A model generated the notes under the pieces. That model worked only from the letters and a program-made list of their open reading frames with translations, had not been told where the DNA came from and did not search any database. A stretch of 38,909 nt of DNA from contig JAGUXX010000299.1 in the NCBI GenBank assembly GCA_020061585.1, forward strand, positions 1 through 38,909, read 5' to 3'. Each line of letters begins with the position of its first letter. Positions within the stretch are counted from its first letter, which is position 1. The translations under genes were made by a program, and so were the position numbers. This DNA comes from Betaproteobacteria bacterium (lineage in GTDB: Bacteria > Pseudomonadota > Gammaproteobacteria > Burkholderiales > Thiobacillaceae). This document shows positions 1-38,909 of the stretch, piece by piece.

Positions 1-34
1 AACACCACACTAGGAGCCTGCCGGAATTTGGATA

Positions 35-1141
35 CTAAAAAGATTTGGCGCGCATCGGCGCATCCGGCGCCAGCGGCTTGTCGGAAATCACGAAGCGATG
101 GATGGTCACGCTGCGACCATCCTCGGTTTCCACCGCGACTTGCCATTCACCCGGCGCCAGATTGCGTTTGTATGAATAGCCGCGATAGCCGCCCTGACGG
201 CCGCCGGAGAGGGTGAAGCCGATCCGCGAGCGGGTCTCCCAACCCCGGGTTTCGCTGTAGTGGCGCCAGTGGTGATAGAGGCGGGTATTGAGGCCGCGAG
301 GCGCGAATACCGCCGCCACACAGTACAAAGGTTCGCCTGGAGCCAGATGAATTTCAGATTCGGTGTGGCGCCAGAATATCCACCAGGGCGCTTTTTCCTG
401 TTGCAGCCGATATTCGCCGTCCGCCTTGACCAGCGCGTGGCCCACCGCGATATCGCGATTCACCAGCGGCACCGGCGGGAACGCGCCGGCCAGATAGGCC
501 AGAATCAAGCCCGCCGCGATGCCCCACACCGGCTTGATGCGTCCCGGTCGGCCAGGTGTGCGCAAGTACAGCAGATGCGCCAGCCCGGCGCCGGCCAGGG
601 TGCTGAGGTAGAACCAGATCGCCGAGATGCTGCCCATCACATGCGGGATGACGAAATTCAGCAACAGCATGGCGCACAGGCCGAACAGCGCCCAGGTCAG
701 CGTGAAGCGGCGGTAGCGACTTTCCAGGAACTCGTTCGCCACCAGCAGCACGCCCAGCGCCAACGCCCAGAGGATGGCGAGGAAGTGGCCGGAGCTTTTG
801 AAATAGAAGATGAACAACGCCGAGAACAGACCGCCGAAGCAGAACTGCAACAGCAGATAAGGACCGGACACCCGCCACCAGGGCGCCGCCTCGGCGGGCG
901 TGGCGGTTGTTGCGGGCGTGGCGACCAGCGGCAAAGCGAGCGAGTCGAGGCGGCCGAGAAACCACAGGATGCCGCCCGCCAGCGCCAGATAACCGCCGAG
1001 GATCCACAGATCCGCCGTGCCGACCTTGCGCCCCAGGGTGATGGCATCCCACAGGAAACCGCCGAAAAACGCCACGGCCGGCGCCACCCGGCGAGCGCGT
1101 TGCAGGTGCGGGACGAAATCAGGCAGATGGCTGGCCAACAT
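35..1141 (-). CDS. DUF5924/DUF2914-type polytopic membrane protein
   Basis: The product is a 368-residue membrane protein of unknown biochemical function. About seven hydrophobic helices lie between residues 20 and 225. A soluble C-terminal domain follows (about 235-360), rich in Trp, Tyr and His, with an Ig-like beta pattern that I recognise as the DUF2914 type. It ends in a run of strands (GEWQVAVETEDGRSV and HRFVIS). ATG at 1141 is used; the upstream CCTGG is a poor ribosome binding site. The gene starts 36 nt after the decarboxylase stop on the same strand, so the two are probably co-transcribed. The family assignment is from memory of the pattern. A role in envelope or stress physiology is only a guess from the context. 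Confidence 0.75.
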   Translation of the reverse strand: MLASHLPDFVPHLQRARRVAPAVAFFGGFLWDAITLGRKVGTADLWILGGYLALAGGILWFLGRLDSLALPLVATPATTATPAEAAPWWRVSGPYLLLQFCFGGLFSALFIFYFKSSGHFLAILWALALGVLLVANEFLESRYRRFTLTWALFGLCAMLLLNFVIPHVMGSISAIWFYLSTLAGAGLAHLLYLRTPGRPGRIKPVWGIAAGLILAYLAGAFPPVPLVNRDIAVGHALVKADGEYRLQQEKAPWWIFWRHTESEIHLAPGEPLYCVAAVFAPRGLNTRLYHHWRHYSETRGWETRSRIGFTLSGGRQGGYRGYSYKRNLAPGEWQVAVETEDGRSVTIHRFVISDKPLAPDAPMRAKSF

Positions 1142-1177
1142 CCAGGCAACCGCTGTCGGAATGGTCCGCGCGCGCGG

Positions 1178-3427
1178 TCAAGCCACGCAATCCACGTAAT
1201 AGCGCGTCTTGCCGTTGCTCTTGTCCTTCACCAGACCATGCACGTCGGTTTCGAAGCCGGGGAATTTCTCGTTGAATTCACGGGTGAATTTCAGGTAGCG
1301 CATGATGGTTGCATTGAAGCGTTCGCCAGGAATCAGCAGCGGAATGCCGGGCGGATAGGGGGTCAGCAGGATCGAGGTGATGCGGCCTTCCAGGTTGTCG
1401 ATCTCGACCCGTTCGATGTCGCGGTGCGCCATGCGCGCGAAGGCGTCGGCCGGACGCATCGCCGGGACCATCTCCGACAAGTACATCTCGGTGGTCAGGC
1501 GGGCAACGTCGTTGGCCTTGTAGACTTCGTGAATTTCCTTGCACAGATCTTTCAGGCCGATGCGTTCGTAGACCGGGTGCGCCGCGACGAAGTCGGGCAT
1601 CAGCCGCCACAGCGGCTGGTTGCGGTCGTAGTCGTCCTTGAACTGCTGCAGCTCGGTGACCATGGTGTTCCAGCGGCCTTTGGTGATGCCGATGGTGAAC
1701 ATGATGAAGAACGAGTACAGGCCGGTTTTTTCGACGATGACGCCGTGCTCGGCCAGGTATTTGGTCAGGATCGCGGCCGGAATGCCCCAATCGGAGAAGT
1801 CGCCGTCGACATCCAGGCCGGGGGTGATGATGGTCGCCTTGATCGGGTCGAGCAGATTGAATTCCGGCGCCAGATTGCCGAAGCCGTGCCAATGTTCACC
1901 GGCGCGCAGCATCCAGTCGGAGCGAGAACCCATGCCTTCTTCGGCGAGTTCTTCCGGGCCCCAGACCCGGAACCACCAGTCGGTGCCGGGGTCGGTTTCC
2001 ATATCCGCGCCGACCTTGCGCATGGCGCGGCGGAAGTCCAGGGCTTCGGAGATCGATTCTTCCACCAGCGCGGTGCCGCCGGGCTCTTCCATCATCGCCG
2101 CCGCCACGTCGCAACTGGCGATGATGGCGTATTGCGGGCTGGTCGAGGTGTGCATCAGGAAGGCTTCGTTGAATACGTCGCGATCGAGTTTGCGGTTCTC
2201 CGATTCCTGCACCAGGATTTGCGAGGCTTGCGAGAGACCAGCCAGCAGCTTGTGCGTCGATTGGGTGGAAAACACCATCGAATCCTTGCAGCGCGGCCGA
2301 TCCGAGCCGATCGCGTGCATGCCGCGATAGAAGGTGTGGAAGGTGGCATGCGGCAGCCAGGCTTCGTCGAAATGCAGGGTGTCGATCTTGCCGTCGAGTT
2401 CGGCCTTGATCTCTTCGACGTTGTACAGAATGCCGTCGTAGGTGCTCTGGGTGATGGTCAGTACTCGCGGCTTGGCGTTCTTGTCCGGCGCGAACGGGTG
2501 CGCGGCGATCTTTCTCTGGATATTTTCCCAGTTGAATTCGGAACGCGGAATCGGCCCGATGATGCCGTAGTTGTTGCGCGTCGGCATCAGGAACACCGGA
2601 ATCGCGCCGGTCATGATGATCGCGTGCAGGATCGATTTATGGCAGTTGCGGTCGACCACGACGATGTCGTTCGGCGCCACCGTGGAATGCCAGACGATCT
2701 TGTTCGAGGTGGAAGTGCCGTTGGTGACGAAGAACAGGTGGTCGCATTTGAAAATGCGCCCGGCGTTGCGTTCCGAGGCCGCCACCGGGCCGGTATGGTC
2801 AAGCAACTGACCAAGTTCCTCGACCGCGTTGCAGACATCGGCGCGCAGCATGTTCTCGCCGAAGAACTGGTGGAACATCTGACCGATGGGCGATTTCAGG
2901 AAGGCGACGCCGCCGGAGTGCCCCGGGCAATGCCAGGAATACGAGCCGTCCGCCGCATAGTGGGTCAGCGCCCGGAAGAACGGCGGCGGCAGTGAATCCA
3001 GGTACGACTTGGTCTCGCGCACGATCAGCCGGGCGACGAATTCCGGCGTGTCCTCGAACATGTGGATGAAACCGTGCAGTTCGCGCAGCACGTCATTCGG
3101 GATGTGCCGGCTGGTGCGGGTCTCGCCATAAAGGAAAATGGGTATGTCGATGTTGCGGTGGCGAATTTCCTTCACGAAGGAACGCAGTTCGGCGATGGTC
3201 TCCTCGGTCTCGCCGGAGGAGAAATCGTCGTCATCGACGGACAGGATGAAGCCGGAGGCGCGGCTTTGCTGCTGCGCGAACGAGGAGAGATCGCCGTAGC
3301 TGGTGACGCCGAGTATCTCCATGCCCTCGTCTTCCAGCGCTTTGGCCAATGCGCGGATGCCGAGACCGGAGGCGTTCTCGGAACGGAAGTCTTCGTCGAT
3401 GATGACGACGGGGAAGCGGAAGCGCAT
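1178..3427 (-). CDS. Orn/Lys/Arg decarboxylase class I, closest in size to inducible arginine decarboxylase AdiA
   Basis: This is a PLP-dependent fold-type I basic amino acid decarboxylase of 749 residues (E. coli AdiA is about 755, LdcI about 715). An N-terminal response-regulator-like wing domain covers about 1-150. The core contains WHCPGHSGG, the TNGTSTSNKI phosphate-binding segment, HFDEAW with the Asp that contacts the pyridine nitrogen, and STHK with the Schiff-base lysine at about residue 393. The C-terminal domain has TPYPPGIPLLIPGE, typical of the family. ATG 3427 is preceded by GAGGA nine nt upstream. Family enzymes consume a proton while producing agmatine, cadaverine or putrescine, and support acid resistance or polyamine synthesis. 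The substrate cannot be told from sequence alone. No antiporter gene lies next to it. Confidence 0.92.
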   Translation of the reverse strand: MRFRFPVVIIDEDFRSENASGLGIRALAKALEDEGMEILGVTSYGDLSSFAQQQSRASGFILSVDDDDFSSGETEETIAELRSFVKEIRHRNIDIPIFLYGETRTSRHIPNDVLRELHGFIHMFEDTPEFVARLIVRETKSYLDSLPPPFFRALTHYAADGSYSWHCPGHSGGVAFLKSPIGQMFHQFFGENMLRADVCNAVEELGQLLDHTGPVAASERNAGRIFKCDHLFFVTNGTSTSNKIVWHSTVAPNDIVVVDRNCHKSILHAIIMTGAIPVFLMPTRNNYGIIGPIPRSEFNWENIQRKIAAHPFAPDKNAKPRVLTITQSTYDGILYNVEEIKAELDGKIDTLHFDEAWLPHATFHTFYRGMHAIGSDRPRCKDSMVFSTQSTHKLLAGLSQASQILVQESENRKLDRDVFNEAFLMHTSTSPQYAIIASCDVAAAMMEEPGGTALVEESISEALDFRRAMRKVGADMETDPGTDWWFRVWGPEELAEEGMGSRSDWMLRAGEHWHGFGNLAPEFNLLDPIKATIITPGLDVDGDFSDWGIPAAILTKYLAEHGVIVEKTGLYSFFIMFTIGITKGRWNTMVTELQQFKDDYDRNQPLWRLMPDFVAAHPVYERIGLKDLCKEIHEVYKANDVARLTTEMYLSEMVPAMRPADAFARMAHRDIERVEIDNLEGRITSILLTPYPPGIPLLIPGERFNATIMRYLKFTREFNEKFPGFETDVHGLVKDKSNGKTRYYVDCVA

Positions 3428-3851
3428 GGCCTATCCTCAGGGTGTGGCGTGAATGGTGAACGACGCGGGTAAGGTTTTCGCGCGGATTATAGGGAGACGG
3501 ATCGCGCGTCTGTAACCATTTAAATAGGCTGTGGCATATTAATAAATGCAGCTTGTTGTCATAAAGCGGAGCGGGATAGGCATGATGTCGATGTTGGCGT
3601 TGCGGCAGCCGGATATTCCGCGCGGCTGTAGTAAAGATTTATTTAGTATGAATAAAGGGTTGTGCAATTCTGCCAGCGTGATTTTTCTTCTAGAGTCGTA
3701 GTCGGACGACCTGACTTGATTGCGGCGCGGATGGCCTGTTCGGCGGGCGCGGCGTGATGGGTCCGCGTCTCGTTTTCCGGGCGCCCGCGGAAGCGTTGCA
3801 TTTGGGATACTCGCGCTGGTTCAGGTTCAATCGAGCCAAGGGTCGATGAGG
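3428..3851. other. Divergent intergenic region between the decarboxylase and the kinase
   Basis: This 424-nt gap separates two divergent genes and should carry both promoters. The middle, about 3515-3700, is clearly more AT-rich than the surrounding coding DNA. It contains a small inverted repeat, TTTATT (3638-3643) and AATAAA (3651-3656), and a promoter-like arrangement described separately. An open frame continues upstream of the kinase start to 3720. It has no ribosome binding site and reads as Arg-rich sequence, so I treat it as untranslated. I see no small gene here. Confidence 0.6.
3648..3694 (+). promoter_or_regulatory. Candidate promoter of the kinase-regulator operon, variant of the shared element
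   Basis: ATGAAT (3648-3653) is followed by GCAATTC (CAATTC at 3665-3670), then exactly 18 bp, then TCTAGA (3689-3694). The two stronger copies of this pattern, at 5922-5963 and 11006-11047, have CAATTT, 18 bp and TCTAA. Here the distance between ATGAAT and GCAATT is 8 bp longer, so the match is partial. Transcription would start about 150 nt before the kinase start codon. Autoregulation by the FixJ-type regulator is an inference. Confidence 0.3.
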
Positions 3852-5228
3852 ATGGCTATCGTATCGAATGATTCAGTCAAAGCGCGGGCCGGTCGACGCG
3901 CCAAGTTCAGCGAAGGCACTCTGGCGCGCATCGTGCGTGTCGATACACGCCAGGTTTTCAGGCTGACCGTGTTGTTCAGTCTGTGGATGCTGTTGGCATT
4001 GATTCTGCTGCTGGCCGCCCAGAAGTGGATTGCGTCTTCGCCTGACCTCGATAACGCGTTGTTGCAGCAAAAGGCGTTCTGGGGCGGCGCGATCTTGTTG
4101 CTGGCGCTGGCGATGTCTTTCGGGCTGGCATTCTCCATCGCCAGGCAGCACTCGCTCGCCATGGCCTTGGAGCAGGCGATCAATACGCTGCCGATGCAGT
4201 TTGCCTATATCGATGACCAGCGCTGCTACCGTTTCAATAATCTGGCGCATCAGGATAGTTGGGCCGATCTCAATCAGGATTTTTCAGGTCGGCCGGTACG
4301 TGAATCCCTTGGGGATGAAATCTACCGTCAGATCGAACCCTATCTCGAACGCGCGCTTGCCGGCGAGCGGGTGGATTTCGAACTGCGCCTGTCGGGAGAA
4401 TCGGTCCCCAGCGACCTGTCGGTGTCCTATCTGCCGGACATTGCCGACGGCGGCCAGGTCAAAGGGCTCTATGTGCTGTGCGACGACATCAGCAAGCGCA
4501 AGCGGGTGGAGCGTCGCGACAAGGAGCAACTGCTGGAATTCGCGGAACTCTCGCGGCTGGCCAGCGTTGGCGAGGTCGCCGCCGAAATCGCCCATCAGAT
4601 CAACCAACCGCTCGCCGCCATCGCCATGTTCAGCAGCGCGGCTCAGCGCACGCTGGCCGACGGTGGCGACCAGGACAAGGTGCGTGGCTGGCTGGAGACC
4701 ATCAATGGTCAGTCCAAGCGAGCCAGCGATGTGATCGGCAGTCTGCGGCGCTTCGTCAGGCCGGGCAAGCTGGAGCCGGTGGCGCTCGATCTCAACGCGC
4801 CGTTACGCGAGGTGGCCGCCTTGCTGACGCACCATGCCACCGCCCGTCAGGTCAGTCTGAGTCTGGAACTCGAAGACCGCTTGCCGCCGGTCATGGCGGC
4901 CGGGATACTGATCGAACAAGTCGCCTTCAATCTGCTTCGCGCCGCGATCCATTCCGCCGCCGACCAGGCTACGGCGGGACAGGTTACGATACGTTCACGC
5001 GCGGATCCGGAACGGGTCTGGGTCGAAATCATCAGTAACGGCACGGCCTGGGGCGCCTATCCGGACGCGGAGGATCGCCAGTCCGATGAGGTATCCGCGG
5101 ATGCCTGTCTTGGCTTCAGCGAGGCGATCAGCCGCTCGATCATCACCGGATTTGATGGTCAGGCCGGTTGCCGATGCCACGAAGGCGGTACGCTTTGCTT
5201 TTTCAACTTGCCGAGGTGCGAGCCATGA
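3852..5228 (+). CDS. Membrane PAS histidine kinase with degenerate ATP-binding domain
   Basis: The product is a 458-residue FixL/TodS-class sensor. Two transmembrane helices (about 34-56 and 73-93) flank a very short periplasmic loop. A PAS domain (about 105-215) follows, then a dimerisation domain with the H-box AAEIAHQINQPLAAI, His248. The C-terminal half aligns with HATPase_c but has lost key positions. The N-box reads NLLRAAIHS, with Ala364 where the Mg-coordinating Asn belongs. The G1 box reads SNGTAWG, with Ser395 in place of the Asp that contacts adenine. The GLGLG lid is replaced by LGFSEA. ATP binding is therefore doubtful. I chose ATG 3852 because AAGGG lies nine nt upstream; ATG 3846 is possible, and a longer frame from 3720 is unlikely. 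The stop overlaps the regulator's start (ATGA). Confidence 0.85.
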   Translation: MAIVSNDSVKARAGRRAKFSEGTLARIVRVDTRQVFRLTVLFSLWMLLALILLLAAQKWIASSPDLDNALLQQKAFWGGAILLLALAMSFGLAFSIARQHSLAMALEQAINTLPMQFAYIDDQRCYRFNNLAHQDSWADLNQDFSGRPVRESLGDEIYRQIEPYLERALAGERVDFELRLSGESVPSDLSVSYLPDIADGGQVKGLYVLCDDISKRKRVERRDKEQLLEFAELSRLASVGEVAAEIAHQINQPLAAIAMFSSAAQRTLADGGDQDKVRGWLETINGQSKRASDVIGSLRRFVRPGKLEPVALDLNAPLREVAALLTHHATARQVSLSLELEDRLPPVMAAGILIEQVAFNLLRAAIHSAADQATAGQVTIRSRADPERVWVEIISNGTAWGAYPDAEDRQSDEVSADACLGFSEAISRSIITGFDGQAGCRCHEGGTLCFFNLPRCEP

Positions 5229-5839
5229 CTTCCACCGCCATGACTTATATAGTCGATGACGATCCCGCGGTGCGTGAAGGCGTGTGCGCGCTGCTGGGTT
5301 CGGTTGCCATCGAGACACAGGCTTTTGCTTCGGCGGACGAATTTCTGCGCATCGCCGAGGGCGGCATGGTTGGCTGCCTGGTCGTCGATGTGCGCATGCC
5401 CGGCATGAGCGGGCTGGAATTGCTGCAACACATGCGCGATCGCGGCATCCAAATCCCGGTCATCGTCGTTACCGGCCATGGCGATGTGGCCATGGCGGTG
5501 CGGGCGATGAAGGCCGGCGCGACGGATTTCTTGCTCAAGCCGTTCAATGAGCAGGAATTGCTGGATCAGATTCGCGGCGCGCTGAATCAGAGCGACCAGC
5601 ATCTCACCCGCCAGCAGAACCAGGAACAGGCCGCGCTGCGGTTCAGCGAACTGACGCCCCGGGAACGGCAGGTGCTCGACCAGATCATGGATTGCCAGCA
5701 CAGCAAGGCGATCGCCTATGACCTGGGCATCAGCGAGAAGACTGTGGATGTGCATCGTTTCAACATCATGCGCAAGACCGGGACGCGCAATGTTTCGCAA
5801 CTGATTCAGTTGCGCATCCTGGCCGGCGATATCGGATAG
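5225..5839 (+). CDS. FixJ/TodT-type response regulator (REC-LuxR HTH)
   Basis: This 204-residue response regulator has an N-terminal receiver domain with the acidic pair in IVDDD, phospho-acceptor Asp55 in CLVVDVRMPG, Thr in VVTGHGD and Lys in LLKPF. A LuxR-type helix-turn-helix follows (about 143-200) with LTPRERQVLD and SEKTVDVH. All receiver catalytic residues are present, unlike its partner kinase. ATG 5225 overlaps the kinase stop by four bases, so the two are translationally coupled. Family members are transcription activators that bind DNA as dimers after phosphorylation. The nearby repeated promoter element is a reasonable candidate target. Target genes are not proven. Confidence 0.92.
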   Translation: MTSTAMTYIVDDDPAVREGVCALLGSVAIETQAFASADEFLRIAEGGMVGCLVVDVRMPGMSGLELLQHMRDRGIQIPVIVVTGHGDVAMAVRAMKAGATDFLLKPFNEQELLDQIRGALNQSDQHLTRQQNQEQAALRFSELTPRERQVLDQIMDCQHSKAIAYDLGISEKTVDVHRFNIMRKTGTRNVSQLIQLRILAGDIG

Positions 5840-5848
5840 CCGTGTCGA

Positions 5849-5881
5849 GCGGATTTCACACTCCGCCCGGGCCGGTTTTTT
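5849..5881 (+). terminator. Possible intrinsic terminator after the FixJ-type regulator
   Basis: A short hairpin (GCGGA at 5849-5853 with TCCGC at 5862-5866) is followed by a GC-rich CCGGGCCGG segment and six T (5876-5881). The stem is short and the GC-rich part does not fold cleanly, so this is tentative. Its place just after the operon's last stop codon fits. Confidence 0.35.
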
Positions 5882-5919
5882 ACTGTTCTGGCCATCACGA
5901 TAAAGATGCCTTTAGTTTG

Positions 5920-5963
5920 GATAAATGAATCGGCAATTTCATTTATCGGCATGCATCTCTAAT
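5920..5963 (+). promoter_or_regulatory. Shared 18-bp element plus -10-like TCTAAT upstream of the PilZ-like gene (copy A)
   Basis: TAAATGAATCGGCAATTT at 5922-5939 is followed after exactly 18 bp by TCTAAT at 5958-5963. Copy B at 11006 has the same element with one change and the same spacing. This copy also carries a perfect 10-bp inverted repeat, GATAAATGAA (5920-5929) and TTCATTTATC (5938-5947). No good -35 hexamer is present at 17-18 bp, which fits an activator-dependent promoter. The predicted start would be about 80 nt before the ATG at 6051. Confidence 0.55.
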
Positions 5964-6050
5964 CTTCCATCACCGCATTTGCTCGCAGGCTGAAGCGGTG
6001 AAACATGATGCTCGTCGAATTTTCGCGGGCCGATAAAGGAGGATGAGGAG

Positions 6051-6323
6051 ATGTCTGAACATTTCATTGTCGATTGGCAGAGCGGTGATGCGGTTCGCCC
6101 CGCGGCTTCTTTCGTGTCTCTGCGCATGCACGGCCGTCGTGCCGGACTTTACCGGGTCCGCGCGGCAAATCCCCAGGACATGCTGTTGTCGCACGGGGCC
6201 ATCTCGTTTCCGGTCGGAACGCGCCTGGAAGTGGAAGATGTGCTGGGTATCGTGGCCAACCGGCCGTTGAATTCGGCGCGGGTGGTCGCCAACGATCAAC
6301 GCGGCGTCAAGCTGGCATGGTGA
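6051..6323 (+). CDS. Small PilZ-like beta-barrel protein (tentative)
   Basis: The product is a 90-residue soluble protein with a strong AAGGAGGA ribosome binding site upstream of ATG 6051. The second half has the strand pattern of a PilZ barrel: VGTRLEVEDVLG, a strand reading SARVV, then GVKLAW near the C-terminus. The c-di-GMP-binding RxxxR is not seen at the start, and the (D/N)xSxxG motif is at best degraded (DMLLSHG). It may therefore be a non-binding PilZ variant or an unrelated small barrel. It sits downstream of a promoter element shared with a diguanylate cyclase gene, which makes a c-di-GMP link plausible. The gene is clearly real; the function is not established. Confidence 0.5.
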   Translation: MSEHFIVDWQSGDAVRPAASFVSLRMHGRRAGLYRVRAANPQDMLLSHGAISFPVGTRLEVEDVLGIVANRPLNSARVVANDQRGVKLAW

Positions 6324-6439
6324 ACTTGTTCGCGTGGGTGCAAGAAATTTCGAATTACAAGCGGGATGGAGGGGTCGAGGGAGGCTATAACGAGCTGGTA
6401 AGCGGGCGAGGCTGGTTTGCCTCGCCCGCCGCCCTGGCC

Positions 6440-6748
6440 ATGTTGCCGCGCATCCGCCGTCGCGGTTCGATGCAAGTGCTTGCCTGCTTGTTTGGCGCTT
6501 GTCTGATGGGCGGCGCTGTTTCAATCTCGGCGCGGGCGGCGCAACAGGCGCCGATTTGTCCGGATATGTTGATGGATTTCGAATGCGCGGAGTACCGGCA
6601 GCGGCTCGGCCAGGCCGGCAATGCGGCGCAACGCCAGCGTATCGACAGCGAATATGCGCTGATCGTCGAGGAACGCCACCGTCTCTGTCCGGTCCCGCGA
6701 AAATCCGGCCAACGCACGGCAAAGTTCAATCCCCGCTCAAACTTGTAG
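6440..6748 (+). CDS. Small secreted protein of unknown function
   Basis: The product is a 102-residue protein with a typical signal peptide: a basic start (MLPRIRRRGS), a hydrophobic core (VLACLFGACLMGGAV) and an ARA-A cleavage site. The mature part of about 65 residues is polar and has three Cys, two in the PICPDMLMDFEC segment and one in RLCPV. The frame is open from an ATG at 6317 that overlaps the preceding stop codon. That start would put about 50 extra residues before the signal peptide, so I prefer 6440; 6470 is also possible. None has a clear ribosome binding site. I do not recognise the family. It probably shares the transcript of the PilZ-like gene. Confidence 0.6.
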   Translation: MLPRIRRRGSMQVLACLFGACLMGGAVSISARAAQQAPICPDMLMDFECAEYRQRLGQAGNAAQRQRIDSEYALIVEERHRLCPVPRKSGQRTAKFNPRSNL

Positions 6749-6845
6749 CTGGTGGCATACCGCATCGTCCGGGCGGGGTCTTGTATCGTCCGTTTCTTCG
6801 TGGATTGCTGAGCCTTTTTCTTGGACTGGATAGACGGACCATGGC

Positions 6846-9800
6846 GTGACTAGCGCAAGCGGTGAGTCGGAAACCCGAATAAATGTTACCTTGCGGGCAG
6901 TCCGCTTTCGGAATGCTCTCTTGTCAGCCGCTTCCAGCGTCAAACAGCGCCCCACCTTCCTGATCCTGCTGGCCATGGTGCTGGTCGTGCCATTGCTTGC
7001 ATACAGCGTGTGGTTGGTGGAAGGTCCGCGCATCCGCGGCGAAGCGCAGGCCAACCTGAGCGCCATCGCCCGGCTCAAGAGCGAGCAGATCGAGACCTGG
7101 CTGGATGAGCGCCGGCACGACGCGGAGGTGCTGATGGCGCGCGGCGGATTCGTCAATGACGCGCAGCGCTGGTTCGAGCACCGCGACCACGAAGCCTGGC
7201 AGCGTATCGCCAAGCGCTTCGCGGCGCTGCGTCCGGCGTTGCTTCCCGGCAACGTGGAACTGCTCGATGCCAAGGTGTCGGTCGATACCCTGCCGCCCGA
7301 GCGTCGGGCTTTGTTCAGCGCGGCGCTCGCCAGCGGCCAGGTACAGACCAGCAATCTGTATAGCGACCCGAACGGCGAAGTCTGGCTGGACTTTGTCGCG
7401 CCGCTGATGCAAAACACGTCCGCCGGTGCTCGACCGGTGGGGGCGGTGGTGATGCGCGTCAACGCCAGCGCCTATCTGTTTCCGTTGATTCAGACCTGGC
7501 CCACCGCCAGTCCCAGCGCCGAGACCCTGCTGATCCGGCGCGATGGCGAGCATGTCCAGTTTCTCAACGATCTGCGGCATCGCGACAATACCGCGTTGAC
7601 CCTGCGCCTGCCGCTGGCCATGCCGAACCTGCCCGCCGCCAGGGTGTTGCGCGATAACCGCGGCCAGACCGTGGAAGGTTTGGACTACCGAGGGGTTAAC
7701 GTGCTCGCGGCGGTTCGCCCGGTGCGGGATACCGACTGGATGATGGTGGCCAAGGTGGATCGCGAGGAAGTGTTGCAACCGCTGCACAGTTTGTTGATCT
7801 GGGTCAGTCTGGTGTCGCTCGCCGCGATTTGCGTGATCGGCTTGATCTTGTTCCGGCTCTGGGGTCAGCGGGCGAAAAGCCACCGCCTGGAACTGATCGC
7901 CCGCACGGCGGAAAAGGATCGCCTGCTGAACCTGTTTTACGATCTGCCGTTCATGGGCATGGGCATCATCGACCCGAAACAGATGCGCTGGTTGCAGGTC
8001 AACGATCGAATGTGCGAGATCCTGGGCTATACGCGAGCGGAAATTCTCGCTTTTGCCAATTGCATGCAACACACCCATCCCGACGACCAGCCGCGTGAAG
8101 AAGCCCTGTTGCGGCGACTGCTGGCTGCTGAAATCGATGACTATCAGATCGAGAAGCGTCTGATACGCAAGGATGCCGGTCTGGTCGATGTCGCCTTGTC
8201 GGTAAAGTCTGCGCGTGGCGGCGATGGCGGCGTTGAATATCTGCTCAAGACGGTGCGCGATATCACCGACAGCAAGCGGCTCGCCGACGCCATGCGTGAG
8301 CGGCAGCAAGCTCGCCATCTGTTGGAGGCGATCGCCGACACCTCCACCGATGCGATCTTCGTCAAGGATGTCGCGGGCCGCTATCTGTTTTACAACCGCG
8401 CGGCGGCGGCCGAATTGAATCTGCGCCCCGAACAGGTGATCGGCCGCGACGACCTGGCGCTGTATCCGTCCAGGCAGGCCGAACACCTGATGGCGGTGGA
8501 CCGGGAAATCATGGCGCTGAAGGAAACCATCACCTTCGAAGAGAAATTGACCATGGCCGGCGGCGATCGCATTTTTCTGACCACCAAAGGGCCTTTGCTG
8601 GATGCCGAGGGCGACGTCATCGGCCTCTACGGCATCGCCCGCGACATCACCGAGCGCATGGCGGTGGACAAGGCGTTGGCGGCCAGCAGCGCCCGATTGT
8701 CGGGGGTCATCGAGTCGGCCATGGATGCCATCATCAGCATGGACTCGGAACAGCGCATCTGTCTGTTCAATCCAGCCGCCGAGCGGATCTTCGGCTGCAC
8801 GCGGGCGCAGGCCATGGGGCAAAGCATCGATCGCTTCATTCCGACCCGCTTCCAGCGCAACCACGCCGCGCACGTCCAGCGTTTCGCGACCACCGGCATC
8901 AGCAGCCGCGAGCTGAGCGCGCCGGGCGAGCTCTACGCGGTGCGCGGCGACGGCAAGGAATTTCCGATCGAAGCGTCGATCTCGCAGATCGATCTCGGCG
9001 AGGAAAAGCTGTTCACGGTCATCCTGCGCGACATCAGCGCCCGCAAGGAAGCCGAGCAAGCCCTGCGCGAGGGCGAGGATGATCTGAATCGCGCGCAAAT
9101 GGTCGGGCATATCGGCAGTTGGCGGCTGGATGTACGGCGTAATCAGTTGCTCTGGTCGGCGGAGAACCACCGCATCTTCGGCATACCCGAAGGCGTTGCC
9201 TTGAGCTACGAGACCTTCCTCGATTGCGTGCATCCCGAAGACCGGGCGTTTGTCGATCAGGCCTGGCAAGCCGGATTGCGCGGCCAATCCTATGATATTC
9301 AGCACCGCCTGCTGGTCGATGGCGAAGTGAAATGGGTGCGCGAAAAAGCCGAGCTGGAGTTCGACGGCGACGGCAAACTGCTTGGCGGCTTCGGCATCAC
9401 CCAGGACATCAGCGACATCAAGGCTGTCGAACAAGCCTTGCGCGACAGCGAGGAGCGCTTCCAACTGGCGACCGAAATCGGTCGCTATGGTACTTGGGAC
9501 TGGAACGTGGTCAGCGGCGAGATCATCTGGTCGCGCGGGCATTTCGAGATACTGGGCTACCAGGTGGACGAGGTCGCGGCCAGTTATCCGGCCTGGGTCG
9601 ATCGGGTGCATCGTGACGATCTGGCTCGGATCGAGGCGGAAATTGCCCGCAGCATGCGTGAGCGAGTCGATTACGTGGTCGAGTTTCGGGTGGTCTGGCC
9701 GGATGGTTCAATCCACTGGATGAGTTCGCGGGGCCGATATCAATACGGCGTTGATGGCTCATGTCGACGTATGGTCGGGGTGATGGCCGACATCACTTCG

Positions 9801-10973
9801 CTGAAGCAGGCGGAGTTGGCGCTGCGCGAAGCCGATCAGCGCAAGGACGAGTTCCTGGCGATGCTGGCGCATGAACTGCGCAACCCGCTGGCGCCGATCC
9901 GCAACGCGGCGCACGTTCTCGGCCGCCTCGATCTGGCTGAACCGCGACTGCGCTGGGCGCAGGAGATCATCGAACGGCAGGTCGGGCACCTCGCGCATCT
10001 GGTCGACGAATTGCTGGATGTTTCGCGCATCGTGCAGGGCAAGATCGTGCTGAAGAAAGCTCGCGTCGAACTGGCCGATCTGTTCCGCCAGGCCAGCGAG
10101 GCGGTGCAGCCGATCATGGACGCGAAAATGCATCATTTCGAGGTGCGCTTGCCGCCCCAGCGGGTGGTGCTGGAGGGCGATCTGGTACGCCTGGTGCAGA
10201 TCTTGCAGAACCTGCTCAACAATGCCGCCAAATACACGCCCGACCACGGGCATGTCGAGCTCCTGGCGCAAGTGCGTGAAGCGCGGATCGAAATCGTCGT
10301 GCGGGACAACGGCATGGGCATCACGGCGGATTTGTTGCCGGTGGTGTTCGATCTGTTTCGCCAGGGCAATCGCACACTGGACCGCTCCCAAGGTGGTCTC
10401 GGCATCGGCCTGACGCTGGTCCGGCAACTGGTCAAACTGCATGACGGAGAGGTCACCGTCGCCAGCCAGGGCCCGGGACGCGGCGCCAGCTTCTCCATAT
10501 GGTTGTCGGTGGCCGAAGTCCATGGCCCGACGCCGGAAATCGCCAGGGGCAACGAAGCCGGGGCGTCATCGAGCGATGAGCATCGACTCCGAGTGTTGGT
10601 GGTGGAAGACGATCCGGTGGTGGCGGAAAGCATGGTCGTGGCTTTGGAGCTGGAGGGGTTTCAGGTGCGCAGCGCGTCCGCCGCCGAAGCCGCGCTGGAC
10701 ATGATCACCGAGTTCAGGCCGCAGGTGGCGCTGATCGACATCGGCCTGCCCGGCCAGGATGGTCATGTGCTGGCCGAGCGCATTGGTCAACGAACGGATT
10801 GCGCCAACCTGATCATGATCGCGGTCAGCGGATATGGTCATGCGGAGGCGGTACAGCGCAGCCGGCAGGCCGGGTTTGAACAGCATCTGGTAAAACCGGT
10901 GGACCCGGAGAAGCTGTTCGCGTTGCTGGCCGACATCGGCGGCAGAAACTCCGCCACAGCGCCGCAACAGTAA
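6846..10973 (+). CDS. Hybrid sensor histidine kinase: periplasmic sensor, five PAS, HisKA, HATPase, receiver
   Basis: The product is a 1375-residue membrane kinase. Domain order, with approximate residues: TM 36-60; periplasmic sensor of Cache-like size 60-312; TM 315-339; PAS domains at about 358-478, 489-607, 615-737, 744-861 and 869-990; HisKA with HELRNPLAPI, His1009; HATPase with NLLNNAAKYTP, RDNGMGI and GGLGIGLTL; C-terminal receiver with acceptor Asp1298 in LIDIGLP. All catalytic boxes are intact, in contrast to the kinase at 3852. The PAS domains end in the usual DIT/DIS motifs (DITDSKR, DITERM, DISARKEAE, DISDIKA, DITSLKQ). The start is GTG with no clear ribosome binding site. There is no HPt domain or output domain, so a partner elsewhere is expected. 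Confidence 0.93.
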   Translation: MTSASGESETRINVTLRAVRFRNALLSAASSVKQRPTFLILLAMVLVVPLLAYSVWLVEGPRIRGEAQANLSAIARLKSEQIETWLDERRHDAEVLMARGGFVNDAQRWFEHRDHEAWQRIAKRFAALRPALLPGNVELLDAKVSVDTLPPERRALFSAALASGQVQTSNLYSDPNGEVWLDFVAPLMQNTSAGARPVGAVVMRVNASAYLFPLIQTWPTASPSAETLLIRRDGEHVQFLNDLRHRDNTALTLRLPLAMPNLPAARVLRDNRGQTVEGLDYRGVNVLAAVRPVRDTDWMMVAKVDREEVLQPLHSLLIWVSLVSLAAICVIGLILFRLWGQRAKSHRLELIARTAEKDRLLNLFYDLPFMGMGIIDPKQMRWLQVNDRMCEILGYTRAEILAFANCMQHTHPDDQPREEALLRRLLAAEIDDYQIEKRLIRKDAGLVDVALSVKSARGGDGGVEYLLKTVRDITDSKRLADAMRERQQARHLLEAIADTSTDAIFVKDVAGRYLFYNRAAAAELNLRPEQVIGRDDLALYPSRQAEHLMAVDREIMALKETITFEEKLTMAGGDRIFLTTKGPLLDAEGDVIGLYGIARDITERMAVDKALAASSARLSGVIESAMDAIISMDSEQRICLFNPAAERIFGCTRAQAMGQSIDRFIPTRFQRNHAAHVQRFATTGISSRELSAPGELYAVRGDGKEFPIEASISQIDLGEEKLFTVILRDISARKEAEQALREGEDDLNRAQMVGHIGSWRLDVRRNQLLWSAENHRIFGIPEGVALSYETFLDCVHPEDRAFVDQAWQAGLRGQSYDIQHRLLVDGEVKWVREKAELEFDGDGKLLGGFGITQDISDIKAVEQALRDSEERFQLATEIGRYGTWDWNVVSGEIIWSRGHFEILGYQVDEVAASYPAWVDRVHRDDLARIEAEIARSMRERVDYVVEFRVVWPDGSIHWMSSRGRYQYGVDGSCRRMVGVMADITSLKQAELALREADQRKDEFLAMLAHELRNPLAPIRNAAHVLGRLDLAEPRLRWAQEIIERQVGHLAHLVDELLDVSRIVQGKIVLKKARVELADLFRQASEAVQPIMDAKMHHFEVRLPPQRVVLEGDLVRLVQILQNLLNNAAKYTPDHGHVELLAQVREARIEIVVRDNGMGITADLLPVVFDLFRQGNRTLDRSQGGLGIGLTLVRQLVKLHDGEVTVASQGPGRGASFSIWLSVAEVHGPTPEIARGNEAGASSSDEHRLRVLVVEDDPVVAESMVVALELEGFQVRSASAAEAALDMITEFRPQVALIDIGLPGQDGHVLAERIGQRTDCANLIMIAVSGYGHAEAVQRSRQAGFEQHLVKPVDPEKLFALLADIGGRNSATAPQQ

Positions 10974-11005
10974 AGATCACTCGCCTAAAGCGACCTTCAA
11001 TGACT

Positions 11006-11047
11006 TAAATGAATCGACAATTTTCCGTCACCTCCGGTTTATCTAAG
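11006..11047 (+). promoter_or_regulatory. Shared 18-bp element plus -10-like TCTAAG upstream of the diguanylate cyclase (copy B)
   Basis: TAAATGAATCGACAATTT at 11006-11023 matches copy A at 17 of 18 positions. It is followed after the same 18 bp by TCTAAG at 11042-11047, with TCTAA identical to copy A. The intervening 18 bp differ, so the shared parts look like separate contact sites rather than a recent duplication. The start codon at 11082 lies 35 nt beyond the hexamer. Confidence 0.55.
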
Positions 11048-11081
11048 ATGGACTCGGAACAACTCGATCAAAGGGGGACGA

Positions 11082-11858
11082 GTGAAACTTGCCATGCACA
11101 AGCTGGCGAATTGGCTTCCGTTTCACGCCAAGCATGCGGAATCCGCGCCGAGTCCCGGGGTCGGATTTCCACCCGCGGCGGATGGCGGCATTGCTTGGCA
11201 AGCCATACCGCCAAGCGTGTGGTCAGAGGGGATGACCCAGACCGCGCGCCACAGTCGGTTTTCCCGTCTGGAACAACAGGTCCAGCATTTGCGCGCCAGT
11301 CTCTCGGCGGAGCGCGCGCGCAGCGCAAAGCTGCTCGCGGCGCTCGAACTGCAACGCCGCGAAGCGCTGACCGACCCACTGACCGGCTTGTGCAACCGTC
11401 GCGCCATGGATCAGCGCTTCGGCGAGCTCTGGTCCGAACCGGAGGAAGCGCCGTTGGCGATACTGGTGCTGGACATCGATTTTTTCAAACGTATCAACGA
11501 TACCTACGGCCATGCCGATGGCGACTGGGTCATCCGCTGGGTTGCGGCCACCTTGTGCCGCTGCATCCGTGCCGGCGACAGCGCGTTTCGCTACGGTGGC
11601 GAAGAATTTCTGGTGCTGTTGCCCGACACCACGCTGGAAGGCGCGATCCGTGTCGCGGAATCGATTCGGGGTCGCATCGAGGACCTGCATCTGGCCTTCC
11701 CGCGTCACTGGCAAGTGCCGTTGACGGTGTCGTTGGGGGTGGCCGCGCGCAGGCGCCAGGACGATCCGCTCAGCCTGTTCGAGCGCGCCGATCGCGCGCT
11801 GTATCAGGCCAAGCGGCATGGCCGGAATCGGGTCGTGCATGAAAATTGTCTGGTTTGA
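11082..11858 (+). CDS. GGEEF diguanylate cyclase with coiled-coil N-terminus
   Basis: The product has 258 residues, no membrane segment and no recognisable sensor domain. Residues about 1-55 look disordered. A coiled coil (about 56-95; RLEQQVQHLRASLSAE) leads into DPLTGLCNRR and the GGDEF domain. Catalytic residues are present: LDIDFFKRIND for metal binding and the signature GGEEF at 172-176. A product-inhibition I-site, RAGD (163-166), lies exactly five residues before the signature. The enzyme should make c-di-GMP from two GTP, probably after coiled-coil dimerisation. The start is GTG 11082 with AAGGGGG just upstream. It follows the hybrid kinase by 108 nt and has its own candidate promoter. 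Confidence 0.93.
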   Translation: MKLAMHKLANWLPFHAKHAESAPSPGVGFPPAADGGIAWQAIPPSVWSEGMTQTARHSRFSRLEQQVQHLRASLSAERARSAKLLAALELQRREALTDPLTGLCNRRAMDQRFGELWSEPEEAPLAILVLDIDFFKRINDTYGHADGDWVIRWVAATLCRCIRAGDSAFRYGGEEFLVLLPDTTLEGAIRVAESIRGRIEDLHLAFPRHWQVPLTVSLGVAARRRQDDPLSLFERADRALYQAKRHGRNRVVHENCLV

Positions 11859-11938
11859 AATCAGCTTGTCCCGACTCGTTTTGTTCGCCTTGAATGCCGG
11901 CAAAAAACCACGAGGTTCCACGTTTTCAAGAGAGAGAT

Positions 11939-12415
11939 ATGTCCGCAATGAATTCTGACGCGACACTGCCGCGCCTGCCATTCTCCGCGGCCTCGGAGGG
12001 CGAAGCGACACGCGGTCTTCGAAAACAGCGGGTGCTGCTGGTGCTGGATGGTCAAAATCTGACAGCCGAGTTGCAGATGGCGGCCCTGAAACGCAGCGTG
12101 CAATGGGCCAACCGCCTGGACATCCTGCTGGTCAACTCGCCCAAATCGGCCACTTTTTTGTTGGGCGGGTTGCTGCTGCGCCTGGAACATTCCGGCATTG
12201 ATTACCGCCTGACCAGTACCGAGGGCGATCCCGGCAACGAAGCGGCGCGGTATCTGCAACGCTTTCGCGGCATAGAGCTGGTCATTGTCGATGCGCCCTC
12301 GACGCTGAAACAATGCCTGCACATGCGACAGCCCGGATCTGACGGCCGAGATTGTCACATCATCAGTCTGTCCGAGCCCGAGGTTCAGATTTTCGGCAAG
12401 GTGACGCCGGTTTGA
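11939..12415 (+). CDS. USP-like alpha/beta protein (tentative)
   Basis: The product is a 158-residue soluble protein. After a polar leader, strands and helices alternate as in universal stress proteins: strand RVLLVLDG, helix, strand LDILLVN, helix [12 protein letters not shown], strand YRLTST, then [11 protein letters not shown] and strand IELVIVDA. The GDP segment followed by a helix and IVxx strand is the usual USP arrangement. The nucleotide-binding GxxGxxxxS motif is not visible, so it would be a non-ATP-binding type. The start at 11939 has AGAGAG upstream; an in-frame ATG at 11894 is less likely. Its last 31 bp overlap the end of dcd on the other strand. The function is unknown. Confidence 0.5.
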
Positions 12416-12951
12416 CCCTGATATTTCCCGCCGCGATCCCGGTATGAGGTTTCGCAGATTTCATCGGACTCGAAGAACAGCATCTGGGCGATGCCTTCAT
12501 TGGCGTAGATCTTCGCCGGCAGCGGCGTGGTGTTGGAAAATTCCAGCGTCACGTGGCCTTCCCATTCCGGTTCCAGCGGCGTTACATTGACGATAATGCC
12601 GCAGCGGGCATAAGTGCTTTTGCCCAGGCAGATGGTCAGCACGCTGCGCGGAATGCGAAAGAATTCGATGGTGCGGGCCAGCGCGAAGGAGTTGGGCGGA
12701 ATGATGCAGACTTCGCCCCGGACGTCGACGAACGAGTCGGGATCGAAGTTCTTCGGGTCGACGATGGTGTGATTGAGGTTGGTGAACAGCTTGAATTCGT
12801 TGGCGCAGCGCACGTCGTAGCCGTAACTGGACGTGCCGTAGGAAACGATCTTTTCGCCGTTGACGCTCTTGACCTGGCCGGGTTCGAACGGTTCGATCAT
12901 GCCTTGCTCGGTCGCCATGCGGCGGATCCATTTGTCGGATTTGATGCTCAT
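12385..12951 (-). CDS. dcd: dCTP deaminase
   Basis: This 188-residue homotrimeric enzyme (E. coli 193) deaminates dCTP to dUTP in thymidylate synthesis. Diagnostic segments are [10 protein letters not shown] at the start, [30 protein letters not shown] with the substrate-binding Ser and Arg, and [13 protein letters not shown] with the catalytic Glu region. The C-terminal [10 protein letters not shown] segment, which closes over the nucleotide, is complete. The stop codon lies 31 bp inside the end of the convergent USP-like gene, so the C-terminal ten or so codons of both are read from the same DNA. Confidence 0.97.
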
Positions 12952-13109
12952 CCTGGAGTCTCTCTAAGGATTGCTGATAAGGATTAATATGTGTCGCGTC
13001 GGGCAGGATGCTTGACCATGCGGAATATTCGATGGCTTTGCCGTATTGTCCATGAACCCGCGTGTCGCCGCCATGCGCGCGGATCCGGCGCGGCGTCAGT
13101 ATTTGCGGA

Positions 13110-13129
13110 GGGAAAATCAGGTTTTTCCC
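13110..13129. promoter_or_regulatory. Inverted repeat in the dcd / PAS-LuxR intergenic region
   Basis: GGGAAAA (13110-13116) and TTTTCCC (13123-13129) form a perfect 7-bp inverted repeat with a 6-bp spacer, about 90 nt before the PAS-LuxR start. AGTAT (13099-13103) and ATACT (13131-13135) lie just outside it, asymmetrically. The 268-nt gap separates divergent genes. A dimeric regulator site, possibly for the PAS-LuxR protein itself, is an inference. Confidence 0.35.
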
Positions 13130-13219
13130 GATACTGAGGTCGACAAGTAAACCATAAGCTATAGAGATCGCTTACGACAGGCGCCAATGCGTGTCGCACC
13201 CGCACAGGAGTATCAAGGC

Positions 13220-13930
13220 ATGACGAATAGAAAGGCTGGCACGCGATTGTCGGCGGACATGATCCAGGCTCTGGACTGGGTACCGGCGATTATCTGGGTT
13301 TCGGATAACGCCGGGCAGTGTTTGCTGGTCAACCGAGCCTGGCGTGAGTTCACCGGACGCAAGCTGGAAGAGTCCGTTGGCGAAGGCTGGCTTGCCGCCA
13401 TGCATCCCGAAGACGCGGCGGCCTGGCCGGAACTCATCGAAAAAGCCGTCAACGGCATCGAGTCGTTTACCGTCGAATGCCGCCTGCGCCGTCGCGATGG
13501 TCGCTATCGCTGGCTGCACAAGACCGGCGAGCCGTTTTACGACGCGAACGGCGACCTGCTCGGTTTCATCGGTTGCTGCATGGATGTCACCGGCCACAAG
13601 CAGGCGCTGGATGGTTTGCGCAAGGCCAGCGAGAAGCATCGTTCGGTGTTGTCGAACCTGAAAGACGCGGTGGGGGTCATCGAGGACTATCTGCGCACCG
13701 AGGAACCGGGTCAGAACCATCGCCGTGATGATCGCCTGACGCCGCGTCAGCGCGAGATTCTGCATCTGATCGCGCGCGGTTATGCGACGCGTGAAATCGC
13801 CACCCAGTTGCATGTCAGCGTGAAAACCGTGGAGAGCCACCGCGCGCAGCTCATGCAACGGCTGAATATCCACGACGTCGCCGGTCTGACCCGTTTCGCC
13901 ATCCGCACCGGACTGGTGCCGGCGGATTGA
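13220..13930 (+). CDS. PAS-LuxR one-component transcription regulator
   Basis: The product is a 236-residue cytoplasmic protein. A single PAS domain (about 12-135; MHPEDAAAWPELI, RRRDGRYRWLHKTGEP, GFIGCCMDVTGHK) is joined by a helical linker to a LuxR-type helix-turn-helix (about 172-230; LTPRQREILHLIARGYATREIA, split here as LTPRQREIL and GYATREIA, then KTVESHR). There is no receiver domain, so the PAS domain probably senses its signal directly or through a bound cofactor. ATG 13220 has AGGAG about ten nt upstream and is preferred over an in-frame ATG at 13187. It ends convergently with the Crp/Fnr gene. Confidence 0.88.
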   Translation: MTNRKAGTRLSADMIQALDWVPAIIWVSDNAGQCLLVNRAWREFTGRKLEESVGEGWLAAMHPEDAAAWPELIEKAVNGIESFTVECRLRRRDGRYRWLHKTGEPFYDANGDLLGFIGCCMDVTGHKQALDGLRKASEKHRSVLSNLKDAVGVIEDYLRTEEPGQNHRRDDRLTPRQREILHLIARGYATREIATQLHVSVKTVESHRAQLMQRLNIHDVAGLTRFAIRTGLVPAD

Positions 13931-13942
13931 GGCGTGGTTCAA

Positions 13943-13963
13943 GGTTCATGGTTCATGGTTCAT
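13943..13963. repeat. Three tandem copies of GGTTCAT
   Basis: GGTTCAT is repeated three times without gaps in the 29-nt space between two convergent genes, reaching into the stop region of the Crp/Fnr gene. It is probably slippage-prone spacer DNA; no hairpin or T-run accompanies it. Confidence 0.6.
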
Positions 13964-14616
13964 TCACCGAGTCGCTGCAGTGCTGACGCATTCAGCACCT
14001 CGATGCGTTCCCGCCCGAGGCGCACCAACTGCTGTTCCTCGAATTGCTTCAACAGCCGGGAGATGATTTCCCGCACGCTGCCGAGTTCCAGCGCGATGTC
14101 CTGATGCGAGGCCCGGATGGTCGGCCCGCGCGCGGCCAGCCAGGCGGCCAGGCGCTGATCGAGCTTGTGGAAGGCGATTTCTTCGACCAGCGCCATCAAG
14201 CCGGTCAAGCGATCGGCGAACAGGCCGAACACCTTGTCCCGGAACGGCGGGTGTTCCGCCGTCAAACGCATGAACAAAGCGCGTGGCAGCGCCAGCGCCG
14301 AGACTTCCGACGCGGCGATGCCGGTGGCGGGATAGGCGTCGCCGCCGAGCAGACAACTGACGGTGACGATGCACAACTCGCCCGGATGCACGCCGTAAAG
14401 TCGGATCTCACGCCCGTTTTCGGCGCGTTTGCTGACCCGGATATCGCCTTTCAAGACCAGCGGCAGCGCTTGGCAGGCGACGCCGGCATCGAACAGCACG
14501 GCGCCTTCCGGCGCGCGCATCGGCAACAGTTGGCGCTCGACTTCAATCGCCAACGCGGCGGGCAGCTTGCTCAGCGCCGGAAAAATGCTTATCAGATCAT
14601 GGGTCAACAGGGTCAT
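13960..14616 (-). CDS. Crp/Fnr family transcription regulator
   Basis: The product has 218 residues. A cyclic-nucleotide-binding-type barrel (about 10-125) is followed by a dimer helix and a winged helix-turn-helix (about 165-210; SHQDIALELGSVREIISRLL). The N-terminal Cys cluster of Fnr is absent. The cAMP-binding pocket motif is also absent: the segment reads GELCIVTVSCLLGG, with Cys82 and Cys88 where Crp contacts cAMP. Cys48 is a third. It therefore belongs to neither the Crp nor the Fnr type proper; a redox- or ligand-sensing role for the Cys pair is an inference. ATG at 14616 overlaps the cca stop by four bases, so it is coupled to cca as the last gene of the operon. Confidence 0.9.
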   Translation of the reverse strand: MTLLTHDLISIFPALSKLPAALAIEVERQLLPMRAPEGAVLFDAGVACQALPLVLKGDIRVSKRAENGREIRLYGVHPGELCIVTVSCLLGGDAYPATGIAASEVSALALPRALFMRLTAEHPPFRDKVFGLFADRLTGLMALVEEIAFHKLDQRLAAWLAARGPTIRASHQDIALELGSVREIISRLLKQFEEQQLVRLGRERIEVLNASALQRLGE

Positions 14617-15860
14617 TCAGGTTTGGCCAGCGTGTTGGTTACCGCGTTCAAGCGCGCCGCGCGGAGGGCTTGCGGGATTTCGCTGTTCGCGACCTGGCGC
14701 GCCACTTCGCCGGCATCGACCTGGCGCGCCGCCGTCAGCGCCAGACGCAGTCGATCCGCCTGCGGGAAGGCGCGTGATTCCCAGCCCGGCCGGCCGTGAA
14801 AATCCGCCGCGCAGGCCTGCAGGAACTGCTCGAAACGCTCGGGACGACGCAACGCGTCGGTATGTTCCAGCAGGTCGAGCAGGCCGGCCGCGCCCATTTT
14901 GTCGGCCTGATGCGCCTGACCATGCCAGCGCGTGACGATTTGCGCCAGGCTGGCGCATTCGGTCGGCGCGCGCAGGCGCAGACTGACTTGCTTGACCTGT
15001 TCCAGACCGGCCGCCTCATGGCCGCCGTGATTCGGCCAGTTTTCCTTGGGCGTCAGGCCCTTGCCCAGGTCATGCAGCAACGCGGCATAGCGCACCGGCA
15101 GCGGTTGCGCGGCCAGCGCGGCCTGGTCGATGACGCGCATGACATGCTCGCCGGTGTCGATTTCCGGATGACTCTTGGGGTTCTGCGGCACGCCGAACAG
15201 CGCGTCGAGTTCCGGCAACAGGCGCGCCAGCGCGCCGCAGTCGCGCAACAGCAGGAACATGCGTGACGGCTGTGCCGCCATCAGCCCGCGCGACAGCTCC
15301 TGCCAGACCCGTTCCGGCACCAGCGCGTCGACTTCGCCGTCGGCGGTCATTTGCCGCATCAGCGCCAGGGTTTCCGGCGCCACCGTGAAATCCGGGAAAC
15401 GCGCGGCAAAGCGCGCCACGCGCAGGATGCGCACCGGGTCTTCGGCGAAGGCGTCGCTGACATGGCGGAACACGCGGGCGGCGAGGTCGGCGCGGCCGCC
15501 ATAGGGGTCGAATAGTTCGCCGGCGGCGTTTTCCGCCATGGCGTTGATGGTCAGGTCGCGCCGCCGCAAATCCGCTTCCAGCGTCACGTCGGGCGCGGCA
15601 TGCACCTGGAAGCCCTTGTAGCCACGCGCGGTCTTGCGCTCGGTGCGCGCCAGCGCGTATTCCTCATGCGTGCGCGGATGCAGAAACACCGGGAAATCCT
15701 TGCCCACCGGCTGAAACCCGAGTCGGGTCATCTCTTCCGGCGTGGCGCCGACCACGACGTGGTCGCGATCATGGGTCTGGGCGTCCGCCGACAGTCCGAG
15801 CAGTCGATCGCGCACCGCGCCGCCGACGACGTAAACCTGGATGTGGGCGGGGAAGCGCAT
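14613..15860 (-). CDS. cca: Multifunctional CCA-adding tRNA nucleotidyltransferase
   Basis: The product is 415 residues (E. coli 412). It adds or repairs the 3-prime CCA of tRNAs. The class II nucleotidyltransferase head has VVGGAVRD and the catalytic acidic pair in HDRDHVVVG, with a few extra residues (SADAQT) before it compared with E. coli. The RRRDLTINA and EDPVRILR motifs follow. A C-terminal HD domain (LLHDLGKG, GGHEAAG) gives the phosphohydrolase activities that mark the multifunctional form. It starts 14 nt after the NDUFA9-like gene and overlaps the next gene's start. Confidence 0.97.
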   Translation of the reverse strand: MRFPAHIQVYVVGGAVRDRLLGLSADAQTHDRDHVVVGATPEEMTRLGFQPVGKDFPVFLHPRTHEEYALARTERKTARGYKGFQVHAAPDVTLEADLRRRDLTINAMAENAAGELFDPYGGRADLAARVFRHVSDAFAEDPVRILRVARFAARFPDFTVAPETLALMRQMTADGEVDALVPERVWQELSRGLMAAQPSRMFLLLRDCGALARLLPELDALFGVPQNPKSHPEIDTGEHVMRVIDQAALAAQPLPVRYAALLHDLGKGLTPKENWPNHGGHEAAGLEQVKQVSLRLRAPTECASLAQIVTRWHGQAHQADKMGAAGLLDLLEHTDALRRPERFEQFLQACAADFHGRPGWESRAFPQADRLRLALTAARQVDAGEVARQVANSEIPQALRAARLNAVTNTLAKPE

Positions 15861-15873
15861 GCGCGGCCTGGCG

Positions 15874-16848
15874 TCAGCGCCCGGCGTGGGCGCGATAGGC
15901 GGTGTAGCCGCGCCGCGGATCGGCTTCCTTCAGATAGCCGATGACGCTTTCCAGCGCCGTCGCCTTGCCGAACAGCGGCGGGAAACCGTCTGGGCAGACG
16001 TTGTCGGTGAGCATCGCGTAATGGTTGTCGCGGGTCATGATTTTCTGCCCCGGTTTCAGCTCCATCAGCATGGCGAAGACGTAGGACGGTGATACGCCCA
16101 GCGGCACGATGACGCGACACATATCCAGGCTGGACGCGGTCAAACGCACCAGTTCGGCCAGGCTGTAGACCTTAGGTCCGCACAGGTTGTACGCCTGGGC
16201 ATGGGTTTCCGGCTGGTCCAGCGCGTCGGCGAAGGCGCGCGCCACATCGCCGACGAACACCGGCTGGAAGCGCGCGTTGCCGCCGGCCAGCGGCAGCACC
16301 GGCGCCAGCTTGAGCAGATCGGCGAACAGCGACAGAAAGCTGTCGCCCGGCCCGAAAATCACCGACGGCCGGAACACCGTCACCGCCAGTTCACCCGCCG
16401 CTTGCAACACCAGCGCCTCGCCGGCCGCCTTGCTGCGCTGATAGGCGCTGCGCGAATTCGCGGCGGCGCCCAGCGCGCTCATGTGCAGCAAGCGCGGCAC
16501 GCCGGCCGCCTTGCACGCCTGCACGACTTTGCGCGGCAATTCCACATGCGCGTGCTGGAAGCTGCCGCGCCGGGCTTGCGGGCTGTCGTGCTGGCCGGAA
16601 GCGGATTCATGCAGCAGACCGACCAGATTGATCACCGCGTCCATGCCGTCGAACAATCTGTTCAGACTGGCCGGGTCGTGGATATCGGCTTCCACGGTTT
16701 CCACCGTCGGCAGCACGTTGAGCTGCTTGACCGCCTCGCGCCGCCGCGCCGGGACGCGAAGCTGGATGCCGCGCGCGGTCAGCAGCGCGGCCAGATGCTG
16801 GCCGACGAAACCGCCGCCGCCGAGTATGCAAACGTTTTGAATGGGCAT
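15874..16848 (-). CDS. NDUFA9-like NAD(P)-binding epimerase family protein
   Basis: The product is a 324-residue atypical short-chain dehydrogenase/reductase. The Rossmann start ILGGGGFVGQHLA is close to the GxxGxxG form, followed by VEADIHDPASL and AVINLVG. The Tyr-x-x-x-Lys pair is present as YQRSKAAGE, and FRPSVIFGPGD is typical of the complex I NDUFA9 / NAD-dependent epimerase group. Members in bacteria are often called sugar epimerases, but the substrate is unknown. It lies 57 nt downstream of slt on the same strand and just before cca. No strong ribosome binding site is visible before ATG 16848. Confidence 0.88.
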   Translation of the reverse strand: MPIQNVCILGGGGFVGQHLAALLTARGIQLRVPARRREAVKQLNVLPTVETVEADIHDPASLNRLFDGMDAVINLVGLLHESASGQHDSPQARRGSFQHAHVELPRKVVQACKAAGVPRLLHMSALGAAANSRSAYQRSKAAGEALVLQAAGELAVTVFRPSVIFGPGDSFLSLFADLLKLAPVLPLAGGNARFQPVFVGDVARAFADALDQPETHAQAYNLCGPKVYSLAELVRLTASSLDMCRVIVPLGVSPSYVFAMLMELKPGQKIMTRDNHYAMLTDNVCPDGFPPLFGKATALESVIGYLKEADPRRGYTAYRAHAGR

Positions 16849-16905
16849 GATGGTCCGTGTGGATATTGAAGGGGGTGTGTCGATTCTATCCGGCCAGACA
16901 GGCTG

Positions 16906-18864
16906 CTAGTTCCGCGCCTCGACCAGGCTGGGCGCGGCGTCATCGCGCCGCGTCACGCGCTGGGCATTCGGATGCGGCGGAATCACGCCGAGGCGCTCTT
17001 TCAGCGGCGGGGCTACGCCGCCGAACAGCTTGCGATAGAACATGGCGTTGGCGAGCACTTTCTTGACGTATTCGCGGGTTTCGTAGAACGGGATGCTCTC
17101 GACGTAGATTGCCCCTTCCAGCGCGGTCTCCGCCTGCCATCTGCGCGCTCGCCCGGGGCCGGCGTTGTAGCCGGCGGTGGCCAGCACCGGCGACTGGCCG
17201 AGCGAGTCATAGACATGCTTGAGGTAGAAGGTGCCGAAGCGGATGTTGGTTTCCGGCTTGCCGACGCCGGCATGGGCATTTTTTTCCAACCCCATCTTGC
17301 TTGAAATCCATTTCGCGGTGGCCGGCATGATCTGCATCAGACCCTGCGCGCCGACGCGCGATTTGGCATGTTCGATGAACCGCGATTCCTGGCGCATCAG
17401 GCCATAGATCCAGGCTTCGTCGAGCTCGTTCTGCCGCGCGTAAGCGCTGGCCAAATCGCGGTAGGGGGCGATGTAGCGCAAATCGAAATCGTGTTCCTCG
17501 CGAGTTCGATCGGCGGTGGCGATGGCGCGGTCATACCAGTTGTCGCGCCGCGCCAGTTCCGCCGCCGCGAGCAGCGCGCGATCGGTCATGCCGCGCAGTG
17601 CCCAGTTCCACTCTTCGACCGCGTTGCCGTGGTCGCCGAGTTTGCGCAGCAACAGCGCGCGCCGCAGGCCGGGGTGAGATTCAGCTTGATTGAGATCGTT
17701 CGGCGTGACCTTGTAGTCGAGCGCACGGGCTTCCAGTTTGGTCGGCAGTTCCTCTTCGGCGAGCAAGCCGTAATAGTGAATCTCGCGGGACAATTTGGCG
17801 AACAGCACATTGGCCGGATAAGTGGCATTCAAGGCTTTCAGCGCGCGAGCTTTCCAGTAGCGCCAGACCGCTTCATTGCGCAGGGTTTCAGGCATCGCGT
17901 CGATGCCACGATTGACCTCGCTCCACTGTCCGGCGCGCAACGCGGCGCGGATCTTCCAGGTGGTCTGTAGTTCGCTGGTGACGTTTTCGGCGCGGCCGAA
18001 CCAATCCAGCGCGCGCGTGTCGTGGCGCCGCGCCGCCTGCATGCCGATCTGACCCCAGCCATAGTCGCGTTCCGCCGGCGAATATTTTTCTTGATGGCGC
18101 AGCCACAGTTCGGCAGCCTGTTCGGGCGAGGTTTTGGCGATCTGGGTCAGCGCGTACAGCGCCGCCTCGCGTTGCGCGCGCGGCGCGGCGGCCGCCGCGA
18201 TCAATGACTCGGGCTTGCTTTGAGCCAGTGTCAATGCGTTGGCGGTCATGCGAGCCTCGCTCGGCAAGCGCGCGTCGAGTTCGCGTGCCAGGCGCAGGTT
18301 GCCGTCGTCCAACGCCAGACGCAAGCGCGCCAGTCTATCCTCAAGGGTGAGCAAGCCGCGCTGCGACAGGCTGGTGAACGGCGCATCGCAACTGGACGGC
18401 AGATCGCGCGCGGTGCGCCATAGCTCGATACCGGCGCTGTCGGCCGCCGCCTGCGTCGGCGGGGCGCCGATCGCTTGCCGGGCGCTCAATTCGAAACAGC
18501 GCAACTCCTGGTCCGGCGCGACAATCACGGCGTAGATCGTCAGGAATGCCGACCAGTCATCCCGGCGGCCATATTCGCGCGCCAGATCAAGGCGCAGGCG
18601 GTTGGACAGATGCGAGTCGGGGTATTGATCGATGTAGGCCCGCAAGGCGGGTTCCGGCGCTTTGCGGTGTTTCAGTTCCCAGTAACGGATATAGCCGGTC
18701 AGCGCATGATCGGCGGGGAACTTCGCGGCGATCTGCGAAAAACGCTCGATCTTGCCTTTCTGTATAGCCTCGCGCGCGGCCTGATAATCGGCTTCGGCCG
18801 AAGCCCGCGCGCTGGTGGCGGTGATCGCCAGGAATGCAACAAGGAGTAAATATCGATAAATCAC
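16906..18864 (-). CDS. slt: Soluble lytic murein transglycosylase (Slt70 type)
   Basis: The product is a 652-residue periplasmic enzyme that cleaves peptidoglycan between MurNAc and GlcNAc with formation of anhydro-MurNAc. A signal peptide (IYRYLLLVAFLAITATSARA) precedes a long helical superhelical U/L-type region. The catalytic domain starts at about 480 with MRQESRF (catalytic Glu), GLMQIMPATA, NIRFGTFYL and ATAGYNAGPGR, as in family 1 transglycosylases. The start is GTG, and the upstream bases (TTCATCCTCC) offer no Shine-Dalgarno match, so initiation may be weak. It is the first gene of the slt / NDUFA9-like / cca / Crp-type set. Confidence 0.93.
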   Translation of the reverse strand: MIYRYLLLVAFLAITATSARASAEADYQAAREAIQKGKIERFSQIAAKFPADHALTGYIRYWELKHRKAPEPALRAYIDQYPDSHLSNRLRLDLAREYGRRDDWSAFLTIYAVIVAPDQELRCFELSARQAIGAPPTQAAADSAGIELWRTARDLPSSCDAPFTSLSQRGLLTLEDRLARLRLALDDGNLRLARELDARLPSEARMTANALTLAQSKPESLIAAAAAPRAQREAALYALTQIAKTSPEQAAELWLRHQEKYSPAERDYGWGQIGMQAARRHDTRALDWFGRAENVTSELQTTWKIRAALRAGQWSEVNRGIDAMPETLRNEAVWRYWKARALKALNATYPANVLFAKLSREIHYYGLLAEEELPTKLEARALDYKVTPNDLNQAESHPGLRRALLLRKLGDHGNAVEEWNWALRGMTDRALLAAAELARRDNWYDRAIATADRTREEHDFDLRYIAPYRDLASAYARQNELDEAWIYGLMRQESRFIEHAKSRVGAQGLMQIMPATAKWISSKMGLEKNAHAGVGKPETNIRFGTFYLKHVYDSLGQSPVLATAGYNAGPGRARRWQAETALEGAIYVESIPFYETREYVKKVLANAMFYRKLFGGVAPPLKERLGVIPPHPNAQRVTRRDDAAPSLVEARN

Positions 18865-18933
18865 GGAGGATGAACAGTGGCGACGCGCCCGAACTGCCGA
18901 TGCGGAAAGGCATCCACTTTACCCTTTCGACAG

Positions 18934-18965
18934 ACCCCGACCAAAACCTGTCGGGGTGTTTTTTT
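18934..18965 (+). terminator. Strong intrinsic terminator reading on the plus strand
   Basis: ACCCCGAC (18934-18941) and GTCGGGGT (18950-18957) form a perfect 8-bp stem with an 8-nt loop, followed by G and seven T (18959-18965). Read on the minus strand there is no T-run after the stem, so the orientation is clearly plus. Both neighbouring genes are on the minus strand, so it does not belong to an annotated gene. A second hairpin, GATGC-GGAAAG-GCATC, lies just upstream (about 18899-18914). Confidence 0.7.
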
Positions 18966-18991
18966 GCACCAGCGATCCGGCCGGTGGCTCC

Positions 18992-19561
18992 TTAGCGCTC
19001 GGCCAGCGACACGCTGACATTGACGCGGACGCTGTCGCCGGGGTCGTAGGCCATGAAGGTCGTGTACTCACGACCCTGATAACGATAGGTGACATCGTAG
19101 CCGCTCAGCGCGCGGGTCCAGTTGTCGACCATGCGGCATTGCTGTTCGATGCGCGAGCGTGGTTCGGCGGGCGGGTAAGCGCGACGTTCGTCGCCATATC
19201 GGTCGCCGACTATCGCGCCCAATGCGACACCGGCCGCGGTCGCCGCCTTGCGGCCGTCGCCTTTGCCGATGCTGTTGCCCAGCACGCCGCCGACCACGCC
19301 ACCGAGTATCGTGGCGCCAACGCCGCGCTCGGAAGCGCGTTCAGCGCCACGCGATTCGTAGATGACGCGTTCGTTCCAGCATTCACGCCGCGGTTGGTTG
19401 ACGCTTTCGTATATCGGCGTGCTGGCGACGACCCGGGCGGTATCCTGGAAGCCGGCCTGGCCGGGATGATCATTCGCCAGACTGGATGCGCTGCCGAACA
19501 ATGCCAGGGTCAGCGCGGGAACCAGCAACTTGCCGGTCAGTGTGGAGGGATATGCACGCAT
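18992..19561 (-). CDS. Glycine-zipper 2TM outer-membrane-type protein
   Basis: The product is a 189-residue exported protein with a signal peptide (KLLVPALTLALFGSASSLA). Its glycine-zipper segment, about residues 82-118, reads GATILGGVVGGVLGNSIGKG and then AAGVALGAIVGD, as in the Rickettsia 17 kDa antigen / SlyB group. The C-terminal part has a Tyr-rich strand pattern (VTYRYQGREYTTFM) common in this family. There is no lipobox Cys, so it is not an obvious lipoprotein. AAGGAG lies upstream of ATG 19561. It lies 26 nt after the DUF3106 gene and is probably co-transcribed with it. A structural or stress role in the envelope is inferred. Confidence 0.85.
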   Translation of the reverse strand: MRAYPSTLTGKLLVPALTLALFGSASSLANDHPGQAGFQDTARVVASTPIYESVNQPRRECWNERVIYESRGAERASERGVGATILGGVVGGVLGNSIGKGDGRKAATAAGVALGAIVGDRYGDERRAYPPAEPRSRIEQQCRMVDNWTRALSGYDVTYRYQGREYTTFMAYDPGDSVRVNVSVSLAER

Positions 19562-19587
19562 GGTAATTCTCCTTCAAGGTGGTCAGG

Positions 19588-20025
19588 TCAGCGGCGCGCG
19601 TCGTCGCGCGGACGGCGATTGCCAGGCCCGACCGGGCGATCCGGTCGAGTTTCATCGTTGCGACGCCTTTCGAAGCCGAAACCGTAACGGCTGTCGGCTG
19701 GCGCATAAGCGTCTGGTTGGCGGCGCGCATCCTGTTCCCGTGCCTCATCGCGCGGCGCCATGTCGGGAAAGGGAATCCGTATCGCTTCCCGCGCCGGAAC
19801 CGGCAACTGGCCGAGTCGGTCCTGAAAGAACTGACGCATCCGCATGCGTTCTTCCGGGCTGGCGCGTTCCCAGCGCTCGCGTGCCTCGCGGCGTTCGCTT
19901 GGACTGAGTTGCGCAAGCTTGATCACGCCTTCGGCCGAGCTGAATAACGAACTATCGGCTTGACCGGCAAGAGCGGGTAAAGTCGGCAGTAACAGCAGTA
20001 GAGCGATCAACAGGTTGCGACGCAT
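19588..20025 (-). CDS. DUF3106-type exported Arg-rich protein
   Basis: The product has 145 residues. A signal peptide (RRNLLIALLLLLPTLPALA) is followed by an Arg/Glu-rich helical segment of the DUF3106 type (LSPSERREARERWERASPEERMRMRQFFQDR, shown here only as LSPSERREARERW and SPEERMRMRQFF). The tail is rich in Arg, Asp and Pro and looks disordered. ATG 20025 has AAGGAG at good spacing and is preferred over ATG 20043, whose extra residues precede that site. The function is unknown. It is transcribed away from the OmpR-type regulator gene. Confidence 0.8.
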   Translation of the reverse strand: MRRNLLIALLLLLPTLPALAGQADSSLFSSAEGVIKLAQLSPSERREARERWERASPEERMRMRQFFQDRLGQLPVPAREAIRIPFPDMAPRDEAREQDARRQPDAYAPADSRYGFGFERRRNDETRPDRPVGPGNRRPRDDARR

Positions 20026-20094
20026 GGTATTTCTCCTTTCCATGAGGTCATGTTAGGCGGCGGGCGTATCAGCCGGGTTTCCGGCGTTCGCCGA

Positions 20095-20113
20095 TTTGTA
20101 ACAAATTGTTTCC
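20095..20113 (+). promoter_or_regulatory. Candidate OmpR-family operator
   Basis: TTTGTAACAAATTGTTTCC contains two half-sites, TTGTAAC and TTGTTTC, spaced ten bases apart, as expected for tandem binding of an OmpR-family dimer. It lies about 55 nt before the regulator start and about 70 nt before the divergent DUF3106 start, so it could control both. This is a pattern match only. Confidence 0.4.
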
Positions 20114-20167
20114 GGGCGGCGGATTTGTCGGCGTGCTCCGCGCCGCCCTAGCAGCGAGGACAGGGTT

Positions 20168-20887
20168 GTGAATCACACTCCAGACGAAAATCTGAACATA
20201 CTGATTGTTGACGACGATGCGGGCATCCGCGATCTGCTGGCCGATTACCTGGCCAAACAGGGCATGCGCGTCGACACCGCGCGGGACGGCAAGGAAATGG
20301 ATGAGCGCCTGGCGGCGCATTTTCCGGATTTGATTGTCATGGACTTGATGATGCCGGGCGAGGACGGACTCAGCCTGACGCGCCGCGTCAAAGCCGCGCG
20401 CGATGTGCCGGTGATCATGTTGTCGGCGCGTGGCGAGGACATCGATCGCATCGTCGGTCTGGAAGTCGGGGCCGACGATTATCTGCCCAAGCCGTTCAAC
20501 CCGCGCGAGTTGCTGGCGCGCATCCGCGCCGTGTTGCGTCGCGGCCATGCCGGCGCCGCCGCCGATGCCGGTGAAGTGGTGCGCTTCGGACCGTTCGGGC
20601 TGGACCTGGCGGCGCAAGCCTTGTCGCGCGACGGTGTCGAGATTCCGCTGTCGCAGGCCGAGTTCACCTTGCTCAAGCTGTTCATCGAACGGCCCAACCG
20701 GGCGCTGTCGCGCGATCAGATCATGGACAGCCTGAAAGGTTACGAGCGCGATCCGTTCGATCGCTCGATCGATGTGCGGGTGACCCGCTTGCGCAAGAAG
20801 CTGGAGGATGATCCGGCCAATCCGGTATACATCCGCACGGTCTGGGGTCAGGGCTATCTGTTCTCGCCCAAGGGCAAATCGGTTTGA
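20168..20887 (+). CDS. ompR: OmpR-type response regulator
   Basis: The product is 239 residues, the length of E. coli OmpR. The receiver domain has IVDDDAGIRD, acceptor Asp59 in LIVMDLMMPGEDG, and LPKPFNPREL with the conserved Lys. The winged-helix DNA-binding domain (about 135-235) ends with VRTVWGQGYLFSP, as in OmpR. RVTRLRKKLEDDP is the recognition-helix region. The start is GTG 20168. The gene overlaps the sensor gene's TTG start by four bases. I use the symbol because of length and the close match of the receiver segments; the regulated genes are unknown. The divergent envelope genes are plausible targets. Confidence 0.9.
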   Translation: MNHTPDENLNILIVDDDAGIRDLLADYLAKQGMRVDTARDGKEMDERLAAHFPDLIVMDLMMPGEDGLSLTRRVKAARDVPVIMLSARGEDIDRIVGLEVGADDYLPKPFNPRELLARIRAVLRRGHAGAAADAGEVVRFGPFGLDLAAQALSRDGVEIPLSQAEFTLLKLFIERPNRALSRDQIMDSLKGYERDPFDRSIDVRVTRLRKKLEDDPANPVYIRTVWGQGYLFSPKGKSV

Positions 20888-22197
20888 AGCGGCTGGCGAG
20901 CCTGTTGCCGGAAACCTTGTTCGGCCGTACCGCCGCCGCCTTGCTGGTGGCGTTTCTGGCGTTCGAGGCAATCGCTTTTGGCGTGGTCTGGTTCATGGTC
21001 ATCCAGCCGCTGGCGGCGCGCTCCGCCGACGATCTGGCGGCAAAAATTCTGTTGTCGGCGCAAACCTGGGTGGAATTGCCGCCGCAAACCCGCGCCGATT
21101 ACGAAATGGAATTGGCGTTTCGCCATGACTTGGCGCTGGCCGAGGTAGAAACGCGCCTGCCACACGCGGCCGAAGTGAATTACTTCGGCGATCTGATCGC
21201 GGCGGCGCTGAGTCGGCGCGCCGGTCAGACCATCACCCTCAAGCGCGCCGCCGATCCGGGCTGGGACTGGCTGGAAATCCAGGTTGCCGACACCTTGCTG
21301 CGGGTCGGCTTCGACCGTCGGCGCTACGTCCTGGAAGCGCCGTTGGCGGCGATCGGCGTGTTCCTGCTCGGCGCCTTGCTGACCGTGCTGACCGCGTTGT
21401 TCATGGTGCGGCAGGTCAGCCGACGGCTGAACAGCCTGGCGAAAAAGGCCGCCGACGTGGGGCAGGGCCGCACCCCGGAGCTGTTGCCGGAAACCGGCGC
21501 GCGCGAACTGCGCGAACTGACCGTGGCGTTCAATCGCATGGCGGAAGAAGTGCAGGCGCTGTTGGAGAATCGGACCGTGCTGCTGGCCGGCGTCAGCCAC
21601 GATCTGCGCACGCCGATCACCCGCCTGCGCCTGGCGCTGTCGTTGCTGGAAGACAGTGACGCGACGCTGGTCAAGCGCATGGAACATGATCTGGATGAAA
21701 TGAATCGCTTGATCAGCGACATGCTGGTGTTCGCTCGTTCGCTGAAGGTCGAAGCGCTGCATGACATCGATCTGACTCAGGTTCTGGATGATCTGGCGAC
21801 CCAGGCGGCGTTGCTCGGCCCGCTCGAATGGATGGCTGGATCGCCGTGCAGGGTGCATATCGGGGAAGCGGCGCTGCGCCGCATCGTCGGCAACCTGCTG
21901 GAGAATGCCCGCCGCTATGGTTTGGGCGCGCCGGTGACGCTGACGCTGAATTGCACGGTGGAGGAAGCGCGCATCGGGGTGCTGGATCGCGGGCCGGGTA
22001 TACCGTCGGAACAGCGCGAGGCGGTGTTTCGGCCGTTTACCCGGCTGGAAACCTCACGCAGCCGCGACGCCGGGGGCAGCGGGCTGGGCTTGGCGATTGC
22101 GCGTCAACTGGCGGATGCCTATGGCTGGCGCATCGAGTTGGCGGATCGAGACGGTGGCGGTTTGCACGCCAGCCTGATCATTTCACGTGGTACTTGA
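20884..22197 (+). CDS. envZ: EnvZ-type osmosensor-like histidine kinase
   Basis: The product is 437 residues (E. coli EnvZ 450). TM1 is at about 20-40, a periplasmic part of about 110 residues follows, and TM2 is at about 155-178. HAMP comes next, then the H-box AGVSHDLRTPITRLRLA with His239 (E. coli His243). The ATP-binding domain has intact boxes: NLLENARRYG, DRGPGIP and GSGLGLAIARQL. The start codon is TTG inside the end of ompR, so translation is coupled. Its intact catalytic boxes make a useful contrast to the degraded kinase at 3852. Confidence 0.92.
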   Translation: MKRLASLLPETLFGRTAAALLVAFLAFEAIAFGVVWFMVIQPLAARSADDLAAKILLSAQTWVELPPQTRADYEMELAFRHDLALAEVETRLPHAAEVNYFGDLIAAALSRRAGQTITLKRAADPGWDWLEIQVADTLLRVGFDRRRYVLEAPLAAIGVFLLGALLTVLTALFMVRQVSRRLNSLAKKAADVGQGRTPELLPETGARELRELTVAFNRMAEEVQALLENRTVLLAGVSHDLRTPITRLRLALSLLEDSDATLVKRMEHDLDEMNRLISDMLVFARSLKVEALHDIDLTQVLDDLATQAALLGPLEWMAGSPCRVHIGEAALRRIVGNLLENARRYGLGAPVTLTLNCTVEEARIGVLDRGPGIPSEQREAVFRPFTRLETSRSRDAGGSGLGLAIARQLADAYGWRIELADRDGGGLHASLIISRGT

Positions 22198-22333
22198 ACA
22201 GCAAGACTTCGATATTCAGGAACGACAGGCTGGTGATCGACAATCGCCGGGTTTGGGTACGAACGACATGGCGCGCGGTATCGGCGGCTTTGCGGATGCG
22301 GATGGTCAGGCGAGGGGTCAGGTTGAGGGTCAT
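22178..22333 (-). CDS. Possible small basic protein (51 aa)
   Basis: A 51-codon frame starts at ATG 22333 with GGAA 7-10 nt upstream. The peptide starts MTLNLTPRLTIRIRKAADTA and ends in a hydrophobic stretch, NIEVLLFKYHVK. It is strongly basic in the first 30 residues. The last 20 bp overlap the end of the EnvZ-type gene on the other strand. I recognise no family. It could be a chance frame, but it fills most of the non-coding stretch and its composition is less Arg/Pro-skewed than the shadow frames. Confidence 0.35.
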   Translation of the reverse strand: MTLNLTPRLTIRIRKAADTARHVVRTQTRRLSITSLSFLNIEVLLFKYHVK

Positions 22334-22723
22334 GGCGATTTCCGGGTGGGTTCCTTTCTTCCACCATGACTTTGCAAATTGCGTGCCGCGCTCGATTCCG
22401 CAAAAAAACGCCTGGAAACCCTGTAAAACCGTAGCTGAACGCTTATTTTTCTGACCGTATCACGCCGTGCCTGGCGAAACCTTGCCCCTGGCGACGGAAT
22501 TCCAACAGCTTGCTGTTCTCGGTCTATCGCTGCGAAATCGGGCGGCGAACATCTGCCGCGAAAAGGAAAGATGGAAGGATTGCCGACCTACGGATAAGCA
22601 CCTGAACGTAGGGCGGCAATCCTTTGCCGCCTTCACATTCATACTGCCTTCCTGGCTGGAGCGAGTCAGCTGATGTTGCTTGCCAATCAGGGATCGCTTT
22701 GATCACCGATCAGCGTCGCCGGC
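22334..22723. other. Intergenic region between the EnvZ-type gene and the giant gene
   Basis: About 390 nt hold no convincing gene apart from the possible small frame just before. A REP pair lies at 22575-22631. The AT-rich part at about 22420-22455 could carry a promoter, but I see no good hexamer pair. No T-run terminator follows the giant gene's stop. Confidence 0.55.
22575..22631. repeat. REP pair (BIME-like) with GTAG heads
   Basis: The right unit reads GTAG (22608-22611), then a perfect hairpin GGCGGCAA-TCCT-TTGCCGCC (22612-22631). The left unit is inverted: CTAC (22588-22591) preceded by TTGCCGAC; its second arm is degraded. The two units also form an 18-bp inverted repeat with one mismatch (22575-22592 and 22607-22624). 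A GTAG tetranucleotide directly before a hairpin is the hallmark of REP sequences mobilised by RAYT (Y1 transposase) proteins. No such gene is in this window. Confidence 0.65.
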
Positions 22724-25700
22724 TTAATCTTTGAACAGGTCCTTCAGTTCTTTCCATGTTTGCTGGATGTCCTCTACCTGTTCCAGCAGGTCCGGCTTTT
22801 CCGCCGTCGTGGTGCCGGATTCGTCGCTGGATTTGCCACTGGCCGGAGCAGGCGCCTGGCCAATGCGATCGCCGTTCCAGTTGTTGCCTTTTTCTGGCGG
22901 CGAGCTATTGCAATAACTCCAGGTGCCGATGAATTTGTCGGCCTCGAAGCTCCAGCGGATGCGGCCCCAGTGATGGCGGCCGTTCTTCGGGCTGGCGCAG
23001 CGCTGGCTGGAGCCGTTTTCGATCCAGAACCCCTCCAGCACGTTGCCGCGCATCTCGCCGACGATTTCTCCGCCATCGCTGGTGTACTTGCCGTTGATCT
23101 GATTGCCGGACTGAATCAGGGTCAGTTCGCCTTCAGTAGTCTTCCACTTGCCCGCAACGTTGCTTTCAGAAGCGGCAGTACCCGCTGCCGATTTTTTCTG
23201 CACTTCCAGCATCAGGCTGGTGCTGCCGGTTTTACCCAGGCTATCACGCACGCTGAGGCCGACCTTGTGCTGGCCGATCTTGCTCGGCGTCGCGACGGCT
23301 TGCGCGGCCTGGCCGATGGCGCCTTGCCAGACGTAGGTGTAAGGCGGTTTGCCGCCGGACACTTCGACGCGCAGGCTGACGCGCTGGCCGGGTTCCGGCG
23401 CGGCATCGTCGGCAATCAGGGTTGGAGTCGGATTGGCTGACACGGGCGGCGCATTGCTCACTTCGATGACGCTCAGGTTGATCTCGCCGCCGCCAAGCAC
23501 GATGCCATCCGCATCGCGCGCTTCGACGCGGGCGTTGATGCTGCCGGGCGCGCTGCGCGATACCGTCGGCGTCTGCGACAGGGTACTCGACAGCGTCGTG
23601 CCGTCGTTGACCGTCCAGCTCCAGCGCAAGCCGTCCGGCGCCGTCGCGGCTTGAATCTCGGCGCGTAGCGTAATCCGTTCATGCGTGACGAACGCGCCTT
23701 TCGGCACCGGCACCAGGCCACCTTTCTTCGCGTCCCAGATCATCGGCCGCGGGCCGGGTTCCACCGCGGTGACTTTGACCTGATAGATCTGGCCGGTATA
23801 GGTGGCGCTGATCTCGCCGATTTCGTCGCCGTGATAAGGCACTCGCGCCAGGGTTTTCAGCACCACCGGCTTGGCATCTTTCGCCTTGAAACTGATCTCC
23901 CGCGCATTGCTGGCGCGCTGCGTGCGGTTCGAGGTCGGCGGATCGATCCAGCGGAAGTCGACCAGGCTGTCGGCGATGCCGGGCTGGCTGCTGATCCGGG
24001 CGTTGATTTCCTGGCCGATGCGGCCCTGTCCCTCCGCCGGCGAGAACACCAGGTTGAATTTCGGCGCGATGACCTTGACCGTTTCCTGGTCGCATTCGCC
24101 CACGGTCTGGAAGCTGCCTTCGATTTTTTCCTGGATTTCGCACCACAGCTTGACCTCGCCCATGCGGTCGTAGGTGATCTGGGTTTTGCCGTCGCTGCTG
24201 GTCGGCGGCGTGAAGGTGACCAGCGGTTCGGATTGCCAGACGATCAGCTTGCCGGTTTCAACCGGCGGTGTGGCGAACTCCTGGGCCGGATTGGCGATGT
24301 ACTGCTGCTGTCGGCCGTCGGCGGCGGGGCGGGCGGCCGGTGGTGAGTTGCCGCCGCCGGCGCGTCCGCCCGAGTAATTGACGCTGCCGGAATGGCTGGT
24401 ATCGACGCAGAACGGATTGCCCGGCGTGGCGCAGGGGTCGAGCGGGTTGTTGCCGGGTTTGGCCCCGGCATTCGGGGCGACTGCCGCGACCGTTTCGCTG
24501 CCGGGCAGCGCCAGGGTAGCGCGACTGCCATAGAACACCGTCGGCTGGGCGCCTTTCAGTTTCACCCGCGCCGGACTGACCTGTAGTGTGGCGCTGCCTT
24601 CACCAGTCTTGCCGTCGGCATCGGTGGCGGTGACGCTGACTGTCCATTCACCCGCCCATCGCGGCGTCACGGCGACTCGCGCGCCACTGCCGCCGCTTGA
24701 CCAGGCAAAGCGATAGGGTGGCTTGCCGCCGCTGGCGCTGGCGTTGAGGGTGACTGATTTGCCGAAGGCGACGCTGGCCGTCGGCGCCGGCACGACCACC
24801 TTGAGCTCGGCCGCTGCGTCCTGCGCTTTCTTGCCGACCGGCAATGCCGCATTGGCGCAGCTCAGGCTGTATTTCAGGCGCGGCGTGACCGGTTTCGGGT
24901 AAGGGAAGGGCAGTTTGTATTTTTCGCTGAGCTTCTCCACCGATTCGAACCAGGCCCGGTAGCCGCCGAAGCCGGCGCTGTGCAGCAGATGCACGGCGTC
25001 GCCGAGTTCGCGTTTGGTGGTGCTGATCAGTTTCACTTCCTGCCAATGCTGCGCCGGCCAGGTGCCGACACAACTCTCTTCGAACTTGCGGCCTTCGTTC
25101 CGGCAGCGCTCGCTGCGTTTTCTGGTGTCCTCGTTCGGATTGCCGCTGTCCCAGCAGCGCCGTTCGACTTCGTTGCGCTGGTTTTCGACTTGCTGCATCA
25201 GCTTTTCCCAGACGACCGAGTCGATGTGATCAAGCGCGTCGATATACGGCCGCCAGGCCAGCGCCCAGTCGATGCGCGCGTTCTTCAGGGTTTTCAGCGC
25301 GTCGCCCAGGGCATCGATGTTGGCTTGCCAGGCGACCACGTTGTTCATCTTCAGATCGCTGTTCTTCTCGGCATCGAGGCGATCGACCAGGCGTTTCCAG
25401 TCGTGCGCGGCGAGCGCTGTCGCGATGAACGGCGCCAGCTTGGCATCGGTTTTCTGCTCCGCCTGGGTCACCGTGATGGCGCGTGAGGTTTCGCCGAGTT
25501 TTTTCTCGGCCTTGCCTTGCTTGACCACGGCGCTGAGGCCGAGCGTGTAGATGCGCGCCCGATCCGCCTTCAAGGTGTATTTTTCGGCACGCCCGGCGGC
25601 CACGCCATCCAGACTCCAGCGCAGCTGGAGATTGGCGCGGGCGCGGTCTTCCGCCTTGACGATGCGGGCGCTGAAGCTGGCGCTGTCGCCCAATTTGAGC

Positions 25701-28700
25701 TCGCCGGGACCGACGATTTCCAGTTGCACCGCCTGACCCGCCAGCGCCAGTTGCGCCAGATAATCCTTGTAGGCTCGACTGCGCGCGCCAAGCGCGGCCT
25801 GTATCTCCGGCGCGCACTGGCTGGCCGAGCGTTCGCCGCAATCGTCGAGCAGGTGTTCCCACTCGAACGCGTATTGAGCGAGCTGTTTCAGATGCGCCTG
25901 GTCCTTCGCGACATCCACCGGGCGTTGCAGCGTGTCGGCCAGTTCGCGGCGCAGCAATTCGTCGCGGCGTTGGTGCGCCGCCAGTGTCGTCTCGGCCAGC
26001 GTCACATCGGTGACCGGGTCGCCGGACAGGCGCGGCGCCGCCGAGGCGCTGCCGAGCAGCAGGTTCTTCATCGGCCGGGTTTGTACGGCGGCATAGTCGG
26101 CGCCGGCGGCATGCCAGGTATCCAGAATGATCTGCTTGCGCAGATTGTCGACGCGCTCGTAAGCCTTCAGATATTTGTCGAACAGCAGGCCGACGGCATA
26201 GGGGTTTTCGCCGGACCAGAAACTCGAATTCTGACGAATCTCGAACCGGACTTTCGCCAGCAGGCCCTTGTTCTTGCCGAGATCGGCGTCGCCCAGCCCG
26301 AGGTCGGACTCGATCTTGCGGATGCGGGCTTCCAGTTCCGGCGATTGCACCGACCTGGCCGCCGATTCCAGCATGTCCGCCATCGCCAGCCAGATCGTCT
26401 GGTTCAGGTTGTCTTCCATTTTTTGCAGCGCCGCCGCGCGCTCGCCGGCGTAGCCGTCGTTCGGCGTCTTGTCGGCCTTGGCCTTGAACTGTTCCAGCAT
26501 CGTCGTGGCATAGCGCACGTCTTCGCTGTGGGCGAAGAAGCGTCGCAGTTTCGACAGCTTGTCTTCGTAGCGGCCGAACTTGTCGTCCTGCCTGGGCGCC
26601 AGCGACGCCCAATAGCGGAAGTTGGGCGAGGTGAAGAAGGTGCTGTCGGCACGCGTGAACAAATCGACTATCGCCTGCCGGTTGCCGGGCGGAATCGAGG
26701 CGCTGTCGATTTCCTTGCCGATCAGGTTGCGCAGGCTGAAGCCGGTGATGCGGCCCTGGGTGTCGAATTCGGTGATGTCCAGGATGCGGTTCATCGCGGC
26801 GTAAAACTCGGCGTCGCGGATCGCCACATCGGCGCGCTGCAGTTGCTGACTGACCATGTAGGTCTGACCGGCGAACGGGAAATAGACGAATACCACGGCC
26901 ATGCCGAGCGGCTTCGGCGAACCGCTGCGCAAGCTGTCATACACCGCCAGCGGAATCTGCAGGCTGGGAAATTTCTCCTGCAGGCCGATGCGGCCCATCG
27001 CCAGCGAGGCGTTCCACAGGGCTTCGCTGGCATCCTTGCTGTCCAGATAGGCGTCGTAGACGGCGAACGCGTTGTCCGCCCAATCCATCGTCTTCATCAG
27101 GCCGGAGCCGGCGCTGGTCTTGCTCAATTGCTGGTTGAGCTGCTGCACGGCGTCGTAGACCTGAGCGCCATTCGGATATTTGCGCCGGGATTGCTCGACG
27201 AATTGGTCGATCGCCTGGTCGGCCCAGCCCAGTTTGCGCAGATAGCCTTTCAGCTTGAGATAGCTGTCGGACATCATGACGCGGTCGATCACCGAATCGG
27301 ACAACTTGTAGGACTCGCTCAGCAGGCTGTGCAGTTCCTTTGCCCGCGCCTCCAGTTCGGCCGGCGGCAGCTTGCCTTCGCGCACATCCCGGGTCAGCTC
27401 CAGGGCCTGGCGCATGATTTCCGGCGGCTGGCCGGCGCTGTCACGGAAGGCGCGCAATTCGGTGTCCAGGTCTTGCCACAGTTTGTCGAGCGCGGTTTGG
27501 CGCGCGTCGTCCTGCTTGATGCCGGCTACCGTATTGAGGCGGAAGGCCAATGCGCGGGCGGCGTTGTCGTGCATCGCGATCTCGGCATGATGGGTCAGCC
27601 GGTCGGTGACCGCATCGACGTTGTCGGCGGTGATCGCCTCGCCGGCCAGCGCTTCGAGCAGCGCCGCGACTTTTTCCGGGTTGTTTTTGTGGGCGATGAT
27701 CTGTTCGGCAAACCGGGCCAGCGCCGGGTTGTTTTCGCTGTACGGGTTGAAGCCGCTGCCGGCGATCGCCTTCTTGCTCATGAAATAACTGCGCTCGGCG
27801 TACTTCAGCATCTTGATCAGCTTCTGACCACGGCTGTAGGGACCGTGTTCGATGTCGTGGATGCCGTGGCGCAGCATTTCCAGCGACAGCATCGGCTCCT
27901 TGGTCAGGTCCATCTTCGGGTAATCCACTTCGGGCGCCACATCCTTGAATTGGCCGGCCTCAAGTTTGCGCAGCGCGACTTCCCAGAACAGTTGCGAGCC
28001 GGGCTTCTCGACCATGCGTATCCTGGGTTGGCCGTTGGCGTCGAGCACCAGGCTGCCGTCGGCATTTTTTTCGACCTTGATCAGTTTCCATTTCGACCGC
28101 TTGAGCATGTCCAGTTCGGCGAAGGTTTTGCCCCAGTCGCCGATGAATACGTCTGGTGTAGCCTGGCCGTGGGCGGTGAGCAGGGTATCGGCGCGCAACA
28201 TGGTCTGGCCGCTGCGCTGGTTCAGCTTGTCCTGGAAGCGGTCGACGATCCAACGGTTCAGATCGGGGTCGATGGAGACGCTGGAAAAGTCGATGTCGGC
28301 CTCGAAACCCAGGCCGGACAGCTGCATCTTCACCCACGAGCCGATATCGATCTCGCCCAGCACGGCGGCGTCGGGGTTTTGTTTGAAGGTGTCCTGCAGG
28401 GTTTCCAGCCACAACTGCTGCACCAGGCTGGCGCGGCCAAACATCAGTGCCCGTTCGGTGGCGAGAAAGCTATCGTCCCAGGCGCCCTGGCCGGGAAACA
28501 GCGGATGCCCGCCGCCGCCGGCGATCTTGTAGCTGTCCTTGAATTTCTGCAGATCGCCCAGGCCCAGGCCCATGTCGGCCAGGTCGCGCAGGAAGGCTGC
28601 GCTGATCTGTTGCAGCCTGCGCTCGCTCTTTTCGCCCAGTTGCGGTTTGCCGGATTCATTGGCGCCGCGCCCGAACAGCTCACGGATGCCGCCCAGTTCC

Positions 28701-29134
28701 GCCTCGTAACGCCTGAGCAGGTCGCCGATGCGCCGCATCTCGGCCGCGTCGAGCTGGCCGCTGGCGCTCTGCCCCGGCTCGGTTTGAGGCGTGATCACGC
28801 CCGGTTTCGCCTTGCTGTCGCTGACGTTGATCACGGTCCTGTAAGTCTTGCCGTTGATCTTCACCTTGACCGTGCCATGGCCCGCCCGCACGCCCTTCAG
28901 CCTGGCCTGATCCGAATCGCTGTCCAGCAACTTCAAACCGGCATCGGCGGACCAGTGGGTCACCACGGCGATCATCGGCTTGCCGGCAATCCGCACCGTC
29001 ACCTCGTCGCCGATGCCGATTTCGCTTCTCTCCGGCTTCAGCGATGCGCCCAGGGCAGGCAGGGCAAGCAGGCAGACAATCAACAGACTCCAAAAAGGGA
29101 GCCGAAACAAGCGGGGCCAGGAGTGCGCCATCAT
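22724..29134 (-). CDS. Giant exported multidomain protein of unknown function (2136 aa)
   Basis: A signal peptide (about 1-30; WSLLIVCLLALPALGA) is followed by a Big-like beta domain (31-105), then about 1000 mostly helical residues (130-1130) without repeats I can name. An Ig-like domain (about 1136-1226) and a second helical part with a Cys cluster (about 1320-1360) come next. PKD/SprB-like domains with the telltale GGKPPYRFAWSS and GGKPPYTYVWQG lie at about 1445-1525 and 1925-1978, separated by a Gly/Pro/Ala-rich low-complexity stretch (about 1575-1615) and two more Ig-like domains. Near the C-terminus (about 1990-2075) is a small barrel-like domain of the GKW..L.L.QSGN...G.Y..GG...G...GN.L.G.W type. 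The tail is charged and helical. No membrane anchor, LPXTG, autotransporter barrel or T1SS repeat is seen. GGAG precedes tandem ATGs at 29134 and 29131. It appears monocistronic. Confidence 0.85.
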   Translation of the reverse strand: MMAHSWPRLFRLPFWSLLIVCLLALPALGASLKPERSEIGIGDEVTVRIAGKPMIAVVTHWSADAGLKLLDSDSDQARLKGVRAGHGTVKVKINGKTYRTVINVSDSKAKPGVITPQTEPGQSASGQLDAAEMRRIGDLLRRYEAELGGIRELFGRGANESGKPQLGEKSERRLQQISAAFLRDLADMGLGLGDLQKFKDSYKIAGGGGHPLFPGQGAWDDSFLATERALMFGRASLVQQLWLETLQDTFKQNPDAAVLGEIDIGSWVKMQLSGLGFEADIDFSSVSIDPDLNRWIVDRFQDKLNQRSGQTMLRADTLLTAHGQATPDVFIGDWGKTFAELDMLKRSKWKLIKVEKNADGSLVLDANGQPRIRMVEKPGSQLFWEVALRKLEAGQFKDVAPEVDYPKMDLTKEPMLSLEMLRHGIHDIEHGPYSRGQKLIKMLKYAERSYFMSKKAIAGSGFNPYSENNPALARFAEQIIAHKNNPEKVAALLEALAGEAITADNVDAVTDRLTHHAEIAMHDNAARALAFRLNTVAGIKQDDARQTALDKLWQDLDTELRAFRDSAGQPPEIMRQALELTRDVREGKLPPAELEARAKELHSLLSESYKLSDSVIDRVMMSDSYLKLKGYLRKLGWADQAIDQFVEQSRRKYPNGAQVYDAVQQLNQQLSKTSAGSGLMKTMDWADNAFAVYDAYLDSKDASEALWNASLAMGRIGLQEKFPSLQIPLAVYDSLRSGSPKPLGMAVVFVYFPFAGQTYMVSQQLQRADVAIRDAEFYAAMNRILDITEFDTQGRITGFSLRNLIGKEIDSASIPPGNRQAIVDLFTRADSTFFTSPNFRYWASLAPRQDDKFGRYEDKLSKLRRFFAHSEDVRYATTMLEQFKAKADKTPNDGYAGERAAALQKMEDNLNQTIWLAMADMLESAARSVQSPELEARIRKIESDLGLGDADLGKNKGLLAKVRFEIRQNSSFWSGENPYAVGLLFDKYLKAYERVDNLRKQIILDTWHAAGADYAAVQTRPMKNLLLGSASAAPRLSGDPVTDVTLAETTLAAHQRRDELLRRELADTLQRPVDVAKDQAHLKQLAQYAFEWEHLLDDCGERSASQCAPEIQAALGARSRAYKDYLAQLALAGQAVQLEIVGPGELKLGDSASFSARIVKAEDRARANLQLRWSLDGVAAGRAEKYTLKADRARIYTLGLSAVVKQGKAEKKLGETSRAITVTQAEQKTDAKLAPFIATALAAHDWKRLVDRLDAEKNSDLKMNNVVAWQANIDALGDALKTLKNARIDWALAWRPYIDALDHIDSVVWEKLMQQVENQRNEVERRCWDSGNPNEDTRKRSERCRNEGRKFEESCVGTWPAQHWQEVKLISTTKRELGDAVHLLHSAGFGGYRAWFESVEKLSEKYKLPFPYPKPVTPRLKYSLSCANAALPVGKKAQDAAAELKVVVPAPTASVAFGKSVTLNASASGGKPPYRFAWSSGGSGARVAVTPRWAGEWTVSVTATDADGKTGEGSATLQVSPARVKLKGAQPTVFYGSRATLALPGSETVAAVAPNAGAKPGNNPLDPCATPGNPFCVDTSHSGSVNYSGGRAGGGNSPPAARPAADGRQQQYIANPAQEFATPPVETGKLIVWQSEPLVTFTPPTSSDGKTQITYDRMGEVKLWCEIQEKIEGSFQTVGECDQETVKVIAPKFNLVFSPAEGQGRIGQEINARISSQPGIADSLVDFRWIDPPTSNRTQRASNAREISFKAKDAKPVVLKTLARVPYHGDEIGEISATYTGQIYQVKVTAVEPGPRPMIWDAKKGGLVPVPKGAFVTHERITLRAEIQAATAPDGLRWSWTVNDGTTLSSTLSQTPTVSRSAPGSINARVEARDADGIVLGGGEINLSVIEVSNAPPVSANPTPTLIADDAAPEPGQRVSLRVEVSGGKPPYTYVWQGAIGQAAQAVATPSKIGQHKVGLSVRDSLGKTGSTSLMLEVQKKSAAGTAASESNVAGKWKTTEGELTLIQSGNQINGKYTSDGGEIVGEMRGNVLEGFWIENGSSQRCASPKNGRHHWGRIRWSFEADKFIGTWSYCNSSPPEKGNNWNGDRIGQAPAPASGKSSDESGTTTAEKPDLLEQVEDIQQTWKELKDLFKD

Positions 29135-29306
29135 TTTTCTCCAGTTCAGGTCGGCAGGTCAGGACATGGCCCTGACGCGCCGATCAAAAGATACGTCTAT
29201 CCAATTTAGTCTTCTGGCTGGGATTGGACAAACCCAGAGGAAAACCCCGGGGCAATCGCATTGGCGTAACAGTGGGTCGATAAACGCGATAAATTCAAAA
29301 AAAACC

Positions 29307-29389
29307 GTCACCCCGGCGTATGCCTGGGTCCAGAAATTGTTGATTTTATTGACCCAACTGCGCTGGACCCCGGCCTTCGCCGGGGTGAC
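29307..29389. repeat. Inverted pair of 27-bp GTCA..CCAG palindromic units, upstream of glyQ
   Basis: Unit 1 (29307-29333) starts GTCACCCCGGCG and ends GGGTCCAG. Unit 2 (29363-29389) is the inverse, starting CTGGACCCCGGC and ending GCCGGGGTGAC. Each unit is itself a palindrome around a 4-nt loop, though unit 1 has mismatches. The spacer is 29 nt. A second pair of the same family lies after glyQ. Similar short palindromes are dispersed in many proteobacterial genomes. Confidence 0.75.
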
Positions 29390-29456
29390 AAAATGTTTTT
29401 CGACACCCCGATAAACGGGAAACCGGCGCGGGTCGTATCCGGCGGAACGGTACGGT

Positions 29457-29462
29457 TAGAAT
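29457..29462 (+). promoter_or_regulatory. Possible glyQ -10 hexamer TAGAAT
   Basis: TAGAAT lies 30 nt before the glyQ ATG, which would give a short leader. No recognisable -35 hexamer lies 16-18 bp upstream, so support is weak. Confidence 0.3.
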
Positions 29463-29491
29463 TCGCACTCTTTTCAACGCGTTTCGACACC

Positions 29492-30409
29492 ATGCCCGCT
29501 TTTCAGGACATCATTCTCACGCTCCAGCGTTTCTGGGGCGAACAGGGCTGCACCCTGCTGCAACCCTACGATCTCGAAGTCGGCGCCGGCACCAGCCATA
29601 CCGCCACCTTTCTGCGCTCGCTCGGGCCGGAACCCTGGAAAGCCGCTTACGTGCAGCCGTCGCGGCGACCCAAGGACGGCCGTTACGGCGAGAACCCGAA
29701 CCGCTTGCAGCACTACTACCAGTTCCAGGTGGTGCTGAAGCCGGCTCCGGAAAACATCCTGGAGCTGTATCTCGGCTCGCTCGAAGCGCTCGGTTTCGAC
29801 CTCAAACAGAACGACATCCGCTTCGTCGAGGACGACTGGGAAAACCCGACGCTGGGCGCCTGGGGCCTGGGCTGGGAAGTCTGGCTGAACGGCATGGAAG
29901 TCACCCAGTTCACCTATTTCCAGCAGGTCGGCGGCATCAATTGCAAACCGATCACCGGTGAAATCACCTACGGCCTGGAACGCCTGGCGATGTATCTGCA
30001 AGGCGTCGACAACGTGTTCGATCTGGAATATTCGCCCGGCGTCAGCTATGGCGACGTGTTCCACCAGAACGAGGTCGAACAATCGACCTACAACTTCGAA
30101 CACAGCGACGTCGAATTCCTGCTCACCGCGTTCAACGCCTACGAGAAACAGGCGAAAAACCTGATGGACAACAAACTCGCGCTGCCGGCCTATGAACAGG
30201 TGCTGAAAGCCGGCCATACCTTCAACCTGCTCGACGCGCGCGGCGCCATATCGGTCACCGAACGCGCCGCCTACATCGGCCGCATCCGCAACCTGGCGCG
30301 CAGTGTCGCGCAGAGCTACCTTGATTCGCGGGCGCGTCTCGGCTTCCCGATGGCGCCGAAGGAATGGGCGGAAGAAGTATTGGCGCAGATCGAGAAAAAG
30401 GCGGCGTAA
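29492..30409 (+). CDS. glyQ: Glycyl-tRNA synthetase alpha subunit
   Basis: The product is 305 residues (E. coli 303). It is the catalytic subunit of the alpha2beta2 glycyl-tRNA synthetase. The start [20 protein letters not shown] is diagnostic. Family hallmarks are [32 protein letters not shown] in two parts (YVQPSRRP and [10 protein letters not shown]), and [12 protein letters not shown] from class II motif 3. ATG 29492 is chosen to match family length. glyS follows after 109 nt, which hold a repeat pair. The two subunits are needed together. Confidence 0.98.
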
Positions 30410-30430
30410 GCCGTGTCAGCAAACCATACC

Positions 30431-30495
30431 GTCATTCCGGCGCATGCCGGAATCCAGCCGTCCACGACCTGGACCCCGGCCTGCGCCGGGGTGAC
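30431..30495. repeat. Inverted pair of 27-bp GTCA..CCAG palindromic units in the glyQ/glyS gap
   Basis: Unit 1 (30431-30457) contains the perfect hairpin ATTCCGGC-GCAT-GCCGGAAT between GTC and CCAG. Unit 2 (30469-30495) is inverted and contains ACCCCGGC-CTGC-GCCGGGGT. The spacer is 11 nt. The pair ends 23 nt before the glyS start codon, so it would be transcribed inside the glyQS message and could form a strong RNA hairpin there. Confidence 0.8.
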
Positions 30496-30518
30496 GGGTC
30501 AAATAGAGCTTTCCGCAT

Positions 30519-32639
30519 ATGAGTACGCATAACCTGCTGGTTGAACTGTTTGTTGAAGAACTGCCGCCGAAGGCGCTGAAGAAACTCGGCGAGGCATTTG
30601 CCCAGACGCTGGCCGATTCATTGAAAGCGCAAGGCCTGACCGACGTGGGCAGCGTGGTCACGCCGTACGCCTCGCCGCGCCGACTGGCCGCCCACATCAC
30701 CCAGGTTGCCGTGCGCGCCGCCGACAAGCCGGTTTGTACCAAGCTGATGCCGGCCAGCGTGGCGCTGAATGGCGAAGGCCAGGCAACGCCGGCCTTGCTG
30801 AAAAAGTTGGCGTCGATGGGACTGGATGTTTCGGTGCTGCCGCAACTCAAGCGGATGCCGGACGGCAAGGCGGAAGCGCTGTTTTTCGACACCGTCGCTT
30901 CCGGTGTTGAACTGGCCGCCGGCTTGCAGAAGGCGCTGGACGAAGCGCTGGCCAAGTTGCCGATTCCTAAGGTGATGACCTATCAACTGGCCGATGGCTG
31001 GAGCACGGTCAACTTCGTGCGTCCGGCGCATGCGCTGATCGCCTTGCATGGCGCGGAAGTGGTGCCGATTTCGACGCTCGGCTTGAACGCCGGTCGCGAA
31101 ACCCAAGGCCATCGTTTCGAGGCGCTGAAGCATCCTTTGCGGATCGACAATGCCGACAGCTACGCCGCTCAGATGCGGGACGAAGGCGCGGTGATTGCAG
31201 GCTTCGCCGATCGTCGCGCGGAAATCGAACGCCAGTTGCAGGTCGCGGCGGAAAAAATTGGTGGCGGGGTGCGGCCGTTGCATGACGACGCCTTGCTGGA
31301 TGAAGTCACCGCGCTGGTCGAACGGCCGAATGTGCTGCTTTGCCGGTTCGAGGCGGAGTTCCTGCAAGTGCCGCAGGAATGCCTGATCCTGACCATGAAG
31401 GCGAACCAGAAATATTTCCCGCTGCTGGACAACGCGGGGAAGCTGAGCAACCAGTTCCTGATCGTCTCCAACATCTCGCCGGCCGACCCGTCGGCGGTGA
31501 TCGGCGGCAACGAGCGGGTGGTGCGGCCGCGTCTGGCCGACGCCAAGTTCTTTTACGACCAGGATCGCAAGAAGCCGCTGGCGGCGCGCGTCGAACTGCT
31601 GGACAACGTGGTCTACCACAACAAGCTGGGCTCGCAGGGCGCGCGCGTCAAACGCCTGAGCAAGCTGGCCGCCGCCATCGCCCGTGAACTCGGCGCCGAT
31701 GCTGATCTGGCGGCGCGCGCGGCGATGCTGGCCAAGGCCGATCTGATCACCGACATGGTCGGTGAATTTCCCGAACTGCAAGGCGTCATGGGACGCTATT
31801 ACGCGTTGCATGACGGCGAGGACGGCCGCGTCGCCGATGCGATACGCGATCACTATCTGCCGCGTTTCGCCGGCGACCGCCTGGCCGAAGACCACATCGC
31901 GCTGGCGGTGGCGATGGCGGAACGCCTGGATACCCTGGTCGGCATCTTCGGCATCGGCCTGACGCCCAGCGGCGACAAGGATCCGTTCGCCTTGCGCCGC
32001 GCCGCGCTGGGGGTGTTGCGGATGCTGATGGAACGCGCCTTGCCGCTCGACCTGATGAACTTGCTGGACTTGGCGCGGGCGCGGTTCGCCGACGAACAGG
32101 TGGCCAGCAGCGTCGCGCTGGATGTGTTCCAGTTCATGATGGACCGTCTGCGCGTCCTGCTCAAAGACCCGTTGAAGGACCAAGCCGCCGCCGGTGACCA
32201 GGTTGAAGCGGTGGTCAGTCAGAACCCGACCCGCATCGATCGGGTGCCGGCGCGGCTGGCGGCGGTGGCGGCGTTCGCTTGCCTGCCGGAAGCCGAGGCG
32301 CTGGCCGCCGCCAACAAGCGGATACAGAACATACTGCGCAAAGCCGAAACCAGCGGCGCCGTGGTCGATGTCGCGCTGTTCCAGGAGGAAGCCGAACGCG
32401 TTCTGTACGCCGCCGTGAGCGCGTTGCGCCCGGAAGTCGAGACCGCGCTCGCCAATCTCGACTACACCGGCGCGCTGATGCGGTTGTCCAGCTTGCGCGC
32501 GCCGGTGGACGGCTTTTTCGACAGCGTCATGGTGATGGCCGAGGCGCCGCTGGTGCGCGCCAACCGTCTAGGCTTGCTCGGCAGTCTGGCGGAATTGCTG
32601 AATTGCGTCGCCGACATCAGCCAGTTGTCCGGCAAGTAA
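30519..32639 (+). CDS. glyS: Glycyl-tRNA synthetase beta subunit
   Basis: The product is 706 residues (E. coli 689). The beta subunit binds tRNA-Gly and is required for activity of the tetramer. The start LLVELFVEELPPKAL is diagnostic. TPYASPRRLA, MTYQLADGWSTVNFVRPAH (partly shown), LTMKANQKYFP and GIGLTPSGDKDPFALRRAALG (here GDKDPFALRRAALG) are conserved family segments. The C-terminal helical anticodon-binding part ends with a region around RLSSLRAPVDGFFDSVMV. The upstream Shine-Dalgarno match is weak. Confidence 0.98.
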   Translation: MSTHNLLVELFVEELPPKALKKLGEAFAQTLADSLKAQGLTDVGSVVTPYASPRRLAAHITQVAVRAADKPVCTKLMPASVALNGEGQATPALLKKLASMGLDVSVLPQLKRMPDGKAEALFFDTVASGVELAAGLQKALDEALAKLPIPKVMTYQLADGWSTVNFVRPAHALIALHGAEVVPISTLGLNAGRETQGHRFEALKHPLRIDNADSYAAQMRDEGAVIAGFADRRAEIERQLQVAAEKIGGGVRPLHDDALLDEVTALVERPNVLLCRFEAEFLQVPQECLILTMKANQKYFPLLDNAGKLSNQFLIVSNISPADPSAVIGGNERVVRPRLADAKFFYDQDRKKPLAARVELLDNVVYHNKLGSQGARVKRLSKLAAAIARELGADADLAARAAMLAKADLITDMVGEFPELQGVMGRYYALHDGEDGRVADAIRDHYLPRFAGDRLAEDHIALAVAMAERLDTLVGIFGIGLTPSGDKDPFALRRAALGVLRMLMERALPLDLMNLLDLARARFADEQVASSVALDVFQFMMDRLRVLLKDPLKDQAAAGDQVEAVVSQNPTRIDRVPARLAAVAAFACLPEAEALAAANKRIQNILRKAETSGAVVDVALFQEEAERVLYAAVSALRPEVETALANLDYTGALMRLSSLRAPVDGFFDSVMVMAEAPLVRANRLGLLGSLAELLNCVADISQLSGK

Positions 32640-32663
32640 GACCGGCCGGGACGCGGTCCGCCC

Positions 32664-33944
32664 ATGCCGGCCGAGCAAGACAAGCGGCGCTACGAGATTT
32701 CCTGGTTCACGGCGGAATTTGTCGATGGCGGTGTGGAGTTGGCGTTTCGCGCGGCGCGCCATCGACGCGTGGTGCGCCAGACGCGCATCGCATTCAGCAC
32801 GGTGATTCTGGTGCTGTTTGCGCTGGCCTATACCGATTACCTGGCTCTGGGTCTCGGCGATGCTTTTTATGCGCTGCTCAAAAGTCGCCTGGCGCTGGCG
32901 GTGCTTTGTCTGCTGGTGGTCTTCAGCGCCGGCCGGCTATGGCGATCGTTGATGGATGGCGTCACGCCGACCGCTATCGGGATCATCGGCGTGGCCGGGT
33001 TTCTCAGCGTCACCTTGCTGCGTCCTTATGAAGTCGGCTGGCATGGCATGAGCATGATGCTGATTCTGTTCGGCTTGTATGTGTTCCTGCCGAACCGGTT
33101 TTTGTTCGCGCTGGCAACCGCGCTGACCTCGTCGTTGCTGTTCATGTTGTTGCTGGACGCCCATTTCCATCTGCTCGGGCGCGAACTGCTGACGCTGGCG
33201 ATACTGCTCACCGGCGTCAACCTGCTTGGCGCGCGCGTCGCGTATCGCCATAGTTGCGGCATGCGGCTGGCCTATGCCAGCGAAGCGCTGCGCCGCAAGA
33301 TGCGCGGCCGGTTGCATCGGAGCGAGGCATCGTTGGCGGGTTTGCAAGCCGAACGCGATGCCGTGCTGAATCACGATCCGCTGCTGGGAACCATCGATCG
33401 CCGGCATTTCGAACATCTGCTGCGCCGCGCCGTGAGCCGCTGTTCCGAACGCGGCGCGTTCGGGCCGATCGGTCTGATGCTGATCGAGGTCGACTACTTC
33501 AAGCAGGTCGTCGATACCTACGGTGTTCAGCACCGCGTGGCCATCCTGGAGCATCTGGTCATGCTCGCGCATGGCGTGTTGCGGCGCGCCGACGGGGGCG
33601 TGGCGCAATTCGCGGAAGCCTCGTTCGCCGCGCTGCTGATCGACTGCGATCAAAACGCGGCGAATCGGCTGGCGGATGAACTGCGCGGCGCGCTGTATCG
33701 CACGCCATTGCGCCTGCCCGAGACGACACTGTGCATCAGCGCCAGCATCGCCGTCGCCCCATTGCTTGCGGATGAGTCCGCCGATTCCTTGCGGCGACGC
33801 GCGGAGGCCGCCCTGGCGATGGCCAGGGTGAAGGGCGGCAACCGGGTGGAACAGGCGATATCCGGCGTGTTCATCGCGCCACTTGAGGGCGGCGCCGGAG
33901 ACGCTCAAAATGCCGTGCCCGACCCCGCCCTGGAGCGCCCATGA
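32664..33944 (+). CDS. Membrane protein with degenerate (inactive) GGDEF domain
   Basis: The product is 426 residues. A soluble start of about 45 residues is followed by six hydrophobic helices (about 45-200), a helical linker, and a GGDEF-fold domain (about 235-400). The fold is recognisable from DPLLGTIDRR (for DPLTGLxNRR), LMLIEVDYFKQVVDTYG, and the C-terminal EAALAMARVKGGNRV. The active-site loop GG(D/E)EF is replaced by AEASF (317-321). The first metal-binding Asp is Glu and no I-site is present, so it cannot be a normal cyclase. A GTP- or c-di-GMP-binding or scaffold role is possible. It begins 24 nt after glyS and overlaps gmhB by four bases (ATGA), so it belongs to this operon. Confidence 0.85.
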   Translation: MPAEQDKRRYEISWFTAEFVDGGVELAFRAARHRRVVRQTRIAFSTVILVLFALAYTDYLALGLGDAFYALLKSRLALAVLCLLVVFSAGRLWRSLMDGVTPTAIGIIGVAGFLSVTLLRPYEVGWHGMSMMLILFGLYVFLPNRFLFALATALTSSLLFMLLLDAHFHLLGRELLTLAILLTGVNLLGARVAYRHSCGMRLAYASEALRRKMRGRLHRSEASLAGLQAERDAVLNHDPLLGTIDRRHFEHLLRRAVSRCSERGAFGPIGLMLIEVDYFKQVVDTYGVQHRVAILEHLVMLAHGVLRRADGGVAQFAEASFAALLIDCDQNAANRLADELRGALYRTPLRLPETTLCISASIAVAPLLADESADSLRRRAEAALAMARVKGGNRVEQAISGVFIAPLEGGAGDAQNAVPDPALERP

Positions 33945-34498
33945 AACTTGTCATACTCGATCGCGATGGCGTGATCAATTTCGACTCCGATCAGTTCATC
34001 AAGAATCCACGCGAATGGAACCCGATACCCGGCAGCCTGGAAGCCATCGCGCAACTCAATCAGGCCGGTTTCCGGGTGGTGGTGGCCACCAATCAATCCG
34101 GCATTGGACGTGGGTTGTTCGACATGTCCACGCTCAACGCGATTCACGCCAAGATGCACAAGCTGGTCGGTCAGGTCGGCGGGCGCATCGACGCGGTGTT
34201 CTTCTGCCCGCATGCGGCGGATTCGCGCTGTAGCTGCCGCAAGCCGAAAGCCGGTCTGTTCAGCGACATCGCCGCGCGATTTCATGTCGACTTGCCGAAC
34301 GTCTATGCCGTCGGCGACGCGCTGCGCGACATTCAGGCGGCGATCAGCGTCGGCGCGCGACCGGTGCTGGTTAAGACCGGCAAGGGTATGCGCACCATCG
34401 AGGGCGGCCAACTGCCCGATGTTGTGCCGGTGCACGAAAACCTGGCGCAAGCCGTGCAAGCCATCATCAACACCCCGACCACAACGCCTGCCCTGTGA
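33941..34498 (+). CDS. gmhB: D-glycero-beta-D-manno-heptose-1,7-bisphosphate 7-phosphatase
   Basis: The product is a 185-residue HAD-family phosphatase of the ADP-heptose pathway for the lipopolysaccharide inner core. Motif I is ILDRDGVIN (nucleophile and acid Asp), motif II is the VATNQSGIGRG segment, and motif IV is VGDALRDI. The zinc-binding loop CPHAADSRCSC is complete. A Lys in CRKPKAG is the HAD motif III residue. The start overlaps the upstream stop by four bases. It lies next to plsC, a common arrangement in betaproteobacteria. Confidence 0.94.
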   Translation: MKLVILDRDGVINFDSDQFIKNPREWNPIPGSLEAIAQLNQAGFRVVVATNQSGIGRGLFDMSTLNAIHAKMHKLVGQVGGRIDAVFFCPHAADSRCSCRKPKAGLFSDIAARFHVDLPNVYAVGDALRDIQAAISVGARPVLVKTGKGMRTIEGGQLPDVVPVHENLAQAVQAIINTPTTTPAL

Positions 34499-35199
34499 TG
34501 ATTTTCCTGCGTTCCCTGATTTTCCTGCTGGTCAAGGCGCTGATGACCATTCCGTTCAGCCTGATCACCCTGATGACCTTTCCGTTTCCGCCGCTGGCCC
34601 GCTATCGGGTGATCGCGCAATGGAGCGCCATCGTCAACTGGTTGAGCCGGGTGATCGTCGGCATCACCTACCGGGTCGAGGGCATCGAGAATCTGCCCGC
34701 CGAGCCGGCGGTGATTCTGTCGAAACATCAGTCGGCCTGGGAAACCATTGTGTTCCAGCAGATCTTTCCGCCGCTGTCGTTCGTGTTGAAGAAGAACCTG
34801 CTGTACATCCCGTTCTTCGGCTGGGGGTTGGCGCTGTTCAGCCCGATCGCCATCGATCGCGGCGCCGGTCGGGAAGCGCTGAAACAGATCGAAGCGCAAG
34901 GCCGTGAGCGGCTCAAGAGCGGTTTCTGGGTGTTGATTTTTCCGGAAGGCACGCGGGTCGCGCCGGGTGAGGCCGGTCGATTCCAGGTCGGCGGCGCCTG
35001 GCTGGCGGTGAAGGCCGGCGTGTCGGTGGTGCCGGTGGCGCACAACGCCGGCCGGTTCTGGCCGAAGAACGGTTTTCTCAAATATCCCGGCGAAATCGTG
35101 GTCAAGATCGGCAAGCCGATCCCCGCCGGCGGCCGCAAGGCCGCGCAAGTGCTGGCCGAGAGCGAGAACTGGATCGTGGACGCGATGCGTGGCCTGTAA
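34498..35199 (+). CDS. plsC: 1-acyl-sn-glycerol-3-phosphate acyltransferase (PlsC family)
   Basis: The product is a 233-residue inner-membrane enzyme that makes phosphatidic acid from lysophosphatidic acid. It has an N-terminal hydrophobic helix (about 2-25). The catalytic motif reads KHQSAWE, an HX4E variant of the usual HX4D. FPEGTR, the glycerol-3-phosphate binding motif, is present, and VVPVAHNAG is the fourth block. ATG 34498 overlaps the gmhB stop (TGATG); the codon before it is GTG, which could also start. It closes the glyQ-plsC run. Confidence 0.93.
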   Translation: MIFLRSLIFLLVKALMTIPFSLITLMTFPFPPLARYRVIAQWSAIVNWLSRVIVGITYRVEGIENLPAEPAVILSKHQSAWETIVFQQIFPPLSFVLKKNLLYIPFFGWGLALFSPIAIDRGAGREALKQIEAQGRERLKSGFWVLIFPEGTRVAPGEAGRFQVGGAWLAVKAGVSVVPVAHNAGRFWPKNGFLKYPGEIVVKIGKPIPAGGRKAAQVLAESENWIVDAMRGL

Positions 35200-35271
35200 T
35201 CGCCACGCTGTCGCGACGCTGTTTGGCGGCGTAACATCACAAGCGGACTTTTTTGTCGCAAATTTGAAATC

Positions 35272-35997
35272 ATGACCGCTCTGGAAAAACCCGGCCCCTG
35301 GCCCGCGCGGCTGGACGTGCTGCAAAGCTTCAGCGGCTTGTTGCTCGGCTTGTTCATGTGGCTGCATATGCTGTTCGTCTCGTCGATACTGCTCGGCGAG
35401 GAGGCGATGTGGACGGTGGCGCGCTTCTTCGAAGGCTATTTCCTGTTTGGTTACGGCTTGCCCTGGCTGGTGTCGCTGTTCGTCGCCGGCATCTTCACCT
35501 TGTTCGTCATCCACGCCTGGCTGGCGCTGCGCAAATTTCCCGCGCAATGGCGGCAACATCGGCTGTACTGGACGCACCTGCGCTCGATGCGGCATGAAGA
35601 CACCACGCTCTGGTTGGTTCAGGTCATCACCGGCTTCGGCATGTTCTTCCTGGCGCCGGTGCATCTTTATTTGATGATGACGCATCCGGAACTGATCGGC
35701 CCGTATGAATCCGCCGACCGGGTCTGGAGCGGCATGCTCTGGCCGTTGTATCTGGCGCTGCTGTTCCTGGTCGAACTGCACGCCGGAATCGGCTTGTATC
35801 GGCTGGCGGTGAAGTGGGGCAATTTTTCCGACCCGGCCAGCGCCCGGCGCAAGCTGAAGCGGCTGAAGTGGGCATTCACCGGGTTTTTCCTGGTGCTTGG
35901 CCTGGTGACGCTGGCGGCGTACATCAAGCTCGGCATCGAACACGCGCCGCAGGTCGGAGAACCCTATGTTCCAGCCTCGTTGAGGACCGCGCCATGA
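35272..35997 (+). CDS. frdC: Quinol:fumarate reductase diheme cytochrome b subunit
   Basis: The product is a 241-residue, five-helix membrane anchor of the Wolinella type. His32, His81, His131 and His170 have spacings of 49, 50 and 39, the same as the four heme ligands of Wolinella FrdC (44, 93, 143, 182). Glu54 and Glu168 fall where Wolinella Glu66 (menaquinol oxidation) and Glu180 (proton E-pathway) lie. This supports two heme b groups and quinol oxidation coupled to a compensatory proton transfer. Operating direction cannot be read from sequence. The start has no strong ribosome binding site; the upstream TTTTTTGTCGCAAATTTG is AT-rich. Its stop overlaps frdA's start (ATGA). Confidence 0.92.
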
Positions 35998-37967
35998 AGA
36001 TCAGCATCACCGACGTGCTGGTGGTCGGCGGCGGTCTGGCCGGTTTGCGCACCGCCATCGGCGCCAAGCGGCGCGGGCTGGAAACGCTGATCCTGTCGCT
36101 GGTGCCGGCCAAGCGTTCGCATTCGGTCGCCGCGCAGGGCGGCATGCAGGCCAGCCTGGCGAATGGCGTCAAGGGCGAGGGCGACAACGAGGACGTGCAT
36201 TTCGAGGATACCGTGCGCGGCTCCGACTGGGGCTGCGACCAACGCGTGGCGCGGATGTTCGCCCACATGGCGCCGAAGGCGGTGCGCGAACTGGCGGCCT
36301 GGGGCGTGGCCTGGAATCGCGTGCAACGCGGCGAGCGCGAGGTGGTGATCAACGGTCAGCGCGTCACGCTCACCGAAAAAGCGGCCGCGCACGGCCTGAT
36401 CACCGCGCGCGATTTCGGCGGCACGCGCAAATGGCGCACCTGTCACACCTCCGACGGCACCGGCCACGCGATGTTGTACACGGTCAGCGATCAGGCCATC
36501 GCCGAAGCCATTCCGGTGCGCGAACGCATCGAGGCGCTGGCGCTGATTCATGACGGCGAACGCTGCCACGGCGTGGTCACGCGCGACCTGATCAGCGGCG
36601 AATTGTCCGCCTGTCTGGCGCGCGCCACGGTGCTGGCCACCGGCGGCTACGGGCGGATCTGGGGCATCTCCACCAACGCCCTGATCAACGAGGGCATGGG
36701 CGCGGCGTTGGCCCTGGAAACCGGCGTCGCCCGCCTGGGCAACATGGAAGCGGTGCAGTTTCATCCCACCGCCATCGTGCCGGCCGGCATTCTGGTTACC
36801 GAGGGCTGTCGCGGCGACGGCGGTCTGCTGCTGGACCGTGACGGTCACCGGTTCATGCCGGATTACGAGCCGGAGAAAAAGGAACTCGCCTCGCGCGACG
36901 TGGTGTCGCGCCGCATGGCCGAGCATATGCGGGCGGGCAAGGGCGTCCAATCGGCTTACGGCGAACACCTGTGGCTGGACATCACCAATCTGGGCGCGGC
37001 GCACATCGACCGGAACCTGCGCGAAGTGAAGGACATCTGCCGCTATTTCCTGGGCATCGACCCGGCCAAGGATCCCATCCCGGTGCGTCCCACCCAGCAT
37101 TACTCGATGGGCGGCGTGCGCACCGATCATCGCGGCGAATCGCCCTGGCTGTCCGGCTTGTTTTCCTGCGGCGAAGCGGCCTGCTGGGACATGCACGGCT
37201 TCAACCGCCTGGGCGGCAATTCGGTCGCCGAAACCGTGGTGGCCGGCATGCTGGTCGGCGAATATGTCGCCGATTACTGTCAGTCGCGAGTCGGTCAGGC
37301 CGACCTGTCGCAGGCGCTGGCGCGCCAGTTCGTCGAGCGCGAGCGGGCGGCGCTGGCCGCCATCGTCGCCCATCCCGGCGGAGAAAACCCGATTGCCTTG
37401 CGCGCCGACATGGAACGCGTGATGACCGACAAGGTCGGTCTGTTCCGCAACGGACCGGATCTGCAAAGCGCGGTCGCCGAACTGTCCGAATTGCTGGCGC
37501 GCAGTCGCCGGGTCGGCATCCGCGGCAAACACCTCGATGCCAACCCGGAGCTGGTGCTGGCCTACCGCTTGCCGCGCATGCTGAAAGTGGCGCTGACTGT
37601 GGCGCTGGGCGCGCTGAATCGGGTCGAAAGTCGCGGCGCGCATTTCCGCGAGGACTTCCCGGCGCGCAACGACCGCGACTGGCTGAATCGCACCCTGGCC
37701 TGCTGGCGCGAGGGCGACGAACTGCCGACGCTGGATTACGAGGCGCTGGACGTGATGCATATGGAACTGCCGCCGGGTTTTCGCGGGTATGGCGTGAAGA
37801 ACATCATCGAGCACCCGCACAGCGCCTTGCGCCAGGCCGAGGTCGATGAATTTCGCGCCGGCCACCTCGACCGCTACAAGCTGCAACTGGCGTTGATGTC
37901 GTTCAAGCAACTGCTGCCGGTACGCTATCGCGGCAGAAACGCGCGCCTGGACGAAACCCTGCCATGA
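35994..37967 (+). CDS. frdA: Fumarate reductase flavoprotein subunit
   Basis: The product is 657 residues (Wolinella 656). The FAD-binding start [15 protein letters not shown] is followed by [10 protein letters not shown], in which His43 is the covalent FAD attachment site at the same number as in Wolinella. Active-site segments are HPT in [17 protein letters not shown], the catalytic-Arg region [13 protein letters not shown], and [11 protein letters not shown] 35994 overlaps the frdC stop by four bases, and this start is preferred over the longer frame from 35814, which would lie inside frdC. The enzyme reduces fumarate at this subunit on the cytoplasmic side. Confidence 0.96.
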
Positions 37968-37971
37968 GACA

Positions 37972-38026
37972 GTATGGTGCGCCATGCGCACCATCGAGCT
38001 AAATCGGTGCGCATGGCGCACCCTAC
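37972..38026. repeat. REP pair (BIME-like) between frdA and frdB
   Basis: Two hairpin units face each other: GTAT plus GGTGCGCCATGCGCACC (37972-37992), and its exact reverse complement followed by CTAC (38006-38026), that is, a GTAG head on the minus strand. The arms are perfect 17-bp inverted repeats with a 13-nt spacer, and each arm can fold alone (GGTGCGC-CAT-GCGCACC). The architecture equals that at 22575-22631. It ends immediately before the frdB ribosome binding site (GGGAAGGA, 38027-38034). Confidence 0.8.
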
Positions 38027-38038
38027 GGGAAGGATGTC

Positions 38039-38779
38039 ATGAATTCACGCAGCCTCACTTTCAACGTCTTCCGCCACAATCCGCGTGATGCCGCCAGCCA
38101 GCCGCGTGTCGTGCAGTATCAACTGGAAGAAACCCCGGGCATGACCTTGTTCATCGCCCTGACCCGCATCCGCGAGACGCTGGACCCCGGCCTGAATTTC
38201 GATTTCGTCTGCCGCGCCGGGATCTGCGGCTCCTGCGCGATGGTCATCAACGGCCGGCCCGGACTGGCCTGCCGCACGCTGACCGCGGAATTGCCGGCGG
38301 ACATCCGCTTGTTTCCGTTGCCGGGTTTCGAACTGATCGCCGATCTTTCGGTGAACACCGGCAAATGGATGCGCGGCATGAGCGAACGGCTGCAAGCCTG
38401 GTTGCATCCGCGCGAGACAGCCGACATCGATGCGCTGGAGGCGCGCATGGAGCCGGACCTGGCGGAGGCGATCTATGAACTGGATCGCTGTATCGAATGC
38501 GGCTGCTGCGTCGCGGGTTGCGGCACGGCGCAAATGCGCCCGGACTTCGTCGGCGCGGTTGGCATGAACAAGATCGCGCGTTTCCGCCTCGATCCGCGCG
38601 ATGCGCGAAGCGACGCCGAGTTTTTCGATCTGGTCGGTGACGACAGCGGCATCTTCGGTTGCATGAGCCTGCTCGGTTGCCACGATGTCTGCCCCAAGGC
38701 GTTGCCGTTGCAGACTCAGATCGCCTATCTGCGGCGCGGCATGGCGCGCCAGGGCTGGTCGGCGAAACCCGCGAGCTGA
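38039..38779 (+). CDS. frdB: Fumarate reductase iron-sulfur subunit
   Basis: The product is 246 residues (Wolinella 239). The plant-type ferredoxin domain binds [2Fe-2S] with Cys-x4-Cys-x2-Cys-x11-Cys, starting CRAGICGSC. The C-terminal helical domain has CIECGCCVAGC and CMSLLGCHDVCPK for the [4Fe-4S] and [3Fe-4S] clusters. It passes electrons from FrdC hemes to FrdA. ATG 38039 has GGGAAGGA upstream. Order C-A-B is as in Wolinella. A REP pair separates it from frdA. Confidence 0.95.
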   Translation: MNSRSLTFNVFRHNPRDAASQPRVVQYQLEETPGMTLFIALTRIRETLDPGLNFDFVCRAGICGSCAMVINGRPGLACRTLTAELPADIRLFPLPGFELIADLSVNTGKWMRGMSERLQAWLHPRETADIDALEARMEPDLAEAIYELDRCIECGCCVAGCGTAQMRPDFVGAVGMNKIARFRLDPRDARSDAEFFDLVGDDSGIFGCMSLLGCHDVCPKALPLQTQIAYLRRGMARQGWSAKPAS

Positions 38780-38909
38780 TCAGGTTTTTTCAGGTTCGAC
38801 CGACTGCGCGGCGGCCAGGGTTTCCAGCGCGGCGGCGAAATCGAATCGTTCCACCTGCCGCGTCAGACGGGCCAGGGTCTGCGGCGGCAGGGTCCGCGCC
38901 AGCAGCGGC
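38780..38909 (-). CDS. C-terminal fragment of a gene running off the right edge
   Basis: The 42 visible codons end at TGA (38780-38782), directly next to the frdB stop and convergent with it. The peptide contains LPPQTLARLTRQVERFDF followed by an Ala-rich helix. Such a helical end is often found at the C-terminus of multidomain sensor kinases after a receiver or HPt domain, but this fragment is too short to decide. Codon use matches the other genes. Confidence 0.55.
   Translation of the reverse strand, partial: PLLARTLPPQTLARLTRQVERFDFAAALETLAAAQSVEPEKT

Follow-up and report, generated by a model that had tools for sequence, protein, structure and literature searches.

Locus and domain organisation

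The window (the whole stretch of DNA analysed here, 38,909 nucleotides from a member of the Thiobacillaceae) carries on its minus strand a gene for a protein of 2136 residues (22724..29134; residue i starts at 29134-3(i-1)), next to the divergent plus-strand gene glyQ (29393..30409), which lies outside the protein and gives its context. A ribosome-binding site, GGAG, was read directly upstream of the ATG at 29134 (29139..29142, minus strand), 4 bases from the first ATG and 7 from the second, the protein beginning with MM. Of the 100 other genomes searched, 4 carried homologous open frames with ~59–63% identity over near-full length; together with its strand and the GGAG site, this bears out the 2136-codon frame of the first-pass annotation, and the interruption in all relatives that the annotation had named as an objection did not occur. 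An open frame of 1230 codons also lies on the opposite strand (25517–29209, plus). The codon score favoured the minus over the plus frame, a preference of weak weight because the score was trained on the minus-strand gene itself; the homology detected was to the minus frame.

All features described below are on the minus strand. By inspection, residues ~1–30 (29045..29134) form a putative Sec-type signal peptide with the typical basic n-region, hydrophobic stretch and ALGA; a signal peptide had been annotated initially. The following N-terminal domain (residues 30–110; 28805..29047) recurs at 37–42% identity in the same bacterial family, on smaller proteins that look exported (L043–L047, signal peptide by eye). 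Its earlier description as Big-like finds no support in Pfam, which gave no match up to E = 10. Next comes an exchangeable module, hereafter the core (residues 112–1130; 25745..28801; structure modelled), whose ancestry is separate from that of the remaining chain, hereafter the chassis. It encloses an enzyme-like alpha/beta domain (residues 226–462; 27749..28459).

The chassis opens with an Ig-like beta domain (residues 1138–1225; 25460..25723; strands from the model) and a helical Cys module (residues 1232–1430; 24845..25441). It continues with a PKD domain (residues 1436–1522; 24569..24829; PKD_4, BiPBP_C and Ig_3 matches), beta domains that form the chassis portion commonest across phyla (residues 1628–1885; 23480..24253; best Pfam PKD stretch 1813–1877), a second domain of PKD/SprB type (residues 1895–1980; 23195..23452; Pfam), and a small all-beta domain with the QSGN..G.Y motif and a Cys pair at 2046/2075 (residues 1990–2096; 22847..23167). 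The protein ends in a C-terminal helix, amphipathic by eye (22727..22789), which reads ...LKDLFKD here and ...LKGLFGK in several relatives. The sequence thus lays out a chassis of Ig/PKD domains, Cys-bearing helical module, small beta domain and C-terminal helix, carrying a separate core of ~1000 residues with one domain (226–462) of predicted enzyme-like character.

The several Ig/PKD-like domains noted at first pass were confirmed above the Pfam curated cut-offs (PF00801, PF18911, PF13573; PKD at 1.4e-9 for the whole protein). With the C-terminal half of the model as query, the best Foldseek match was GhpA (5.6e-16), the Ig matches being those of the half as a whole. Chassis matches also included S-layer and cadherin-like proteins, with low TM-scores over whole arrays, and the resemblance to GhpA is that of Ig arrays in general. 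The four-Cys segment placed at about 1320–1360 in the helical core holds three Cys only (C1327, C1344, C1355), the fourth being C1426, and all four sit in the chassis, outside the core. All of them are present in 14 of the 28 aligned rows, whereas four rows keep one only and ten lack them or are gapped. We therefore dropped this segment as a functional centre; its distribution is as would be expected of disulfides in an optional module.

A core outside the catalogued families

When the whole protein was scanned, Pfam, NCBIfam, PADLOC and PHROGs returned mainly Ig/PKD-type matches, PHROGs contributing three families of Hoc-like proteins and a major tail protein; NCBIfam and PADLOC recognised nothing, and none of the four gave credible family cover of the core. 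An NCBIfam cardiolipin-synthase match (E 0.17) and a Pfam WXG100 match (E 3.1) were discarded as noise, and a Pfam scan of the 27 members yielded nothing sensible. Against PDB sequences, the best core matches were at chance level (E 0.075 to a designed helical repeat, and E 0.92). Foldseek found no match of the core model at E <= 0.001 in PDB (best 0.21) or BFVD (best 1.5e-3, probability 0.33), its matches being mostly long helical proteins. A phage or plasmid origin was set aside, as searches with the core retrieved no relative from 72,556 plasmid records, from 50,697 phage records or from a pattern scan of viral contigs. No characterised family was thus matched by the core in sequence, profile or fold searches, in keeping with the undescribed protein class proposed at first pass; as far as tested, the protein family is unnamed in every catalogue searched.

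Separate histories of core and chassis

Five same-genus proteins shared 44–77% identity in chassis segments and 12–33% in core segments, whereas a Verrucomicrobia relative displayed the opposite pattern (chassis 15–38%, core 53–70%). In AU tests, holding the A-core set as one clade on the chassis tree gave p = 8.7e-6, and holding the same-lineage A- and B-core proteins as one clade on the core tree gave p = 3.4e-7. Both trees were built by a quick method, with several long branches flagged; the core tree omits L059 (two frames) and L042, and the chassis tree omits L059, L063 and L073 and gives the joint A+B set of the lineage a support of 70 (not starred). Three cores adjoin glyQ: A in the window, L048, L050 and L053, B in L065 and L071, and C in L042. 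The A core was found in four phyla (Bacteroidota, Verrucomicrobiota, Nitrospirota, Pseudomonadota). The C core had no similarity to the 226–462 domain (0.5%) and resembles only the helical half, scoring 47.7 there when the highest of 30 block shuffles reached 31.7. Judged from these comparisons, the protein is a mosaic: the core (~112–1130) has a history apart from that of the Ig/PKD chassis and has been exchanged among relatives. With its scaffold kept and its core swapped, it looks like a modular envelope machine with a replaceable working part. The C-terminal ends of relatives vary too, bearing LamG (in one relative) or small all-beta modules.

A domain rich in invariant residues within the core

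The first-pass annotation described the core as about 1000 helical residues with no recognisable family; the lack of a family was upheld, but not the pure helicity, since residues 226–462 contain predicted strands (~258–262, 281–287, 317–322, 349–354, 372–377). Over 27 sequences from six phyla, 25 of the 237 columns of this domain are invariant, compared with 4 of the remaining 782 core positions (1/114, 0/298 and 3/370). The invariant charged signature comprises E227, R234, D280, D282, D316, H322, E413, E419, R422, H423, D427, K441, K444, Y445 and R448. Both Asp of D280-I281-D282 (28289..28297) are invariant in 27/27 sequences. So are R422, H423 and D427 of the RHGIHD motif (27854..27871), in the most conserved stretch of the family, which vindicates the attention first drawn to RHGIHDIEHG. 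The likely functional centre is the 226–462 domain, including RH..HD, rather than the Cys segment.

Partner genes and the C-terminal tail

The gene also adjoins glyQ in 6 other loci, its place being conserved. It had been said to stand alone, which holds for this window but not for the relatives, where partner genes follow. The membrane-protein gene M2 was present in 10 of the 13 family-bearing genomes (10 of the 12 related genomes), in all ten downstream of a chassis gene, whether with A, B or C core or core-less. In three the two genes are immediate neighbours, and in the other seven a TPR-bearing membrane gene lies between them. Only a cut end of the chassis gene is visible ahead of M2 in G015 and G059, and in G011, G020 and G022 the protein ahead of M2 is core-less rather than the giant. 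The genome of the window (93.5% complete) lacks M2 and, at an E limit of 1e-20, the TPR membrane protein. Neither M1 nor M2 was seen at 16 of 26 loci, several of them incomplete, and joining M1 and M2 in one family was unsupported (hhalign 0.6%). The neighbour gene of the relatives encodes a multi-TM protein with C-terminal TPRs, matched over its TPRs only. This architecture recalls the TMTC and GT-C protein O-mannosyltransferases, and the tentative glycosyltransferase label rests on motifs.

No LPXTG, PEP-CTERM, autotransporter, T9SS or T1SS signal was matched in Pfam or NCBIfam, leaving only the C-terminal helix. A pattern built from the family tail gave 23 matches in 101 genomes versus 2 for the backward control. 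Among the 22 in frame, 12 fell on this family and its small kin, as expected of a pattern built from them, and 10 on other proteins, including 5 DUF3617 and 3 AsmA. This LKGLFG-type tail, common to relatives and unrelated envelope-type proteins, suggests envelope retention. The initial statement that there is no anchor or known secretion signal stands for the Pfam and NCBIfam searches and is weakened by this recurrence. The tail of the window itself, LKDLFKD, deviates from the pattern, and its helix was modelled at pLDDT 43–71.

Putative function and alternatives

Tentatively, and at somewhat below even confidence, we read the protein as modular and exported, most likely retained in the periplasm or envelope, and as carrying an enzyme-like core that can be exchanged, its activity being putative and its location predicted. 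The chain would be exported by Sec, and the chassis would fold and be oxidised outside the cytoplasm. The C-terminal helix, in relatives perhaps with the chassis-linked M2, would hold the protein at a membrane, and the core may act on a small molecule or polymer of the envelope. Its chemistry would most likely be of nucleotidyltransferase type or a related phospho-transfer, using the DID pair and the R/H/D/K/Y helices. Recombination would swap core versions onto related chassis at a fixed locus, as under diversifying selection.

A structural or adhesive surface protein, whose Ig/PKD stalk displays a helical ligand-binding domain devoid of catalysis, is an alternative that we consider improbable. 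The chassis does resemble the Ig arrays of large surface proteins (GhpA, S-layer and cadherin-like Foldseek matches), and the LamG in one tail and the variable C-terminal modules would suit adhesion. However, the dense invariant charged signature of a single domain across six phyla would be unusual for a mere binding scaffold, and none of the known surface anchors or secretion signals was found. Stalk proteins such as GhpA share the strings of Ig/PKD domains; the giant protein differs in its enzyme-like core and in having no known anchor.

Toxins whose warhead is C-terminal provide known cases of exchangeable catalytic modules. Less probable still is that the protein is a polymorphic toxin or an effector destined for other cells, with its variable part mid-protein instead of C-terminal. 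Exchangeable enzyme-like cores on a common chassis and a patchy spread over phyla are what this reading would predict. Zhang et al. 2012 (PMC3482391) describe large modular exported proteins that recombine at a fixed locus and bear an exchangeable enzyme-like module on a conserved chassis, as found here, and list a RelA/SpoT-type nucleotidyltransferase fold among the toxin domains, which counts in favour of this alternative. Compared with that description, the variable module here lies in the N-terminal half, and neither a trafficking domain nor a core-specific immunity gene was found. Pfam, NCBIfam and PADLOC searches gave no trafficking or secretion domain; M2 accompanies the chassis irrespective of core type and is absent from the genome of the window, behaviour unlike that of a cognate immunity gene. 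The tail of the relatives is common to envelope-type proteins, and the core had no relatives in the plasmid, phage or viral-contig searches.

Within the envelope-retained enzyme reading, the 226–462 domain resembles a nucleotidyltransferase in its motif order (GxW, then DID) and its predicted strands, the order being helix, strand, GxW, strand with DID, helix, strand. Pol-beta-type nucleotidyltransferases (PF01909, PF03710 GlnE, PF03445 DUF294) display a comparable order of helix, strand, G[S], strand with DxD, helix, strand. In the A cores G265 is followed by S in 12 of 13 sequences and by T in L056; in the B cores, where the GS position is altered, K takes this place in 12 of 14, with S in L072 and A in L073. 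D316 is invariant and adjoins the following predicted strand, and D/E328, the likeliest third carboxylate, is kept in 23/27 sequences (replaced in L054, L070, L072 and L073). Yet hhalign, Pfam, PDB and Foldseek gave no significant profile or fold similarity to the superfamily. The hhalign probabilities were 0.4% for NTP_transf_2 (compared without the wrong-frame row L076), 0.3% for DUF294, 2.4% for GlnE and 2.4% for the backward control; the 3.6% for SMODS is hardly a test, since the motif filter kept one sequence from 14 loci. DID was placed on DxD in the NTP_transf_2 and GlnE alignments, but not in those of DUF294 and SMODS. Unlike the Pol-beta-type enzymes, the giant protein is predicted to be exported and its core has a large helical continuation. 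NTPs are scarce outside the cytoplasm, which counts against an extracytoplasmic nucleotidyltransferase. We give rather low odds to a new class of extracytoplasmic enzymes with a nucleotidyltransferase fold (or a comparable group-transfer activity), kept in the envelope by a dedicated chassis, membrane partner and C-terminal amphipathic tail, whose core comes in deeply diverged A, B and C versions and is swapped, the chassis tending to remain with its lineage.

Another fold, unknown or HAD-like phosphohydrolase, is the least probable of these readings: a DxDx[S/T]-like stretch precedes an invariant T at a strand end and, in A cores, VFIG[DE], with DIDFS and T320 presumably readable as motifs I and II, but of the 14 B cores 8 have Lys/Arg in place of the would-be motif-IV acid and 4 others have Ala, Pro or Ile, the strand with GxW stands ahead of DID, and a HAD would not need the invariant helices beyond 413.

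If the core of the envelope-retained protein is an enzyme, it would be an extracytoplasmic group-transfer enzyme with no described relative, whose invariant residues allow a direct test. Here a core of ~1000 residues in the N-terminal half is replaced at one locus while a related chassis is kept, and in most relatives the membrane partner stays alongside the chassis despite core replacement. The LKGLFG-type tail, spanning unrelated families, is a testable candidate signal for envelope retention.

Gene, frame and distribution of the family

The giant gene of the window belongs to a real, undescribed family of modular, exported-type proteins, for which sequence comparison supports the swapping of modules, a partner gene linked to the chassis and an active site like that of an enzyme, and does not support a particular chemistry, cell location or biological purpose. 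Its 2136-codon open frame lies on the minus strand, from 29134 down to 22724, its first ATG being preceded by GGAG four bases upstream and its product starting with what resembles, by eye, a signal peptide. The first-pass annotation had correctly delimited it at 22724-29134, without naming the strand. Among 101 related genomes, the window's own included, 13 contained a match at E <= 0.001; the frame was kept open in relatives, and four genomes besides the window's own carried nearly full-length open frames at ~59-63% identity. A 1230-codon frame on the opposite strand looks like a shadow of the gene, since the homologues detected match the minus frame. Two facing GC-rich repeats (29307-29390), located between the giant gene and the divergent glyQ (29393-30409), resemble by eye a REP-like palindromic element.

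A single scan of a genome collection with the alignment of the core (residues 112-1130) recovered 26 loci, 25 of them from metagenome-assembled records, spanning Thiobacillus/Gallionellaceae-type and other Pseudomonadota, Verrucomicrobiota, Bacteroidota (Chitinophagales), Nitrospirota, Thermodesulfobacteriota and Melainabacteria. The family is rare: a profile of residues 226-462 matched 1 genome in a sample of 274 from the class and 2 in a sample of 398 from the phylum, the window's own genome counted in both. No relative was found in plasmids, phages or viral contigs with the core as query. One Chitinophagaceae member (L059:9764-14246) comes as two frames, with undetermined bases close to the interruption, owing either to faulty assembly or to decay of the gene.

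In the giant protein, Pfam recognised PKD/SprB-type domains at about 1436-1522 and about 1895-1980, together with a PKD stretch (1813-1877). PHROGs returned a major tail protein and Ig families of the Hoc-like type, with no credible match in NCBIfam or PADLOC. A literature search returned no paper that we recognised as treating this family, which does not exclude that one exists.

Evidence for exchange of cores on a related chassis

Cores of type A were identified in the window and 12 other loci, and cores of type B, sharing 16-21% identity with the window core, in 14 loci. Five proteins with B cores, encoded in four genomes that belong to the window's own genus (L060, L061, L062, L064 and L067), were 44-77% identical to the window protein in the chassis segments between 1232 and 1980. 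In the core, their identity was 32-33% in 226-462 and 12-19% in most segments. The reverse pattern was observed in a Verrucomicrobia member (L051), with 53-70% identity in 226-1130 and 15-38% in the chassis. Phylogenies, built with a quick method and with some long branches flagged, conflicted likewise: the core tree placed the window among A cores from four phyla, while its nearest row in the chassis tree was the B-core protein L061, and the smallest starred set containing it there joined four A-core and three B-core proteins (99). In the chassis tree, constraining the A-core set to one clade cost 97 log units (AU p = 8.7e-6), and forcing A and B proteins of the same lineage together in the core tree cost 1004 log units (AU p = 3.4e-7). 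The A-core protein L049 fell outside the mixed A/B set of the chassis tree, and L042, L065 and L071 had more distant chassis. Segment identities and conflicting trees therefore give good support to an exchange of modules.

The site beside a divergent glyQ was occupied by A cores (window, L048, L050, L053), B cores (L065, L071) and, in L042, by a third type, C, with glyQ about 1.1 kb from the giant gene and cut by the contig end. The C core had no similarity to A or B in the 226-462 domain and a weak one in the helical part, over its final 240 residues (hhalign 56%, score 47.7, versus 31.7 for the best of 30 block shuffles and 17.3 for the reversed control). The B-core genes L060, L061, L062 and L064 adjoin not glyQ but a gene that we take, by recognition of its sequence, to be odhB.

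A conserved enzyme-like domain within the core

Across 27 sequences, 25 of the 237 columns of 226-462 were invariant, compared with 1/114, 0/298 and 3/370 in the other core segments. These are E227, R234, G265, D280, D282, D316, T320, H322, A325, V329 and G335 in the first half, and E413, P414, L416, S417, E419, M420, R422, H423, D427, K441, K444, Y445, R448 and S449 in the second. An AlphaFold model of residues 112-1140 (27-sequence alignment, mean pLDDT 76, pTM 0.47) placed an alpha/beta unit within this domain: a helix (221-252), a strand (258-262) followed by G265-S-W267, a strand bearing DID (281-287), a helix (290-308), a strand (317-322), an RH...D helix (415-429) and a K..KY..RS helix (435-460). 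Nucleotidyltransferases of the pol-beta type have a palm with the same element order, followed by a helical part, and the modelled domain is putatively nucleotidyltransferase-like. Alignment with hhalign to four nucleotidyltransferase families gave nothing significant; in these non-significant alignments the DxD of NTP_transf_2 and GlnE fell on DID, whereas that of DUF294 and of a single SMODS sequence did not. Foldseek with the whole-core model returned nothing at E <= 0.001. For the domain itself, a sequence search of the PDB yielded no relative (best E 0.92), and none of the 27 members gave a sensible Pfam match there (scattered matches at E 0.02-0.2).

Chassis and C-terminal helix

The model of the chassis (residues 1141-2136, 24-sequence alignment, mean pLDDT 80, pTM 0.38) begins with an Ig-like domain and the helical module 1232-1430, continues with a PKD domain, a stretch modelled at low confidence (about 1547-1626) and additional beta domains, and closes with a small all-beta domain and the terminal helix. 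It matched Ig arrays in Foldseek, e.g. GhpA, S-layer proteins and cadherins. Cys 1327, 1344, 1355 and 1426 were all present in 14 of 28 rows, with one of the four in 4 rows and none or a gap in 10, a pattern consistent with disulfides. In relatives, the C-terminal part is lengthened by modules of other kinds, for example LamG in L036.

Among 11 giants of the window's bacterial family ending inside their contig, six terminated in LKGLFG plus one residue and three otherwise (LKGLFNW in L034, LKDLFKD in the window, LLDIFK in L042); L031 and L035 lacked the tail. It was also present as LKG[LMV]FGR in four of the five small kin (L044-L047, not L043), and absent from all 12 complete-ended members outside this bacterial family. 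A DNA pattern derived from the tail gave 23 matches (L180-L202) in the 101 genomes versus 2 for the backward pattern. Of these, 22 were in frame: 12, as was to be expected, on members of the giant family and their small kin, and 10 on other proteins (by Pfam, five DUF3617, three AsmA and two without a name), some with a signal peptide by eye (e.g. L186, L194, L197). AsmA proteins are envelope proteins. Sharing of the tail with them and with proteins bearing apparent signal peptides points to a possible retention at a membrane of the envelope. A C-terminal helix ending in LKG[LMIV]FGx is found again in unrelated exported or envelope families (giant family, AsmA, DUF3617); the window's own helix, with its LKDLFKD end, lies at 22727-22789. 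As for the tail-less members (L031:6328-13050, identical to L050, and L035:5532-13649), the L031 frame ends in other sequence and stops at the very start of the membrane-protein gene M2, as if truncated or frameshifted.

Partner genes

M2 encodes a membrane protein of about 330 aa whose hydropathy indicates two TM segments, a soluble part and further TM segments. Of the 13 genomes of the window's bacterial family with a giant-family member, ten contain it (not the window's genome, G006 or G017), by coordinates always behind a chassis gene: immediately in G001, G025 and G030, and after an intervening TPR-bearing multi-TM gene in G011, G015, G020, G021, G022, G041 and G059, the chassis gene being visible only as a cut end in G015 and G059. 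In G011, G020 and G022, this chassis gene is core-less and encodes 420-450 aa (L047, L046 and L044), and a giant B-core gene stands elsewhere without M2. Since M2 accompanies the chassis and not the core, it does not resemble an immunity protein dedicated to the core. The core-less genes (L044:6231-7511, L046:6146-7477, L047:5126-6388), with the giant's N-terminal domain and C-terminal tail, occupy the place held by the giant gene in other genomes, before the TPR membrane gene and M2.

An M2-like gene (35%, cut) follows L070, and a different membrane protein, M1, adjoins the giant gene, upstream in L051 and L052 and downstream in L055, L057 and L058. Neither was found at the 16 other loci recovered by the core scan, several of which are cut short. 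The TPR-bearing partner matched databases only in its TPRs; by its motifs it may resemble TMTC-type GT-C transferases. A multi-TM protein with C-terminal TPRs is also encoded directly behind the giant gene at L053:19097-20557 and L071:18864-20168, and glycosylation of the exported giant by this putatively TMTC-like protein is possible. In the Bacteroidota loci L055, L057, L058 and L059, the neighbourhood of the giant gene also encodes a VIT1-family membrane protein and a polyphosphate kinase; Pfam names the two in L055 alone, and similarity identifies them in the other three.
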